Shown here piece after piece: positions 1-64,000 of a DNA stretch of 64,000 nucleotides (the stretch's first letter is position 1; each line of letters starts with the position of its first letter). The position numbers and the translations under genes were made by a program. The DNA is from Marinobacterium sediminicola. Lineage in GTDB: Bacteria; Pseudomonadota; Gammaproteobacteria; Pseudomonadales; Balneatricaceae. The notes below the pieces were generated by a model. The model was not told the DNA's origin. It saw only the letters and a program-made list of their open reading frames with translations, and searched no databases. The stretch covers positions 372,001 through 436,000 of the forward strand of contig NZ_CP092123.1 of assembly GCF_022343685.1 (NCBI RefSeq). Direction: 5' to 3'.

Positions 1-705
1 GCTATGGTGCTCGGCGGCGATATCGGCATTTTCGTGAACCCGCCCTCTATTCTGATCGTTCTTGGCGGGACACTGCTGGTCGTGTTAATGAAATTCACGC
101 TTGCCCAGTTCCTTGCCGCCGGCAAAGTGATGGTCAAGGCGTTCATGTTCAAGTCTCTTAACCCTGAAGACATCATCGCTGAAACCGTTGATCTGGCGGA
201 TGCCGCACGCAAGGGCGGGCTGCTGTCGCTGGAGGACAAGCAAGTGTCATCTGACTTCATGCAGCGGGGCATTCAGCTGCTGGTGGATGGCCATGACCCA
301 GAAGTGGTCAAGCAACTGCTGAAAAAGGAAGCGGGCCTGACCTACGACCGTCATGACTTTGGGACCAAGATTTTCAAGGCGATGGGGGATGTTGCCCCGG
401 CGATGGGCATGATCGGTACGCTGGTGGGTCTGGTACAGATGCTGTCCAACATGTCTGATCCCAAATCCATCGGTCCCGCGATGGCGGTGGCCCTGTTGAC
501 CACGCTGTACGGTGCCATGATTGCCAACATGTTTGCGCTGCCGATTGCGGACAAGCTGGAAGTGCGCCGTGACGAAGAAGCGCTTAACCAGGCACTGGTG
601 ATTGATGGGCTGCTGGCGATTCAGGCAGGCCAGAACCCACGTGTAATCGACCAGATGCTGCGCAGCTACCTGCCCGAAGGTAAACGTGCCGTTGCCGAAA
701 GCTGA
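1..705 (+). CDS. pomA: Flagellar motor stator protein PomA/MotA (5' end cut by window)
   Basis: Inner-membrane A subunit of the flagellar stator; with PomB it forms the ion channel that drives rotation. The frame is open from base 1, and the family normally has about 20 more residues (first membrane helix) before this point, so the true start lies upstream of the window. Visible are the second membrane segment, the charged cytoplasmic loop, and the conserved proline-containing third and fourth helices (DVAPAMGMIGTLVGLV, then a helix near residues 165-190). It sits 11 bp before a PomB-type partner, which argues for the sodium-driven version rather than proton MotA. Confident about the family, less so about the ion. 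Confidence 0.93.
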   Translation, partial: AMVLGGDIGIFVNPPSILIVLGGTLLVVLMKFTLAQFLAAGKVMVKAFMFKSLNPEDIIAETVDLADAARKGGLLSLEDKQVSSDFMQRGIQLLVDGHDPEVVKQLLKKEAGLTYDRHDFGTKIFKAMGDVAPAMGMIGTLVGLVQMLSNMSDPKSIGPAMAVALLTTLYGAMIANMFALPIADKLEVRRDEEALNQALVIDGLLAIQAGQNPRVIDQMLRSYLPEGKRAVAES

Positions 706-716
706 GGGATGCGGCG

Positions 717-1646
717 ATGAGTGACGATAACGAAGAGAAGTGTAAATGTCCCCCGCCCGGTGCGCCTGCATGGATGGCGACCTTTGCGGATTTGATGTCG
801 CTGTTGATGTGCTTCTTCGTGCTCTTGCTGTCCTTTTCCGAGATGGACGTGCTCAAGTTCAAACAGCTGGCCGGTTCCATGCGCGAGGCCTTCGGCGTAC
901 AGAATCAGATCAAGGTTGAAGATATCCCCAAGGGTACCTCTATCATTGCACAGGAGTTCAGTCCCGGGCGTCCAGAGCCAACGCCGCTGAACGAAGTGCG
1001 TCAAATGACCATCAATAATGACATGAACAGTCTTGATGTTCGTTCCCTTGAAGGTGAAGCGCAGATCGAGGATCGGCTGAAAGGTCTGGAGGCGTTGCGT
1101 CGTGAGCAGGAAGAAACGGCCCGCGAAGAAGCGATTGCAGTGGCTGAGGCTCTGTCGGCAGAGATAGGCGAGGGCAGCGTCGAGGTGGAAACGGACGGTA
1201 CCCGTATCATTATCCGGGTGAAGGAGCGTGGTTCTTTTGATTCCGGCTCGGCTGCACTGAAGTTTGAATACATTCCAGTGGTGGCGAAGATCCGTGACCT
1301 GTTACTCGACATCAGTGGCAAGGTGGCGATTGAGGGGCATACTGACAATATTCCCTACGGCGGGCGTCAGTTCGAATCCAACTGGGAGCTGTCCTCGGCG
1401 CGTGCGCTGGCGGTTGCACATGAACTCTTTTCCGATCGTCGTATCAACCAGTCGAGATACAGCATCACCGGCTATGCCGATACTCGTCCACTGGGTCCCA
1501 ATAGCACACCGGAGCTGCGGGCGCGTAACCGTCGGGTTGAAATCGTGATTCAGAAAGGTGACGTGGAAGAAGCACTCGACAAGCTGCAGTCACGCCCTGA
1601 AGGGGATGTCGAGGGAGAGCCGATGGACCCGACCAGCCTGTTCTGA
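717..1646 (+). CDS. pomB: Flagellar motor stator protein PomB/MotB
   Basis: 309-residue B subunit of the stator. The N-terminus has the PomB-like motif KCKCPPPGAPAWMATFADL, in which the Asp just inside the single membrane helix is the ion-binding residue. A linker of about 100 residues leads to an OmpA-like peptidoglycan-binding domain (about residues 150-285, with the EGHTDNIPYGG and SSARA motifs). It is co-oriented with pomA, starts 11 bp after its stop, and ends just before a bidirectional terminator, so the two form an operon. Similarity to sodium-type PomB is recognised from memory of the family; ion use is an inference. Confidence 0.95.
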   Translation: MSDDNEEKCKCPPPGAPAWMATFADLMSLLMCFFVLLLSFSEMDVLKFKQLAGSMREAFGVQNQIKVEDIPKGTSIIAQEFSPGRPEPTPLNEVRQMTINNDMNSLDVRSLEGEAQIEDRLKGLEALRREQEETAREEAIAVAEALSAEIGEGSVEVETDGTRIIIRVKERGSFDSGSAALKFEYIPVVAKIRDLLLDISGKVAIEGHTDNIPYGGRQFESNWELSSARALAVAHELFSDRRINQSRYSITGYADTRPLGPNSTPELRARNRRVEIVIQKGDVEEALDKLQSRPEGDVEGEPMDPTSLF

Positions 1647-1670
1647 TCGGACAGAGAGGTTGTAGGCAAT

Positions 1671-1696
1671 AAAAAACCGCCAATAGGCGGTTTTTT
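1671..1696. terminator. Bidirectional rho-independent terminator
   Basis: An A6-CCGCC / GGCGG-T6 hairpin with a 4-base loop lies between the convergent ends of pomB (+) and the cytochrome c5 gene (-). The flanking A and T tracts allow it to stop transcription from both sides. Confidence 0.9.
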
Positions 1697-1715
1697 ATTG
1701 AGTCGGCCAAAGAGA

Positions 1716-2021
1716 TTACTTGGCAGCGTCCAGCATGTACTGAATGGCGGACTTGAGTTCGCTGTCAGAACAATCTGCACAGGTACCCTTCGGCGGCATG
1801 GCCTTGATACCGGTGATTGCGGTTGCCAGCAGAGCATCGATGCCTTTCTCGGCACGCGGAGCCCAGGCAGCAGCGTCACCGAATTTCGGCGCGCCAGCGA
1901 TACCGGCAACGTGACAAACGGAACACTTGGTGTTGTAAACTTCTTCGCCAGAGCGTTCAGCCATGGCAGCAGCCGGAGACAGCATCACGGCAGCAGCTGC
2001 GATCAGCAGGGTTTTCTTCAT
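1716..2021 (-). CDS. Cytochrome c5-type periplasmic monohaem protein
   Basis: 101 residues. A Sec signal peptide (MKKTLL then an Ala-rich core ending AAAMA) is followed by one CxxCH haem site (CSVCH), the KAMPPKG stretch carrying the axial Met, and a second Cys pair in GTCADCS that is typical of class I cytochrome c5. It should be a soluble or loosely bound periplasmic electron carrier to terminal oxidases. Monocistronic, ending at the terminator shared with pomB. Confidence 0.93.
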   Translation of the reverse strand: MKKTLLIAAAAVMLSPAAAMAERSGEEVYNTKCSVCHVAGIAGAPKFGDAAAWAPRAEKGIDALLATAITGIKAMPPKGTCADCSDSELKSAIQYMLDAAK

Positions 2022-2167
2022 AGCAGGCTTCCTTTATTAGATCGGTTTTCAACCGTTAGTACGCAAATAATGCGAGTTTAGGCCTGTCTTCTGCTGAAAG
2101 TAAATACTCCGAAGGTGCGGCATATCAACGCATCCGTGAGCGGCGTCAAGCAAAGTGTGGCAGGGGT

Positions 2168-2374
2168 TCAGCTCCAGCGTCCCAGGCGCATGGCGAAGTC
2201 TGCCTGCCCCTGCAATAGGCGGTCATGACGACGGCTGTGTTCCTGCAGGCGGTGCTCGCGAATGGCTTGTTCCAGCACTTCATGCGGTACCGGAACCAGA
2301 TTGCGTACATCTTCGATGGAGTAGCCCCGATTGAGCAACTGGCGCAGTTGAGCGGTGAGTTGAGTGGCGCTCAT
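2168..2374 (-). CDS. Hypothetical small cytoplasmic protein (68 aa)
   Basis: No family recognised. It is a short, charged, probably helical protein (RGYSIEDVRNLVPVPHEVLEQAI resembles a small helix-turn-helix-like fold) with an Arg/His-rich tail and no signal peptide or membrane segment. A clear ribosome-binding site (AGAGGATAAG) precedes the ATG, which supports a real gene. It lies between the cytochrome c5 gene and dsbB, all on the minus strand. Confidence 0.6.
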   Translation of the reverse strand: MSATQLTAQLRQLLNRGYSIEDVRNLVPVPHEVLEQAIREHRLQEHSRRHDRLLQGQADFAMRLGRWS

Positions 2375-2442
2375 GATCTTATCCTCTTGATTATGTCATG
2401 GCGCCATTATGAGGGGTTGATTGTGACAATTGGATGTCAGTT

Positions 2443-2952
2443 CTAAGGTGTTTTCCTGACAACGCTGGCGGCAAAAGCGGTTGCGCTGAAGATGATGAAA
2501 AACACTCCTGAGGCCAACAGCAGTTCGGCCATGGTAAAGCCGGCAACCATCTCAGGGGTGTAGCCGCAGGATTCCCAGATCTCAAACATCCAGGGCCACC
2601 ATTTATCGGGTGCAAACCAGGTTGGCAGGCCCGATTCAAGTGAACAGCTGCTTTCAATCCAGTAGCGCTCGATTGCCAGAGTGCGCCAGCTGCGTTCGGT
2701 AAAACCCAATGCGATGAGCAAAGCCAGGCATCTGCCTCCTGTCTGCACCTTTTGGCAGCGGGGCAACAGCAGCGCTGCAATGGCCAGCAGAATCAGTGCG
2801 AATAGCCAAAGTCGAATATGGATGCAGAGAACACAGGGGCCATAGTCGAGTGCATATTGATAATAAAGCGCTACGGCTTCGGCTGTCACAGCTCCAATAA
2901 GCAGTACCAGCCAGTAGATTCGCGAGTTCAAGAATTGCAGGATGAACTTCAT
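2443..2952 (-). CDS. dsbB: Disulfide bond formation protein B (DsbB)
   Basis: 169-residue inner-membrane protein that reoxidises DsbA and passes electrons to quinone. Four hydrophobic helices are seen. The first periplasmic Cys pair is C40-V-L-C43 and the second is C103 and C129, at almost the same positions as in E. coli DsbB. The ATG at 2952 (MKFILQF) was chosen because it places the first helix at the N-terminus as in the family; the open frame runs 21 codons further upstream without resembling DsbB. No DsbA gene is nearby in the window. Confidence 0.9.
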   Translation of the reverse strand: MKFILQFLNSRIYWLVLLIGAVTAEAVALYYQYALDYGPCVLCIHIRLWLFALILLAIAALLLPRCQKVQTGGRCLALLIALGFTERSWRTLAIERYWIESSCSLESGLPTWFAPDKWWPWMFEIWESCGYTPEMVAGFTMAELLLASGVFFIIFSATAFAASVVRKTP

Positions 2953-3053
2953 GAGGACCTGTCCCTGTGGAATTTTCAGCGTGAAAGAGTAGCCCGGTTG
3001 TTTATTGTCGAGCAAGTATTGGTGTCAGACGGAGCGGGTTGAAATAAGTTCAA

Positions 3054-3091
3054 TGCCCTAATGTGGTGCGTTGTTTGCACTAATGTAGTGC
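3054..3091 (+). promoter_or_regulatory. Tandem palindromic operator and possible sigma-54 promoter upstream of gdhA
   Basis: Two related sites, TGCCCTAATGTGGTGC (3054-3069) and the perfect palindrome GCACTAATGTAGTGC (3077-3091), lie about 22 bp centre to centre, roughly two helical turns. Both resemble NtrC sites (TGCAC, 6-7 bases, GGTGCA). Bases 3064-3079 (TGGTGCGTTGTTTGCA) also fit a sigma-54 -24/-12 element with two mismatches. These readings overlap, so at most some of them are correct. Nitrogen control of gdhA is an inference. Confidence 0.45.
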
Positions 3092-3204
3092 TTTATGATT
3101 GTCGCCGCTTTATCGTGTCGGGATTTTTCCAGCGCTTTCCGGTATTCCAGATGTCGCCTGACGTTTGTCAGAAATGCAGCAAGGCATTACTGACTGCACG
3201 TTGA

Positions 3205-4596
<1,392 letters not shown>

Positions 4597-4621
4597 ATAT
4601 CGATAGTGGATACACAAGCAA

Positions 4622-4644
4622 GGCCCGCATATTGCGGGCCTTTT
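4622..4644. terminator. Rho-independent terminator between gdhA and the PAS chemoreceptor gene
   Basis: The hairpin GGCCCGC-ATATT-GCGGGCC followed by TTTT lies between two convergent genes and could serve both. Confidence 0.85.
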
Positions 4645-4648
4645 GCAT

Positions 4649-5968
4649 TCAGTCCGCCTGAACCTGCTCTCGGAACTGACCGATCGCTTCCACTACACGT
4701 TGCGCTTCTTGGCGGATCTCCAGCATGACGGTACCTGTCTTGTTGGCGAGCAAGACACCTTGTTCCGCTTGAGTCTGACTGTTACGGGCCTCGTCAGCCG
4801 CGGTGGTTGCAAGGTGGCGGTTCTGCTCCACGACCTGCTTGATCTCTTCCGTTGCCTGACTGGTTCGCCGCGCCAGATTGCGGACCTCATCGGCGACCAC
4901 GGCAAACCCCCGACCCTGACTACCGGCACGGGCAGCTTCGATAGCCGCATTCAGTGCTAACAGGTTGGTCTGTTCGGCAATTTCCTGAATGACATCGACA
5001 ATGCGCTCAATCTTCCCGGACTGATCACTCAGTGCGGTCACATGTTCGGCCACTGTCTGTAGGCGCTGTTCTATATTGCGTACCATGCTGACTGTGTCGT
5101 CGACAGCAAGAGCACCGTTGACCGCACTTTGGTCAGTTTCAAGCGCAATGTCATATGCAAGCTGAGCGGCTTCTGACTCGGCGTTTCTTCGTTCGATATC
5201 GGCGGTGATGTCGCTGGCGATCTTGAGAACCCCAAAGCGCTTACCGGTAGCGTCATACAGCGGGTTGTAGGTGGCGTTGAGCCAAACGGTGCGTCCATGG
5301 CGATCCACACGTTCGAACATGCCGGACATGTATTCACCTTCGTTGAGCTGTTTCCAGAACTGCGTGTATTCCTTGGTGCCCACATAGGATTCCGGGCAGA
5401 ACATGCGGTGATGGCGACCCAGAATGTCCTTCTCCTGATAACCCATTGTGGACAGGAAATTCTGATTGGCGCGAATCACTTCACCCTGAAGGTTGAACTC
5501 AATGACCGCCATGGAGCGATTGATTGCATCCAGAAAGCTCTGGTGATCCTGCTCGCGTGAGACGGTGGGCGTTATATCCTGGGCCAGCTTGATGACCTTG
5601 GCCACCTGGCCGTCCTCACGGTTGACGGGGATATAGCTGGCTTCCAGCCAGACCCTGCGTCCCCCCTTATCTATACGACTGAAGCGTTCGCTGGCGCCTT
5701 TTCCGCGGGCAAGGTTCTGCCAGAAGCGGCGGTAATCAGGACTGCGCGTCAGGGTCGAGTCGCAGAGCATACTGTGGTGTTTGCCGATCAGTTCATCCTC
5801 AGCATAGCCCATCACTTTTGAAAAAAGCTCGTTGGCGCTAAGGATATACCCTTCCGGGGTGAACTCGATCATTGCCATCGAATTGCTTATGGCCGCAATC
5901 AATTGCTGACTCTCTGAAAGCTGCTCCCTGCAGATGGACAATTCTTGTTTCAGTTTACGTGTGAACAT
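4649..5968 (-). CDS. PAS-PAS-methyl-accepting chemotaxis protein, BdlA-like
   Basis: 439-residue soluble signalling protein. Two PAS sensor domains (about residues 20-125 and 140-250, each with the F(S/M)xVxxR and xWLxATYxP signatures of BdlA/Aer-type PAS-PAC units) are followed by a chemoreceptor signalling domain with the conserved hairpin tip ([21 protein letters not shown]). There is no membrane helix, so it should be cytoplasmic. Domain order and size match Pseudomonas BdlA, which controls biofilm dispersal, but an Aer-like redox role is equally possible. The open frame extends to 6037; the ATG at 5968 was preferred because a GGCGAGA sequence precedes it. Confidence 0.88.
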
Positions 5969-6122
5969 GGAAGGTCTCGCCATCACAAGAGGGTATGAGT
6001 CTGATCGTCCGGGTTCAGAGAGCCGGAGGCCAGACATACTACAGAAAAATAAGCCTGAATGGTTCTTAATATGTATCTGATGTGCGACTTACGCTGCAGA
6101 GTCTTGCTTGGATCATTGGCTA

Positions 6123-6665
6123 TCAGGGGGCAAATTGAGTCCAGCCCGATCCTATTGCACGAAAAGGGAGTTCCAGATTCAGTTCCGGAACCTTTTGTGC
6201 CACCCATGCCGGAAACGTATTGCTGTTTGGGCCAGGAAACACCCGGTATTCATGTTTCCAGGGGTAGTCTCTTACGGCCGCTTGTATTGGCGCTATCAGG
6301 CGCTCGGCTTCGGGGCCCCGCAGGTCCAGAATCAACTCCGGGCGGGCACCAAACCAATAGCGATCAGGAATGTCTCGCTCCTGCCGCAGCACCGGTAGTC
6401 CACGCTTTTCTCGCCACCCGATCACCTCGTAGACTATATATTGATCGGCATGCTGTGGTTTGACGGCTATCCAGGTATGAACCGCGAATAGACCTCGCCA
6501 ACCCCAGGCATCAGCGGCATAGGCTTGAATGACCGCCTCTGGGGTGTGCTCTGCCAAAGGGGCGATGCCGGCGCTGGCGCGACTAGCCGTCCTCCAGCCA
6601 TCACTGGAACAGCCGCTCAGGGCCAGCACCAGACTTAGCAGGGGAAGCAGATAGCGAGTCGACAT
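6123..6665 (-). CDS. DUF3750 lipoprotein, apparently short at the C-terminus
   Basis: 180 residues. A lipoprotein signal peptide (lipobox LSGC, Cys19) is followed by the DUF3750 signature (AWGWRGLFAVHTWIAVKP, YEVIGWR, YWFGARPELI, FPGPNSNTFPAWV). Function of the family is unknown. As I recall, members continue for some 60-70 residues after the AIG motif with a second conserved block; here the frame stops nine codons after it, and no matching continuation is seen in other frames of 6038-6122. It may be truncated or a naturally short variant. Confidence 0.75.
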   Translation of the reverse strand: MSTRYLLPLLSLVLALSGCSSDGWRTASRASAGIAPLAEHTPEAVIQAYAADAWGWRGLFAVHTWIAVKPQHADQYIVYEVIGWREKRGLPVLRQERDIPDRYWFGARPELILDLRGPEAERLIAPIQAAVRDYPWKHEYRVFPGPNSNTFPAWVAQKVPELNLELPFRAIGSGWTQFAP

Positions 6666-6722
6666 TGCACGGCCTCTTCATGGTTATCCACAACCAGAGT
6701 ACGGCCGTGCGCGACGTTTGGA

Positions 6723-7568
6723 TCAGCGGTTTTCGCTCTCGGATGATCGCATCAGCAATCCATCCAGCCATCGTGTTGGCAGCAAGCGACGCAGGTATCC
6801 CAGCAGGTAGGTTGGCAGCGTTACATAATAGCGCGCCCGCGGGCGAGAGCTCTCCAGTGCATGGCGCAATGACTTGAAAACTGCTTCCGGGGTCAGGGTA
6901 AAACGGGACCCCTCGTCTTCGTCACTTTCCAGGCGCTTTAGCACACCCGCATAGGTCGCTGCATGAGCACTGTGCTGGTGATCGATATTGCGTTTGAATG
7001 CGGCAAGCGCATTACGCCGAAAGGCACTGGTGATGGGGCCTGGCTCAATCAGTGAAATCTCGATACCCGAGCCTTTCAACTCCTGACGATAAGTGTCGGT
7101 GATCCCCTCCAGAGCAAACTTGGAGGCGTTATAGGCGCCACGGTATTTCATCGCAACCAGTCCCAGTACTGAAGAGTTCATGACGATTCGGCCATGCCCC
7201 TGTCGACGCATGATCGGAATCACACGGTTCGTCAGCTCGACCCAGCCAAACAGGTTGGTTTCGAATTGTTCACGCAGAGCCTCGCGACTGAGGTCTTCTA
7301 CGGCGCCCGGCTGACCGTAGGCGCCATTATTGAACAGCGCATCGAGACGGCCATCGGTCAGTTCCAATGCATGAGCCACGCCCTGCTCAATGGATTCGGA
7401 TGAATTCAGGTCCAGTACAAAGCTTTCCAGCCCCAGTGCCTCGAGGGCCGCCACATCTTCCTGCTTGCGCACCGTAGCCAGCACACGGTAGCCAGACTCA
7501 CGCAGTCGTAATGCACAGTGTTTGCCAATACCGGTAGAACAGCCGGTGACGAGAATGGTGGAGATCAT
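6723..7568 (-). CDS. Short-chain dehydrogenase/reductase (classical SDR)
   Basis: 281-residue NAD(P)-dependent oxidoreductase. Seen are the dinucleotide motif TGCSTGIG near the N-terminus, NNGAYG, the catalytic Ser in MNSSVLG, and the YxxxK pair (YNASK). Substrate unknown; the sequence is of the 17-beta-hydroxysteroid-dehydrogenase-like SDR type. The ATG at 7568 was chosen because GAGG lies 9 bases upstream and the Rossmann strand begins directly after it. It is the last backbone gene before the rearranged region. Confidence 0.9.
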   Translation of the reverse strand: MISTILVTGCSTGIGKHCALRLRESGYRVLATVRKQEDVAALEALGLESFVLDLNSSESIEQGVAHALELTDGRLDALFNNGAYGQPGAVEDLSREALREQFETNLFGWVELTNRVIPIMRRQGHGRIVMNSSVLGLVAMKYRGAYNASKFALEGITDTYRQELKGSGIEISLIEPGPITSAFRRNALAAFKRNIDHQHSAHAATYAGVLKRLESDEDEGSRFTLTPEAVFKSLRHALESSRPRARYYVTLPTYLLGYLRRLLPTRWLDGLLMRSSESENR

Positions 7569-7835
7569 CGGGGCCTCGCTGTGGATAAAAGTGTGTCGGG
7601 CCAAGATACTATCACGGAGATAGCGCCGGAATCAGTTCGGGGCTGGTAACAGAGGTGGCTAGTCTTTTATCGAGTGTGGTCGGCTCAACAGATAACAGAA
7701 AAGAAGAGTTGCATGCTCTTTTCGCTGATCGCATGCTTTCTCTGAGACCGCTTCTGTTAAAGCCGATAGGCCTCTTCCGCATAAATCACGTCGAGAGGCT
7801 GACAATTATTAGAGGATGTTTGTTTTTGTTCGAAT
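7569..7835. other. Gap with no recognisable gene
   Basis: 267 bases between the SDR gene and the flagellin remnant. A small inverted repeat (GCCTCT...AGAGGC, about 7771-7803) is the only structure seen; it has no T tract on the flagellin strand and is not called a terminator. No coding potential is supported. Confidence 0.6.
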
Positions 7836-8079
7836 TTATCGAAGAAGGTTCAAAACTTGTTGGGGCTGTAAATTTGCCTGCGCAAGCATAGAGGTAGCTG
7901 CGCTCTGGATAATCTGAAACTTGGCCAGATTTGTACTTTCAATGGCAAAATCAGCATCTTCGATTCTTGATCGAGCTTCTGAATTTATAGTGACGGCCCC
8001 GCTCATATAACTAATGCTAAGGCTCAGCCGTGTCTGGACCGAGCCGAAGTTCCCTCGCAAAGAGTTGACCTGCTCTAAT
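7836..8079 (-). pseudogene. Flagellinolysin, C-terminal flagellin domain fragment
   Basis: On the minus strand this encodes the conserved C-terminal D1/D0 part of a flagellin: LEQVNSLRGNFGSVQTRL, then ARSRIEDADFA and SMLAQANLQPQQVLNLLR before the stop at 7836. The fragment has no start of its own. At 8074-8079 it meets the target duplication TCTAAT of the IS481 element. Removing that element and one duplication copy joins it in frame to the fragment at 9114-9927, reading FDKALEQVNSLRG, the usual flagellin sequence. It is therefore the 3' end of one interrupted gene. Confidence 0.9.
8074..8079. repeat. Target-site duplication of the IS481 element (left copy)
   Basis: TCTAAT directly abuts the left terminus TGTGGG; an identical copy is at 9114-9119 after the right terminus. 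One copy is needed to restore the flagellin reading frame, which confirms the element boundaries. Confidence 0.88.
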
Positions 8080-9113
8080 TGTGGGTGCTAAGGAGGTTGT
8101 TCACGCCGGTTAAGTTCGAGATGCTGGTTATCGCCAAACAAACAGCACAGAACAACCGACATGAACAACCCTCACAAGAATGCCCGAACTACGCCTCATA
8201 TTCGAGCCCTGATCGTTGATCGAGCCCTCCGTAAGCGGCAGCCGGTGCGAGACATTGCCAGCACTTTTGGTATCAGCACGCACACTGTGTACAAGTGGAT
8301 TGCTCGTTATCGAGAGGCAGGTGAGGCTGGTCTTGAGTCAGCATCCAGCCGTCCCCACGCCTCACCGAGGCAGATGCCGAAACAGTGGGTTGAGCTGATT
8401 CAGAAGATGCGCCTGACACTCAAGTGGACTGCCAAGCAGATCGCACAGGCACTGAGTCTGGCTTACTCCACAGTGACAGCTGTACTGCGCCGACTTAAGC
8501 TCAATCGAGCCTCACACCTGGAGCCGGTGCAACCTGCGCAGCGCTACGAACACCCCGCGCCGGGTGACATGCTGCATATGGATATCAAGAAGCTGCCTCG
8601 CTTCGACAGGCCCGGCCACCGCGTGACAAACAACCGTCGCCAGAATACCCGAGGTGCGGGTTATGAGTGCGTTCATATCTGTATTGATGATCACAGCCGC
8701 TGGGCGTTTGCCCGGGTACTACCAGATGAGCAGCAAGGCACCACAACGCGCTTTTTGGAAAACGCTCTAGCGGCCTACCGCGGAATAGGTGTAGAGGTGA
8801 AACGCCTGATGACCGATAACGGTCCAGCCTATCGTTCCCGTCGGTTCAATGCAGTTTTACAACGGGAAGGGATCAAGCATGTATACACGCGCCCATACAC
8901 GCCCAGAACGAACGGCAAGGCGGAGCGATTTATACAAACAATGATCAGGGAGTGGGCATATGCAGTGCCCTACGCAAACGACATATCAAGGGCCTGGGCG
9001 CTGACAGACTGGATCAACCACTACAATAAACAGCGCCCTCATGGCAGTATCGGAAATCTACCGCCGGTGTCTCGAATACCGAAGCTGCGTGAACAAGGTG
9101 TTTAGTATTCACA
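8080..9113 (+). mobile_element. IS481-family insertion sequence (about 1034 bp)
   Basis: Imperfect inverted ends: left TGTGGGTGCTAAGGAGGTTG and, read inward on the other strand, right TGTGAATACTAAACACCTTG, both continuing TTCACGC. They begin with TGT as in the IS481 family. The element has 6-bp direct repeats TCTAAT on both sides and one transposase gene. Length and single-gene design fit IS481. It looks intact and potentially active. Confidence 0.9.
8161..9105 (+). CDS. IS481-family transposase
   Basis: 314 residues. The N-terminus has two helix-turn-helix regions (VRDIASTFGISTHTVYKWI and a second around residues 95-115), followed by an integrase-core (rve) domain with a DDE triad: Asp in MLHMDIKKL, Asp in LMTDNGPAY, Glu in NGKAERFIQ. 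The ending WINHYNKQRPHGSIG...PPVSR is typical of the family. The stop codon lies inside the element, within the right inverted repeat. It is transcribed against the flagellin gene it interrupts. Confidence 0.95.
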   Translation: MNNPHKNARTTPHIRALIVDRALRKRQPVRDIASTFGISTHTVYKWIARYREAGEAGLESASSRPHASPRQMPKQWVELIQKMRLTLKWTAKQIAQALSLAYSTVTAVLRRLKLNRASHLEPVQPAQRYEHPAPGDMLHMDIKKLPRFDRPGHRVTNNRRQNTRGAGYECVHICIDDHSRWAFARVLPDEQQGTTTRFLENALAAYRGIGVEVKRLMTDNGPAYRSRRFNAVLQREGIKHVYTRPYTPRTNGKAERFIQTMIREWAYAVPYANDISRAWALTDWINHYNKQRPHGSIGNLPPVSRIPKLREQGV

Positions 9114-9119
9114 TCTAAT
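9114..9119. repeat. Target-site duplication of the IS481 element (right copy)
   Basis: TCTAAT immediately after the right terminus TTCACA, identical to 8074-8079. Confidence 0.88.
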
Positions 9120-9927
9120 GCTTTGTCAAATTTATCACTTGCACCTGAAGCGTCTACAGCTATATCGACCAGGCTAATTCCCAAACTGACCGTATCGACT
9201 CCACTGGTAGCAAGTTCAATTTTATCGGAAGCATGAGTACCAATAACGAAGGTATAGACCTTGTCAGGGGCTAGAGTGGGCGAATTCAGGGAAAAATTCT
9301 GAGCGCTTCCTGCTCTGACATCGTTAGCCAGAACGTTCTCGGCATTAAGCACGCTGCCTCCGTAATCTGAGCCAGCAATAGATCCAGTATCATCGTCAGC
9401 TAGATTAAGGCCATTGGTAGCATAGAGTCCCAAGCCATTGATAAAGTCAGCTCCATTGCTGGCAAAATGTGTATCAAACTCACTCAAGCTGCCATAGGGC
9501 AATGTGGCATAGCTTCCTTTTAAACTTGCCAGCGCGCTATCCAGAGAGTTATTCCTGTCTGCTGCCAAGTGAGCCATTACATCCTTGATGCCAGCCGCAC
9601 CGCCAGAGGCTGACTGGATATCGGCATGCAATTTTTTAACCGCTATATAAGCTGCTGAATAACCTTCGCTGGTTGTTGGAGAACCTGGAGTGGTTTGGTG
9701 AGCGGCCAGTATTGCAGCAATACCCACTCGGGCGATATCTGACTGAACTCGTTCATCCGCGCCGTGAATAAATTCAGCGGCTCCTTCAGTAAACCAACCG
9801 GGGAAGGAGTCCCCACCATCAACCTGGTTATTACTGCCATCTGCGGTCAGGTCCATGTTAACCGCCATTACGGCATGAACCATCTCATGAGCAATAATCC
9901 GATCATTATATAAAGGCGAGGAGCCCC
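9114..9927 (-). pseudogene. Flagellinolysin, metalloprotease domain and following D1 region
   Basis: Open minus-strand frame without an own start, entering from the IS3 edge as GSSPLYNDRIIAHEMVHAVM. It carries a zinc-protease HExxH motif (HEMVH, about 9881-9895) and a third-ligand candidate 33 residues after the first Glu in WFTEGAAEF, the gluzincin pattern. A segment like the returning flagellin D1 region follows (VIGTHASDKIELATSGVDTVSLGIS). Proteins of this design, flagellins with a metallopeptidase in the variable region, are known as flagellinolysins. The N-terminal flagellin half and the start of the protease domain are missing beyond the IS3 element, so the gene is dead. Confidence 0.85.
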
Positions 9928-9966
9928 GGTAATCCTCCCCTTTTTAGCTGATGCCAAAAGTAGAGG

Positions 9967-10782
9967 CTAAGCCACTTTTAGTGGTGGCTGGCCACCATTG
10001 GCTTTGTGCGGCCGCTCATGATTGTAAAACCAGAGCCACTGCGTTGCATAATCCTGAACGTCCTCTAGTGTTTCGAATAGATGCTTACTGACCCAGCTGT
10101 AGCGGAGCGTTCGATTGTGACGCTCGATGTAAGCGTTCTGTTGAGGCTTGCCGGGTTGAATATACTCAATCCGGATGTCATGTTTACGAGCCCAGTTGGT
10201 GAATTCGTGACTGATGAATTCTGGGCCGTTGTCACAGCGAATGTGCGATGGTTTCCCCCTCCACTCAATCAACTGAGACAGGGTGCGTATCACTCGCATG
10301 GATGGCAGAGAGAAGCCTGCTTCTATTGCCAGTCCTTCTCGCCGGTAGTCATCGATCACATTGAGCAGCCGGTAGCTTCTGCCATCCGACAGCTGATCGT
10401 GCATGAAGTCGATCGACCACACCTGGTTGCGTCGCAGGGGCTGTTTCAACGGCTCCGGCTTATGGCGCTTTAGGCGCCGCCGAGGCCGTATGCGCAGATT
10501 CAATGCAAGTTCACAGTAGATACGGTATACGCGCTTATGGTTCCAGCCGAAGCCTTTCACATTACGCAGGTAGTCAAAGCAAATACCAAAGCCCCAGTCT
10601 GAATCCTGTTCAGTCAGGCGGATCAACCAATCTGCAATCTCAGCATTCTCCGATGACAGCTTGGGTTGGTACCGGTAGCAGGATTCGCTGATACCAAAGG
10701 CAGCACAGGCAAGCCGGATACTGACGCCACGGGAAGCAACATAGGTCTGTGCCATCTCCTTGCGCCGAGACGGCTTCACCAC
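9967..10782 (-). CDS. IS3-family transposase OrfB (DDE catalytic subunit)
   Basis: 271 residues. An N-terminal HTH_21-like segment precedes an integrase core with the DDE triad: Asp in [10 protein letters not shown], Asp in IRCDNGPEF, Glu in [10 protein letters not shown]. It ends with the typical [11 protein letters not shown]. The frame starts with GTG inside the end of OrfA; the normal product should be an OrfAB fusion made by -1 frameshifting at the A7-G run at 10792-10799. No inactivating change is seen. Confidence 0.93.
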
Positions 10783-11042
10783 TTTTTTTGCAGTGCTTCC
10801 TGGATGATCTCGGCTTTCAGCCGCTCTTCAGCATACATTTTCTTCAGGCGGCGGTTTTCATCTTCAAGCTCTTTCAGCCGAGCCATCAACGAAGCATCCA
10901 TGCCGCCGTATTTCGCCCGCCACTTATAAAATGTGGCGCTGCTCATCCCATGTTCACGACATAGTTCGGGAACTGGGGTACCTGCTTCCGCTTGTTTCAG
11001 TATCGCCATGATCTGGCTGTCGGTGTATCGGGACTTCTTCAT
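10776..11042 (-). CDS. IS3-family transposase OrfA (DNA-binding subunit)
   Basis: 88 residues: a helix-turn-helix ([13 protein letters not shown] then [20 protein letters not shown]) and a leucine-zipper-like coiled coil ([20 protein letters not shown]). It ends ALQKKW over a canonical A-AAA-AAG slippery heptamer, where a -1 shift would lead into OrfB, the usual IS3-family arrangement. Confidence 0.92.
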
Positions 11043-11113
11043 GCAGAACCTCCTGCGTATACATTACGAGAAAATTCTACTTTTGAGCACTGCTACTTTT
11101 CGGGGGGATTACC

Positions 11114-11216
11114 CCCCTGCAGGAGTGATTTCCAGGTATAGGGATCTCTCATCGCTCAGGCGATACACCTTGTCGCGGGGCTTGGCGGCTTTGATCTGAC
11201 GGTCGGAAAGTGGCAT
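11114..11216 (-). pseudogene. P4-type tyrosine integrase, first 34 codons only
   Basis: Starting at the ATG at 11216 the minus strand reads MPLSDRQIKAAKPRDKVYRL and then SDERSLYLEITPAG before running into the IS3 terminus. This is the N-terminal arm-binding domain (DUF4102 type) of P4-like integrases. All core-binding and catalytic parts are gone. Its position about 200 bp from the tmRNA 3' end, pointing away from it, is the usual place of an integrase of a tmRNA-targeted genomic island. Too short to be found as an ordinary open frame. Confidence 0.82.
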
Positions 11217-11238
11217 GGCTCCCTCTGCTCAATTCGAG

Positions 11239-11312
11239 TGGGGGCATGTCTTTGGGGGCATAAGAAATTCAAACCAGCAATCTGCCCCCAGCGATGCCCC
11301 CAATGTGCCCCG
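11239..11312. repeat. Five inverted-orientation TGGGGGCA-type repeats, probable integrase arm sites
   Basis: TGGGGGCAT occurs at 11239-11247 and 11253-11261; the reverse form TGCCCCCA occurs at 11283-11290 and 11295-11302, with a degenerate copy (TGCCCC) at 11306-11311. They lie between the integrase start and the tmRNA 3' end, where arm-type binding sites are expected. Spacing within each group is 11-14 bp. Function is inferred from position and spacing. Confidence 0.6.
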
Positions 11313-11390
11313 GATTTGCTGGCACTTGTTGGGACTGTCTGAAACCAACAATAGGCCGTGAGGCCCATGGTTTCAAGGGGTGTGGGATTG

Positions 11391-11410
11391 TCTGGGAAAG
11401 TCTGGGAAGG
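11391..11410. repeat. Tandem 10-bp repeat next to the tmRNA 3' end
   Basis: TCTGGGAAAG (11391-11400) is followed directly by TCTGGGAAGG (11401-11410), five bases from the tmRNA 3' terminus. It is presumably part of the island attachment region; no second copy of the tmRNA 3' end was found in the window, so the other attachment site is absent here. Confidence 0.4.
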
Positions 11411-11415
11411 GAAGG

Positions 11416-11774
11416 TGGTGGAGGTGGCGGGTTTCGAACCCGCGTCCGCCAATCCTCTGCCTCAAGATCTACATGCTTAGGCATCTCTATTTAGTTAACC
11501 CGTCGCGACCCGAGAGCCAGGGTGCTATGGGCGAGCTCTTTTAGTTTTAACCGTTCAGCTTAGAGCAAAGCATCCGGGCGATTCTGTCTCGAATGACACC
11601 GCAAAATCTCTGAGTTACAGACACCTTAGAGCGCGGCGCTGGCTGACTTAAGCAGCCAGAGCGTAGTTATCGTCGTTTGCAACTATAACTGTGTGATGAG
11701 GGATTTACGAGAATCATCACGTTCTCGGCATGCACCTAAGGGTTCGTAATCAGCGTCGAAGCCAAGTCACCCCC
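11416..11774 (-). ncRNA. ssrA: Transfer-messenger RNA (tmRNA)
   Basis: Minus-strand RNA of about 359 nt. The 5' end GGGGGUGACUUGGCUUCGACG pairs through its first seven bases with the 3' acceptor CACCUCC before ACCA. The T-arm GGGUUCGAAACCC is present. The resume reading frame at 11648-11680 encodes the tag ANDDNYALAA followed by UAA. It is a complete one-piece tmRNA; the CCA end is encoded. smpB lies just upstream in the same direction. The 3' end has served as an integration target (see the integrase remnant). Confidence 0.96.
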
Positions 11775-11829
11775 AGATATGTAACGAGCTATTGTAACGA
11801 CTTAGTTGACCGGGCGAAAGTGGAAAAGT

Positions 11830-12309
11830 TCAGCGGGCGGCGACAGACATTTCACGCTGCTTCTGACGGTTCCAGTCTTTCTCTTTCTCGGCCGCGCGCT
11901 TGTCGTGCAGCTTTTTGCCCTTCACCAGTGCGATCTCGCACTTGACCATGCCGTTTTTCCAGTAGAGGGCCAGGGCAACACAGGTGTAACCTTTGGCTTC
12001 CACCGCATTGGTAAGCTTTTCAATTTCACGGCGGTGCAGCAGCAGCTTGCGATCGCGACGTGGGTCGGTGACATAGTGGGTCGATGCCGAAATCAGCGGC
12101 GTGATGTGCGCGCCCACCAGCCAGGCTTCGTCGTTCTTGAATACGACATAGGAGTCGACCAGCTGGCCCCGTCCTTCGCGCAGGCTTTTGACTTCCCAGC
12201 CTTGCAGGGACAAGCCAGCCTCGAAACGGGTTTCGATGGTGTATTCGTGCTTGGCACGTTTGTTCAAGCAGATGGTGTTTCCGCCTGGAGCCTTCTTTTT
12301 CTTCGCCAT
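11830..12309 (-). CDS. smpB: SsrA-binding protein SmpB
   Basis: 159 residues, usual length. SmpB binds tmRNA and brings it to stalled ribosomes. Conserved segments seen: [44 protein letters not shown] and the basic C-terminal tail with [10 protein letters not shown]. The ATG at 12309 (MAKKKK) is preferred; the open frame extends 10 codons more. Adjacent to ssrA and divergent from the transporter gene. Confidence 0.96.
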
Positions 12310-12472
12310 GGCGCGATTATATAGGTGGCCTTGGTGCAATGAAAGCGGGCAAATTGCGTCGTTTCAGCACCTTAGCGTTACCTGGGCATCAACTAATGGT
12401 CGAAAAGGTTGTCACCTCTGTCCGATTTATGAACAATTGCCCCCCGTGTACAATTTCCAACTTGAGAACAAT

Positions 12473-13837
12473 ATGCAGTCTAAACAGTCAATTCACGGTT
12501 CATGGGCGAACCGGTGGATCTTCATTCTCGCAGCGACGGGTTCAGCCGTCGGACTGGGTAACATCTGGAAGTTCCCCTACATCACAGGTGAAAACGGTGG
12601 TGGCGCCTTTGTACTGGTGTACCTGTTCTGCATTATGCTGGTCGGTATTCCGATCATGATGGGTGAAATTCTGGTGGGGCGTCGTGCTCGCCAGAGCCCG
12701 ATTAATGCGGTACGCGAAACCGCCGCCGAGGCTGGATTGAACAAGAACTGGAGCCTGATCGGCTGGCTGGGTGTGCTGGCAGGCTACATCATTTTCTCCT
12801 TCTATTCCGTCGTGGCAGGTTGGGTTCTGCACTATATTGCCGGGATGGGAACTGGCCAGTTTGTGGATATCAGCAGTGATCTGGCTGGCGAGCGCTTTAC
12901 TAACCTGTTGGCCAGTCCGGACCAAATGCTGGTCTGGCATACCCTGTTCGTGCTGATGGTCGTCGGTGTCGTTGCGGGTGGCGTAAACAAGGGCCTTGAG
13001 CGTGCGACCAAGATCATGATGCCGGCCCTTTTCGTACTGCTGCTGGTATTGCTGGGTTACTCGGTCAATACGGGCAGCTTTGGCCAGGGCTGGTCGTTCC
13101 TGTTCAGCTTCAACCCGGAAGCGTTGACATGGGATGCGGTTCTGGTAGCGCTTGGGCATGCGTTCTTTACCCTGTCACTGGGTATGGGCGCAATCATGGC
13201 GTACGGCAGTTACATGGGTAAAAAGGACTCTATCGGGGTAACCGTATTGACCATCGGTGTGCTCGATACGCTCGTGGCGCTGGTGGCCGGTCTGGCGATC
13301 TTCCCGGTGGTCTTTGCCAATCAGATGGATCCAGCTGCCGGTCCGGGCCTGATGTTCATTACCCTGCCGGTCGCCTTCGGTCAGATGCCGGGTGGTCAGG
13401 TCTTTGGCTTCCTGTTCTTCCTGTTGGTGGGTGTAGCCGCTTGGACATCCGCTATTTCTCTGTTGGAGCCGGCGACGGCTTGGCTGGTAGAGCGTTTCGG
13501 TCTCAAGCGTCTGCCCGCAGCGCTGCTGCTGGGTGTGATCGTATGGCTGATGGGAATCGCTTCGCTGCTGTCTTTCAACCACTGGGAGGAGATCAAGCTC
13601 CTGGGTATGGGGATTTTCGATTTCCTCGACTTTATTACCGCCAATGTCATGTTGCCGCTCAGTGGTCTGATGATCGCGATCTATTCCGGCTGGATGCTGA
13701 ACAAGCACATCACGCGTGATGAGCTGGCATTGGGTTCCAATATGACGTACAGCGCCTGGTCGCTGGTGATCCGCTTCATCGCGCCAGTAGCGGTGATGGT
13801 GATCTTTGTCGTCAACCTGTATGACAAGCTGGCCTGA
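12473..13837 (+). CDS. Neurotransmitter:sodium symporter (NSS/SNF) family transporter
   Basis: 454 residues with about eleven to twelve membrane helices. The first helix has the family signature WANRWIFILAATGSAVGLGN followed by WKFPY, which forms the sodium and substrate sites in LeuT-type carriers. It should import an amino acid or similar compound with Na+; the substrate cannot be read from sequence. The ATG at 12473 places helix 1 about ten residues from the N-terminus as in the family; the longer open frame runs into smpB and is rejected. It sits between smpB and ratA, which are adjacent in E. coli. Confidence 0.92.
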   Translation: MQSKQSIHGSWANRWIFILAATGSAVGLGNIWKFPYITGENGGGAFVLVYLFCIMLVGIPIMMGEILVGRRARQSPINAVRETAAEAGLNKNWSLIGWLGVLAGYIIFSFYSVVAGWVLHYIAGMGTGQFVDISSDLAGERFTNLLASPDQMLVWHTLFVLMVVGVVAGGVNKGLERATKIMMPALFVLLLVLLGYSVNTGSFGQGWSFLFSFNPEALTWDAVLVALGHAFFTLSLGMGAIMAYGSYMGKKDSIGVTVLTIGVLDTLVALVAGLAIFPVVFANQMDPAAGPGLMFITLPVAFGQMPGGQVFGFLFFLLVGVAAWTSAISLLEPATAWLVERFGLKRLPAALLLGVIVWLMGIASLLSFNHWEEIKLLGMGIFDFLDFITANVMLPLSGLMIAIYSGWMLNKHITRDELALGSNMTYSAWSLVIRFIAPVAVMVIFVVNLYDKLA

Positions 13838-13863
13838 TTCAGGCCAGCCAGGTAACCGCCGAC

Positions 13864-14295
13864 ATGACTCAAGTAAATCGCAGCGCGCTGGTGTTGCACA
13901 CTGCCGAGCAGATGTTCGATCTGGTCAATGATGTGCGCAACTATCCGCAGTTTCTGCCCTGGTGTGCGTCGACCGAGGTGATCTCGGAACGAGACGACGA
14001 ACTGGTCGCGACCCTTAACCTGTCCAAAGGGGGGCTCAAGTACAGTTTCACCACGCGCAACCGGCTGGAAAGGCCCGGGCGAATGGAAATCGCGCTGGTG
14101 GAGGGGCCTTTCTCCTCCCTGCGCGGTATCTGGGTGTTTACGCCGCTAAGTGATGAGGCCTGTAAGGTCGAGCTGACCATGGACTTCGAGTTCAAGGGCA
14201 AGCTGACCGGAATGGCCATGTCCAAGGTTTTCAACTCGGTGGCCACGACCATGGTGGATGCTTTTGTCAGCCGGGCTGATCAGATCTACGGTTAG
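13864..14295 (+). CDS. ratA: RatA-like START-domain protein (coenzyme Q-binding/ribosome-associated)
   Basis: 143 residues of the polyketide cyclase/START fold related to yeast Coq10 and E. coli RatA. Motifs: MFDLVNDVRNYPQFLPWC at the N-terminus and AMSKVFNSVATTMVDAFVSRA at the C-terminus. In E. coli RatA can block 70S formation when overproduced; a quinone-binding role is proposed for relatives. Followed 10 bp later by rnfH, the conserved pair. Confidence 0.92.
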   Translation: MTQVNRSALVLHTAEQMFDLVNDVRNYPQFLPWCASTEVISERDDELVATLNLSKGGLKYSFTTRNRLERPGRMEIALVEGPFSSLRGIWVFTPLSDEACKVELTMDFEFKGKLTGMAMSKVFNSVATTMVDAFVSRADQIYG

Positions 14296-14305
14296 GAGAG
14301 GGATG

Positions 14306-14614
14306 ATGAAAGTTGAAGTTGCCTATGCATTGCCTCATGAGCAGAAAATCATCGCTCTGCAGGTAGAAGAAGGCTGTACTGCCCAGCAGGCGGTGATCCG
14401 CTCAGGCATTGTTGAGCTGTTTCCGGAGATCAATCCTGACAGTACCCCGATGGGTATTTTCGGCAAGGCGATCAAGGATCCAGGCAATACCGCATTGAGA
14501 GATGGCGATCGCGTGGAAATCTATCGCCCATTGATTGCAGACCCTAAAGAGGTCAGGGCGCGGCGGGCGGCCAAGATGAAAGCGCAGAAGGCCGCCGAGG
14601 CCGAAAAGGAATGA
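14306..14614 (+). CDS. rnfH: RnfH family protein (UPF0125, beta-grasp)
   Basis: 102-residue ubiquitin-like beta-grasp protein of unclear function, found beside ratA in many gammaproteobacteria. Motifs: KVEVAYALPHEQ, GDRVEIYRPLIADPKEVRARRAAK, with a charged Lys/Glu tail. An AGGAG ribosome-binding site at 14294-14298 is 7 bases from the ATG at 14306; the ATG at 14303 is possible too and would add one Met. Confidence 0.92.
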   Translation: MKVEVAYALPHEQKIIALQVEEGCTAQQAVIRSGIVELFPEINPDSTPMGIFGKAIKDPGNTALRDGDRVEIYRPLIADPKEVRARRAAKMKAQKAAEAEKE

Positions 14615-14629
14615 GTGGCGCGCCGGAGA

Positions 14630-14971
14630 TCAGCGAGTGGTTTCCGGCTTGGCGCCCGGACGGAAGTCGCCACTGAGGCGGACCAGTTTGTCGTTTTCGA
14701 AGAACAGACTGATGCGCTCCTGGTAGCGCTGACCGTCACCATCCTTGATGCTGTAGATGTAGTCCCAGCGGTTTTCGCTGAAGCTGTCATTAACCAGCGG
14801 AGTGCCGAGAATGTAGCGCACCTGTGACGGGGTCATGCCGGGGCGCAGCTGGTCGACCATTTCCTGAGTGACGACGTTGCCCTGGGGGATATCGATCTTG
14901 TAAACACCGGGGAACTCGGAGCAGCCGGCAATCAGAAGTGCAGCTGTAACGCTAAGAAGAACCTTTCGCAT
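14630..14971 (-). CDS. bamE: Outer membrane assembly lipoprotein BamE (SmpA/OmlA)
   Basis: 113 residues. Lipoprotein signal peptide with lipobox LIAGC, then the BamE fold with [28 protein letters not shown] and W-D-Y-I-Y. It is an accessory lipoprotein of the BAM complex that inserts beta-barrel proteins into the outer membrane. Convergent with rnfH and divergent from fur, the common arrangement. The ATG at 14971 puts the signal peptide at the N-terminus; 11 more upstream codons are open but unlikely. Confidence 0.95.
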
Positions 14972-15059
14972 CGGACAATGGCTTCCGTTTTCATGCCTAA
15001 ACAAAGATAATGGAGTCTAACATTGCAAATCCCGAACAGCATAGTGATTGAGACCTAAT

Positions 15060-15488
15060 ATGGCACTGGAAAATCAGGAACTGCGGAAGGCCGGACTGAA
15101 GGTGACTCTGCCGCGGGTCAAAATTTATCAGATTCTGGAGCGTGCCGGAGAGGGCGACCACTTCAGTGCTGAAGATATCTATAAGCTTCTGATGGAGCAG
15201 GGCGAAGATGTAGGTCTGGCGACCGTCTATCGTGTATTGACCCAGTTTGAGGCGGCGGGTCTGGTGTCTCGCCACCACTTTGAAGGTGGTCATTCAGTAT
15301 TTGAGTTGGCTCGTGATGAGCACCACGATCATGTGGTCTGTGTGAAATGCGGCAAGGTGCGGGAATTCAGCGAACCCAAGGTTGGCGAAATTCTGGATAA
15401 GGTGGCCGAAGAGCTTGGCTTCACCATTACTGATCGTACTCTATATCTTTACGGCGTCTGCAAGGACGGCTGTGAGGAAAGCAAGTAA
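15060..15488 (+). CDS. fur: Ferric uptake regulator Fur
   Basis: 142 residues. N-terminal winged helix (GLKVTLPRVKIYQIL, GLATVYRVLTQFEAAGLV), then the dimerisation/metal domain with SRHHFEGGHSVFEL, HHDHVVCVKCGKV and a C-terminal Cys pair (VCKDGC). Represses iron-uptake genes when loaded with Fe2+. The ATG at 15060 (MALENQEL) was chosen on family length. Divergent from bamE. Confidence 0.97.
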   Translation: MALENQELRKAGLKVTLPRVKIYQILERAGEGDHFSAEDIYKLLMEQGEDVGLATVYRVLTQFEAAGLVSRHHFEGGHSVFELARDEHHDHVVCVKCGKVREFSEPKVGEILDKVAEELGFTITDRTLYLYGVCKDGCEESK

Positions 15489-15515
15489 GCAACACTGCTC
15501 TTTTGCTGTCAGCCA

Positions 15516-17183
15516 TCAGGCTGACAGCATCTCTCGTGCGTGATTCAAGGATGTCCGGGTGATGTCCACGCCGCCCAGCATCCGAGCAACCTCTTCTACT
15601 CGTTGTGTCTTGTTCAAACGGTGCACTCGAGTGTGAGTGCCGTTCTGTACCCCTTTCTTGGTGACGAACAGGTGTTGATGCCCCTGAGCGGCTACCTGCG
15701 GCTGATGGGTCACGCACAGAATCTGCACACGCTGACCCAATTCACGCAGCATTCGGCCGACCACTTCCGCGACACCACCGCCGATGCCGACATCGACTTC
15801 ATCAAATACCAGGGTCGGTGTGCTTGAGGTCTGAGCGGTGATCACCTGAATGGCCAGGCTGATGCGAGACAGTTCGCCGCCGGAGGCAACCTTGGCCAGC
15901 GCTCGAGCTGGCTGGCCTTCGTTGGTGCTGATCAGGAATTCAATATCTTCAAGGCCGTTGGCGTTGTAACGTTCTTCATCCAGCGGGGTCAGGCAGGCGC
16001 TGAAGTGGGCGGCCGGCATTCCCAAAGCGCTGAGTTGCTCGTCGACCTGTGTATCCAACATGCCGGCACAGCGCTGGCGAGCCTCGCTCAGCTCGGCGGC
16101 AGCCTTGAGATAGTCGGCACGTGCGTTCAGTACATCCTGCTCCAGTTGCGCCAGTGCCTCGTCGGACCCGGTCAGGGTGCTCAATTCGGCCTGTAATGAC
16201 TGGTGGAACTCGATCAGTTGCTCCGGCAACAGGCGGTGCTTGCGCGCGACATCGTAAATGGCGGACAGTCGCTCTTCCACTTCCTGCTGGCGCTCGGGAT
16301 TGGTTTCAATGCTGTCGAGGAAATGTCGGATTTCCCGCCCGGCTTCCTCGACCTGGATCAGCGCAGTGTTGAACATCTCACCGGCCTGCTGCACACGTTT
16401 GTCTTCAGCGTGAAGCTGGTCCAGCAGGTGAAGGCAATGCTGAAGCATCGATAGGCAGTTCTCGCCGTCTGCATCGCTGCTCAGTTGCAGCAACTGGTGT
16501 CCGGTGCCGAGCAGGCTGCCGGCATTCTCAAGCAGTTGTTGCTCCTGTTCCAGCTGCTCGAGTTCACCTTCCTGCAGAGCCAGCTGGTCCAGCTCCTCAA
16601 CCTGGTAGCTGAGCAGCTGGATGCGCGCATTACGTTCATCTGAAATCTGGGTCAGTTCCAGCCACTCGGTATTCAGACGACGCCATTTGTGAAAGTGACG
16701 ACGTACCTGTTCGGCCAGCTCTGCATGGCCGCCGAAATCGTCAAGCAGTACGCGATGGTAGTCCTTCTTCAGCAGACGTTGATGCTCATGCTGGCCATGG
16801 ATATCGACCAGGTGCTGGCCGAATTCACGAACCAGAGTCAGTGGCGTGGGGCGGCCATTAATGTAACTGCGGCTTCGGCCTTCACGGGTGATGACGCGGC
16901 GCAGCTGACACTCCTGAGGATCGCCTTCAAGTTCATGCTCATCCAGCCATAGCATTGCTGTAGGCAGGTTGCGGATATCAAAACTGGCGGTCAGTTCGGC
17001 CCGATCGGCATCCTTCAGAACGCTGTCGCTGTCTGCACGGTCACCGAGACACAGGCCCAGTGCATCCAGCATGATCGATTTGCCTGCACCGGTCTCACCG
17101 CTGATGACGGTCATTCCGGAGTCCAGTTCCACTTCCAGAGCATCGACAATCGCGAAGTTACGGATCGTTATCTGCGTCAGCAT
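15516..17183 (-). CDS. recN: DNA repair protein RecN
   Basis: 555-residue SMC-like ATPase of recombinational double-strand break repair. N-terminal Walker A GETGAGKS and NFAIVDALEVEL, long central coiled coils, and C-terminal signature/Walker B regions (SGGELSRISLAIQV, TLVFDEVDVGIGGG, CVTHQPQVAAQGHQH). The ATG at 17183 is preferred over a GTG three codons earlier. A LexA-type box lies 26 bp upstream of the start, so SOS induction is expected. Confidence 0.97.
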   Translation of the reverse strand: MLTQITIRNFAIVDALEVELDSGMTVISGETGAGKSIMLDALGLCLGDRADSDSVLKDADRAELTASFDIRNLPTAMLWLDEHELEGDPQECQLRRVITREGRSRSYINGRPTPLTLVREFGQHLVDIHGQHEHQRLLKKDYHRVLLDDFGGHAELAEQVRRHFHKWRRLNTEWLELTQISDERNARIQLLSYQVEELDQLALQEGELEQLEQEQQLLENAGSLLGTGHQLLQLSSDADGENCLSMLQHCLHLLDQLHAEDKRVQQAGEMFNTALIQVEEAGREIRHFLDSIETNPERQQEVEERLSAIYDVARKHRLLPEQLIEFHQSLQAELSTLTGSDEALAQLEQDVLNARADYLKAAAELSEARQRCAGMLDTQVDEQLSALGMPAAHFSACLTPLDEERYNANGLEDIEFLISTNEGQPARALAKVASGGELSRISLAIQVITAQTSSTPTLVFDEVDVGIGGGVAEVVGRMLRELGQRVQILCVTHQPQVAAQGHQHLFVTKKGVQNGTHTRVHRLNKTQRVEEVARMLGGVDITRTSLNHAREMLSA

Positions 17184-17208
17184 GGCTGCCACCCTATGGG
17201 TTTATATA

Positions 17209-17228
17209 CAGTGTTTATTTATACAGTA
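17209..17228 (-). promoter_or_regulatory. LexA-like SOS box upstream of recN
   Basis: Minus strand TACTGTATAAATAAACACTG matches the LexA pattern CTGT-N8-ACAG with one mismatch in the last position. A second CTGTATAT half-site follows 14 bp on, towards the gene; E. coli recN also has multiple boxes. Regulation is inferred. Confidence 0.6.
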
Positions 17229-17286
17229 CTATATAAGCCATTTTCTCCCGGTCATCAATCGTTGAATGAAAAAAATAGGTTGAGCG

Positions 17287-17314
17287 CTTGAATCCGCGTT
17301 GCAGGTCCCCATAT
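17287..17314 (+). promoter_or_regulatory. Heat-shock (sigma-32) promoter for grpE-dnaK-dnaJ
   Basis: CTTGAAT (17287-17293) and CCCCATAT (17307-17314), separated by 13 bases, match the sigma-32 consensus CTTGAAA / CCCCATNT almost perfectly. It lies 46 bp upstream of the grpE start. Confidence 0.85.
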
Positions 17315-17360
17315 AGGTTGGCATCTAGGCGTAACCTCAAGAGTCAGTTGGAGAGACCTG

Positions 17361-17948
17361 ATGTCGAAAGAGCAGCAAAACACACAGGAAACCGTTGAGC
17401 CGATTCAGGACGCGGTCGAAAACCTGGCCGAGACAGAGGCTTGTGAACCAAGTGCTGCCGAAGAGTCAGCGGCTGATTTGCTGCAGAAGCTCGAGGAATC
17501 CCGTGCCGAAGTCGACGCCCTGAAGAAGGAGTTGGCCGAGCTGCAGCCACGCGCTCAGGCCGAAATCCAGAACATTCGTCGTCGTGCCGAGCAGGATGTG
17601 GAAAAGGCGCACAAGTTTGGTCTGGAAAAGTTCGCCAATGAGCTGTTGCCGGTGGTGGACAGCCTGGAGCGTGCCATCGAAGCCAGTCAGGGGGACGATG
17701 AGGCGATGAAGGCGATCCGTGAAGGGGTCGAAATGACGCTGAGCATGTTCCTGGGCAGCATGGAAAAATTCAATGTTGAACAGCTGAACCCGGAAGGGCA
17801 GCCGTTCAACCCGGAACACCATCAGGCGATGTCGATGGTGCCGGCAGAGGGAGTGGAGCCAAACACGGTGGTGACCGTGATCCAGAAAGGCTACCTGCTC
17901 AATGGTCGCCTGATGCGCCCGGCCATGGTAATGGTCGCAAAAGGCTGA
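17361..17948 (+). CDS. grpE: Nucleotide exchange factor GrpE
   Basis: 195 residues. Acidic unstructured N-terminus, long coiled coil (about residues 45-95), then the conserved beta domain with [12 protein letters not shown] and [21 protein letters not shown]. Stimulates ADP release from DnaK. First gene of the chaperone cluster behind a sigma-32-type promoter. Confidence 0.97.
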
Positions 17949-18053
17949 CGCGGGGCGTTGAAATTTCTCAACGCGCACCCATATACAGAAGCAACCAGAT
18001 TTTAGACAGATTATCAGCCCGCTTGGCGGGCAACAGAAATATCGGAGCAGAAC

Positions 18054-19970
18054 ATGGGCAAAATTATCGGTATTGACCTGGGCACCACCAACTCCTGTGT
18101 GGCAATTCTGGATGGCGACAAGACCAAGGTGATCGAGAACGCCGAAGGCGATCGCACCACCCCGTCCATCATCGCGTACACCAATGATGGTGAAACCCTT
18201 GTCGGTCAGCCGGCCAAGCGTCAGGCGGTGACCAACCCGGACAACACCCTGTTTGCGATCAAGCGTCTGATCGGTCGCCGTTTTGAAGATCAGGTGGTAC
18301 AGAAAGACATCAAGATGGTGCCGTACAAGATCATCGCGGCCGACAACGGCGATGCCTGGGTTGACGTCAAGGGTCAGAAAATGGCGCCGCCGCAGATTTC
18401 TGCCGAGATCCTGAAGAAGATGAAGAAGACCGCCGAGGACTACCTGGGCGAGAAAGTGACTGAAGCGGTTATTACCGTACCGGCCTACTTCAACGACTCT
18501 CAGCGTCAGGCGACCAAGGACGCAGGTAAAATTGCCGGTCTGGAAGTGAAGCGCATCATCAATGAGCCGACGGCTGCTGCGCTGGCTTACGGTATGGACA
18601 AGTCCAAGGGCGACAAGACTGTAGCCGTATACGACCTGGGTGGTGGTACCTTCGATATCTCCATCATCGAGATCGCCGACGTTGACGGTGAGCACCAGTT
18701 CGAAGTGCTGGCCACCAATGGTGACACCTTCCTGGGCGGCGAAGACTTCGACCTGGCGGTGATCAACTACCTGGCCGACGAATTCAAGAAAGAGAGCGGT
18801 ATCGATCTGCACAACGATCCGCTGGCACTGCAGCGTCTGAAGGAAGCGGCCGAGAAGGCCAAGGTTGAACTGTCGTCCGCGCAGGCGACCGACGTCAACC
18901 TGCCCTACATCACCGCTGATGCGAGCGGCCCGAAGCACCTGAACGTGAAGCTGTCCCGTGCCAAGCTGGAATCGCTGGTTGAAGAGCTGGTGGTGCGCTC
19001 CATTGAGCCGTGCCGCATTGCGGTTCAGGACTCCGGTGTATCCGTATCCGAGATCGACGAGGTGATCCTGGTCGGTGGCCAGACTCGCATGCCGCTGGTA
19101 CAGCAGAAAGTGGCCGAGTTCTTTGGCAAGGAACCGCGCAAGGACGTGAACCCGGACGAGGCAGTTGCCATCGGCGCAGCCATCCAGGGTGCGGTTCTGT
19201 CCGGTGATGTGAAAGACGTACTGCTGCTGGACGTAACCCCGCTGACACTGGGTATCGAAACCATGGGCGGCGTGGCGACTCCGCTGATCGAGAAGAACAC
19301 CACCATCCCGACCAAGAAGTCGCAGGTGTTCTCAACCGCGGACGACAACCAGACTGCCGTGACCATTCACGTCGTTCAGGGTGAGCGTAAGCAGGCGGCA
19401 CAGAACAAGTCCCTGGGGCGCTTTGACCTGGCCGACATTCCGCCGGCACCGCGTGGCATGCCGCAGATCGAAGTGACCTTCGATATCGATGCCAACGGTA
19501 TCCTGAACGTGTCTGCGAAGGACAAGGCCACTGGCAAGGAACAGTCTATCGTGATCAAGGCTTCTTCTGGCCTGAGCGATGATGAAGTCGAGCAGATGGT
19601 ACGCGATGCCGAAGCGCACGCTGAAGAAGACAAGAAGTTCGAGGAGCTGACCGGCGCCCGCAACCAGGGTGATGCCATGATCCACACGGCGAACAAAACG
19701 CTGAAGGATGCTGGTGACAAGGCGACAGCGGAAGAGAAAGAAAAGATCGAAGCTGCAATCAAGGAGCTGGAAGAAGCACTGAAGGGCACAGACAAGGCTG
19801 CGATTGAAAGCAAGACCGAAGCCCTGACTGAAGCGCTGTCAGTTGTGGCTCAGAAGATGTACGCCGAAGCGGCTCAGGCTGAACAGGCTGGCGGTGCCGA
19901 AGGTGCCAAGGATGCGGCAGACGACGTTGTCGATGCCGAATTCGAAGAAGTTAAGGACGATAAGAAGTAA
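18054..19970 (+). CDS. dnaK: Chaperone protein DnaK (Hsp70)
   Basis: 638 residues, full length. ATPase domain begins [16 protein letters not shown] with the phosphate loops ([23 protein letters not shown]); the linker [18 protein letters not shown] leads to the substrate-binding domain and the helical lid, ending in the acidic tail with [11 protein letters not shown]. Works with GrpE and DnaJ encoded on either side. The spacing from grpE is 105 bp and contains only a small GC hairpin. Confidence 0.98.
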
Positions 19971-20000
19971 GCGCTCGCGCTTGTCGATCGTTGCAGTGTG

Positions 20001-20026
20001 ACAGCGCGGGCCCAGGCCCGCGTTGT
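20001..20026 (+). terminator. Hairpin between dnaK and dnaJ
   Basis: An 11-bp GC-rich stem (ACAGCGCGGGC paired with GCCCGCGTTGT, one G-U pair) with a tiny loop, not followed by a T tract. It could reduce read-through into dnaJ or protect the dnaK mRNA end; dnaJ has no separate promoter that I can see. Confidence 0.5.
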
Positions 20027-20073
20027 CATGTCCGGCTCTTGCGGGCCAAACCTTAACCAGTCAGATTCGGATC

Positions 20074-22081
<2,008 letters not shown>

Positions 22082-22106
22082 ATTCAACCTTGTTGTTGTT
22101 CCCTCT

Positions 22107-22131
22107 GCCCGCTCACGTAGCGGGCTTTTTT
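22107..22131 (+). terminator. Rho-independent terminator after dapB
   Basis: GCCCGCT-CACGT-AGCGGGC followed by six T. Confidence 0.92.
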
Positions 22132-22252
22132 ATGCGCGAACGCAATCTTTTTGTCACTGTTGATTGTCATCCTGCGGATAGCGCTTGCTGCAACTGCACA
22201 GTCAGCGCTAATGTATGACGAAGTTTGCCTGAACCGGATTGCTGGAGGCAGG

Positions 22253-22564
22253 ATGTACAAGCTCTGTTTCTTCGTGCCCGAAGCGGATGCTGAGCCCGTC
22301 AAGGCGGCGCTTTTTGCAGCCGGTGCCGGCAAGATTGGCGACTACGATCAGTGCTGCTGGCAGACATCGGGTACGGGGCAGTTTCGCCCGCTTGCCGGTG
22401 CCGATCCGCATCTGGGGCAACTCGGCCAGCTGGAGAAGGTCGTCGAGTTCAAGGTCGAAATGGTCTGCAGCGATGAGCTGATTCATGCGGCCGTGGCAGC
22501 CTTGAAACAGGCCCATCCTTATGAAGAAGTGGCCTATGAAGTCTACAAGCTGACCGATATCTGA
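22253..22564 (+). CDS. YqfO/NIF3-like small domain protein
   Basis: 103 residues resembling the YqfO-type insert domain of NIF3 proteins (CutA1/PII-like fold): MYKLCFFVPEADAEPVKAAL at the start, GQFRPLAGADPHLG in the middle, and HPYEEVAYEVYKL at the end. Function unknown. A GGAGG site precedes the ATG at 22253. It lies 25 bp before the V-type ATPase operon and could be its first transcribed gene, though it is also common alone. Confidence 0.85.
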   Translation: MYKLCFFVPEADAEPVKAALFAAGAGKIGDYDQCCWQTSGTGQFRPLAGADPHLGQLGQLEKVVEFKVEMVCSDELIHAAVAALKQAHPYEEVAYEVYKLTDI

Positions 22565-22589
22565 ATCGGGCACGGAAAGGGAGGTCGGA

Positions 22590-23951
22590 GTGACACAGCT
22601 GTTGGTGCGCTACTCGCGGATACTGGAAATTGTCGGCGATATTGTCAAAGTTCATGTGCCTGAGCCCGAAGAGGGTGAAGTATCAGCCATAGGCTATGGT
22701 GACCTCGCCCTGATCGAAAACATACTCGATCCCGATCAGCCGCCTTTCATGGCGCAGGTGATTCAGCTGGAGAGAGGCAGCGTTTCCCTGCAGGTGTTCT
22801 CTGGCACCAAAGGGTTGTCGACCAAGGCCGGTATCCGCTTTTTGGGGCACCCGATGCAGGTGACATTCTCCCCCAACATACTCGGACGCGCATTCTCCGG
22901 TTCAGGTCGTGCCATCGATGGGGGGCCGAGTCTCAGTGAAGAAGCACGCATCGAGATCGACGGACCTACGGTGAACCCGGCTCGGCGTATCCTCGCATCA
23001 AGAATGATCCGCACCGACGTGCCGATGATTGATGTGTTCAACTGTTTGGTCGAGAGTCAGAAAATCCCCATATTCTCAGTGGCTGGCGAGCCCTATAACC
23101 GCCTGCTGGCACAGATCGGTGCGAATGCCGATGCCGATGTGGTGGTGTTTGGCGGCATCGGTTTGATCTTTGACGATTACCATTTCTTCCGTCGCGCTTT
23201 CGAGGAAGCAGGCGTCAGCGCCCGTACCGTGATGTTCGTCCATCTGGGGTCTGACCCTACCGTCGAAGGGCTGCTGGTACCGGACATGGCATTGGCGGTT
23301 GCGGAGCGTTTCGCGGTTGAGGAAGGCAAGCGGGTACTGGTACTGCTGACCGACATGACCGCCTACGCCGATGCCCTTAAGGAAGTGGGCATTTCCATGG
23401 AACATGTGCCTTCCAATCGTGGCTATATCGGCGATCTGTACTCTCAGCTGGCGCGTCGCTATGAGAAGGCCTGTGACTACAAGGGCGCCGGCTCGGTCAC
23501 CATCCTGTCGGTAACGACCATGCCGGGTGATGACGTCACACACCCGGTACCCGATAACACCGGTTACATCACCGAGGGGCAGTTTTATCTACACAACGGA
23601 GTGCTTGATCCCTTCGGCTCCCTGTCGCGTCTCAAACAGCATGTGATCGGCAAGGTGACACGCGAGGACCACGGCCAGATCATGAATACCATGGTGCGCT
23701 TCTATGCTGAGGCCCGGGATGCGCAGCAGAAGCAGGCCATGTCGTTTGATTTGACCGAGTATGACCTTCGGCTGCTCAGGTTCGGTGACCTGTTCCGTAG
23801 CCGTTTCATGGATATCAGTGTTTCCATTCCGCTGGAGGAAGCGCTTGATCTCTGCTGGCAGACCCTGGCGGAATGCTTCCAGCCGCAGGAGTTGCTGATG
23901 AAACAGCAGCTTGTGGATAAGTATTTTCCCAAGGTACAGGCTGCAGGGTAA
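22590..23951 (+). CDS. atpB: V-type ATP synthase subunit B
   Basis: 453 residues, GTG start. Non-catalytic nucleotide-binding subunit of the V1 head. The N-terminal beta barrel is followed by the central domain, which has no canonical Walker A Lys (PIFSVAGEPYNRLLAQIG), as expected for B subunits. Other B-type motifs: LLTDMTAYADALKEVG, NRGYIGDLYSQLARRYEKA and SVTTMPGDDVTHPVPDNTGYITEGQ. First of seven tightly packed genes B-D-I-K-E-DUF2764-A. The usual order in Chlamydia and spirochaetes starts with E; here B leads. Confidence 0.95.
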   Translation: MTQLLVRYSRILEIVGDIVKVHVPEPEEGEVSAIGYGDLALIENILDPDQPPFMAQVIQLERGSVSLQVFSGTKGLSTKAGIRFLGHPMQVTFSPNILGRAFSGSGRAIDGGPSLSEEARIEIDGPTVNPARRILASRMIRTDVPMIDVFNCLVESQKIPIFSVAGEPYNRLLAQIGANADADVVVFGGIGLIFDDYHFFRRAFEEAGVSARTVMFVHLGSDPTVEGLLVPDMALAVAERFAVEEGKRVLVLLTDMTAYADALKEVGISMEHVPSNRGYIGDLYSQLARRYEKACDYKGAGSVTILSVTTMPGDDVTHPVPDNTGYITEGQFYLHNGVLDPFGSLSRLKQHVIGKVTREDHGQIMNTMVRFYAEARDAQQKQAMSFDLTEYDLRLLRFGDLFRSRFMDISVSIPLEEALDLCWQTLAECFQPQELLMKQQLVDKYFPKVQAAG

Positions 23952-23957
23952 CGTCCG

Positions 23958-24563
23958 ATGGGCAAGCTGGCGCTGAACAAGAGCACACTCAACCATGAAA
24001 ACCAGCGTCTGAAGTCGTTTCGTCAATTTGTGCCGGCACTGGACCTGAAGCGTAAGCAGATCCTGGCGGCTCGACTGAAATCGCGGCGCGCGCTGGCCGA
24101 CTTTGAAATGCACATGCAGCAGGTGAATGAAGCGGTTGCCGTGCAGTTGCCCATGCTGGCAGGTACTTCTCTGGATCTGGGCTCTCTGGTGCAACTGAGG
24201 CGTGTGCACCAGCGCACCGATAACCTGGTCGGGATTGAGTTGCCGGTGGTCGAGCGGGTTGAAATCGACAGTCGTCAGTACTCCCGTCTGGCCTTGCCCC
24301 AATGGGTCGATATCCTGGCAGACCGTTTGCGACAGATGCTGGAGCTGAAGGTTCGCCATGAGGTCGAGCTGTTGCGGCTTGAGCGTCTCGAATCAGCGCT
24401 GCAAAAGACGACGCAGCGCCTGAACCTGTTTGATAAGGTACTGATTCCCCGAACCGAGGCCAATATTCGACGCATCCGCATTGCGCTGTCCGATGCCGAG
24501 CGTGCCGGCGTGGTGCGGGCGAAGATTGCCAAAAACAAACGGGCCAGGATGGCGATGTCATGA
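23958..24563 (+). CDS. atpD: V-type ATP synthase subunit D (central rotor shaft)
   Basis: 201 residues, mostly two long antiparallel helices (about residues 15-70 and 115-190), the rotor shaft that turns inside A3B3. Typical motifs: LALNKSTLNHENQRLKSFR at the N-terminus and LFDKVLIPRTEANIRRIRIALSDAERAGVVRAKIAK near the C-terminus. It begins 6 bp after subunit B and overlaps subunit I by 4 bp (ATGA). Confidence 0.95.
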   Translation: MGKLALNKSTLNHENQRLKSFRQFVPALDLKRKQILAARLKSRRALADFEMHMQQVNEAVAVQLPMLAGTSLDLGSLVQLRRVHQRTDNLVGIELPVVERVEIDSRQYSRLALPQWVDILADRLRQMLELKVRHEVELLRLERLESALQKTTQRLNLFDKVLIPRTEANIRRIRIALSDAERAGVVRAKIAKNKRARMAMS

Positions 24564-26353
24564 GTATTCAGACGCTGAGTAAGGCGACCCTGGTCGGACT
24601 GACGACTGATAAGGCGGTGGTGCTGGATCGTCTGCAGTCACTGGGCTTGCTGCATGTGATTCCACTGAGTGCGGCGCGCCCTGATCTGCTGCTTGAGTTG
24701 CCCGAGGACGTTCACCCGGATCAGCTGCAGCAAGCGATCCGCTATCTGCTCAGTTGTCCACAAAAGCGCAAGCAGGTAACGGTCGAACGGCACTTTGATC
24801 TGACCAAAGTGGTGATGGCTGCACTGGAAAATCGCAAGCGTCGATTGGATCTGCAGGAGCAGCTGGATTTTTTGCGCAAGCGCATTCGTGATCTCGAACC
24901 CTGGGGGAGCTTTGAACTTCCCGGTGAATCCGGGCTATTGGGTTATCGGCTCTGGTTCTATCTGGTGCCCAACTACCGCATGTCCGAAGTCGTCAAAACC
25001 GACCTGCCCTGGTCGGTCGTTCATCGTGATAACCGTTACTCCTATGTTGCTGTGGTTTCCGAGACGGAGCCGCGCGCCAACCAGATGCCTGTACCCCGGA
25101 CCCACACCGGTTCGGTTCCGCTGAGCCAGCTGCGCCGCCGACAGGAAGACCTGGAAATTGAACTGGAAGCCCTGGATGCGGAGCGTGAAGCCCTCACGCG
25201 CTGGCTTTACCTGCTGCAGCGATCGCTGGCGGGGAGTCAGGATCGGGCCGAATGCGCGCAGGTCGGTCGGCAGACGCTGGATGCCGGTGAAATTTTCGCC
25301 ATCCAGGGCTGGTTTGCGGCCGATCAGCGGCTGCAGCTGGAGGTCTTTGCACAGGACGAGGGGCTGGCGTTGGTGATTGAGCCTGTTGCCGAAGGTGAAA
25401 CGCCTCCGACACTGCTGGCCAACCCTGAAAGCATGGCCGGCGGTGAAGAGATTGTGCGGTTCTACCAGATGCCCGGCTACCGAGCCTGGGACCCGTCTCG
25501 GGTGGTGTTTTTCTCCTTTGCGGCTTTTTTCGCCCTGATTCTGTCTGATGCCGGTTACGCCCTGCTGCTGGGGGCTGTTCTGATGTTTTACTGGACCCGT
25601 ATGGGAGAAAGCGCAACCGGTCGCCGGCTGCGTGCTCTGGGGACCACGCTGACACTGTTTTCGGCCGGCTGGGGGGTACTGGTTGGCAGCTATTTTGGTG
25701 CCGAACCTCCAGCGCCGCTTGCGGCGCTGAAAATACTCGATATGAATGACTTCGACAGCATGATGCAGGTTTCAGTGATCATGGGCGCAGGCCACCTGGT
25801 GCTGGCCAACCTGATCAGTGCCTGGCGTCACCGGGCGAACCTGCAGATGCTGGCACCATTGGGTTGGGTGCTGTTGATTGTGGCCGGGGTCAGCGGCTGG
25901 CTGCGTCAGCAGCTGGATGTCGAATGGGGCATGATGGTTGTTGGAATGGTGTTGATCCTGTTCTGTTCCAGTGATCGTCCCTGGTTCGGTGCTCGCAACT
26001 GGCTATGGCGACTGGTGGATGGTCTGTTGGCCCTGACCGGCCTGTCCAAGATGTTTGGCGATGTGCTCAGCTACCTGCGCCTTTTTGCGCTGGGATTAGC
26101 CAGTGCTTCTTTGGCGATTACCTTCAATCAGCTGGCCAGTGATGTGGCTGCCGCCGTACCGGGGATGGGGCTTTTCCTTGAAGTGCTGATCCTGCTGCTG
26201 GGCCATCTGCTCAATTTTGTACTTGCGGTGGTCAGTGGCGTGATCCACGGCCTGCGCCTGAACCTGATCGAATTTTACAACTGGAGCCTGGCCGATGAAG
26301 GCTACGCTTTTCAACCTTTCACCAAGCGGGAGGTGAACCCTTGGATAACCTGA
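24560..26353 (+). CDS. atpI: V-type ATP synthase subunit I (a-like stator)
   Basis: 597 residues. The cytoplasmic N-terminal half with coiled coils (about residues 1-300) joins the stator; the C-terminal half holds some seven to eight membrane helices and carries ions past the K ring. Landmarks: RAWDPSRVVFFSFAAFFALILSDAGYALL, LSKMFGDVLSYLRLFALGLASASLA, and the conserved Arg region before NLIEFYNW. Overlaps subunit D (4 bp) and the K gene (13 bp). Confidence 0.95.
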   Translation: MSIQTLSKATLVGLTTDKAVVLDRLQSLGLLHVIPLSAARPDLLLELPEDVHPDQLQQAIRYLLSCPQKRKQVTVERHFDLTKVVMAALENRKRRLDLQEQLDFLRKRIRDLEPWGSFELPGESGLLGYRLWFYLVPNYRMSEVVKTDLPWSVVHRDNRYSYVAVVSETEPRANQMPVPRTHTGSVPLSQLRRRQEDLEIELEALDAEREALTRWLYLLQRSLAGSQDRAECAQVGRQTLDAGEIFAIQGWFAADQRLQLEVFAQDEGLALVIEPVAEGETPPTLLANPESMAGGEEIVRFYQMPGYRAWDPSRVVFFSFAAFFALILSDAGYALLLGAVLMFYWTRMGESATGRRLRALGTTLTLFSAGWGVLVGSYFGAEPPAPLAALKILDMNDFDSMMQVSVIMGAGHLVLANLISAWRHRANLQMLAPLGWVLLIVAGVSGWLRQQLDVEWGMMVVGMVLILFCSSDRPWFGARNWLWRLVDGLLALTGLSKMFGDVLSYLRLFALGLASASLAITFNQLASDVAAAVPGMGLFLEVLILLLGHLLNFVLAVVSGVIHGLRLNLIEFYNWSLADEGYAFQPFTKREVNPWIT

Positions 26354-26787
26354 TATTGGCCCTGGGATGGGCAGGACTCTATGGCCCTATGGCGCTGGGT
26401 GCAATCGGCAGTATCATCGGCTGCGCACTGGCGGGCCAGGCGGCCTGTGGTGCCCTGCTGGAAACCGAAACCGGTCATGGCCGCTATGTGGGTATAGCCG
26501 CTATGCCATCGTCGCAGACAATCTACGGCATCGTGGTGATGTTTTCCCTGAATCGCACGGTCACGCTGGATAATGCGCCGGGTCTGTTTGCGATCGGTAT
26601 TCTCGCCGGGCTGGCGCTGTTGTTCAGTGCCGTGCGTCAGGGGCAGTGCTGTGCCAGTGCCATCAATGTCTCCAAGATCAAGCCGGAAATCTTCGGTATG
26701 TCGATCGCACCGGCGGCCATCGTGGAAGGTTTTGCGGTCTTCGCTTTCATCTTCGCGCTGGTCATCAGTGCGGGCATTCCGGCATAA
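26341..26787 (+). CDS. atpK: V-type ATP synthase subunit K (membrane rotor ring)
   Basis: 148 residues with four membrane helices (duplicated hairpin), as in NtpK. The ion-binding Glu is E129 in AAIVEGFAVFAF. Side chains corresponding to the Na+ site of Enterococcus hirae NtpK are kept: S58 (for T64), Q59 (Q65), Y62 (Y68), Q100 (Q110), E129 (E139). Sodium transport is therefore plausible but inferred. The start is a TTG at 26341 overlapping subunit I; this gives the right length for the first helix and no other start fits. Confidence 0.93.
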   Translation: MDNLILALGWAGLYGPMALGAIGSIIGCALAGQAACGALLETETGHGRYVGIAAMPSSQTIYGIVVMFSLNRTVTLDNAPGLFAIGILAGLALLFSAVRQGQCCASAINVSKIKPEIFGMSIAPAAIVEGFAVFAFIFALVISAGIPA

Positions 26788-26798
26788 CGGAGGCGCGA

Positions 26799-27482
26799 AT
26801 GAACGATCAGGCCAAACAACATGCAGCCTCGGGCGTTGAGGCACTGATTGAACGCCTGCGTCAGCAAGGGGTCGAGCGTGGACAGCAAGAGGCGGCCGAG
26901 CTGATTGAAGAAGCCGAACGTCGTGCTGACTGGCTGCTGGAGCAGGCACGTCAGGAAGCGGAAAACCTGCGCCGTCGTGCTCAGGAAGATGCTGAGCGCC
27001 TGAAGCGAGCCGGGGAAGATGCGCTGAAAATGGCCGCTCGAGACATGAATCTGCAGCTGCGCGAGCAGCTCGGCCAGACCTTTGCCGACCGTGTACGGCT
27101 GCAGGTCAGTGAACAGCTCGACAGTGAAGTCTTTATCCGTGAAGTGATCCGCGAGGTGGTGATGCAGGCCTGTCAGGATGCCACTATCTGTGCCATGCCC
27201 AGGGTTGAAGTGTTGTTGCCGGCGGGCGTGGTGGGGCTCGAGGAGCTGCGGCGTAATCCACACGCCTACCGCGAGGGTAAGCTGAGCCAGTACGTGCAGG
27301 AGCAACTCAACGTCCAGCTCAGAGAAGGCGTGACGCTGGATGTACACGACGGACGTGGTATCCGCATCCGCTGCAACGGTGATGATGCCGAGATTGATCT
27401 CAGCGACCGGGCTCTGGCCGAGCTTTTACTGCGCCATCTCCAGCCGCGCTTCCGCGCAATTCTGGAGGGAGTGATCCGCTAG
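26799..27482 (+). CDS. atpE: V-type ATP synthase subunit E (peripheral stalk)
   Basis: 227 residues. The N-terminal long charged helix (about residues 5-100, rich in Gln, Glu, Ala and Arg) forms the outer stalk; the C-terminal globular part binds the top of the head. The start ATG at 26799 follows a GGAGGCGCGA site. No partner stalk gene (G/H type) is found next to it, as in Chlamydia-type operons. The open frame upstream of 26799 overlaps the K gene and is rejected. Confidence 0.9.
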   Translation: MNDQAKQHAASGVEALIERLRQQGVERGQQEAAELIEEAERRADWLLEQARQEAENLRRRAQEDAERLKRAGEDALKMAARDMNLQLREQLGQTFADRVRLQVSEQLDSEVFIREVIREVVMQACQDATICAMPRVEVLLPAGVVGLEELRRNPHAYREGKLSQYVQEQLNVQLREGVTLDVHDGRGIRIRCNGDDAEIDLSDRALAELLLRHLQPRFRAILEGVIR

Positions 27483-28198
27483 TGTCGGTCTACTATACCC
27501 TGATTCCGGCGTTGCCGGCGTTGCCGGTCCAGCTTGAACAGCTCAAGGAGTTGCCCATTTCGATACTGCAGCTTGAGCGGCGGCTGGGCATGTTGCCGGA
27601 AGAGGATCGAGACCTGCTGGTGCGCGCCTTGCGCCTGTTTCAGCGTGAGCGCAGTGGGGATGAGGCTTTCTCCGATCGGGATGAAGTGTTGCACTGGGAG
27701 CAGGAGCTTGCGTCGATTCCCTACAAGTCGCTGCGCGCGGTGCTGGCGGAGAACCTTGAATGGCGCAGTGTAATCGCGGCGCAGCGGTATCGCCTGGCAG
27801 GACAGCAGGAAGGCAGCAGCTTTGAGGGTTACGGCAAGCACGTCTGGATGATTCGTCGCGACTGGCAGCAGCCCGATTTCGGTTTGGGACGCCAGTATCC
27901 ATGGCTGGTCGAATCCCTGTCCCAGCTCAAGCAGGGGCAGGGTGTCGAGCTGGAGCAGCAGATTCTGGCGCGTCTGTGGCGCAAGCTGCGCATGCTGGAG
28001 CAGAGTCACCCCTTTTCTCTGATCGCTGTCGCCGCCTACCGGCTGCGGTGGTCCATTGCCGAGTATCGACTGCGCTGGCAGGCGAAGGCGGCACAACAAA
28101 ATTTTTCGCAACTGGTTGATCGTGCGCTGTCAGGCGCCACTCAGGATGACGGGATGGACCCGGTCCGGATCGACCCGGTAACAGAGGCCGACCGATGA
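27482..28198 (+). CDS. DUF2764 protein of V-type ATPase operons (probable subunit C equivalent)
   Basis: 238 residues, GTG start sharing one base with the previous stop. It matches the DUF2764 family that occupies the slot between E and A in V-type ATPase operons of Chlamydia, spirochaetes and Bacteroidetes. The N-terminus YYTLIPALPALPVQL is characteristic. It is mostly helical and soluble, which suits a C/d-like subunit linking the rotor shaft to the K ring; no C subunit is otherwise encoded here. The functional assignment is from context only. Confidence 0.82.
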   Translation: MSVYYTLIPALPALPVQLEQLKELPISILQLERRLGMLPEEDRDLLVRALRLFQRERSGDEAFSDRDEVLHWEQELASIPYKSLRAVLAENLEWRSVIAAQRYRLAGQQEGSSFEGYGKHVWMIRRDWQQPDFGLGRQYPWLVESLSQLKQGQGVELEQQILARLWRKLRMLEQSHPFSLIAVAAYRLRWSIAEYRLRWQAKAAQQNFSQLVDRALSGATQDDGMDPVRIDPVTEADR

Positions 28199-30006
28199 CA
28201 ACTCCGAACACTCCGACCGCCCGCGTAATCGGTGTCCGTGACGATATTGTCAGCATCCGCATGCTGCGTGATGCCGAAGGTGAGTATTACCCGATCACCA
28301 AAAACGAAGTGGTGCTGATCTGTCCTCGACGCCATGATGGAGAGCGTCAGGAGCGGCTGCAGGCAGAGGTGCTCAGAGTGCGTCACGGCGAGGCCGATGT
28401 ACAGGTATTCGAGACCACCCGTGGCGTCGCCATCGGTGACGAAGTGGAGCAAACCGGGCAGATGCTGTCCGTGGCGCTGGGGCCCGGATTGTTGGGGCAG
28501 GTGTATGACGGCTTGCAGAACCCGCTGGAACTGATTGCGGGCCAGCACGGTTTCTTCCTGCCGCGCGGACTGTCCGTGGACGGCATCGATCAACAGCAGA
28601 AATGGTCCTTTCAGCCCGTGGTCAAGGTCGGGGCACGGGTCAAGGCGGGTGACCTGCTGGGGCGAGTGCCGGAGAGCCGATTCAGTCACAAGATCATGGT
28701 GCCGTTCAACCTGAGGGGTGAGGCTGAAGTGACCTGGGTGCAGGAAGGCAGCTTTACCGTCACGACGCCGGTGGTGCGGTTGCGACTGGAGAATGACGAG
28801 GAGCGAGAGGTCAGCATGCAGCAGCGCTGGCCGGTGCGTGTGCCGGTCAATCGGGACCTGCTGCGTGAAGGCTACAATCAGCGGTTGTTTCCACAGCAAC
28901 CGATGCTGACCAGTATCCGTCTGATCGATACCTTTTTTCCGGTCGCTTTGGGAGGGACGGCCTGTATACCCGGACCTTTCGGAGCCGGTAAAACCGTGCT
29001 TCAGGGGCTGATTTCACGCTACTCAAACGTGGATATCGTGGTCATTGTGGCCTGCGGTGAGCGAGCCGGTGAGGTGGTCGAAACGATCACTGAATTCCCC
29101 AACATGCCTGATCCGCGCGGCGGCACTCTGATGGACCGCACCGTGATCATCTGTAATACCTCGTCGATGCCGGTGGCGGCGCGTGAGGCTTCCATCTATA
29201 CCGGAATCACCATCAGCGAGTACTACCGCCAGATGGGCTACAACGTGCTGTTGATTGCTGATTCGACCTCACGCTGGGCGCAGGCCATGCGTGAAACCTC
29301 CGGGCGTCTGGAGGAAATTCCGGGTGAAGAGGCGTTCCCGGCCTATCTGGATTCGGCCGTGCGGGCGTTGTATGAGCGTGCCGGTCTTGTCGAAACCAAT
29401 GATCGGGAGCAGGGGAGTCTGACGCTGATCGGCACGGTTTCGCCGGCAGGGGGTAACTTCGAGGAGCCTGTGACCCAGTCGACGTTGCGTACGGTGAAAA
29501 CCTTTTTGGGACTGAGCGCCGAGCGAGCCTATAAGCGTGCCTATCCGGCAGTAGATCCGCTGATCTCCTGGTCGCGTTATCTTGATCAGCTGAGTGACTG
29601 GTTCAGCCGTGAGCTGTCGCCGCAGTGGGTTCAGGATGTCAAACGCATGCTGGAACTGATCCGACAGGGGGAGCAGGTGCAGCAGATGATGCAGGTGACC
29701 GGGGAAGAAGGGGTGACGCTGGAGGACTATCTTGACTGGCAGAAGTCGCAATGTCTCGATCAGGTCTATTTGCAGCAGGATGCGTTCGACGATGTGGATG
29801 CGTCGACACCGGTTGAGCGCCAGCAGGAGCTGTTCTTGCTGCTGCTGAAATGTCTTGATGCGCCACATGACTTTGCGGATAAGGAGGCGGTCCGTGACCA
29901 CTTCGTCAAGCTGACCGGCCTGTTCCGTAACCTGAACTACAGTCGCCACGACAGCCCGGACTATCGCCGTTACAGTAGCGAAATCGAACAACTGGGGTTT
30001 ACCTGA
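28195..30006 (+). CDS. atpA: V-type ATP synthase subunit A (catalytic)
   Basis: 603 residues. Catalytic subunit with Walker A GPFGAGKT near residue 260 and the family's extra non-homologous region before it (about residues 115-190). Other motifs: CGERAGEVVETITEFP, LIADSTSRWAQAMRETSGRLEEIPGEE and GTVSPAGGNFEEPVTQSTL. ATGA overlap with the DUF2764 gene. It is last in this operon although it is normally directly before B. No subunit F gene follows; the next gene is convergent and overlaps the stop by 8 bp. Confidence 0.96.
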   Translation: MTTPNTPTARVIGVRDDIVSIRMLRDAEGEYYPITKNEVVLICPRRHDGERQERLQAEVLRVRHGEADVQVFETTRGVAIGDEVEQTGQMLSVALGPGLLGQVYDGLQNPLELIAGQHGFFLPRGLSVDGIDQQQKWSFQPVVKVGARVKAGDLLGRVPESRFSHKIMVPFNLRGEAEVTWVQEGSFTVTTPVVRLRLENDEEREVSMQQRWPVRVPVNRDLLREGYNQRLFPQQPMLTSIRLIDTFFPVALGGTACIPGPFGAGKTVLQGLISRYSNVDIVVIVACGERAGEVVETITEFPNMPDPRGGTLMDRTVIICNTSSMPVAAREASIYTGITISEYYRQMGYNVLLIADSTSRWAQAMRETSGRLEEIPGEEAFPAYLDSAVRALYERAGLVETNDREQGSLTLIGTVSPAGGNFEEPVTQSTLRTVKTFLGLSAERAYKRAYPAVDPLISWSRYLDQLSDWFSRELSPQWVQDVKRMLELIRQGEQVQQMMQVTGEEGVTLEDYLDWQKSQCLDQVYLQQDAFDDVDASTPVERQQELFLLLLKCLDAPHDFADKEAVRDHFVKLTGLFRNLNYSRHDSPDYRRYSSEIEQLGFT

Positions 30007-30562
30007 TCAAGACCAGATCGTCCTGTTCAGGGCTCAAGGCGATGTGGCGAAGCGGAAATTCGGGCTCCTTCCCGGCTCTGTCCGCGAAGTAGAACCTGAG
30101 CGCGTTGCGGATAGTGGTGAAGGCCAGTCGATCCCAGGGGATTTCCTCTTCGCTGAACAGCCGTGTTTCCAGCGTTTCCTCGCTGCTGCCAAACCGTGGC
30201 TCGGGAAGGTCGGCCAGATAGATCAACTGCACCTGATTGACATGGATGATTGAGGTCAGGGTGTAGAGTTGGCGCAGTACGACCTCTGCGCGGGCCTCTT
30301 CCCGTGTTTCTCGAAGAGCTGCTTCCTCTGTCGTTTCCCCGTTCTCCATATAGCCGGCGGGCAGTGTCCAGTAGCCGTACCGCGGTTCGATCGCGCGTCG
30401 ACACAGCAGTACCTTATCTCCGTGCACAGGCAGGCAGCCGGAAATGATGCGTGGATTCTGGTAGTGAATCTGTCCACAATGGTCGCAGACATGACGCTCA
30501 CGGTTATCCCCGGCGGGAATTTTGAGGCTAACCGGAGAGCCGCAACAGCTGCAGTATTTCAT
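29999..30562 (-). CDS. Nudix hydrolase with N-terminal zinc ribbon
   Basis: 187 residues. A four-Cys zinc ribbon (YCSCCGSPV and HVCDHCGQIHY) precedes a Nudix domain with the box G-x5-E-x7-RE-x2-EE (GYMENGETTEEAALRETREE). This layout resembles NADH pyrophosphatase and ADP-ribose pyrophosphatase relatives of COG1051; the exact substrate is unknown. Its 3' end overlaps the atpA stop from the opposite strand. Confidence 0.9.
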   Translation of the reverse strand: MKYCSCCGSPVSLKIPAGDNRERHVCDHCGQIHYQNPRIISGCLPVHGDKVLLCRRAIEPRYGYWTLPAGYMENGETTEEAALRETREEARAEVVLRQLYTLTSIIHVNQVQLIYLADLPEPRFGSSEETLETRLFSEEEIPWDRLAFTTIRNALRFYFADRAGKEPEFPLRHIALSPEQDDLVLIR

Positions 30563-30679
30563 CCTGGCTCCTTGTAATTCTATTGTGAGCTGGGTGGATC
30601 ATTTTGACATTTTCACCCAGGGTCGCGGTAGCCTTGCCACAGGGGTATTATAGGCAGATCAGATGTAACCGGATCTCCC

Positions 30680-31279
30680 ATGCTAGACCATCTTCGCTTC
30701 CGGCTGCAGCATCACCGTCCCTGGCGCCTGCGAACTCGTGGCCGTGAAGCGGGAGTGCTGGTAGCACTGACCAACTGTACCGATCCTGAAGTGATTCTGA
30801 CTCTGAGGTCGCCTCACCTGTCCACGCACAGCGGCGAAATCTCGTTTCCCGGCGGCAAGCGAGATCCCGATGATCCTGACCTGCTGGCAACGGCGATGCG
30901 TGAAGCCGAGGAGGAGATTGCGCTCAGTCCTGGTAATGTCGAAGTGATCGGCTCGCTGGGTCAGGTGGTGTCCAAGCACCATTTGCAGGTGACGCCCTGG
31001 GTGGGGGTGATCTCTCCGAGCCTGCCGCTGGTGGCCAACCCGGAAGAGATCGCCGAGATTTACCGAGTGCCGCTCAGCTTTCTGCTGGACCCGGCCAATC
31101 GGCGCATGGATCGGCTTGAGCTTGCCGGGCAGGCCCGATTCGTTCCTGCCTGGCCGTGGCAGGGCGAGGTGATCTGGGGGCTCACGGCCTACATCCTGAG
31201 CGAGCTGCTCAACGTCGGCTTCGATGCCGATATCCCCATGCGTCCACGCCCTGAACATCTGGAGAGTCCCCGTGACTGA
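30680..31279 (+). CDS. Nudix CoA pyrophosphatase, NudL-like
   Basis: 199 residues of the coenzyme A diphosphatase group (E. coli NudL/YeaB). Features: SGEISFPGGKRDPDD followed by the Nudix catalytic REAEEEIAL, and EIAEIYRVPLSFLLDPAN in the C-terminal half. Probably hydrolyses CoA and acyl-CoA to phosphopantetheine and 3',5'-ADP. Overlaps the next small gene by 8 bp. Confidence 0.9.
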   Translation: MLDHLRFRLQHHRPWRLRTRGREAGVLVALTNCTDPEVILTLRSPHLSTHSGEISFPGGKRDPDDPDLLATAMREAEEEIALSPGNVEVIGSLGQVVSKHHLQVTPWVGVISPSLPLVANPEEIAEIYRVPLSFLLDPANRRMDRLELAGQARFVPAWPWQGEVIWGLTAYILSELLNVGFDADIPMRPRPEHLESPRD

Positions 31280-31472
31280 CTGTATCGATGACAAGCCTGT
31301 GCCCAGCCCTTGTGTCAGTGTCTGCGCCTTGGGTGAGGGTGATATCTGCATCGCCTGTCACCGCAGCGGTCAGGAGATCAGCCAGTGGGGACGGATGAGC
31401 AATGACGAAAAGCGTGCGGTATGGGCGCTGATTCGGCGTCGAGAGCAGGGGGAGTCTGTTCAGGGGGAGTAA
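31272..31472 (+). CDS. DUF1289 small zinc-binding protein
   Basis: 66 residues, GTG start within the end of the Nudix gene. Four Cys in SPCVSVCALGEGDICIACHRSGQE form the DUF1289 metal-binding motif; the following EISQWGRMSNDEKRAVW is typical. Function unknown. Translation coupling with the upstream CoA pyrophosphatase is likely. Confidence 0.88.
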   Translation: MTDCIDDKPVPSPCVSVCALGEGDICIACHRSGQEISQWGRMSNDEKRAVWALIRRREQGESVQGE

Positions 31473-31498
31473 GGAGCCCTTGCGGGTGCCGGGCTCCT
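31472..31498. terminator. Terminator-like hairpin between convergent genes
   Basis: AGGAGCCC paired with GGGCTCCT around an 11-base loop, at the end of the DUF1289 gene and facing the corB end. No T tract, so it is weak. Confidence 0.5.
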
Positions 31499-31512
31499 CG
31501 TGATCCGGCCGG

Positions 31513-32787
31513 TTAGAGGCTCTCGCGAGCCTTGGCGGTCTTGATGACGCGTACAGTCTTCACCAGGTTGTCGCAGATCTGCAGAGTTTCCATGCGGTAG
31601 CCGGCCACTTCCAGACACACGTTGGAGTTGGGGATCGACTCCAGCACTTCGGTGATCAGACCATTCAGTGTCTTGGGCCCATCGGTTGGCAACTGCCAAT
31701 GCAAAGCCTTGTTGATCTCGCGGATATAGGCACTGCCGTCGATGAAGAAGCTGCCGTCTTCCTGCGGGTGAATTTCCTGGTTCATCTCGTCATGATCGTT
31801 CGAGAGTTCACCCACGATCTCTTCAAGAATATCTTCCAGAGTGACGATCCCTTCGATATCGCCGTACTCATCCACCACCACGCCGATACGGCGACTGTGT
31901 TTCTGGAAGTTGAGCAGCTGGGTCTGCAGCGGGGTGCTTTCGGGCACGAAGTAGGCTTCATGAACCACCTGCATGATGGCCGGTTTGGTGACGTTGCCCT
32001 GCTGAATCAGCTGGGCCAGGTTGCGCATGTGGAGGATGCCGACGATGTTGTTGATGTCGCCGCGATAGACCGGCAGGCGTGTGTGTCCGGTCTTGGAAAG
32101 CAGTTCAAGAATCTGGTCCATTTCCAGGTCCAGGTCGATCCCCTCAACCTCGTTGCGCGGAATCATGATGTCGTTGACGGTTACCTCATTCAACTCCAGC
32201 ACGCCCAGCAGCATCGACTGGTTGCGGTGCGGTAGCAGCGAACCGGCTTCATGCACGATGGTGCGCAGTTCTTCGGTGCTCAGATGTTCGTTGCCGGCTT
32301 CGTTTACGTTGACGCCGAACATGCGCAGGAAGCCGTTGGTGATACCGTTGATGATCCACACCAGCGGGTAGGCCAGCTTCAGCATCGGTTGCAAAATGTA
32401 GGAAGCCGGAAAGGCAATCTTTTCAGGGTGAAGAGCCGCCATGGTCTTCGGCGAGACTTCCGCAAAAATCAGGATCACCAGGGTCAAACCCGCCGTTGCG
32501 ATGGCAATACCGGCGTCACCCCAGAGGCGAACTGCAATGACCGTGGCGATTGCGGACGCCAGGATGTTGACGAAGTTGTTGCCGATCAGAATCAGGCCGA
32601 TCAGGCGGTCGGGACGCTCCAGAAGGCTGTTGGCCTTGCGGGCGGCGCGATGTCCGTTTTTCACCAAGTGTCGCAACCGGTAGCGGTTGAGCGACATCAT
32701 TCCGGTTTCAGAGCTGGAGAAGAACGCTGAACAGAAAATCAGCAGGACCAGAATAGCTGTCAGTGTACTTAACGACGCGTCGTCCAA
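31513..32787 (-). CDS. corB: CNNM/CorC-HlyC family membrane protein (CorB/YfjD)
   Basis: 424 residues. N-terminal DUF21/CNNM membrane domain (about residues 1-185, with SSSETGMMSLNRYRLRHL and LIGNNFVNILAS), a CBS-domain pair (about 205-320), and a C-terminal CorC_HlyC domain. Implicated in Mg2+/Co2+ efflux. The start is a TTG at 32787 by alignment with E. coli CorB. In E. coli the gene also neighbours ypjD and ffh. Confidence 0.93.
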   Translation of the reverse strand: MDDASLSTLTAILVLLIFCSAFFSSSETGMMSLNRYRLRHLVKNGHRAARKANSLLERPDRLIGLILIGNNFVNILASAIATVIAVRLWGDAGIAIATAGLTLVILIFAEVSPKTMAALHPEKIAFPASYILQPMLKLAYPLVWIINGITNGFLRMFGVNVNEAGNEHLSTEELRTIVHEAGSLLPHRNQSMLLGVLELNEVTVNDIMIPRNEVEGIDLDLEMDQILELLSKTGHTRLPVYRGDINNIVGILHMRNLAQLIQQGNVTKPAIMQVVHEAYFVPESTPLQTQLLNFQKHSRRIGVVVDEYGDIEGIVTLEDILEEIVGELSNDHDEMNQEIHPQEDGSFFIDGSAYIREINKALHWQLPTDGPKTLNGLITEVLESIPNSNVCLEVAGYRMETLQICDNLVKTVRVIKTAKARESL

Positions 32788-32858
32788 GGGACATTAACCT
32801 TAATTGAATTCGGGGCGTTCATTTTCTGGTCAGAGTAACAGGCTGTCAAGCGAACCGA

Positions 32859-33656
32859 CTAAGCCTTGAGTAGCAGTTCAAGCACCAGTTTGGAGCCAAA
32901 GAACGCCAGCATCAGTAACAGGAAACCGCCCAGCGTCCAGCGCACGGCGGTGCGACTGCGCCAGCCGAGAAAGTGACGACCGGCGAGCAGAACGGCGTAG
33001 ACGACCCAGGCGAACAATGACAGCAGGGTTTTGTGCACCAGATGCTGGGCAAACAGGTTGTCGATGAACAGGAAGCCGGTCACCAGCGCCGCACTCAGCA
33101 GCAGGAATGCCGCCCAGAGGCTTTCGAACAACAGACGCTCCATCATCTGCAGCGGCGGCAGCGAGGCGACCAGACCCCGGGTGTGGTGCTGTTTGAGGGC
33201 TGATTCCTGACGCCACAATAAAACCGCCTGTACCGTGGCGATGGTAAACAGGCTGTAGGCCAGCAATGACAGCAGGATATGGGTGATCAAACCGCCGGAA
33301 TAGGGTTTGGGGGCTGACCCGGCATCAATGAAGGTGGCGGCCAGCAAGGTAATGGCGGCGAGCGGGAAAACGCCGATGAACAGGTTGTCGAGACGCTGAC
33401 GCAGGCTGCTGGCCAGGACCATGCCGGCGACGCTCCAGGCGATCAGGGAGCCGACCGGGAAGAAACTGAGATCAATGCCCTCAGGCTGGTGCAACAGCAG
33501 ATACACACTGTAACCCTGCAGCAGGAAACCGACCATGCCGAGCAGGCGCGTGGGCAGGCGCAACTGATCCTGGTTGCCGGCCGACAGGCGACGCCATTGC
33601 AGTACGGTTGCAACAAGATAGCAAAGGGCGGCGATAAGCGTCGTGGTGATCAGCAT
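32859..33656 (-). CDS. ypjD: YpjD/CcsA-like inner membrane protein
   Basis: 265 residues with about eight membrane helices, of the cytochrome c assembly (CcmC/CcsA) protein superfamily. The family's YSGGLITHILLSLLAYS segment and conserved His residues are present. The exact role of YpjD is unsettled. Divergent from ffh and next to corB as in other gammaproteobacteria. Confidence 0.9.
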   Translation of the reverse strand: MLITTTLIAALCYLVATVLQWRRLSAGNQDQLRLPTRLLGMVGFLLQGYSVYLLLHQPEGIDLSFFPVGSLIAWSVAGMVLASSLRQRLDNLFIGVFPLAAITLLAATFIDAGSAPKPYSGGLITHILLSLLAYSLFTIATVQAVLLWRQESALKQHHTRGLVASLPPLQMMERLLFESLWAAFLLLSAALVTGFLFIDNLFAQHLVHKTLLSLFAWVVYAVLLAGRHFLGWRSRTAVRWTLGGFLLLMLAFFGSKLVLELLLKA

Positions 33657-33738
33657 CCATATCCTCCTTAATGGCGCCTAAGTGTGGCATAAATGCAGGG
33701 GTGAGGAAATATAGGTGCCCCCGGGGCAGGGGGTTCTG

Positions 33739-33744
33739 TATAAT
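33739..33744 (+). promoter_or_regulatory. Candidate -10 element for ffh
   Basis: A perfect TATAAT 62 bp before the ffh start; no convincing -35 box is visible in the GC-rich stretch upstream. Confidence 0.4.
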
Positions 33745-33806
33745 ATGTCGCCAAAGCGTTTAAGGGTGGGTGCCGGGAGGGTGCCACCGGCAGATAGAGG
33801 TATTCG

Positions 33807-35189
33807 ATGTTTGATAATCTGACAGAACGGCTTACGCAGACGCTGCGCTCGGTGACCGGTCAGGCAAAACTGACTGAAGACAACATCAAGGGCACCCTGC
33901 GTGAAGTGCGCATGGCATTGCTGGAGGCGGATGTCGCCCTGCCGGTAGTGAAGGCGTTCATCAACAGTGTCAAGGAACGAGCTGTTGGTCAGGAAGTCAG
34001 CAAAAGCCTGAGTCCGGGTCAGGTCTTCGTCAAGATTGTTAACGAAGAGCTGGTCAAGGTGATGGGTGAGGCCAACGCCGAGCTTGATCTGGCGACCCAA
34101 CCCCCTGCTGTTTTGATGATGGCGGGCCTGCAGGGCGCGGGTAAAACCACCTCCGTGGCCAAATTGGCGCGTTACCTGAAAGAGCGCAAAAAGAAAAAGG
34201 TGCTGGTGGTGTCCGCCGACATTTACCGACCTGCCGCAATTCGACAGCTGGAAACGCTTGCCGGTGAAGTCGGCGTTGAGTTCTTCCCGTCTACTGCGGA
34301 GCAGGATCCGGTCGATATCGCCGAAGCGGCCATTCAGCACGCGCGTATCAAGGCGTTTGATATCCTGATTGTTGATACGGCCGGCCGTCTCCATGTCGAT
34401 GAAGATATGATGCAGGAGATCAAACGCCTGCATGCCTCGGTCAAACCGGTCGAAACCCTGTTCGTGGTTGACTCCATGACCGGTCAGGATGCGGCCAATA
34501 CCGCACGCGCCTTCAACGAAGTGCTGCCGCTGACCGGTGTGATTCTGACCAAGACCGATGGTGATGCCCGTGGCGGTGCCGCGCTCTCGGTGCGTCATAT
34601 CACGGGCAAGCCGATCAAGTTCCTTGGCGTTGGTGAGAAAACCGACGCGCTGGAGCCCTTCCATCCGGACCGTGTAGCCTCCCGTATCCTTGGTATGGGT
34701 GACGTGCTGTCACTGATCGAGGAAGCCGAGCACAAGATCGACAAGGCCAAGGCGGAAAAGTTTGCCAAGAAGATTACCAAGGGCAAGGGCTTTGACCTGG
34801 AAGACTTCCGCGAGCAGATCCAGCAGATGCACAACATGGGCGGTATGATGTCGATGCTGGAGAAGCTGCCGGGCATGGGGCAGATGGTCCAGGCCGCTCA
34901 GGCGGCGCAGGCCGAGAAAGGCATCCAGCAGATGGTGACCATCATCAACTCAATGACCCCGCACGAGCGTCGCAACCCGGATGTCATCAGCGGTTCGCGC
35001 AAGCGTCGTATCGCCATGGGTTCGGGGACCCAGATTCAGGATGTGAATCGCCTGCTCAAGCAGCACAAGCAGATGGCCAAAATGATGAAGAAGTTCGGCT
35101 CCAAGTCGGGCATGGCCAAGCTGGCACGCGGCATGAAAGGCATGATGCCCCCGGGTATGGGTGGCGGTGGTGGTTTTCCGCGTTTCTGA
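33807..35189 (+). CDS. ffh: Signal recognition particle protein Ffh (SRP54)
   Basis: 460 residues. N domain, then the G domain with GLQGAGKTTSVAKLA (P loop), VVSADIYRPAA, DTAGRLHVDEDMM and TKTDGDARGGAAL, followed by the Met-rich M domain ending in GMMPPGMGGGGGFP that binds 4.5S RNA and signal sequences. Targets nascent membrane proteins to FtsY. The 4.5S RNA gene is not in this window. Confidence 0.98.
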   Translation: MFDNLTERLTQTLRSVTGQAKLTEDNIKGTLREVRMALLEADVALPVVKAFINSVKERAVGQEVSKSLSPGQVFVKIVNEELVKVMGEANAELDLATQPPAVLMMAGLQGAGKTTSVAKLARYLKERKKKKVLVVSADIYRPAAIRQLETLAGEVGVEFFPSTAEQDPVDIAEAAIQHARIKAFDILIVDTAGRLHVDEDMMQEIKRLHASVKPVETLFVVDSMTGQDAANTARAFNEVLPLTGVILTKTDGDARGGAALSVRHITGKPIKFLGVGEKTDALEPFHPDRVASRILGMGDVLSLIEEAEHKIDKAKAEKFAKKITKGKGFDLEDFREQIQQMHNMGGMMSMLEKLPGMGQMVQAAQAAQAEKGIQQMVTIINSMTPHERRNPDVISGSRKRRIAMGSGTQIQDVNRLLKQHKQMAKMMKKFGSKSGMAKLARGMKGMMPPGMGGGGGFPRF

Positions 35190-35231
35190 ACGGCTGCGAA
35201 CTGATTAAAATCTGATCTTTATGCTTTCAAC

Positions 35232-35266
35232 GGGCGGCAATTTCACGTAAAATTGCCGCCCTGTTT
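35232..35266. terminator. Terminator after ffh
   Basis: A 12-bp perfect stem GGGCGGCAATTT with its complement, loop of about 7 bases, followed by TGTTTAATTT. Separates ffh from the rpsP operon. Confidence 0.8.
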
Positions 35267-35366
35267 AATTTGGCCTTCGTTTATCTGGGCAGTTTGGCTG
35301 GGGAACGAAGAAACAAAACGATGGGCGATCCTAAAACCCATCCAGCGAAATAAAGGGGTCCAGCGC

Positions 35367-35618
35367 ATGGTCACTATTCGTTTGTCTCGTGGTGGCGCTA
35401 AAAAGCGTCCGTTCTATCACATCACCGTAGCCGATTCACGCAATGCGCGTGATGGCCGCTTTATTGAGCGTGTCGGCTTCTTCAACCCGGTTGCCCGTGG
35501 CCAGGAAGAGCGTCTGCGCGTCAACCTGGAACGTGTCGACTACTGGGTTGGCAAAGGTGCTCAGACTTCTGAGCGTGTTGCTCAGCTGCTCAAAGAAGCA
35601 CGCAAGGCAGCAGAGTAA
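35367..35618 (+). CDS. rpsP: Small ribosomal subunit protein bS16
   Basis: 83 residues: [38 protein letters not shown] and [16 protein letters not shown]. First gene of the conserved rpsP-rimM-trmD-rplS operon. The ATG at 35367 is certain by homology; the open frame extends far upstream without matching anything. Confidence 0.98.
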
Positions 35619-35633
35619 GGTCGGATACAGGCC

Positions 35634-36170
35634 GTGTCAGTAAACAGTGACAACACAGATCTGGTAGTACTGGGTCGTTTCACGGCTCCCTACGGCGTGA
35701 AAGGGTGGATCAAGGTCTACTCTTACACCGACCCGATGGAGAACATACTGAACTATGACTCGTGGCAGGTGGAGTGTGACGGGCGTTTGATGCCGGTCAA
35801 ACTGGAAGCTGGCAAGCGCCACGGGAAAGGTCTGATCGCCAAATTGGCCGGTGTGAATACTCCGGAAGAGGCAAGGCTCTGGAATGGTCGCGAAATCAAA
35901 GTGCCCCAGTCCGAGCTGCCGCAACTGGAGACCGGTGAGTATTACTGGAGCCAGCTGGAAAACCTGTTGGTATACACCGAATCCGGCGTATTGCTGGGTC
36001 GGGTCAGCCACCTGATGGAAACCGGTGCAAATGATGTGCTGGTGGTCAAGGGAACAGCCGAGAGTATCGATCGTGAACAGCGACTGATCCCCTGGCTGCC
36101 TGATCAGGTGGTGAAAAAAGTTGATCTTGATTCGGGATTGATGCGGGTCGATTGGGACCCGGATTTCTGA
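35634..36170 (+). CDS. rimM: Ribosome maturation factor RimM
   Basis: 178 residues, GTG start 15 bp after rpsP. N-terminal RimM barrel (LGRFTAPYGVKGWIKVYSYTDP) and C-terminal PRC-barrel (VLGRVSHLMETGANDVLVV, LIPWLPDQVVKKVDL). Assists 30S head assembly through binding of ribosomal protein S19. Confidence 0.96.
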   Translation: MSVNSDNTDLVVLGRFTAPYGVKGWIKVYSYTDPMENILNYDSWQVECDGRLMPVKLEAGKRHGKGLIAKLAGVNTPEEARLWNGREIKVPQSELPQLETGEYYWSQLENLLVYTESGVLLGRVSHLMETGANDVLVVKGTAESIDREQRLIPWLPDQVVKKVDLDSGLMRVDWDPDF

Positions 36171-36173
36171 GTC

Positions 36174-36932
36174 ATGTGGTTCGGGATCGTCAGCCTGTTC
36201 CCGGAGATGTTCGAAGCGGTTACCCGCTATGGCGTCACCGGACGGGCAGTACGCAACGGCCTGATTGATGTGGAGTGCTGGAATCCCCGCGACTTCACTC
36301 ATGATCGTCATCGCACGGTGGATGATCGTCCCTACGGGGGTGGTCCCGGCATGTTGATGAAGGTACAGCCACTGCGGGATGCGATCGATGCTGCCAGAAC
36401 GGCCGCAGGCGAGGGTGCTCGGGTGATTTATCTGTCACCGCAAGGGCGTCGTCTGGATCAGGTCGGGGTATGCGAGCTGGCGGCAAACGACAAGTTGATT
36501 CTGGTAGCCGGGCGCTACGAAGGGATCGATGAGCGTTTGTTGCAGAGTGAAGTCGATGAAGAGTGGTCACTGGGAGATTTCGTTCTCAGTGGTGGCGAGT
36601 TGCCGGCGATGGTGATGATCGATGCCGTGGCACGAATGGTGCCCGGAGTTCTCGGGCATCAGGATTCGGCGGTGGAAGACTCATTCTTCGAAGGCTTGCT
36701 CGACTGTCCGCACTACACCCGTCCCGAGGAGCTGAACGGCCAGCGGGTGCCGGCGGTATTGCTCAGTGGCAATCATGCCGAGATCCGTCGCTGGCGCCTG
36801 AAACAGCAACTGGGGCGAACCTGGGAGCGGCGACCGGACCTGTTGGAGAAGATCGATTTGAACCCGGAACAGCAGACGTTGTTAAGCGAATATATCCGCG
36901 AGGCCCGGGCGGCCGGCGGGAGCAATATCTAG
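36174..36932 (+). CDS. trmD: tRNA (guanine(37)-N1)-methyltransferase TrmD
   Basis: 252 residues, SPOUT methyltransferase that makes m1G37 and prevents frameshifting. Motifs: [60 protein letters not shown] in the knot. Starts 3 bp after rimM. Confidence 0.97.
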
Positions 36933-36941
36933 GAGCGAGCA

Positions 36942-37298
36942 ATGAGCAACAAGAGCCTGATTATTCAGCAGATCGAAGCTGAACAGATGAGCAAAGAAGT
37001 CCCGGCTTTTGCACCGGGCGACACCGTAGTAGTACAGGTACGCGTAGTAGAAGGCACCCGTAGCCGTCTGCAGGCGTTCGAAGGCGTAGTGCTGGGCAAG
37101 CGTAACCGCGGCCTGAACTCTGCTTTCACCGTACGCAAGATCTCCCACGGCGTGGGCGTTGAGCGTACTTTCCAGACTTACAGCCCGACCGTTGAACAGA
37201 TCGAAGTGAAGCGTCGTGGTGATGTGCGTCAGGCTAAGCTGTACTACCTGCGTGAGCGTAGCGGCAAGTCTGCACGTATCAAAGAGAAGCTCGGCTAA
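36942..37298 (+). CDS. rplS: Large ribosomal subunit protein bL19
   Basis: 118 residues: [45 protein letters not shown], and [18 protein letters not shown]. Last gene of the operon, followed by a strong terminator. Confidence 0.98.
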
Positions 37299-37320
37299 GG
37301 TCAAACCTTGTCAGCTTAAG

Positions 37321-37350
37321 AAAAAGGCAGCCCAGGTGGCTGCCTTTTTT
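37321..37350 (+). terminator. Rho-independent terminator after rplS
   Basis: AAAAAGGCAGCC paired with GGCTGCCTTTTTT around a 5-base loop. Confidence 0.93.
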
Positions 37351-37435
37351 GTTGATCTGGATACTCGCCATTTGAGGGTTCAGCTCCTAGAATTGGTCGT
37401 TCTGAATAGCAACTGAATGGAACGCGGGGTGTTGC

Positions 37436-38809
37436 ATGCGCAAGCTGGGATCATTGCTTGGAATACTGGTGCTGGCAACGGCAGCGGCATACGGCGTGTA
37501 TTGGTATCAGGTCAAAAGCAAGGTTGATGAGCTGGTACAGCAGCTTTCACCTTTTGCCAGCATTCAATATGGCGCCATCTATGCGCACCCTGACGGTACT
37601 GTAGGCGTCAACGCACTGAGTATTGCGCCTCATCAGGTTCATTCACCGGTTGAGATTGAGCAGGTTCGCGTTCAGGCCGGTGGTCCGCTTGCGTTGATCT
37701 TCGGTGCGGATGAGCCTCCGGCAGAGCTTTTTGTCAGTCTCAAGCGGGTGGAACAAAGTCTTGAGTCCGCACTTTTCCATGATCTGCAAAAACAGATGGA
37801 CCTGGCGCGTGAGTCCAACCCTCTGTATGTCAGTCCAGCGGCCTTGGGCTGTGGATCCATCCGGCAGTTCGATGTCAGTACGACGCGAATGATGGGCTAC
37901 CGTGACCTGGTCATGGATCTGGACTTGCATTACCAGGGCGATGAAAATGCGCGCAAGATCCGTTTTGAAGCACAGGTGGATATCGACAAGATGGGTGATA
38001 CCCGTCTGGAAATGGTGTTCAGTGCTGACCCTGCCCAGCTCAAGAACCCTATGATGGCCACTGGCAGTGCGCGCCTGGAAAAGCTGAGTGTCGATTATCG
38101 TGATCGCGGCTATAACCAGCGTCAGGTGAACCTCTGTGCCCGTGAGGCTGAAATGCGCCCAGCAGATTATCGCGCTCACCACCTTGAACTGTTCAAGCGC
38201 TGGCTCTACACCAATGGTATTGAACTGCCGGCCGGATGGCTGGAAGCCTATGCCGACTTCCAGCAGGAAGGTTCTTCCTTTACCCTCTCGATGAATCCGG
38301 TAGGAGGCTTCGGCTCAGCCGAGTTGATGATGATGCAGGATCCTCGCTACCTGATCGAAAAGCTGAATCCGAGCGTCAAGGTGAATGATGCCCCGTTGAA
38401 CCTCGACGGCGTCAAGTGGGATGAACTTGTCATGCAGTTCGCCCTCGCCGGCAGCGGCAGTCGTGTAGCACGTGAGAGTGAGCAGGTGTCTGTTGAGCAG
38501 CCGGCAGAAGTTATGGAGGTGCCGGTTGAAAGCCGAGTGGAGACTGCTGCAGTTGGCCGTCTTGAGGAGCCTGCACGACCGGCTATTCAGAAACCGGTTG
38601 CCAAGCGCTTCCGTGAAACACCGGTCGAGCAGCTTGGGGATCATATCGGGGCGAATGTGCGTATCTTTACCTACTTTGGTAACGATGTCGAAGGCCGTCT
38701 GGTGGCAGTTGAGCAGCACGGTGTCCGTGTACTCCAGCGTCTGGAGCAGGGGATGGCCGAATACCCGCTTGATTACAAGCGTATTGAGCAGGTTGAGGTT
38801 TATCGTTGA
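37436..38809 (+). CDS. Hypothetical membrane-anchored protein (457 aa)
   Basis: No family recognised. An uncleaved N-terminal helix (residues 3-22, LGSLLGILVLATAAAYGVYW) should anchor it in the inner membrane with the rest in the periplasm. Residues 25-330 are a mixed beta-rich region reminiscent of AsmA-like or DUF945-like exported proteins. A Pro/Glu/Val-rich linker (about 340-395) leads to a small barrel-like C-terminal domain (HIGANVRIFTYFGNDVEGRL) of SH3/LSm flavour. The stop overlaps the xerD start by 4 bp, so the two are translationally coupled. Pseudomonas also has unknown genes between rplS and xerD. Confidence 0.7.
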   Translation: MRKLGSLLGILVLATAAAYGVYWYQVKSKVDELVQQLSPFASIQYGAIYAHPDGTVGVNALSIAPHQVHSPVEIEQVRVQAGGPLALIFGADEPPAELFVSLKRVEQSLESALFHDLQKQMDLARESNPLYVSPAALGCGSIRQFDVSTTRMMGYRDLVMDLDLHYQGDENARKIRFEAQVDIDKMGDTRLEMVFSADPAQLKNPMMATGSARLEKLSVDYRDRGYNQRQVNLCAREAEMRPADYRAHHLELFKRWLYTNGIELPAGWLEAYADFQQEGSSFTLSMNPVGGFGSAELMMMQDPRYLIEKLNPSVKVNDAPLNLDGVKWDELVMQFALAGSGSRVARESEQVSVEQPAEVMEVPVESRVETAAVGRLEEPARPAIQKPVAKRFRETPVEQLGDHIGANVRIFTYFGNDVEGRLVAVEQHGVRVLQRLEQGMAEYPLDYKRIEQVEVYR

Positions 38810-39735
38810 GTCATGATCGACGCTGTACGACCCGGTCGCCTCAGGCGACCGATGTCGAACTGATCGAATCCTGGATCAATGTGCTCTGGCTGGAAAAGGG
38901 CTTGAGTGAAAATTCTCAGTCATCCTATCGTCGTGATCTGCGCCAGTATGCACTTTGGCTGAATCAGCGGCAGCTTGGCCTCTTGCATGCCGGGCGCTCG
39001 GAGCTTCAGCACTACCTCAACTGGCGGCTCGAACAGCAACTCAAAAGCAGCTCGACTTCCAGGCTGCTTTCCTGTCTGCGCGGTTTCTACCGCTATCTGT
39101 TACGTGAGGGACGGATCAGTACTGACCCCACGCTCAACCTGGATAACCCGCGTACCGGGCGGCCGTTGCCTAAAACGCTGACCGAGCAGGATGTCGAGAC
39201 TCTGCTGGCCGCTCCGGATACTTCGGATGTGCTCGGGCTGAGGGATCGCACCATGCTGGAAGTGCTTTATGCCACAGGCCTGCGGGTCAGTGAACTGATT
39301 GCTCTGCAGTTGGAGCAGATCAATCAGCGCATCGGCGTCATTCGTGTGATCGGTAAGGGTAATAAAGAGCGCCTGGTCCCGGTTGGGGATGAGGCCCTTT
39401 ACTGGGTTCAACGCTACCTCAAAGAAGCGCGGCCAATGCTGGTCCGAGATATGCGCGAAGAGGCACTCTTTCTGAGTCAGCGTGGGCAGATGATGACACG
39501 GCAGACTTTCTGGTATCGTGTCAAACGCTATGCGATTGAAAGTGGAGTTGATAAGCCGCTGTCACCGCATGTGCTGCGCCATGCGTTTGCAACACATTTG
39601 CTGAATCACGGCGCCGATTTGCGTGTGGTGCAGATGTTGCTGGGGCACAGCGACCTGTCAACCACCCAGATCTATACCCACGTGGCCAGTCATCGTCTGC
39701 AGTCGCTGCACCGTGAACATCATCCGCGTGGCTAG
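38806..39735 (+). CDS. xerD: Site-specific tyrosine recombinase XerD
   Basis: 309 residues. N-terminal SAM-like domain (ENSQSSYRRDLRQYALWL) and catalytic domain with Arg in ATGLRVSELIAL, Lys in GKGNKERLVPV, HxLRH in HVLRHAFATHLLNHGAD, and the Tyr in LSTTQIYTHV. With XerC it resolves chromosome dimers at dif. The start is a TTG at 38806 that overlaps the upstream stop; no in-frame ATG is found nearby. The xerD-dsbC-hom-thrC-recJ order is that of Pseudomonas. Confidence 0.95.
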   Translation: MSHDRRCTTRSPQATDVELIESWINVLWLEKGLSENSQSSYRRDLRQYALWLNQRQLGLLHAGRSELQHYLNWRLEQQLKSSSTSRLLSCLRGFYRYLLREGRISTDPTLNLDNPRTGRPLPKTLTEQDVETLLAAPDTSDVLGLRDRTMLEVLYATGLRVSELIALQLEQINQRIGVIRVIGKGNKERLVPVGDEALYWVQRYLKEARPMLVRDMREEALFLSQRGQMMTRQTFWYRVKRYAIESGVDKPLSPHVLRHAFATHLLNHGADLRVVQMLLGHSDLSTTQIYTHVASHRLQSLHREHHPRG

Positions 39736-39793
39736 GAACTAAAACGGCTTGAGCAGATCACAGCCGTATAACCTGTTTTTAATTGAGGCTCTC

Positions 39794-40528
39794 ATGCGAT
39801 CTACCACCCTGACATCAGCCATGATGCTGGTCCTGACAGGTTCTGTCTGGGCCGCTGAAAGTGCAGAAGAAAATATCCGCCAGCAACTGAGTCAGGTCGA
39901 CAGTCGACTGCAGGTGCAGAGTGTTCAGCCGGCTCCGGTTGCCGGGCTTTATGAAGTTATGCTCAGCAGTGGCGAAACCCTCTATGCCGACATGAAGGGG
40001 GAGTATCTGCTGGCGGGCCAGCTGTTCAAGGTGGATCAGGAGCAGGGGCTGGTCAACCTGACCGAGCAGAAGCGAAATCTGGCGCGTCTGGAAGCAATGC
40101 AGGCGCTGGATGAGGCTGATATGGTGGTATACAAGCCAACCGGCGAGGTTAAGGCCACCTTGCATGTGTTTACCGATGTGGACTGCCCTTACTGCCGCAA
40201 GCTGCATGAGGAAGTACCGGCATTGAACAAGATGGGAGTGCAGGTCAATTACCTGGCTTTTCCGCGTGGTGGTCCCGGTTCCCCTGCCCATCTGAAAATG
40301 CAGACCATCTGGTGCGGCACAGAGGCTCAGCGTCGTGAGCGTATGGATGCGATCAAGGGTGGCGAGCGTCTGGACAACGAAAGCTGTGAAAACCCGGTAC
40401 TGGACCAGTATGTACTGGGGCAGACGCTGGGCGTGACCGGTACACCTGCGCTGATCACCGATGATGGAACACTGCTGCCGGGCTACATGCCGGCGGCACG
40501 ATTGCAGCAGATTCTCAAGCTGAACTGA
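39794..40528 (+). CDS. dsbC: Thiol:disulfide interchange protein DsbC
   Basis: 244 residues with a signal peptide (cleavage near SVWAAES), N-terminal dimerisation domain and a thioredoxin-fold domain with the active site C131-PY-C134 (DCPYCRK). The later Cys pair (WCGTEAQR, SCENPV) is also typical. Periplasmic disulfide isomerase kept reduced by DsbD. Ends before a terminator. Confidence 0.93.
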   Translation: MRSTTLTSAMMLVLTGSVWAAESAEENIRQQLSQVDSRLQVQSVQPAPVAGLYEVMLSSGETLYADMKGEYLLAGQLFKVDQEQGLVNLTEQKRNLARLEAMQALDEADMVVYKPTGEVKATLHVFTDVDCPYCRKLHEEVPALNKMGVQVNYLAFPRGGPGSPAHLKMQTIWCGTEAQRRERMDAIKGGERLDNESCENPVLDQYVLGQTLGVTGTPALITDDGTLLPGYMPAARLQQILKLN

Positions 40529-40564
40529 GCGCGACCGGATCGGAGCCGGGCGACCAGTCATGAC

Positions 40565-40599
40565 AAAGGCGGGCATACATAGTGTATGACCCGCCTTTT
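40565..40599 (+). terminator. Rho-independent terminator after dsbC
   Basis: AAAGGCGGG(C)ATAC... pairs with GTATGACCCGCCTTTT; T tract on the plus strand and A tract before the stem. Confidence 0.85.
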
Positions 40600-40602
40600 C
40601 GC

Positions 40603-40639
40603 TATAATGGAGCCCATTTTTTGACCGCCGGCCGGCGGT
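40603..40639 (+). promoter_or_regulatory. Candidate promoter and palindromic operator before hom
   Basis: TATAAT at 40603-40608 is followed 15 bp on by a perfect 16-bp palindrome ACCGCCGGCCGGCGGT (40624-40639) in the leader of hom. The position fits an operator or an mRNA hairpin near the transcription start. No good -35 element was seen, and no threonine attenuator-type leader peptide was recognised. Confidence 0.4.
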
Positions 40640-40674
40640 GACTGATCTGACCGAACTATCTGCGAGGTGTTGGC

Positions 40675-41976
40675 TTGAAACCTGTAAAAGTAGGGATCTG
40701 TGGTCTGGGGACCGTTGGTGGCGGTACCTTCAATGTCCTGACGCGAAATGCAGAGGAGATTTCCCGGCGTGCCGGGCGCCATATCGTGATTGAACAGATT
40801 GCGACGCGCCGTGACAACCCCGCCTGCGATACCAGCGGCATGCAGACAACCACGGATATCTTTGAGGTGGCAACCAACCCCGAGATCGACATCGTCGTGG
40901 AACTGATCGGCGGCTACGACACCGCACGTGATCTGGTCATGACCGCCATCGAAAACGGCAAGCATGTGGTCACTGCCAACAAGGCGCTGATCGCCGTGCA
41001 CGGCAACGAAATCTTCGAAGCCGCGCAGGAAAAAAACGTCATGGTTGCATTCGAGGCTTCCGTGGCAGGTGGTATTCCGATCATCAAGGCGATCCGTGAA
41101 GGTCTGGCGGCAAACCAGATCAACTGGCTGGCCGGCATCATCAACGGTACCGGCAACTTCATCATGACCGAGATGCGCGAGAAGGGTCGCGAGTTTGCTG
41201 ATGTGTTGCAGGAAGCTCAGGCACTGGGTTATGCGGAAGCCGATCCGACCTTCGATGTCGAAGGGATTGATGCTGCGCACAAGCTGACCATCCTGTCTTC
41301 GCTGGCATTCGGTATCCCGCTGCAGTTCAGCAAGGGTTACACCGAAGGCATCAGCAAGATCACTCCGCAGGATATCCAGTACGCGGAAGAACTGGGTTAC
41401 CGCGTCAAGCATCTGGGCATCACCCGTCGTACCGACAAGGGGATCGAGCTGCGTGTTCACCCCACGCTGATTCCCAGGGAAGTGCTGCTGGCCAATGTGA
41501 ACGGCGTTATGAATGCGGTGCTGGTGGATGGCGATGCCGTTGGCCAGACCATGTACTACGGCCCGGGTGCCGGTGCCGAAGCGACCGCCTCTGCCGTGGT
41601 GGCGGATATCGTGGATGTGGTCCGTACCCTGACCGCCGATCGCGACAACCGTGTGCCGCACCTGGCGTTCCAGCCGTCCGAACTGTCCGATGCGCCGGTG
41701 CTGCCGGTGGAAGAAACCACCAGCGCCTACTACCTGCGCCTGCAGGCCGTTGAGCGTCCCGGGGTGCTGGCCCATGTGACCCGTATTCTGGGTGAGAAGG
41801 GCATCAATATCGAAGCGATCATCCAGAAACAGACCACCGAGGCTCAGGTGCCGGTGATCATGCTGACTCAGCGAGTGGAAGAGCGGATGATGAACGAAGC
41901 GATCCGCGAGATCGAAGCGTTGCCGGACATTCTCGGCGAAATCGTTCGCATCCGTGTCGAGCTGCTGGCTGATTGA
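40675..41976 (+). CDS. hom: Homoserine dehydrogenase
   Basis: 433 residues, stand-alone (not fused to aspartokinase). NAD(P)-binding motif GICGLGTVGGGTFNVL, catalytic domain with INGTGNFIMTEM and DPTFDVEGIDAAHKLTIL, and a C-terminal ACT domain (RPGVLAHVTRILGEKGINIEAI) for feedback control. TTG start. Followed 11 bp later by thrC; they make threonine from aspartate semialdehyde via homoserine (thrB is not here). Confidence 0.96.
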   Translation: MKPVKVGICGLGTVGGGTFNVLTRNAEEISRRAGRHIVIEQIATRRDNPACDTSGMQTTTDIFEVATNPEIDIVVELIGGYDTARDLVMTAIENGKHVVTANKALIAVHGNEIFEAAQEKNVMVAFEASVAGGIPIIKAIREGLAANQINWLAGIINGTGNFIMTEMREKGREFADVLQEAQALGYAEADPTFDVEGIDAAHKLTILSSLAFGIPLQFSKGYTEGISKITPQDIQYAEELGYRVKHLGITRRTDKGIELRVHPTLIPREVLLANVNGVMNAVLVDGDAVGQTMYYGPGAGAEATASAVVADIVDVVRTLTADRDNRVPHLAFQPSELSDAPVLPVEETTSAYYLRLQAVERPGVLAHVTRILGEKGINIEAIIQKQTTEAQVPVIMLTQRVEERMMNEAIREIEALPDILGEIVRIRVELLAD

Positions 41977-41987
41977 GGAATACAGGA

Positions 41988-43382
41988 ATGAACTACATCT
42001 CTACCCGCGGCCAGGCGCCGAAACTGAAATTTGCCGATGTGCTCCTGGCCGGTCTGGCCAGCGACGGTGGTTTGTATGTGCCGGAAGAGCTGCCGACTTT
42101 TTCCCAGGACGAGATCGCTTCCTGGGCCGGGCTGTCCTATGCCGAACTGGCATTCAAGGTGATCAAGCCGTTTGTGGCTGACTGCATCAGCGAAACCGAC
42201 CTCAAGCGCATGGTGGATGAGACCTATGCCGGTTTCAACCACAGCGCCGTGGCGCCGCTGAAAGAGCTGGGAACCAATGAGTGGGTACTGGAGCTGTTCC
42301 ACGGCCCGACCCTGGCGTTCAAGGACTTCGCGCTGCAGCTGCTGGGCCGCCTGATGGATCATGTATTGGCCGAGCGCGGCGAGCGTCTGGTGATCATGGG
42401 TGCCACCTCCGGTGACACCGGCTCCGCTGCGATCGAAGGCTGCCGTCACTCCGAGCATCTGGATATCTTCATCCTGCACCCCTATCAGCGTGTCTCCGAA
42501 GTTCAGCGTCGCCAGATGACCACCATTCTGGAAGACAATGTGTTCAATATCGCGCTGGAAGGCAACTTCGACGACTGCCAGCAGATGGTCAAGGACAGCT
42601 TTGCCGATCAGGGGTTCCTGAAGGGCATGAAGCTGGGTGCGGTGAACTCGATCAACTGGGCGCGCATCATGTCCCAGATCGTTTACTACTTCTCTGCGGC
42701 GCTGGCCGTGGGCGGTCCGCACCGTCCGGTGTCCTTCTCCGTGCCGACCGGCAATTTCGGTGACATCTTCGCCGGTTACCTGGCCAAGCAGATGGGTCTG
42801 CCGATCGAGCAGCTGGTGGTGGCCACCAACCGCAATGACATTCTGCACCGCGTGATCAGTGGCAACGACATGTCCAAAGGCGATCTGGTCCATACCCTGT
42901 CCCCGTCCATGGATATCATGGTCAGCTCCAACTTCGAGCGTCTGCTGTTCGATGTCTACGGCCGTGACGGTGCAGCCATCGACGATCTGATGGCACGCTT
43001 CAAGACCGAATCCGTACAGCTGGACCCGGCGCAGTGGGACAAGGTCCGTGAGGTGTTCGACAGCTACGCAGTTAACGACGATACCACCTGCGAAGTGATC
43101 AAGGATGTGCATGCCGAGACCGGCTACCTGCTTGATCCGCACACCGCTATTGGCGTCAAGGCGGCGCGTGAATGCTGGCGCGACAAGTCAGTGCCGATGA
43201 TCACGCTGGCCACTGCTCACCCGGTCAAATTCCCGGAGCCGGTGGTCAAGGCTGGTCTGGAATCGCCGCAGCTGCCGGCGCACATGGCTGACCTGTTCGA
43301 GCGTGAAGAGCGATACGAAGTGCTGGCCAACGACCTGTCTCAGGTGCAGAGCTTTATCGCCGGTCACGTTCACCGCGACTGA
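41988..43382 (+). CDS. thrC: Threonine synthase
   Basis: 464 residues, PLP enzyme converting O-phosphohomoserine to threonine. PLP lysine in FHGPTLAFKDFALQLLG, phosphate loop GATSGDTGSAAIEG, NSINWARIMSQIVYYF and FSVPTGNFGDIFAGYLA are all present. The ATG at 41988 was chosen because the family starts MNYISTRG. Second gene of the hom-thrC operon. Confidence 0.97.
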   Translation: MNYISTRGQAPKLKFADVLLAGLASDGGLYVPEELPTFSQDEIASWAGLSYAELAFKVIKPFVADCISETDLKRMVDETYAGFNHSAVAPLKELGTNEWVLELFHGPTLAFKDFALQLLGRLMDHVLAERGERLVIMGATSGDTGSAAIEGCRHSEHLDIFILHPYQRVSEVQRRQMTTILEDNVFNIALEGNFDDCQQMVKDSFADQGFLKGMKLGAVNSINWARIMSQIVYYFSAALAVGGPHRPVSFSVPTGNFGDIFAGYLAKQMGLPIEQLVVATNRNDILHRVISGNDMSKGDLVHTLSPSMDIMVSSNFERLLFDVYGRDGAAIDDLMARFKTESVQLDPAQWDKVREVFDSYAVNDDTTCEVIKDVHAETGYLLDPHTAIGVKAARECWRDKSVPMITLATAHPVKFPEPVVKAGLESPQLPAHMADLFEREERYEVLANDLSQVQSFIAGHVHRD

Positions 43383-43486
43383 TCACTGACGGCTGAGTCC
43401 GTTCCGGCGGGCCTGCTTTCTGCAGGTCCGCCATGCTTGTCCTGTTTTTTCCGCCTTTGCCCCTTGTCGTTGCTGGACTGTCCTGC

Positions 43487-45220
43487 ATGAGCGTATCCGA
43501 TCCGATCATCGAACAACGGCCACTCCAGGTCGATCCCGCCCACCCTAATCTGAGCGCGCTCGATCCCGTGCTGGCCCGCATTTACGCCGCGCGTGGTATC
43601 GATGATCCCGAGCAACTGGGGCGTCGTTTGCAGGAACTGCTGCCGGATAGCCAGATGAAAGGGGTTCCTGCGGCAGTGGAGCGTTTGCTGGTCGCATTCG
43701 AGCAGCGCCAGAAAATACTCATCGTCGGTGACTTCGATTGTGATGGTGCCACCAGTACCAGTGTGGCAGTACTGGGGTTACGCATGCTGGGCGTGGCCGA
43801 GGTGGACTATCTCGTGCCCAACCGCTTCGAGTACGGCTATGGCCTCAGTCCCGAAATTGTTGAGGTCGCGGCAAAAAGCCAGCCGGATCTGGTGATTACC
43901 GTGGATAACGGCATCTCCAGCATTGAGGGGGTGGCGCGCGCCAAGGCGCTGGGCATTGACGTGATCGTTACCGATCATCACTTGGCCGGGGCCGAGCTGC
44001 CCGAGGCCTGTGCCATCGTCAACCCCAACCAGCCGGGCTGCGATTTTATTGCCAAGTCCACCTGCGGTGTGGGCGTGATTTTCTATGTGCTGATTGCGCT
44101 GCGCCGCGCCCTGAATGAACGTGGCTGGTTCAACGGTCAGCCGCCCAATCTGGCGGCCCTGCTGGATCTGGTCGCGCTGGGCACGGTAGCGGACGTGGTA
44201 CCGCTGGAGCGCAACAACCGCGCGCTGGTGTGGCAGGGGCTGCAGCGTATCCGTGCCGGTCAGGCGCGGCCCGGCTTGCTGGCGCTGATCGAAGTGTCCG
44301 GCCGTCGTCGTGACCGCATCGTTGCCAGTGACCTGGGCTTTGCCATCGCACCAAGGCTGAATGCCGCCGGACGTCTGGAAGACATGTCGATCGGCATCGA
44401 ATGTCTGCTGGAAGAGAACTACGACCGCGCACTGTCGATGGCCCGTGAACTGGATGAGCTCAATCGAGAGCGCCGCGGTATTGAGCAGGAAATGCAGCAG
44501 CAGGCACTGGAGCTGCTGGGACAGCTGAGCCTGAATGATCAGGAGCTGCCGTTTGGCCTGTGTCTGTATGACGAATACTGGCATCAGGGCGTGATAGGCA
44601 TTCTGGCCTCGCGCATCAAGGAGCGGGTGCACCGACCGGTGATCGCCTTCGCCCCCGGTGACGAGGGCGAGATCAAGGGTTCGGCGCGTTCGATCAACGG
44701 TTTTCATATCCGTGACGGCCTCGATGCCGTGGCGGCCAGGCATCCGGGCCTGCTGAAGAAGTTCGGTGGTCATGCCATGGCAGCCGGTCTGACCATCGCC
44801 GCCGATGATCTGGCGGCCTTCAGCGATGCCTTCGATGCCGAAGTGCGTCGTCAACTGAACGCCGAAGACCTGACCCAACGCATCCTCACCGATGGCGAGT
44901 TGCCGGAAACAGCGTTCAGCATGGAACTGGCAGAAGCGTTGCGCAACGCGGGTCCCTGGGGGCATCAGTTCCCCGAGCCGCTGTTCGAGGGCCGCTTCCA
45001 CCTGCTGCAGCAGCGCATCGTCGGCCAGCGCCACCTCAAGCTGGTGGTGATGCCCGAAGGCGGCACCCTAGCGCTGGATGCCATCGCTTTCAATGTGGAT
45101 ACGCTGGTGTGGCCGGATGAGTCGGTACAGAAGGTGCGCCTGGTGTACCGGCTGGACGTGAATGAATTTCGTGGCCAACGCAGTCTGCAGCTGATGGTGG
45201 ACTGGATCGGCACGGACTGA
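43487..45220 (+). CDS. recJ: Single-stranded-DNA-specific exonuclease RecJ
   Basis: 577 residues, 5'-3' exonuclease. DHH-family motifs: VGDFDCDGATST, TVDNGISS, DHHLAGAELPEA, and the DHHA1 motif KKFGGHAMAAGL, then a C-terminal OB fold. The ATG at 43487 (MSVSDPII) fits family length better than upstream codons. No disposable overlap with thrC, 104 bp gap. Confidence 0.96.
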   Translation: MSVSDPIIEQRPLQVDPAHPNLSALDPVLARIYAARGIDDPEQLGRRLQELLPDSQMKGVPAAVERLLVAFEQRQKILIVGDFDCDGATSTSVAVLGLRMLGVAEVDYLVPNRFEYGYGLSPEIVEVAAKSQPDLVITVDNGISSIEGVARAKALGIDVIVTDHHLAGAELPEACAIVNPNQPGCDFIAKSTCGVGVIFYVLIALRRALNERGWFNGQPPNLAALLDLVALGTVADVVPLERNNRALVWQGLQRIRAGQARPGLLALIEVSGRRRDRIVASDLGFAIAPRLNAAGRLEDMSIGIECLLEENYDRALSMARELDELNRERRGIEQEMQQQALELLGQLSLNDQELPFGLCLYDEYWHQGVIGILASRIKERVHRPVIAFAPGDEGEIKGSARSINGFHIRDGLDAVAARHPGLLKKFGGHAMAAGLTIAADDLAAFSDAFDAEVRRQLNAEDLTQRILTDGELPETAFSMELAEALRNAGPWGHQFPEPLFEGRFHLLQQRIVGQRHLKLVVMPEGGTLALDAIAFNVDTLVWPDESVQKVRLVYRLDVNEFRGQRSLQLMVDWIGTD

Positions 45221-45329
45221 GTCTGGTTAAATTCTGTATACGGTGTCGTTTGGTCTGCTGTTAGGCTAGGATACGCGCCCCGTTTTGATTGCCCATTAGA
45301 CCGGCCGGAAGCTGGCCGAGGAGTACCTC

Positions 45330-45509
45330 ATGCATGAACTGACTTTGGAAGAATTGACCGCACTGCTGAGCGTGTTTGACCGTGCCGGCGATACTGTGGA
45401 TGCCGTTGAAGCCGATCTTCTGAACCGTCTCAAAACTGCCCATGCCGAGCGCAGCGAGCTGGAAAGCATGGATTTTGATGACTGCCTCGGTGGTGCCTGC
45501 AAGCTGTAA
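45330..45509 (+). CDS. Hypothetical small acidic protein (59 aa)
   Basis: Not recognised. The ATG at 45330 follows a GAGGAG ribosome-binding site, and the frame runs 59 codons: MHELTLEELTALLSVF, an amphipathic Leu-rich helix, then DRAGDTVDAVEADLL, and a Cys-containing end DFDDCLGGACKL. The stop is 9 bp before the nfo start, so it is probably co-transcribed with nfo. The helix resembles ribosome- or protein-binding small helices but no function is claimed. Confidence 0.65.
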   Translation: MHELTLEELTALLSVFDRAGDTVDAVEADLLNRLKTAHAERSELESMDFDDCLGGACKL

Positions 45510-45518
45510 GAGGTTGTC

Positions 45519-46364
45519 ATGTACTATATCGGAGCTCATGTCAGCGCTTCGGGCGGGGTTGAAAATGCCCCGCTGAACGCCGCCAGAATCGGTGCCAACG
45601 CCTTTGCCCTGTTTACCAAGAATCAGCGTCGCTGGGATGCCAAACCGCTGACCAGCAAAAGCATCAAGGCATTCAAGGCCAACTGCGAGCGGCTGGGTTT
45701 TTCAGCGGATCAGATCCTGCCGCATGACAGCTACCTGATCAACCTGGGTCACCCGGAAACAGACGCTCTGGAAAAATCCCGCGTGGCTTTTCTGGACGAG
45801 ATGCAACGCTGTGAACAGCTCGGGCTCAAGTTGCTCAACTTCCACCCCGGTAGCCATCTGCGCAAGGTGGATGAAGCAACCTGCCTGAGCACCATCGCTG
45901 AGTCGATCAACCTGGCGCTGGCCGAGACTGAAAACGTTGTCGCCGTGATCGAAAATACCGCTGGTCAAGGCTCCAATCTGGGCTTTCGCTTTGAGCAGCT
46001 GGCCGCGATCATCGAGCAGGTCGATGACAAGTCCCGTGTGGGGGTCTGTCTCGATACCTGTCACACCTTTGCCGCGGGCTATGACCTGCGTACACCCGAA
46101 GCCTGTGAGCATACCTTCGCCGAGTTTGAGCGTATCGTCGGGTTCGAGTACCTGCGGGGGATGCACCTGAACGACTCCAAGGGAGCGCTGGAAAGCCGTA
46201 TTGACCGCCACCACAGCCTGGGGCAGGGTGAAATCGGCTGGGCGCCTTTCGAATACATCATGAAAGATCCCCGCTTTGAAGGTATTCCGCTGGTACTGGA
46301 GACCATCGAGCCGGAGATCTGGGCTGATGAGATCCAGCAGCTGCGGGCGCTGGCGGCTGCCTGA
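45519..46364 (+). CDS. nfo: Endonuclease IV
   Basis: 281 residues, AP endonuclease with a trinuclear zinc site in a TIM barrel. Metal and active-site segments: [75 protein letters not shown], and LETIEPE. Cleaves abasic sites in base-excision repair. Starts 9 bp after the small gene. Confidence 0.97.
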
Positions 46365-46436
46365 GACCTGTCATACCCCTGTCACGGAGGCGGCCTAGAC
46401 TCGCTCTGTTTTTTTAGCAGCAGGTGTGAGTGCGGT

Positions 46437-47297
46437 ATGCAGCTGGCATGGGTCAACAACGGTAGTCATCAGGCAGCGTCTCTCGAGGGCGCCTTGTCAG
46501 AGCAGAGCGAGCTGGAACGGATTCTCCGTGAGGAACTGCTTTATCCTCATTTTCAGCCGATCATGTGTCTTGAGACCGGCTCGTTGCTGGGCCATGAAGC
46601 CCTGATTCGTGGCCCCTGGAACAGTCCGCTGCACTCGCCCGCAGCACTGTTCCGGGTGGCGATCAAGCAAGGCTGTCAGCTGGAGCTTGAGCTGTTGTGT
46701 CGCAAGCTGACCTTGCAGCAGTTCGCCCGTTTGGGGCTCGAGGGTGTTCTTTTCCTTAACGTGACCGCCTCCCTGCTCAGTTCTCCTGACCATCAGCGTG
46801 GGTTTACCCGCGATCTGCTGCATCAGCTCGGTATCCCTGTCGAAAATATCGTCATCGAATTATCGGAGCAGCACCCCTTCGATCAACATGGGCTGACGCG
46901 TGCCGCTGTCGACCACTATCGCAGCATGGGATTTCGCATCGCTATCGATGACTTGGGCAGTGGCTACTCGGGACTTAAGCTCTGGTCGGAATTGCAGCCG
47001 GAGTTCGTCAAAATCGACAAGCATTTCATCCGGGGATTGCACCGTGATCCGGTGAAGCGCGAGTTTGTCCGCTCCATCAGCCAGATCGGCCGAAGTCTGG
47101 GCTGCTGCATTCTGGCAGAAGGATTGGAGGATGAAGCCGAGCTGCATAGCCTGCAGGCTCTGGGAGTGGAACTGGGGCAGGGGTTCCTGCTGGGACGGCC
47201 TGAACTGCACCCCCGCCCCTTGCTGACACCCGAGCAGTTGCGTCCCTCATTGGCCTGTCGGGCACGCCGATTCCTGCGTCGTCGCTGGTACGGCTGA
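46437..47297 (+). CDS. EAL-domain cyclic-di-GMP phosphodiesterase
   Basis: 286 residues, essentially one EAL domain without GGDEF, PAS or membrane parts. All usual catalytic residues appear: E54-A-L in HEALIRGP, Asn in FLNVTAS, Glu in VIELSEQ, the Asp pair in IAIDDLGSGYSGLKL, Lys in FVKIDKHFI, Glu in AEGLEDEAE, and QGFLLGRP. An active enzyme that breaks down c-di-GMP is likely. It ends in a basic tail (RARRFLRRRWYG). It lies between nfo and nudF and has its own promoter region. Confidence 0.92.
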   Translation: MQLAWVNNGSHQAASLEGALSEQSELERILREELLYPHFQPIMCLETGSLLGHEALIRGPWNSPLHSPAALFRVAIKQGCQLELELLCRKLTLQQFARLGLEGVLFLNVTASLLSSPDHQRGFTRDLLHQLGIPVENIVIELSEQHPFDQHGLTRAAVDHYRSMGFRIAIDDLGSGYSGLKLWSELQPEFVKIDKHFIRGLHRDPVKREFVRSISQIGRSLGCCILAEGLEDEAELHSLQALGVELGQGFLLGRPELHPRPLLTPEQLRPSLACRARRFLRRRWYG

Positions 47298-47400
47298 GCC
47301 TGCTGCCGACAGTTGCTGTCCCTCGCCTGACCCCAATTGGGGTCTATTGCCTTGCAGTGGTATAGTCGCGTTTTGATTCAAGCGTGTCGAGGTTACCCCC

Positions 47401-48033
47401 ATGTCCACTGCCTGGAGTCCCGTCTTCGATGAGCGTGATGTTCGTCTGGAACAGGACGAGCCGCTGTATAACGGCTTTTTCCGCCTGCATCGACTGACCT
47501 TGAGCCATCCCCGCTTTGAGGGCGGACGGGTGCGCATTCAACGCGAAATTCTGGACCGTGGCGATGCGGTGTGTGTGTTGCTGTATGACCCTGTGGCGGA
47601 CACAGTGGTGTTGGTGGAGCAGTTTCGTGCCGGCGCACTGGGTAAGCTCGATAGTCCCTGGCTGCTGGAGCTGGTCGCCGGTATGGTGGAAGAAGGGGAA
47701 TCCGCTGAAGCGGTGGCGAGGCGTGAAAGCGTTGAAGAGGCCGGCATCGAACTGGGACCGGTCTTTCCGATAACCGGCTATTTGCCCAGCCCCGGGGGCT
47801 GTGACGAGTGGATCGATCTGGTCTGTGCGCTGATCGATTCCAGCGGGGCGGGCGGTGTCCATGGTCTCGACAGTGAGGGTGAGGATATCAAGGTGCATGT
47901 GATTGACGCTGCCGATGCCTTCGCCCTGGTGCGTGACCATAAATTGAGCAACGCAGCGGCGATCATTGCCCTGCAGTGGCTGGAACTGAACCATGGACGG
48001 CTGCAAACAATGCGGGTGTCCGATGAAACGTAA
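47401..48033 (+). CDS. nudF: ADP-ribose pyrophosphatase NudF
   Basis: 210 residues. Dimerising N-terminal arm with FFRLHRLTLSHPRFEGG, then the Nudix box GMVEEGESAEAVARRESVEEAG in the ELVAG context and GYLPSPGGCDEWIDL. Hydrolyses ADP-ribose to AMP and ribose 5-phosphate. First gene of nudF-yqiB-cpdA-yqiA-parE, the E. coli order. Confidence 0.95.
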   Translation: MSTAWSPVFDERDVRLEQDEPLYNGFFRLHRLTLSHPRFEGGRVRIQREILDRGDAVCVLLYDPVADTVVLVEQFRAGALGKLDSPWLLELVAGMVEEGESAEAVARRESVEEAGIELGPVFPITGYLPSPGGCDEWIDLVCALIDSSGAGGVHGLDSEGEDIKVHVIDAADAFALVRDHKLSNAAAIIALQWLELNHGRLQTMRVSDET

Positions 48034-48466
48034 ATATGTGCCTGACCTGAAACGGCAAATGGCTCAGGGTGAAGCCAACTATCTGCGACTGATCAAGCTG
48101 TTGCCGGATCTGGACCACTGTGACCAGCGTGAATTTCAGGTGGTCATCGACAATCAGCGCGCACGGGTGCGTCTTGAAGTGGACGAGCGCTTTGCCTATA
48201 CCACCAGTGTGGTGGTTTCCCAGCAGCATGAAAATGCGTCTGTCTGGCTGGAAGCACCCAAGCTGGTCGTTCGCCTCTACCATGATGCGCGTGTGGCTGA
48301 AGTGATCTGCACCCGCCAGCGTCGTCAGCTGTCCGGCGTCTACCCTTACCCCAACCAGCAGATGCACCAGCCGGATGAGAAAGCCCAGCTTAATGCCTTT
48401 CTGGGGGAATGGCTCAGTCACTGTCTGGCCCACGGCCAGCTGATGGAGGAGGTGTTTGCCGAGTGA
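48023..48466 (+). CDS. yqiB: DUF1249 protein YqiB
   Basis: 147 residues of the conserved DUF1249 family: MKRKYVPDLKRQMAQGEANYLRL at the N-terminus and GVYPYPNQQMHQPDEKAQLNAFL with a final helix. Soluble, function unknown. Overlaps nudF by 11 bp and cpdA by 4 bp, so translational coupling is likely. Confidence 0.92.
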   Translation: MKRKYVPDLKRQMAQGEANYLRLIKLLPDLDHCDQREFQVVIDNQRARVRLEVDERFAYTTSVVVSQQHENASVWLEAPKLVVRLYHDARVAEVICTRQRRQLSGVYPYPNQQMHQPDEKAQLNAFLGEWLSHCLAHGQLMEEVFAE

Positions 48467-49269
48467 GACTGCGCCTGCTTCAGTTGAGTGATTGTCACCT
48501 GCAGGCCCGTGCCGGCGAAGCCTTTCGTGGCCGGGACGCCGATTGCACACTGGCGGCACTGGTGGCCGAGCTGTCCCGCATGCCTGCGTTCGACCATCTG
48601 CTGCTTACCGGCGATCTCACTCACCACGCAGGCGTGGATGCTTACCGGCGATTGCTGTCGCTTATTGCGCCCTTGGCCGGTGAGCCTCATTGGCTCCCGG
48701 GTAACCATGATGAGTGGAATGCGATGCAGGCGGCTGATCCCGAACGTGTGCTGGGGCGCAAGCAGGTCAAGCTAAGTGGTGACTGGACCTTGCTGCAGCT
48801 CGATACCACAGCCTTTCCCGATGGTCGCGGCAGTGGCTCGCTCTCCAGGAGGGAGCTGGAATGGTTGCAGCAAACCCTGAGCCTGCTCAAGGATCAGCAC
48901 GTTCTGTTGGCGCTGCACCACAACCCGGTGGCGACCGGCAGTCGTTGGCAGGATGCTATCCGGCTGGGTAATCCTCAGGTGCTGGAGGTCATTGTTGAAC
49001 AGGCACCTCAGGTGAAGGGGCTGATCTGTGGACATCTGCATCAGGCTCAGCAGCTGAATTTTGCCGGTCGTCCCCTGTGGAGTGCTCCGTCCACGGTGGT
49101 GCAGTTTGCGGCCGGCTGTGATGACTTTACGCTGGAAAGTGACCCATCCATTTCGACCCCGGGGTGTCGTTGGTACGAGCTGCACGCAGACGGTCGCATC
49201 GATGCCCATCTACTGCACCTGTCCACAACGCCCGAGTGCACATCTGGTGAAGAGGCTTGCCCTGCATGA
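48463..49269 (+). CDS. cpdA: 3',5'-cyclic-AMP phosphodiesterase CpdA
   Basis: 268 residues, calcineurin-like metallophosphoesterase. Metal motifs in order: QLSDCHLQ, LTGDLTHH, PGNHDEW, LALHHNPV, and CGHLHQAQQ. Lowers cAMP. GTG start at 48463 overlapping the yqiB stop. Ends overlapping yqiA by 4 bp. Confidence 0.94.
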   Translation: MRLRLLQLSDCHLQARAGEAFRGRDADCTLAALVAELSRMPAFDHLLLTGDLTHHAGVDAYRRLLSLIAPLAGEPHWLPGNHDEWNAMQAADPERVLGRKQVKLSGDWTLLQLDTTAFPDGRGSGSLSRRELEWLQQTLSLLKDQHVLLALHHNPVATGSRWQDAIRLGNPQVLEVIVEQAPQVKGLICGHLHQAQQLNFAGRPLWSAPSTVVQFAAGCDDFTLESDPSISTPGCRWYELHADGRIDAHLLHLSTTPECTSGEEACPA

Positions 49270-49889
49270 GCGAATCGCTGATCATCTATGTCCATGGTTT
49301 CAACAGCTCACCTCAATCCTGGAAAGCGCGGCAATTACAGGCGCATATGGATGCACTGGGGCTGGGGCATCGATTGAAGGTGCCCAAGTTGTCGCATTGG
49401 CCAGAGGAGGCGATCCGTCAGTTGCAAGCTGAGATTGAAGCCGCCGACGGCCCGGTGACGCTGGTCGGCAGTTCTCTGGGTGGATATTACAGCCATTGGC
49501 TGGTGGAGCAGATCCCGGGCGTGCGCGCAGTCATGGTGAACCCGGCGGTTTATCCCTATCGTCTGCTGGAAGCCTGGCTGGGAGACAATACCAATCTCTA
49601 CACCGATGAACATTACGAGCTCACACCTGAGCACCTTGCCCAGCTGAAGGCCCTGGCCTGTCCGCTGCAGGCAGATCCATCGCGCTATCTGCTGCTGGTG
49701 CAGACGGCGGATGAAACACTCGATTACCGCGAAGCGGTGGAACATTATGCCGCCTGTGCGCAGTTCGTACAGCCGGGTGGCAGTCATGGATTTGAACAGT
49801 TCGAGGCGCTGATTCCGGCGGTGCTGGCGTTTGCGGAGGGCAGGATAGATCTGCCCGAACCCACGCCTCTGCCGGCCGTCTCTCTCTGA
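49266..49889 (+). CDS. yqiA: YqiA-like alpha/beta hydrolase (esterase)
   Basis: 207 residues. IIYVHGFNSSPQSWK at the N-terminus (oxyanion region), nucleophile Ser in VGSSLGGYYSHWL, Asp in the TADETLDYREA region, and His in GGSHGFEQF. Physiological substrate unknown. Directly upstream of parE as in E. coli. Confidence 0.93.
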   Translation: MSESLIIYVHGFNSSPQSWKARQLQAHMDALGLGHRLKVPKLSHWPEEAIRQLQAEIEAADGPVTLVGSSLGGYYSHWLVEQIPGVRAVMVNPAVYPYRLLEAWLGDNTNLYTDEHYELTPEHLAQLKALACPLQADPSRYLLLVQTADETLDYREAVEHYAACAQFVQPGGSHGFEQFEALIPAVLAFAEGRIDLPEPTPLPAVSL

Positions 49890-49902
49890 ACAGGAAGACC
49901 TG

Positions 49903-51798
49903 ATGTCGAAGCAATACAACGCCGAAGCGATAGAAGTTCTCAGTGGCCTGGACCCGGTGCGCCGTCGCCCTGGCATGTACACCGAAACCGACCGTCCTAA
50001 CCACCTGGCACAGGAAGTGATCGACAACTCGGTGGACGAGGCGCTGGCCGGTCATGCCAAACAGATCGACGTCTGCCTGCATGAAGACGGGTCTTTGAGC
50101 GTGTCGGATGACGGCCGCGGCATGCCGGTGGATATCCATCCTGAGCAGGGTGTAAGCGGTGTGGAACTGATCCTCACCAAGCTGCATGCGGGGGGCAAGT
50201 TCAATAACGACAACTATAACTATTCCGGCGGTTTGCACGGGGTCGGGGTGTCGGTGGTGAACGCCCTGTCCAAGTTGCTCAATGTCGAAATCAAGCGTGA
50301 CGGTCAGGTGTACAGGATCGGCTTTGCCGATGGCGACAAGGTGTCCGAGCTGGAAGTGATCGGAACCTGTGGCAAGCGCAATACCGGCACCCAGGTGCGA
50401 TTCCTGCCGGATCCCAAGTACTTCGACAGCCCCAAGTTCAGCGTGTCCCGGCTCAAGCATAACCTGCGTGCCAAGGCCGTACTCTGTCCTGGCCTCAAGG
50501 TTACCTTCACCGACCTCAGCGGCGGCAAGAAGGAGCAGGAAGAGTGGTATTACGAAGATGGCCTGGTCGCTTATCTGCGTGGTACCACTCAGGTCTATGA
50601 AACCCTGCCGGCGGAGCCGTTCAGTGGCAGCCTTCAGGGTGAGGAAGATGCCGTCGAATGGGCGGTACAGTGGCTGGTTGAAGGTGGCGAGGTGACTGCC
50701 GAGAGTTACGTCAACCTGATTCCCACGGCTCAGGGAGGCACTCACGTTAACGGTATGCGCACCGGGCTGCTGGATGCCATGCGCGAGTTCTGCGAGTTTC
50801 GCAACCTGCTGCCGCGTGGCGTCAAGCTGAGCCCCGATGACATCTGGGACCGCTGCTGTTACATCCTGTCGGCGAAAATGCGTGATCCCCAGTTCGCCGG
50901 TCAGACCAAGGAACGTCTGTCGTCCCGTCAGATCGCGGCCTTTATTTCCGGCGCCATCAAGGACGCCTTCTCACTCTGGCTCAATCGCCATGTGGAGGAG
51001 GGCGAGAAGCTGGCCGAGCTGGTCATTGCCAGTGCCCAGCGTCGCATGCGCGCCGGTCGCAAGGTGGTACGCAAGAAAGTGACTCAGGGGCCGGCTCTGC
51101 CGGGCAAACTGGCAGACTGTTCCGGTGCTGACGCCAGCCAGTCCGAGTTGTTCCTCGTGGAAGGTGATTCTGCCGGCGGTTCCGCCAAGCAGGCGCGAAA
51201 CCGTGAGTTTCAGGCGATCATGCCGTTGCGCGGCAAGATTCTCAACTCCTGGGAGGTTGATCCTGCGGAGGTGCTGGCCTCTCAGGAAATCCATGACATC
51301 TCGGTGGCGATCGGTGTTGATCCGGGGTCGGATAAGCTGGACGGTCTGCGTTACAACAAGGTCTGCATTCTGGCTGATGCCGACTCTGACGGTCTGCATA
51401 TCGCCACGCTGCTGTGTGCACTGTTCGTGCGTCACTTCAAGCCGCTGGTCGCTGCCGGACATATTTATGTGGCCATGCCGCCGCTGTATCGGATCGATTT
51501 CGGTAAGGAGGTCTACTATGCCCTCGATGATGCCGAGAAAGATGGCGTTATCGAGCGTATCCGGGCCGAGCGCAAGAATGCCAGGATCGGGGTACAGCGT
51601 TTCAAGGGGCTGGGCGAGATGAACCCGCTGCAGCTGCGTGAAACCACCATGTCACCGGATACGCGACGCCTGGTTCAGCTGACTCTGGCGGCAGGGGATG
51701 ACACCCTGGAGATCATGGATATGCTGCTGGCGAAAAAGCGTTCGCCGGATCGCAAGCGCTGGCTGGAACAGAAGGGCAATCTGGCCGAGGTCATCTGA
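49903..51798 (+). CDS. parE: DNA topoisomerase IV subunit B
   Basis: 631 residues. GHKL ATPase motifs VIDNSVDEALAGH, VSDDGRGMPVDIH and GLHGVGVSVVNALS, then the Toprim domain with FLVEGDSAGGSAKQARNR, LRGKILNSWE and ADADSDGLHIA, ending with the short ParE tail. Decatenates chromosomes with ParC (gene at 59258). Confidence 0.98.
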   Translation: MSKQYNAEAIEVLSGLDPVRRRPGMYTETDRPNHLAQEVIDNSVDEALAGHAKQIDVCLHEDGSLSVSDDGRGMPVDIHPEQGVSGVELILTKLHAGGKFNNDNYNYSGGLHGVGVSVVNALSKLLNVEIKRDGQVYRIGFADGDKVSELEVIGTCGKRNTGTQVRFLPDPKYFDSPKFSVSRLKHNLRAKAVLCPGLKVTFTDLSGGKKEQEEWYYEDGLVAYLRGTTQVYETLPAEPFSGSLQGEEDAVEWAVQWLVEGGEVTAESYVNLIPTAQGGTHVNGMRTGLLDAMREFCEFRNLLPRGVKLSPDDIWDRCCYILSAKMRDPQFAGQTKERLSSRQIAAFISGAIKDAFSLWLNRHVEEGEKLAELVIASAQRRMRAGRKVVRKKVTQGPALPGKLADCSGADASQSELFLVEGDSAGGSAKQARNREFQAIMPLRGKILNSWEVDPAEVLASQEIHDISVAIGVDPGSDKLDGLRYNKVCILADADSDGLHIATLLCALFVRHFKPLVAAGHIYVAMPPLYRIDFGKEVYYALDDAEKDGVIERIRAERKNARIGVQRFKGLGEMNPLQLRETTMSPDTRRLVQLTLAAGDDTLEIMDMLLAKKRSPDRKRWLEQKGNLAEVI

Positions 51799-51827
51799 CC
51801 TGCATTGAGGCAGGCCATGCAAACAGA

Positions 51828-51852
51828 AACGCCGGGCAATGCCCGGCGTTTT
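51828..51852. terminator. Terminator after parE
   Basis: AACGCCGGGC-AAT-GCCCGGCGTT followed by TT; lies between convergent genes and may act on both strands. Confidence 0.85.
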
Positions 51853-51882
51853 CGTTACTGCAGCGGAGTCATTAAACCCCTG

Positions 51883-53982
51883 TCAGGAACGGGGGATATA
51901 GTGGAACAGGCTTTCGCGATCGTCGTCGCTGTAGATGCAGCGGAAGCCCTGGTCGGCCGGCAGCAGTATGCACTGGCTGCTAACCAGTTCTTCCGGTTTC
52001 CACTCTGCTTCACAGCTGTCACGGCTTTCTGCTTTGGTGGGTTCTACGCTGAACAGGTTGCCCTGCTGTGACCAGGTATATTCGGTGCGATAGAGGTCGC
52101 AGCCATCCGCAGCATAGGTATATACACCGGTCTTGTCGGCGCGAATCTCTTCGATCCCCAGGGCTTCACCTCCGGCGCAATCCCAGGTTTGATCCATCAG
52201 CGTATACTGGCCGACAGGGTTGATGCCCGCCAGTGCCGTGGTATCCATTTTCATGCTGATATCGGTGCTGACACCCTGGTCAATGATATCCAGCGTGTAG
52301 TCCAGGCTGGCGCTCTGGCTGCGCAGCATGTGCGACAGCTGGGCCTGAGCGACGCAGCCGCTTTCGGACAAACCGGCGTTCATCTCGCTGGCGATCATCG
52401 GTGGAATGGCATCGATCAGGTCAGCAAAGCGACTGTAGTCGGCAGACAAGTGGGTCAGACCGTTCGGCTCAAGGGATTCTGCCTTGAGCTTGTCGACAGC
52501 CTGCTGTGCCTTGTCACCGGCGAATGCGACCAGGTGGTTGCCCTGAACACCGGCCTTGAGGCTCAGGCCCGGCGCAATGAAGGAAAGATCCACATCGGCG
52601 AGGCTGCCATCGGTCGGGATCTGTAACTGGCGTCCCATCGGCGACATCGACAGCATGCCCAGCAGCGGTTGGGGATTGCTGGTGGCGATGCTGAACAGGA
52701 AGTCATAACTGGACGGGATCGGGTTGTTGCCGTCCAGCTCCAGGTCATACAGTGAGAAGCCGATGCCTTTGGTGCCTTGCACCATACCGGTGAACATGCC
52801 CATCATCGCCGGACTGGCGCCGCTCATCTCACGTTGCATGCGACGGACCTGAGGGCAATTCGATTCGGTGGAAGTGAACTTGTTGAACAGGGTCGTGGCG
52901 GCCGGGACCAGGTTGTCGATATTCAGACCTGCACCAAAACCCAGAATCTGTCCCTCCGAATGGCGAGTGTGTCCCGGGATGTGGCCACGCAGGGATGACA
53001 GAGTTCCGACGACTTCGGCATTGGTCAGTTCCAGTACCGAACGGGTCTGCATCTGCAATACCTTGCCGCTGCTCGTATTGGTGTTGCCAGCGACCAGACG
53101 CGGCACCTGACTGATCAGGTCCAGTACTTCTGTGCGGCACGCAGCCTCCATCTCTTCGCCGGGCAGAGGCTTGTTCTGTGATTTGAGCAGCGCGCCCAGA
53201 TCCTGACCGAAACCGTTACTCTCCGGCTGCAATATGCCTTGTGCCAGGCGCTGGAAGTGCAACAGTGCCAGCATGCTGTCATCGAAGCTGTACGTCTTGC
53301 GCAGCTGATCCAGTTCGCCACTGTCAGCCAGTGATCGGGCTGGCTTGGTCAGTGCAAGACGCTGCTGCTGATCGCTGTCCTGGTCCAGGAAATGGAACGC
53401 TGTAATGGTGGCTGTGCCGCCACGGACGTTGACGGCAAGGTCCAGCGTCTTGTCGCCTTCCGCGGTCAGCCGCCAGAGCTTGGCGGTTGTGTCACCGATT
53501 GTCACTTCGCGCGGCTGTAGTCCGCTGTCGGCTGATGCCTTGTCCAGCACCTGCCAGAAGGCGGCTTCATTGTTCAGACCGAAACGAATGACCGGTACCA
53601 GGCCATCCATGTAAATCGCCTGAGGCTTGGTCAGATCAAGGCCGTAGTGCTCTGCCATGTCACCATAGGTGTTGGCATTGCGAATAAAGTCCGCGAACAG
53701 AGCGGTGGCAAACAGGCCTTGCGGGGTCTGGCGACGGTTACTGCGCTCCAGTTCGTCGAGCAGCTGCTTGGCCTGGAACTGGGAGTTGGCCATCAGCGGC
53801 AGCTTGCGAATATGTTCCATCTGGTCGGCATCGGCTTGACCGCCCACGTAGAGCACCGTGTCGGCCGGCACATAGGCGGTCAATGGCTCGCTGCCGGCAG
53901 CTGTGCCGAACCATCCCTGCTGCCATGCCAGCCCCGCACCTGCGGCCGCGACCAAAACACCCGCACCAATCCACTTTTGCAT
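51883..53982 (-). CDS. Hypothetical exported/membrane-anchored protein (699 aa)
   Basis: No confident family; the layout is reminiscent of DUF3352-type periplasmic proteins. N-terminal hydrophobic helix (QKWIGAGVLVAAAGAGLAWQQGW) acts as signal or anchor. The long soluble part begins LTAYVPADTVLYVGG and contains a repeated theme of a threshold-like substrate fold, with nine or so scattered Cys in the C-terminal third (such as DCAGGEAL, GCDLYRTEY, RDSCEAEW, SQCILLP, FRCIYS) that suggest disulfides. The ATG at 53982 has GGAGAAAAGG just upstream; an ATG four codons earlier is weaker. Confidence 0.75.
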   Translation of the reverse strand: MQKWIGAGVLVAAAGAGLAWQQGWFGTAAGSEPLTAYVPADTVLYVGGQADADQMEHIRKLPLMANSQFQAKQLLDELERSNRRQTPQGLFATALFADFIRNANTYGDMAEHYGLDLTKPQAIYMDGLVPVIRFGLNNEAAFWQVLDKASADSGLQPREVTIGDTTAKLWRLTAEGDKTLDLAVNVRGGTATITAFHFLDQDSDQQQRLALTKPARSLADSGELDQLRKTYSFDDSMLALLHFQRLAQGILQPESNGFGQDLGALLKSQNKPLPGEEMEAACRTEVLDLISQVPRLVAGNTNTSSGKVLQMQTRSVLELTNAEVVGTLSSLRGHIPGHTRHSEGQILGFGAGLNIDNLVPAATTLFNKFTSTESNCPQVRRMQREMSGASPAMMGMFTGMVQGTKGIGFSLYDLELDGNNPIPSSYDFLFSIATSNPQPLLGMLSMSPMGRQLQIPTDGSLADVDLSFIAPGLSLKAGVQGNHLVAFAGDKAQQAVDKLKAESLEPNGLTHLSADYSRFADLIDAIPPMIASEMNAGLSESGCVAQAQLSHMLRSQSASLDYTLDIIDQGVSTDISMKMDTTALAGINPVGQYTLMDQTWDCAGGEALGIEEIRADKTGVYTYAADGCDLYRTEYTWSQQGNLFSVEPTKAESRDSCEAEWKPEELVSSQCILLPADQGFRCIYSDDDRESLFHYIPRS

Positions 53983-54117
53983 CCTTTTCTCCATCGTACT
54001 CGGGTTATGTCATATTGCAGCGACCGCCTTCCGGCTGCCCGTCCGCATATCGGCTCTGAGCATAACATCAAGTCAAAACAGGCTATAGTGAAGAAAGTGT
54101 AAATCTGTGGAGGCACT

Positions 54118-55809
54118 ATGTTTCGCGCTGCCAGATCCTGGCTCTTCGGGTGCCTGTTGCCGATATTACTGGCTTTTTCGTCCCTGGTGGCCGCAACGGC
54201 CTTGCCGGTGGGGGAGCATCTGAAGCAGTTGCTGGCCGCTGGGCGCCAGGGTGCACTCCCGGGGGTCATGATCGAACATTGGTCCGAGTTGCAGCGCTTG
54301 TATGAGCAGCGCGACTGGCAATTGGTCTGGTCAGATGTTAATGGGGCGCCGCGACATGAACGCCGGGAACAGCTGGCAGCATGGATCACCCTGTCACATG
54401 CGCATGGACTGAATCCTCGTGATTATGGCCATGAACGGCTGCAGTTATTGAACGGCATGGATGAAGCAGGCTCAGCCCCCGGGTTGAGCAGCGAGGCTTT
54501 GTTAAACGACCTGCTGATGAGTCATGCCTTCATTCGGCTGGCGCAGGACTTGTCCGGTAGCCGTCTGGACCTGCGCCAGATCGATCCTTTGTGGCGCCTG
54601 CCGGCGAAAGTGCTGGATCCTGTGGAATTGCTTCGGCAGTTGGACCATGGCCTGGGCGTCGATCAGTTGTTGAGGGGGCTTTTGCCTCGCTCAGATGAGT
54701 ATAACCGGCTGGTCGACTTGCATGTCGAGCTGGCCGAGCAGACATTTCAGCCGTTCGTCCCTCCCCTGTTGCCAACAGGGCTGGTGCGTATCGGTGATCG
54801 CTCTGAGGGCGTGGTTGAGTTGCGCGGCTGGTTAAGCCACTTGGGGCTGCTTAATGCAGCGCAGAGTTCGCTTGAGGATGAACGCACCTACAGCGTTCAG
54901 GTGGCTGATGCGGTCAGGCGCTTTCAGCAACAGCAGGGGTTGAAGGTAGACGGTATTTTCGGGCCCGATACCCGTGCCGCCATGCTGTTGAGCCCGGCGC
55001 ACAAGCTGCAGCAGGTGCGTGCCAACCTGGCGCGCTGGCGAGCATTGCCCGCTTCGCTGGGTGAGCGTTATCTGCTGGTGCGTACGGCGGCATTCAGTCT
55101 TGATCTGGTGGAGCAGGGGGCGGTGACGGAGCGCCACTCGATCATCAGTGGGCGTCCGGCGCGGCCCAGTCTTTCCTTTGCGGCTAACGTGGATCGACTG
55201 ATCTTGCACCCGCCCTGGACGGTGCCTTTCCGACTGGCGGTGGAGGACCTCTTGCCCAAGCAGCAGCAGGACCCTGACTATTTCACGCGCCTGGGGATCG
55301 AGGTTCTCGCACAGCAGGATGGACACTGGACGCCTGTGGACAGCGCATCGATCGACTGGTCCGGGGTGTCGCGCCATAACTTTCATTATCTGCTGCGGCA
55401 GCAACCCGGCCCCCATAACAGCCTTGGGCAGATACGCTTTGGCATGGCCAATCCACACAGCATTTTTCTGCATGACACGCCTCAGCAATCCTTGTTTGAT
55501 GAGCCTCTGCGGGCGTTCAGCTCCGGCTGTATTCGTGTGCAGGGAATCGGGCAACTGGCTCAAACGCTGCTGGGCGAGGAATCTCTGGAGCTGGAGTTAA
55601 GCAAGGAAGGGACAAGGCACCTGCTGTTGGATGCCCCCTTGCCGGTCTACCTTGTTTACCTGAGTGTCTGGGTTGACGAGTCGGGTCAGCCTTACTTCTA
55701 TCCCGATCTCTACGGTGCAGATGCTCGCATGAACGTCGCTCTTGGCCCTCTCCCCACCCCGCTGAGCCCAGCACAACTGCAACTGGCACAAAAACTGCTC
55801 AAAAAGTAG
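54118..55809 (+). CDS. L,D-transpeptidase, YcbB/LdtD-like
   Basis: 563 residues. Signal peptide (LFGCLLPILLAFSSLVAATA), an N-terminal scaffold domain, a peptidoglycan-binding repeat (about residues 225-285, DAVRRFQQQQGLKVDGIFGPDT), and a YkuD catalytic domain (about 310-490) with His in SIFLHDTP and Cys471 in AFSSGCIRVQG. It should form 3-3 crosslinks in peptidoglycan in the periplasm. Next to a YcbK-like gene, the pairing seen in E. coli (ycbB-ycbK). Confidence 0.93.
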   Translation: MFRAARSWLFGCLLPILLAFSSLVAATALPVGEHLKQLLAAGRQGALPGVMIEHWSELQRLYEQRDWQLVWSDVNGAPRHERREQLAAWITLSHAHGLNPRDYGHERLQLLNGMDEAGSAPGLSSEALLNDLLMSHAFIRLAQDLSGSRLDLRQIDPLWRLPAKVLDPVELLRQLDHGLGVDQLLRGLLPRSDEYNRLVDLHVELAEQTFQPFVPPLLPTGLVRIGDRSEGVVELRGWLSHLGLLNAAQSSLEDERTYSVQVADAVRRFQQQQGLKVDGIFGPDTRAAMLLSPAHKLQQVRANLARWRALPASLGERYLLVRTAAFSLDLVEQGAVTERHSIISGRPARPSLSFAANVDRLILHPPWTVPFRLAVEDLLPKQQQDPDYFTRLGIEVLAQQDGHWTPVDSASIDWSGVSRHNFHYLLRQQPGPHNSLGQIRFGMANPHSIFLHDTPQQSLFDEPLRAFSSGCIRVQGIGQLAQTLLGEESLELELSKEGTRHLLLDAPLPVYLVYLSVWVDESGQPYFYPDLYGADARMNVALGPLPTPLSPAQLQLAQKLLKK

Positions 55810-55888
55810 TCAGGTTCGTGATTTATGGGTAAAATTCGCCCAGTTTTGCCTGATTTTTATACAGTAGTTGATACAGTTGAGGTTTTTC

Positions 55889-56479
55889 ATGCTGTTAACC
55901 CCTCGCCGTCATCCCCGGACCGAAACACAAGAGCCAGAGTGCCGCCAGCGTCGTCGCCTGCTGGGAGGACTGGCCGGTTCAGCCGCACTGCTGCACCTGC
56001 CGGTCGCTCAGGCAAATATTCGTCCGCTGTTTGGTCGTGAGCTGAAGTTTGATCACCTGCATACGGGGGAGAAACTGAGCACGACCTATTGGGCCGAAGG
56101 GCAATATGTCAGTGCCAGCCTGACGGATATCAATCATCTGCTGAGGGATTTCCGTACCGGAGAAGTGCACCCGATCGATCCTAAACTGCTGGACCTGTTA
56201 CACCGGCTGCAGCAGCAAACGGGTAATGATAATCCCTTCCAGATCATCTCCGGTTATCGCTCACCAAAGACCAACGCACAGTTGAGTGCTTCCAGCAGCG
56301 GCGTGGCCAAGAAGAGTCTGCATATGCAGGGGCGTGCACTGGATATCCGTTTGCCGGGTACGCCATTGAAAGAGCTGCACCGCCTGGCCTGTGAGGCCAA
56401 GGTGGGCGGTGTAGGCCTGTATACGCGCTCGAATTTCGTGCATATCGATACCGGGCGCGTGCGTTACTGGGGCAGCTGA
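55889..56479 (+). CDS. YcbK-like DUF882/M15 family murein-associated protein
   Basis: 196 residues. A twin-arginine type signal (RQRRRLLGGLAGSAALLHL) precedes the M15-like domain with IISGYRSPKTNAQL, SLHMQGRALDIRLPG (metal His and Asp), and NFVHIDTGRVRYWG. This is the D-alanyl-D-alanine carboxypeptidase/endopeptidase fold; E. coli MepK (YcbK) cleaves 3-3 crosslinks. The ATG at 55889 has GAGG 8 bases upstream. Its end overlaps the convergent TlpA-like gene by 16 bp. Confidence 0.9.
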   Translation: MLLTPRRHPRTETQEPECRQRRRLLGGLAGSAALLHLPVAQANIRPLFGRELKFDHLHTGEKLSTTYWAEGQYVSASLTDINHLLRDFRTGEVHPIDPKLLDLLHRLQQQTGNDNPFQIISGYRSPKTNAQLSASSSGVAKKSLHMQGRALDIRLPGTPLKELHRLACEAKVGGVGLYTRSNFVHIDTGRVRYWGS

Positions 56480-57285
56480 CCCGGCAGAATGCTGCCCAGT
56501 CGTCCTTTCAGGCTTGCCACGGACAGCTCTCCAAGGTGTGTGTCCTTGAGCTGTCCATCGGCATCGATGAACAGGGTTGTGGGGAGTCCTCTTGAGCCGT
56601 AATGCTGGCCCAGCTGGTTATGTTGATCCAGCAGCACGTGTTGCAGGTCGACATCCAGTTGAGACAGGAAGGCCTCCACCGTTGCGGGGTCTTCACCCAG
56701 GTTGGCAAAGAGGAATTGTACGCCGGGGTAGCGGTGCTGGGCTTCCTCCAGAACCGGCATTTCACGTACGCAGGGCGGACACCAGCTGGCCCAGACATTC
56801 AGCACTATCGGCTGTCCCGCGTAGTCTCGCAGGTTTACTGCTTCTCCCGCCGCTGTCATCAGTGTCATTTCCGGCAAGCCTCGAGTGCTGTTCTGCAACT
56901 GTGCCAGGGGCAGGGCTATGCTGCCCCAGACCAATGTGCCTGTGGCCAGAGCAATGCCAAGTGAGCGGCGGATATCGGGCTGGCGCCAGAGGTAGGTCAG
57001 AGCGACTGTCAGGCCGCAAGCCAGGCCGCTGACCCACCAGAAGCCGCCGTCACGGATGTCGATAATCTGCAGCGGATCGGCGAGATAATCTTCGTGATAA
57101 CGAAGCACGAATCCCAAGCGTGCGCCCAGGATCCCGATCAATACGATGGTGATCAAAGCAGCTTCAGGGTTGCGGCCGTCTCGTCGACTGCTGATCCAGC
57201 CGGCGAATAATGCCACTGCAATGGCCAGCAGTATCAGCAGGCGGTCGATGGACAGGGCAAAGGGCCCCAGGGCCAGGGATTGCAT
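56464..57285 (-). CDS. TlpA-like disulfide reductase with Lgt-like membrane domain
   Basis: 273 residues. Residues 1-130 form four or so membrane helices that resemble the N-terminal part of prolipoprotein diacylglyceryl transferase (SIDRLLILLAIAVAL, GARLGFVLRYHEDYLADPL, IDIRDGGFWWVSGL), but the catalytic Lgt HGGLxG and signature segments are missing. Residues 135-270 are a periplasmic thioredoxin/TlpA domain with active site W168-C169-PP-C172. Likely a membrane-tethered reductase for periplasmic thiols such as apocytochrome c or DsbC partners. The role of the Lgt-like part is unknown. Confidence 0.88.
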   Translation of the reverse strand: MQSLALGPFALSIDRLLILLAIAVALFAGWISSRRDGRNPEAALITIVLIGILGARLGFVLRYHEDYLADPLQIIDIRDGGFWWVSGLACGLTVALTYLWRQPDIRRSLGIALATGTLVWGSIALPLAQLQNSTRGLPEMTLMTAAGEAVNLRDYAGQPIVLNVWASWCPPCVREMPVLEEAQHRYPGVQFLFANLGEDPATVEAFLSQLDVDLQHVLLDQHNQLGQHYGSRGLPTTLFIDADGQLKDTHLGELSVASLKGRLGSILPGQLPQ

Positions 57286-57440
57286 GATAAAACTCCTTCA
57301 TTAAGCTCTGTACTGGCGCAATAATCGGGCAAGTGTGCTGGCCAGAGGTCTGATAATGGACCGCTGCAGAGTGCTCGGGTTCAGCTAAGCTTCATCCGTG
57401 ACCGCCTTCAATGGCAAGCGGACTCTACAGGGAGAAACCT

Positions 57441-57914
57441 ATGCGGCTTCGATTCTATACCATCGGCCTGATGATGCTGGCTGCGCTGCTGGCAGGCTGT
57501 GCCGGTCTGCAACCGGGCTACGAGCCACCCACACTGGAAGTCACAGGTGTGCGGCTGGACCCCTCCAGCCGTGGTGCAGTGCCTCAATTCCTGATCGGTC
57601 TTCGTGTCATCAACCCGAACCGCCAATCGCTGCGACTGGACGGGATCAGCTATAACCTTTACCTGCAGGAGCAGCGTGTACTCAGTGGCGTTGCCCGAGA
57701 CTTGCCGGACGTTGCCGGCTACTCCTCCCGTACCATTGAGGTCAGTGCCACTCCGGCCTTGTTTGGCAGTATCCGGTTGCTGAGTGATTTGATGAACAGC
57801 CCGCAAATCGAAGCGCTTGATTATCGTGTTGAGGCCAAGCTCGACGGCGGTGGTTTGCAGTGGCCGGTACGTGTTGAAGAGCAGGGACGGTTGCCGTTGA
57901 TGCCGGCCCGTTAG
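57441..57914 (+). CDS. LEA2/WHy-domain lipoprotein
   Basis: 157 residues. Lipoprotein signal with lipobox LLAGC, then a single LEA14/WHy-type beta-sandwich (LEVTGVRLDPSSRGAVPQFLIGLRVINPNRQSLRLDGISY is diagnostic in pattern; key residues V-x-N-P-N). Such proteins are linked to desiccation or envelope stress but the role here is unknown. The ATG at 57441 has GGGAG upstream. Confidence 0.88.
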   Translation: MRLRFYTIGLMMLAALLAGCAGLQPGYEPPTLEVTGVRLDPSSRGAVPQFLIGLRVINPNRQSLRLDGISYNLYLQEQRVLSGVARDLPDVAGYSSRTIEVSATPALFGSIRLLSDLMNSPQIEALDYRVEAKLDGGGLQWPVRVEEQGRLPLMPAR

Positions 57915-58771
57915 TTCGGCTGTTCCTCAAAGCTTGCACAGTAGTCCTTGTCCGGCAATGCGGTGGTGAATAACAGGTAATCTGCCACCGGGTGACCGGG
58001 TAACCCCTGCGGCAGATAGTCGGTCGGGGCCTCGGAGCCATCGGCCGGAATCATCAACACGCTGATGACGGGGAGATGGAGCCAGCGAGGAATGCCCAAA
58101 TCCCGTCGGGCGTGAATACCGCCGGTGAGCATCACGCCGGTGCGGCGGTCGTCGGCATACTGACGAAGTACCTCGGCCATGCGCTGATCACGCGCCAGTT
58201 GCACCTGGCGCATGCCATCGAGTGCCTGTCGTGGCATCTGGCCACAATGGCTCTCGTACAGCAGGTCACGCATGAAACTGGCATGCTCATCCTCCAGTTC
58301 ACCCTGTGGAGCGCCCTCGCGATAGAACCTGCGCTGCTCATCACGGGTCAGGTCGGCGGCGGCAACGGCAGCCGCACGGTTCAACGCAGTGGAAACCACT
58401 TCTCCGTACAGGGTCCAGGGCCAGCCTTCCTGCCAGTGCAGCATTTCAGGCGTGAGTCGGTCGCCCTTGCCGCGAGCCGCATCAAGATGGGTCTGTTGGC
58501 TGTGATCAGCCATTTCCAGCGCAACACTTCCCAGTTGCTGGCGATCAGCCAATGCCGAAATCCACCGGGTTTGAATCCGGTGATGCTCCGGATGATCATG
58601 CTGTTCACCCAACAGCAGCCATCCACCCGCCGGTAAACGTTCAAAAAGCGCTTCCGTGGTGATGAACTCAGCCGATTCAATGGCCCATAGTCTGCCCTCC
58701 AGAGGGTGTGCCGGTTGCGCCCAGTTCAGGGCGCTAAAACACATCAGCGTGAAGGCCAGTAGTGCTTTCAT
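57911..58771 (-). CDS. ChaN-like haem-binding protein (PF04187)
   Basis: 286 residues with a Sec signal peptide (ending near NWAQP) but no lipobox, unlike many ChaN proteins. Conserved motifs LLLGEQHDHPEHHRIQ, ALEMADHSQQ and MLTGGIHARRDLGIPR. The family binds haem cofactors and is associated with iron uptake in Campylobacter; the function here is unproven. The start overlaps the upstream gene by 4 bp, and the 3' end overlaps the LEA2 gene by 4 bp from the other strand. Confidence 0.88.
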   Translation of the reverse strand: MKALLAFTLMCFSALNWAQPAHPLEGRLWAIESAEFITTEALFERLPAGGWLLLGEQHDHPEHHRIQTRWISALADRQQLGSVALEMADHSQQTHLDAARGKGDRLTPEMLHWQEGWPWTLYGEVVSTALNRAAAVAAADLTRDEQRRFYREGAPQGELEDEHASFMRDLLYESHCGQMPRQALDGMRQVQLARDQRMAEVLRQYADDRRTGVMLTGGIHARRDLGIPRWLHLPVISVLMIPADGSEAPTDYLPQGLPGHPVADYLLFTTALPDKDYCASFEEQPN

Positions 58772-59097
58772 CGGCTCTGAGATCCGCTGTCAACGTCCAG
58801 GTAGTCGCGTGAAATCACGCTTTCAAGGGCATTGACCGCCGCGACCAGCTCTTCAAAGGTTTCGCGGCTGCGCTTAAGAGTCGCAATCTGTTCCGGTGCC
58901 GGGGGTTCTCCTGAACCGCTTTCAGCCAACTCCAGCAGTTGCGACACAAAGTCGGCACGTGCATGAGCAACCATGGTCAATACCGGTTTCAGGTCTTCCA
59001 TGCGCAGCTCGGGAAAACGCGGGTTGATGATGTCGCGATTGATTTCTCGGCGGTATCGGTCCAGTTCCAGCAGCAGGCGGTTGTTGTCGGTCGACAT
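58768..59097 (-). CDS. Hypothetical protein, helical (109 aa)
   Basis: Not recognised. Largely helical soluble protein ([67 protein letters not shown]). A GGAGGG ribosome-binding site lies about 8 bases before the ATG at 59097. It couples by ATGA overlap to the ChaN-like gene and is divergent from parC. The longer open frame to 59247 is unlikely. Confidence 0.7.
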
Positions 59098-59257
59098 GGC
59101 AAGACCCTCCGTGTTGGCATTTATATTTATCCTATACGCAAAATCCTCAAGACGGGAGCTGTCGGGATGCGCTTTTTGCATCGAGCTGGCATACTGCCGC
59201 CATAACCGCAATTGCCTCCACGCTCGGCCGTGGGCACTTCCGTGCAAGGATCAGTTG

Positions 59258-61507
59258 ATGAGTGTAGAAACCACTTTTGACGGCGATACCGAGCAGCTGT
59301 CACTCCGCGACTTTACCGAAAAGGCGTATCTGGACTATTCCATGTACGTGATTCTCGACCGTGCCCTGCCACATTTGGGCGACGGCATGAAGCCGGTACA
59401 GCGACGTATTGTCTATGCCATGTCCGAGCTGGGGCTCAAGGCCACAGCCAAGTACAAGAAATCGGCACGTACAGTCGGTGATGTGCTGGGTAAGTTCCAC
59501 CCCCATGGGGACTCTGCCTGCTACGAAGCCATGGTGCTGATGGCACAGTCGTTCAGCTACCGTTATCCGCTGATCGACGGTCAGGGTAACTGGGGCTCAC
59601 CGGACGATCCCAAATCCTTCGCCGCCATGCGTTACACCGAGTCGCGACTGGCGCCTTATGCCGAGGTGCTGCTCAAGGAGCTGGGGCAGGGCACGGTCAA
59701 CTGGGTGCCCAATTTTGACGGCACCCTGGACGAGCCGGAAGTGCTGCCGGCACGGCTGCCCAACGTTCTGCTCAATGGCGGTACCGGCATCGCGGTGGGT
59801 ATGGCCACCGATATTCCGTCGCACAACCTGCGTGAAGTGGCTGCGGCCTGCTGTCATCTGCTGGATCACCCTCAGGCGACGCTGGAAGACGTTTGTGCGC
59901 TGGTGCCGGGGCCGGACATGCCCACCGAGGCGGAGATCATTACTCCCGCCGAGGAGTTGAAGAAGCTCTATGCCACAGGCAAGGGCAGTTTCCGCATGCG
60001 TGCTCTGTGGAGCCGGGAAGAGGGCGAGATCGTCATCACTGCGCTGCCGGCACAGGTGTCTGGCGCCAAGGTGCTGGAGCAGATAGCGGCGCAGATGCAG
60101 CAGAAGAAGTTGCCGATGGTCAGCGACTTGCGTGACGAGTCCGACCACGAGAACCCCACGCGCCTGGTGGTGGTGCCCCGCTCCAACCGGATCGACTGCG
60201 ATCAGCTCATGGCGCACCTGTTTGCGACCACCGACCTGGAACGCAGCTACCGCGTCAACCTGAACATGATCGGTATAGATGGCCGCCCTCAGGTCAAGGA
60301 CCTGCGCCAGATTCTGGTTGAATGGCTGAGCTGGCGTACCAGTGTGGTGCGTCGCCGACTGGAGTACCGCCTGCAGAAGGTGCGTGATCGACTGCATATC
60401 CTCGAAGGCCTGATGGTGGCCTACCTCAACATCGATGAGGTGATCGCCATTATCCGCGAGGAGGAAAAGCCGAAAGAGGAGCTGATGCGCCGCTTCGAGC
60501 TGAGCGATGTGCAGGCTGATGCGATCCTCGATCTCAAGCTGCGTCATTTGGCGCGTCTGGAAGAGATCAAGATTCGTGGTGAACAGGATGAACTCAACGA
60601 AGAGCGTCAACGTCTGGAAGAGACACTGGATTCTGACGAGTTGATGCGCAAGCTGATTCGTGAAGAGATCGAGGCGACCGCGGAAGAGTTCGGGGACGAG
60701 CGTCGCTCACCGCTGGTGGAGCGTAAGGAAGCACAGGCATTCAGCGAGAAAGACCTGCTCAGCGCTGACCCGGTGACCGTGGTGTTGTCCAAGCAGGGTT
60801 GGATCCGTGCCGCCAAGGGACATGAGATCGATGCGGCCGGGCTTAACTACAAATCCGGTGACGGTTTCAAGCTGGCCAGTCCGGGACGCATGAACCAGCC
60901 CTGTATTCTGCTCGATTCAACGGGACGCAGCTATACGCTGGAAACCCACAAGCTGCCTTCAGCACGGGGACAAGGCGAGCCGGTGACAGGCCATGTCAGT
61001 TTGCCCAAGGGAGCCATGGTCGATGCGCTGGTCTGTGGGCGTGACAGTGATGCCGTGCTGCTGGCCTCCGATGCCGGATACGGTTTTATTACCCGCATCG
61101 ACCAGCTGACCAGCAAGACCAAAAACGGCAAGGCCGCGCTGACCCTGCCCAAGGGGGCCAAGGTGTTGCAGCCGGCTCTGGTGCCCGGTGAAGATGCTCT
61201 GCTGGCTGCCGTCAGCAGTGAAGGAAGGCTGCTGGTGTTCCCGGTCACAGAGCTGCCGGAGCTGGCCCGAGGTAAGGGCAACAAGGTGATCAACATCCCG
61301 AGTGCACGCGCCGCGACCCGGGAAGAGCTGATGACCCAGGTGATCCTGCTGAACCCCGAGGATACGCTGGTCGTCAATGCCGGTCGTCAGCACCTGAAGC
61401 TTAAGGGTGCCGAGCTGGATCATTACCGGGGCGAACGAGGTCGTCGCGGTAACAAGCTGCCGCGCGGTTATCAGAAGGTGGATAGTCTGGAAGTGATCAG
61501 CGACTGA
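59258..61507 (+). CDS. parC: DNA topoisomerase IV subunit A
   Basis: 749 residues. Winged-helix/tower domain with catalytic Tyr126 in [11 protein letters not shown] and the quinolone-resistance region [13 protein letters not shown], where Ser86 and Glu90 (E. coli Ser80 and Glu84) are the sensitive-type residues. The C-terminal beta-pinwheel (from about residue 500) is of ParC type. Partner of ParE at 49903. The ATG at 59258 matches the family; a longer open frame exists but starts within the divergent gene. Confidence 0.97.
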
Positions 61508-61513
61508 TCAGAA

Positions 61514-61551
61514 CGGCAATACCGGTTATCAGGCACCGGTATTGCCGCGTT
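61514..61551. terminator. Terminator-like hairpin after parC
   Basis: CGGCAATACCGG pairs perfectly with CCGGTATTGCCG around a 10-base loop. It overlaps the 3' end of the convergent gene and lacks a T tract. Confidence 0.6.
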
Positions 61552-63250
61552 CCCGCTCGCTGAGTTTGCTCAGCAGGTGGCGTGCCTGTTTCTCCAGCAG
61601 GGTCTGGTAGGCATCGCTGATGCTCAGGATCAGGACCTTGTCCTCATCTTCCCGACGGATATCGGCTTTCTGCAGCAGCATTTCCTTCAGCAAGGGTGCT
61701 TCGGTCAATGCTGTATGGCTGATCAGTTCGTTGCTCTGCGTTGTGCGGGTCAGGAAGTGGGCTTCCTCCTGCATGCGGTCGACCCGCTCACTGGCGCCTC
61801 GTACCAGTGCCATGTGCAGATTCATTACCGGTTGGAAGGCGCGGATCTGACGCTGGTTGTACTGCTTGTACAGGTAGGTGAACAGCATGGCGCAGCACAG
61901 CGCGTTGATGCCGTGGCTATCCTTGTCGTCACCCTCGGTAAACAGGATGCGCAGATTGCCGTCCTTGAGCGCGCTGATCTCACCGCTGTAAATGCGGGCG
62001 GCCGAGTTGGCCAGCGTACGGTAATTGCGCAGCAATTGGTTGCGCTCTTCATCCTCGACATTGTCGCTGTGTGCGCTGCGGGTATCGATCAGTAACAGAT
62101 AGCCGGCTTCTTCCGGAGTCAGCAGCAACTCCAGCTCCTGTTCAAAGGTATACAGGCCAAGCTGTTCTTCATCGCTGAGCTGGAGCGGGTTGAGGCGCGT
62201 GTTGGCAGGCTCTGCGGGACCCAGCTCATCAACGGTAAAGTCGTCGTCGGTGGCGCTGCCCAGGCTCGGCACCATCGCTTCATCCACATCATCCTCCGGC
62301 AGGTCGGCTCCGGGGGCACGTGGAGTGAAGCGAGGAATACTGTCGTCGGAGCGTTCCGGCTTGAGCAACGAAACCAGTTCACCGGTATCGAGCTGATCCT
62401 GTTTGTTGCCGTTAGCTGCGCTATCCTCGGCGGCAGATTTCTCGAGGGACTCGAGCTCAGACTGAAGGTCCGGCGGGGCGTCCGAATCGGCTGGCATCGG
62501 CTCAGCGCCCTGTTCCACGTCAGGAGCAGGTCCGATAGCCGGGATACTGGAGGATTCACCGGTGGTTTGGGAGGGGCGTGCGGGCGCAGAGCGGCCTGGT
62601 TGCGGTGTCGACGTTTCGGTGAGCGGCTCGGGATCACTGTCCAGATCAAACGTGAAGTCGGGAATGCGGTCGCTGTCACGCGGTTGTTCGAAAGCCGCCT
62701 TGACCTCGGCAAAGCTGGGCTCAGTGGCGCGTTCGGAGCTTGTGTTGCGTCTCAGGCTGAGTGCGATCAGGGTAGCGGCACCAGTGAGACATAAAAACAG
62801 CAATAAGGCTGTTTCCAGCAACTGATCACGCAATGGCGTGCTGAAAGCAGCGGCATTGCTCCACAGGGTTAATTGTCCCAGGGGGACATCGCCCTGGAGC
62901 AGCTCCAGGGTGTGCATGCGTCCCTGAGCGTCACCAGCCAGTGCAATCAATGTCTGGTCGGGGGCTGTCAGGCGCATGCCGTTGATCAACGGCTGTCGGG
63001 TCAGTTCGTTCAGCAGGTAATTCAGGCTGATGCGGTCATCCGACAGCACCAGAGGCTGAATCAGGACGGCACTGCTGCGGCCGAAGGCACGGCTGATTTC
63101 GTTGGCCTGCTCAGCGGCTCTGTCCTGCAGGCGAAGATACTCAAAAGTGCCGCCCAGCAGCAGGCTTAGCATCAGGACCAGTGAGACTGACAGCAGGGTG
63201 CGCAAAGGCAGGCTGGAGGTGCGGTTGGCGGTTTCGGCTGTCGGCTTCAT
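61529..63250 (-). CDS. Hypothetical membrane protein with degenerate cyclase-like C-terminus (573 aa)
   Basis: Two membrane helices (about residues 15-35 and 145-167) enclose a periplasmic sensor-like region of about 110 residues with the YtjB/SMP_2 look (RAFGRSSAVLIQPLVLSDDRISLNYLLNEL in pattern). A long disordered, acidic, Pro/Ser/Asp-rich section (about 170-350) follows. The C-terminal part (about 375-565; YLLLIDTRS, YSGEISALKDGNLRILFTE, MNLHMALVRG) resembles a class III nucleotidyl cyclase fold but lacks recognisable metal-binding Asp pairs and is probably non-catalytic. Related genes occur near parC in Pseudomonas. Function unknown. Confidence 0.75.
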   Translation of the reverse strand: MKPTAETANRTSSLPLRTLLSVSLVLMLSLLLGGTFEYLRLQDRAAEQANEISRAFGRSSAVLIQPLVLSDDRISLNYLLNELTRQPLINGMRLTAPDQTLIALAGDAQGRMHTLELLQGDVPLGQLTLWSNAAAFSTPLRDQLLETALLLFLCLTGAATLIALSLRRNTSSERATEPSFAEVKAAFEQPRDSDRIPDFTFDLDSDPEPLTETSTPQPGRSAPARPSQTTGESSSIPAIGPAPDVEQGAEPMPADSDAPPDLQSELESLEKSAAEDSAANGNKQDQLDTGELVSLLKPERSDDSIPRFTPRAPGADLPEDDVDEAMVPSLGSATDDDFTVDELGPAEPANTRLNPLQLSDEEQLGLYTFEQELELLLTPEEAGYLLLIDTRSAHSDNVEDEERNQLLRNYRTLANSAARIYSGEISALKDGNLRILFTEGDDKDSHGINALCCAMLFTYLYKQYNQRQIRAFQPVMNLHMALVRGASERVDRMQEEAHFLTRTTQSNELISHTALTEAPLLKEMLLQKADIRREDEDKVLILSISDAYQTLLEKQARHLLSKLSERERGNTGA

Positions 63251-63413
63251 TGAGGCTCCACATCTGAAGCAGGCAGATGTTCAGGTTGATGTCTGATCAT
63301 AGCAACATCCTTGTGAAGAGCACAGCGTTGCCGATTATGCATGGATCTCAAAGACCTTTGATCCAGGTTAAGGTTATACTGTACCGCTAAAATCATCGAG
63401 CCGGATAGATGAG

Positions 63414-64000
63414 ATGAATGTAGAAGCCTATATGACTGAATTGGGGGAGCGCGCACGTGCTGCTTCCCGTGTGATGGCGCGTGCCGATACCGCCAGCAAG
63501 AACAGGGCTCTGGCCGCCATGGCCGATGCCATTGATGCCAATCGCGCAGTATTGGCCGAAGCCAATGCACAGGATATGCAGAACGGTCGCGAAAAGGGAC
63601 TGGATGCAGCCATGCTTGATCGTCTGGAACTGACCCCGGCGCGTATCGACGGCATGATCGAGGGCTTGCGTCAGGTAGCGGCACTGCCGGACCCGATCGG
63701 TGGTATCCGTGACATGAACTACCGCCCATCAGGTATTCAGGTTGGCAAGATGCGCGTCCCGCTGGGCGTGATCGGCATCATCTATGAGTCGCGTCCCAAC
63801 GTGACCTGTGAAGCGGCGAGCCTGTGCCTGAAGTCTGGCAATGCGACTATTCTGCGTGGCGGCTCCGAAGCGATCCATTCCAACCAGGCGATCGCGGTTT
63901 GCATTCGCCAGGGGCTTGAAGCAGCAGGGCTGCCGCAGGAAGCGGTACAGGTAGTCGAAACGACCGACCGTGAGGCCGTAGGTCGCCTGATCGCGATGCC
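63414..64000 (+). CDS. proA: Gamma-glutamyl phosphate reductase ProA (3' end cut by window)
   Basis: First 195 codons of glutamate-5-semialdehyde dehydrogenase, second step of proline synthesis. Motifs: [74 protein letters not shown]. The ATG at 63414 gives an N-terminus like Pseudomonas ProA; an in-frame ATG at 63432 is the alternative. The frame is open at the window edge, so the catalytic Cys lies beyond it. Confidence 0.96.

Follow-up and report, generated by a model that had tools for sequence, protein, structure and literature searches.

A truncated flagellinolysin gene broken by two insertion sequences beside ssrA in Marinobacterium sediminicola, probably the relic of a wrecked integrative island

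Introduction

Proteolytic flagellins, termed flagellinolysins, were catalogued by Eckhard et al. (2017), who reported 86 such proteins from 74 species (PMC5595980). In the sections of that paper available to us, the scattered distribution of the family is ascribed to lateral transfer, a full-gene insertion is named in Comamonas aquatica, and the flagellinolysin motifs are described as conserved rather than lost through pseudogenization (PMC5595980). The terms genomic island, transpos- and RTX do not occur in its main text (PMC5595980). The flagellinolysin gene of Hylemonella lies outside the flagellar cluster and, according to the available part of the report, lateral transfer was considered for it (PMC7643111). 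In the accessible portions of the literature on flagellinolysin, or on flagellin together with genomic islands or ssrA/tmRNA, we found neither a relic of the kind described below nor its location at ssrA.

Here we describe a locus in a 64,000-nucleotide stretch (the window) of the genome of Marinobacterium sediminicola, a gammaproteobacterium taken to be environmental and marine; the genome is a single contig of 3.55 Mb (G000; window C1:372001-436000). Like the flagellinolysins in the available part of the 2017 description, the locus encodes a gluzincin domain (HExxH...E) in the variable region of a flagellin, with a flagellin C-terminal domain after it; unlike them, it is without the N-terminal flagellin domain, carries two IS elements, and has an integrase remnant at ssrA as a neighbour (PMC5595980). 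It is a pseudogene with intact motifs, in contrast to the statement on pseudogenization cited above (PMC5595980). Flagellinolysins, their activity and their lateral spread were already known; the relic is a dead new addition to this family, and its setting is probably a wrecked ssrA island.

Results

The remnant flagellinolysin gene

The features of the locus are listed below, with positions counted from the first base of the window.

11416..11774, minus strand: ssrA (tmRNA), intact, the integration site (ARAGORN; RF00023, 207 bits)
11416..11442, minus strand: 27-bp 3' end of ssrA, of which two same-genus genomes have a further copy as att, single copy in the window
11114..11216, minus strand: N-terminus of a tyrosine integrase, 34 codons, cut by the IS3-family element (PF13356)
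9928..11113, minus strand: IS3-family element, 1186 bp, ends GGTAATCC/GGATTACC, CCCC on both sides, OrfB at 9967-10782
9114..9927, minus strand: flagellinolysin remnant, peptidase piece with HEMVH and WFTEGAAEF, from an abrupt start at the IS3 boundary to the IS481 element
8080..9113, plus strand: IS481-family element, 1034 bp, transposase at 8161-9105 (NF033577, 300 bits)
8074-8079 (copy 1) and 9114-9119 (copy 2), no strand: 6-bp target duplication TCTAAT
7836..8079, minus strand: C-terminal flagellin piece (D1/D0) of the flagellinolysin remnant, stop codon included (PF00700)
7605..7835, no strand: low-GC stretch (46.3%) from the relic to the SDR gene, no att detected, presumed other end of the island

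The minus-strand frame that is open from 9927 contains, as read from its translation, HEMVH and WFTEGAAEFIHGAD; it also contains NDRIIAHEMVHAVMA and, further on, FPGWFTEGAAEFIHGAD. A preliminary description of this DNA, made from the sequence alone, had noted both motifs in this frame, and the open frame was confirmed. Between 9925 and 9122 (268 codons), the translation matched the NCBIfam flagellinolysin model NF033876 with 209.5 bits (cut-off 205) over model positions 123-372 of 384, and it represents the 3' part of the flagellinolysin peptidase domain. The flagellin D1 sequence that had been placed upstream of the IS481 element is present there as the tail of NF033876 only, whereas a Pfam scan of the piece returned 0 families and no flagellin match. 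Beyond the IS481 element, 8078-7839 matched PF00700 (Flagellin_C) with 74.9 bits against a cut-off of 23. The family assignment and the flagellin C-terminus proposed in the preliminary description are borne out by these two scores; as to flagellin profiles in the frame, PF00700 matched but PF00669 is absent from the remnant.

In an alignment of the peptidase piece with four intact homologues (34-42% identity), H13, E14, H17 and E47 are invariant across all five sequences; the HExxH and downstream Glu of a gluzincin site are thus present. Two of the homologues belong to organisms of the same family, assigned by NCBI to the Oceanospirillaceae, and share the peptidase core between full flagellin ends: that of Motiliproteus sediminis (L008/L120) is intact, 599 aa long and 42% identical to the window piece, and that of Marinobacterium litorale (L012/L121) is intact, 1016 aa long and 38% identical, with 51% identity in the C-terminal piece. 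The nearest kin of the relic reached 46% identity over 228 columns.

The two copies of the duplicated TTA codon, at 9118-9116 and at 8078-8076, are 1040 bases apart and read in one frame. The matching register and the target duplication tie the peptidase and Flagellin_C pieces together as one gene, and the earlier register arithmetic holds, because the TTA codon keeps the frame on both sides. The profile scores rule out a chance origin of these features, as do the seven identical IS481 copies of the genome, each with its own 6-bp duplication. Judged from sequence, the two pieces are the remains of a dead flagellinolysin gene.

The genome also encodes a separate, intact ordinary flagellin of 812 aa (FliC), in which no peptidase family was found by Pfam scan or among the best 25 of 29 NCBIfam matches. 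Origin of the remnant as a recent duplicate of this flagellin was considered and rejected, its C-terminal piece being only 50% identical to FliC. No second copy of the peptidase was found in the genome, where the preliminary description had suggested looking for an intact copy of the gene.

Loss of the 5' part

The homology of the peptidase piece to the four intact homologues runs right to the IS3 edge. In these proteins 232, 244, 225 and 428 residues precede the corresponding position, and PF00669 lies within that upstream part in all four. In a profile search of the genome, this flagellin N-terminal domain was found in two places only, the 812-aa main flagellin (fliC) and FlgL, at 3.06 Mb, and is absent from the remnant gene. 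Measured against the homologues, the gene has lost 225-428 codons, which held the start, the N-terminal D0/D1 region and the beginning of the peptidase region. Since PF00669 occurs only in fliC and flgL, we regard the remnant as a truncated relic and not as a working family member; as it stands, it cannot make flagellin.

This changes the picture of a gene split by a single insertion sequence. A second break, the IS3-family element at 9928-11113, lies exactly at the 5' edge of the frame, and the interval previously delimited ended at 9927 because this element starts at 9928. Besides taking the IS481 insertion, this copy has lost its start and its entire N-terminal flagellin part at the IS3 edge. 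Excision of the IS481 element would restore the frame in the sense that the register matches (TTA, 1040 bases apart), but it would not restore the gene, as the 5' part is absent; with start and N-terminal part missing, loss of the IS481 element alone could not give a flagellin.

The two insertion sequences

The IS481-family element was correctly recognized in the preliminary description as a 1034-bp insertion at 8080-9113, with TCTAAT on both sides (NF033577, 300 bits). It has inverted ends and is present in the genome in seven copies, all identical, with a 6-bp duplication at 7/7. Its insertion into the remnant looks young. The earlier view that the gene was lost recently stands to the extent that this insertion is clean and apparently recent, but the history that was built on it is unsupported.

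The IS3-family element (OrfB: NF033516, 222 bits) also carries an ORF at 10776-11042 that we take to be OrfA-like. It is present in the genome in six full copies, the window copy differing from the other five at 4 positions. Matching 4-bp flanks were found at three of the six copies (CCCC in the window, ATGC in L047, AAAT in L048); the other three have no matching 4-bp flanks. Among the copies L047-L051, some flanks of one copy match those of another, as GTTG does in L051 and L049. The unmatched and cross-paired flanks suggest IS3-mediated chromosome rearrangements. At the locus itself, the integrase frame and the flagellinolysin frame each reach an edge of the element, and GGGG ends both edges. 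An IS3-linked deletion, or recombination between copies, would be the simplest way to flank one element with two half genes; a simple IS3 insertion into a pre-existing fusion is possible.

The ssrA site

One class of genomic islands that integrate at ssrA carries P4-type integrases, and we take the 34-codon integrase piece to be of this type. It reads MPLSDRQIKAAKPRDKVYRLSDERSLYLEITPAG and matched PF13356 (Arm-DNA-bind_3) with 22.7 bits (E 1e-4), which is below the whole-protein cut-off of 27. In the same-genus genome G007 the 27-bp ssrA end recurs without mismatch 10 kb from ssrA (L072 629-655 and 10674-10700). The integrase start beside this second att is 65% identical to the 34-codon piece, and the spacers between att and integrase are 71% identical over 269 aligned columns. 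The larger part of the G007 integrase matches Phage_integrase, and its reading frame seems to be frameshifted. The window thus resembles the ssrA island of G007 in its 27-bp ssrA end and in the related spacer and integrase start that come after it, and differs from it in keeping only 34 integrase codons and one att copy. A second perfect 27-bp ssrA end also occurs in the same-genus genome G005, ~9.8 kb away (L070 301-327 and 10106-10132), and ssrA looks like an integration hotspot in the genus. Since a search of the window that tolerated up to 6 mismatches gave no second att copy, the far border of the island could be placed by indirect means only, and we infer that it was lost or decayed. A 15-bp repeat at 7855/11324 was taken as chance.

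The genes around the locus, named from their translations, are presumably motA, motB, gdh, SDR, smpB, fliD, fliS, flaG, flrA and flrB. In the same-genus genome G002 the order is as in the window (motA, motB, cytochrome, DsbB-like, gdh, SDR, ssrA, smpB), and only a 104-aa ORF lies between SDR and ssrA. This ORF had no match in the host genome in a search run without a positive control, and it matched no Pfam family. Among the seven same-genus genomes, the SDR gene was seen beside ssrA in G002 only; the ssrA stretches of G001, G004 and G006 are cut by contig ends, and no SDR homologue was found within the stretches fetched from G003, G005 and G007. The window has two genes between gdh and SDR (4649-6665), which we take to be a PAS/chemoreceptor-like gene and a gene for a 180-aa lipoprotein-like product; they are absent in G002, where gdh adjoins SDR.

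Base composition and distribution

The GC content is 48.5% in the peptidase piece and 45.9% in the C-terminal piece, against 57.4 ± 2.7% for segments of 804 bp. None of the 293 such segments wholly outside 7605-11415 was as low, the lowest being 50.9%. We treat GC as supporting evidence only, because the main flagellin gene fliC is also low (51.4%).

In a scan of 96 genomes, four exceeded the NF033876 cut-off (G000, G014, G044 and G065); G026 scored 181.3 bits in the genome scan, below the cut-off, and 218.2 bits as a whole protein, above it. Flagellinolysins were thereby found in none of seven same-genus genomes and in 3 of 52 other same-family genomes, and the intact copy envisaged in sister genomes is accordingly not among the same-genus set at this cut-off. 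Carriage by phages or plasmids was also considered and rejected: there were 0 matches in 50,697 phage records and one IMG/VR contig at 30% identity, and 4 of 72,556 plasmid records matched, all at ~29-30% identity.

The peptidase module in other proteins

A scan of genome contigs for relatives of the peptidase piece gave 153 stretches, and the best 80 were retained. Five of these 80 encode giant proteins with RTX-type repeats (L078, L080, L081, L089 and L091), from Cellvibrio and gammaproteobacterial MAGs; the lengths read are 2152 to 4411 aa, with L078 and L089 cut off by the ends of their contigs. They share the peptidase core with the window piece at 41-45% identity. Unlike the relic, their modules are embedded among Ca-binding nonapeptide and Ig-like repeats, as established for L078 by Pfam scan (77-6532; 13 HemolysinCabind and 9 Big_6 stretches) and for the other four by reading. 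A 392-aa Alteromonas protein (L137, 9491-10666) has the peptidase core without a flagellin domain. No flagellin match was found in the five RTX proteins or at the L137 locus, and Pfam likewise gave none for L078 and L137. L078 (222.6 bits), L089 (212 bits) and L137 (238.7 bits) nevertheless all exceed the NF033876 cut-off; because the model also passes on such non-flagellin proteins, a pass alone is insufficient for membership in the flagellinolysins. Read from these architectures, two or more types of scaffold have housed the module.

A quick tree of the peptidase module was built with 77 rows, from 81 loci considered and a row for the window; L095, L106 and L152 (motif not in one frame) and L145 and L155 (short) were left out. 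The RTX modules cluster together (SH-aLRT 99), and L137 falls among Colwellia-type flagellin loci. The window joins the RTX group together with L121, L127 and L130 at 87, a weak join; two of these three loci are on long end branches that meet, and the grouping may be false according to the program's warning. None of 84 flagellinolysin-type loci (81 distinct places, many with short flanks) had an integrase of the G007 type nearby.

Discussion

The locus carries the flagellinolysin pieces and both IS elements next to an integrase start and an att end at ssrA, and the corresponding interval of G002 is free of an island. We consider it likely that an integrative island inserted at the ssrA 3' end carried a flagellinolysin gene into this genome and that the gene was afterwards lost, leaving a remnant that is N-terminally truncated and doubly damaged by IS elements. 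Gain with an island followed by loss is argued for by the integrase remnant at ssrA, the G002 interval, the low GC, the 0/7 congeners with the gene, and the separate intact flagellin. The island would have brought the gene to the ssrA 3' end; an IS3 deletion or inter-copy recombination may account for the loss of other cargo, of the gene's 5' part and of all but the start of the integrase; the IS481 element would have struck the remaining gene after, or before, the IS3 event; and the far att would have been lost as well. By analogy with the known family, the product of the intact gene may have been exported through the flagellum and co-polymerised via its flagellin D0/D1 regions, with the zinc peptidase exposed on the filament. 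The conclusion of the preliminary description, that this lineage once made enzymatic filaments, finds no support in a gene that is truncated at the IS3 element, lies by an integrase remnant and has no counterpart over the cut-off in seven congeners, in a genome with an intact separate flagellin.

Against the island, the integrase and the flagellinolysin gene are not proven to come from one element, as the IS3 junction could have joined them, and the free interval between ssrA and SDR is that of one genome, G002. The window also shows no second att copy, the integrase piece is short and scores below the Pfam cut-off, fliC is low in GC too, and none of the 84 flagellinolysin-type loci has such an integrase close by. 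In the main rival explanation, an ancestral, vertically inherited second flagellin would have decayed in place, an ssrA island inserted beside it later, and IS3 joined the two. The flagellinolysins of three among 52 other same-family genomes fit such a history, as does the weak grouping of the peptidase domain with some gamma forms (SH-aLRT 87). However, none of the seven same-genus genomes is over the cut-off, a single 104-aa ORF separates ssrA from SDR in G002, and the remnant is low in GC, so we judge vertical decay to be rather unlikely, though by no means negligible.

The other two alternatives are far less probable. An origin of the peptidase piece in an RTX-type, non-flagellin protein, with an accidental position next to a flagellin C-terminus, might be suspected from the fact that three of the four best tblastn matches are peptidase modules of giant RTX proteins, and that both RTX proteins tested pass the NF033876 cut-off. 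Yet flagellin-type loci are equally close to the piece (L098 44%, L152 45%), the five RTX modules group by themselves at 99%, apart from the window, and register and target duplication unite the two pieces; such an accident is very improbable. Least credible of all is a switchable or reserve gene to be revived by IS481 excision: the register does match across the 6-bp duplication, but the start, the N-terminal D0/D1 and the upstream part of the peptidase are absent at the IS3 edge, and no donor for the N-terminal part exists in the genome besides fliC and flgL.

Under the island explanation, the locus is a wrecked candidate for the vehicle of the lateral transfer to which the scattered distribution was ascribed in 2017, and it illustrates that the flagellinolysin trait can be lost again. 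The finding that the profile named flagellinolysin (NF033876) labels non-flagellin proteins too is a warning for annotation.

A broader and more tentative idea, which we hold to be possible but less than probable, is that the flagellinolysin peptidase is a travelling module, transported by islands that insert at ssrA (in the present genome and perhaps in Methyloversatilis thermotolerans) and shifted between the filament and giant RTX proteins that are secreted or at the surface. In M. thermotolerans (L090, 8598-10999) an intact flagellinolysin ORF lies ~315 bp behind ssrA in the same orientation; the locus has no second copy of the ssrA end and no match to the G007 integrase, and the two congeners in the set have no ssrA near their loci. 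This ssrA-adjacent flagellinolysin is one case, and suggestive. A candidate permuted tmRNA was also called in L099.
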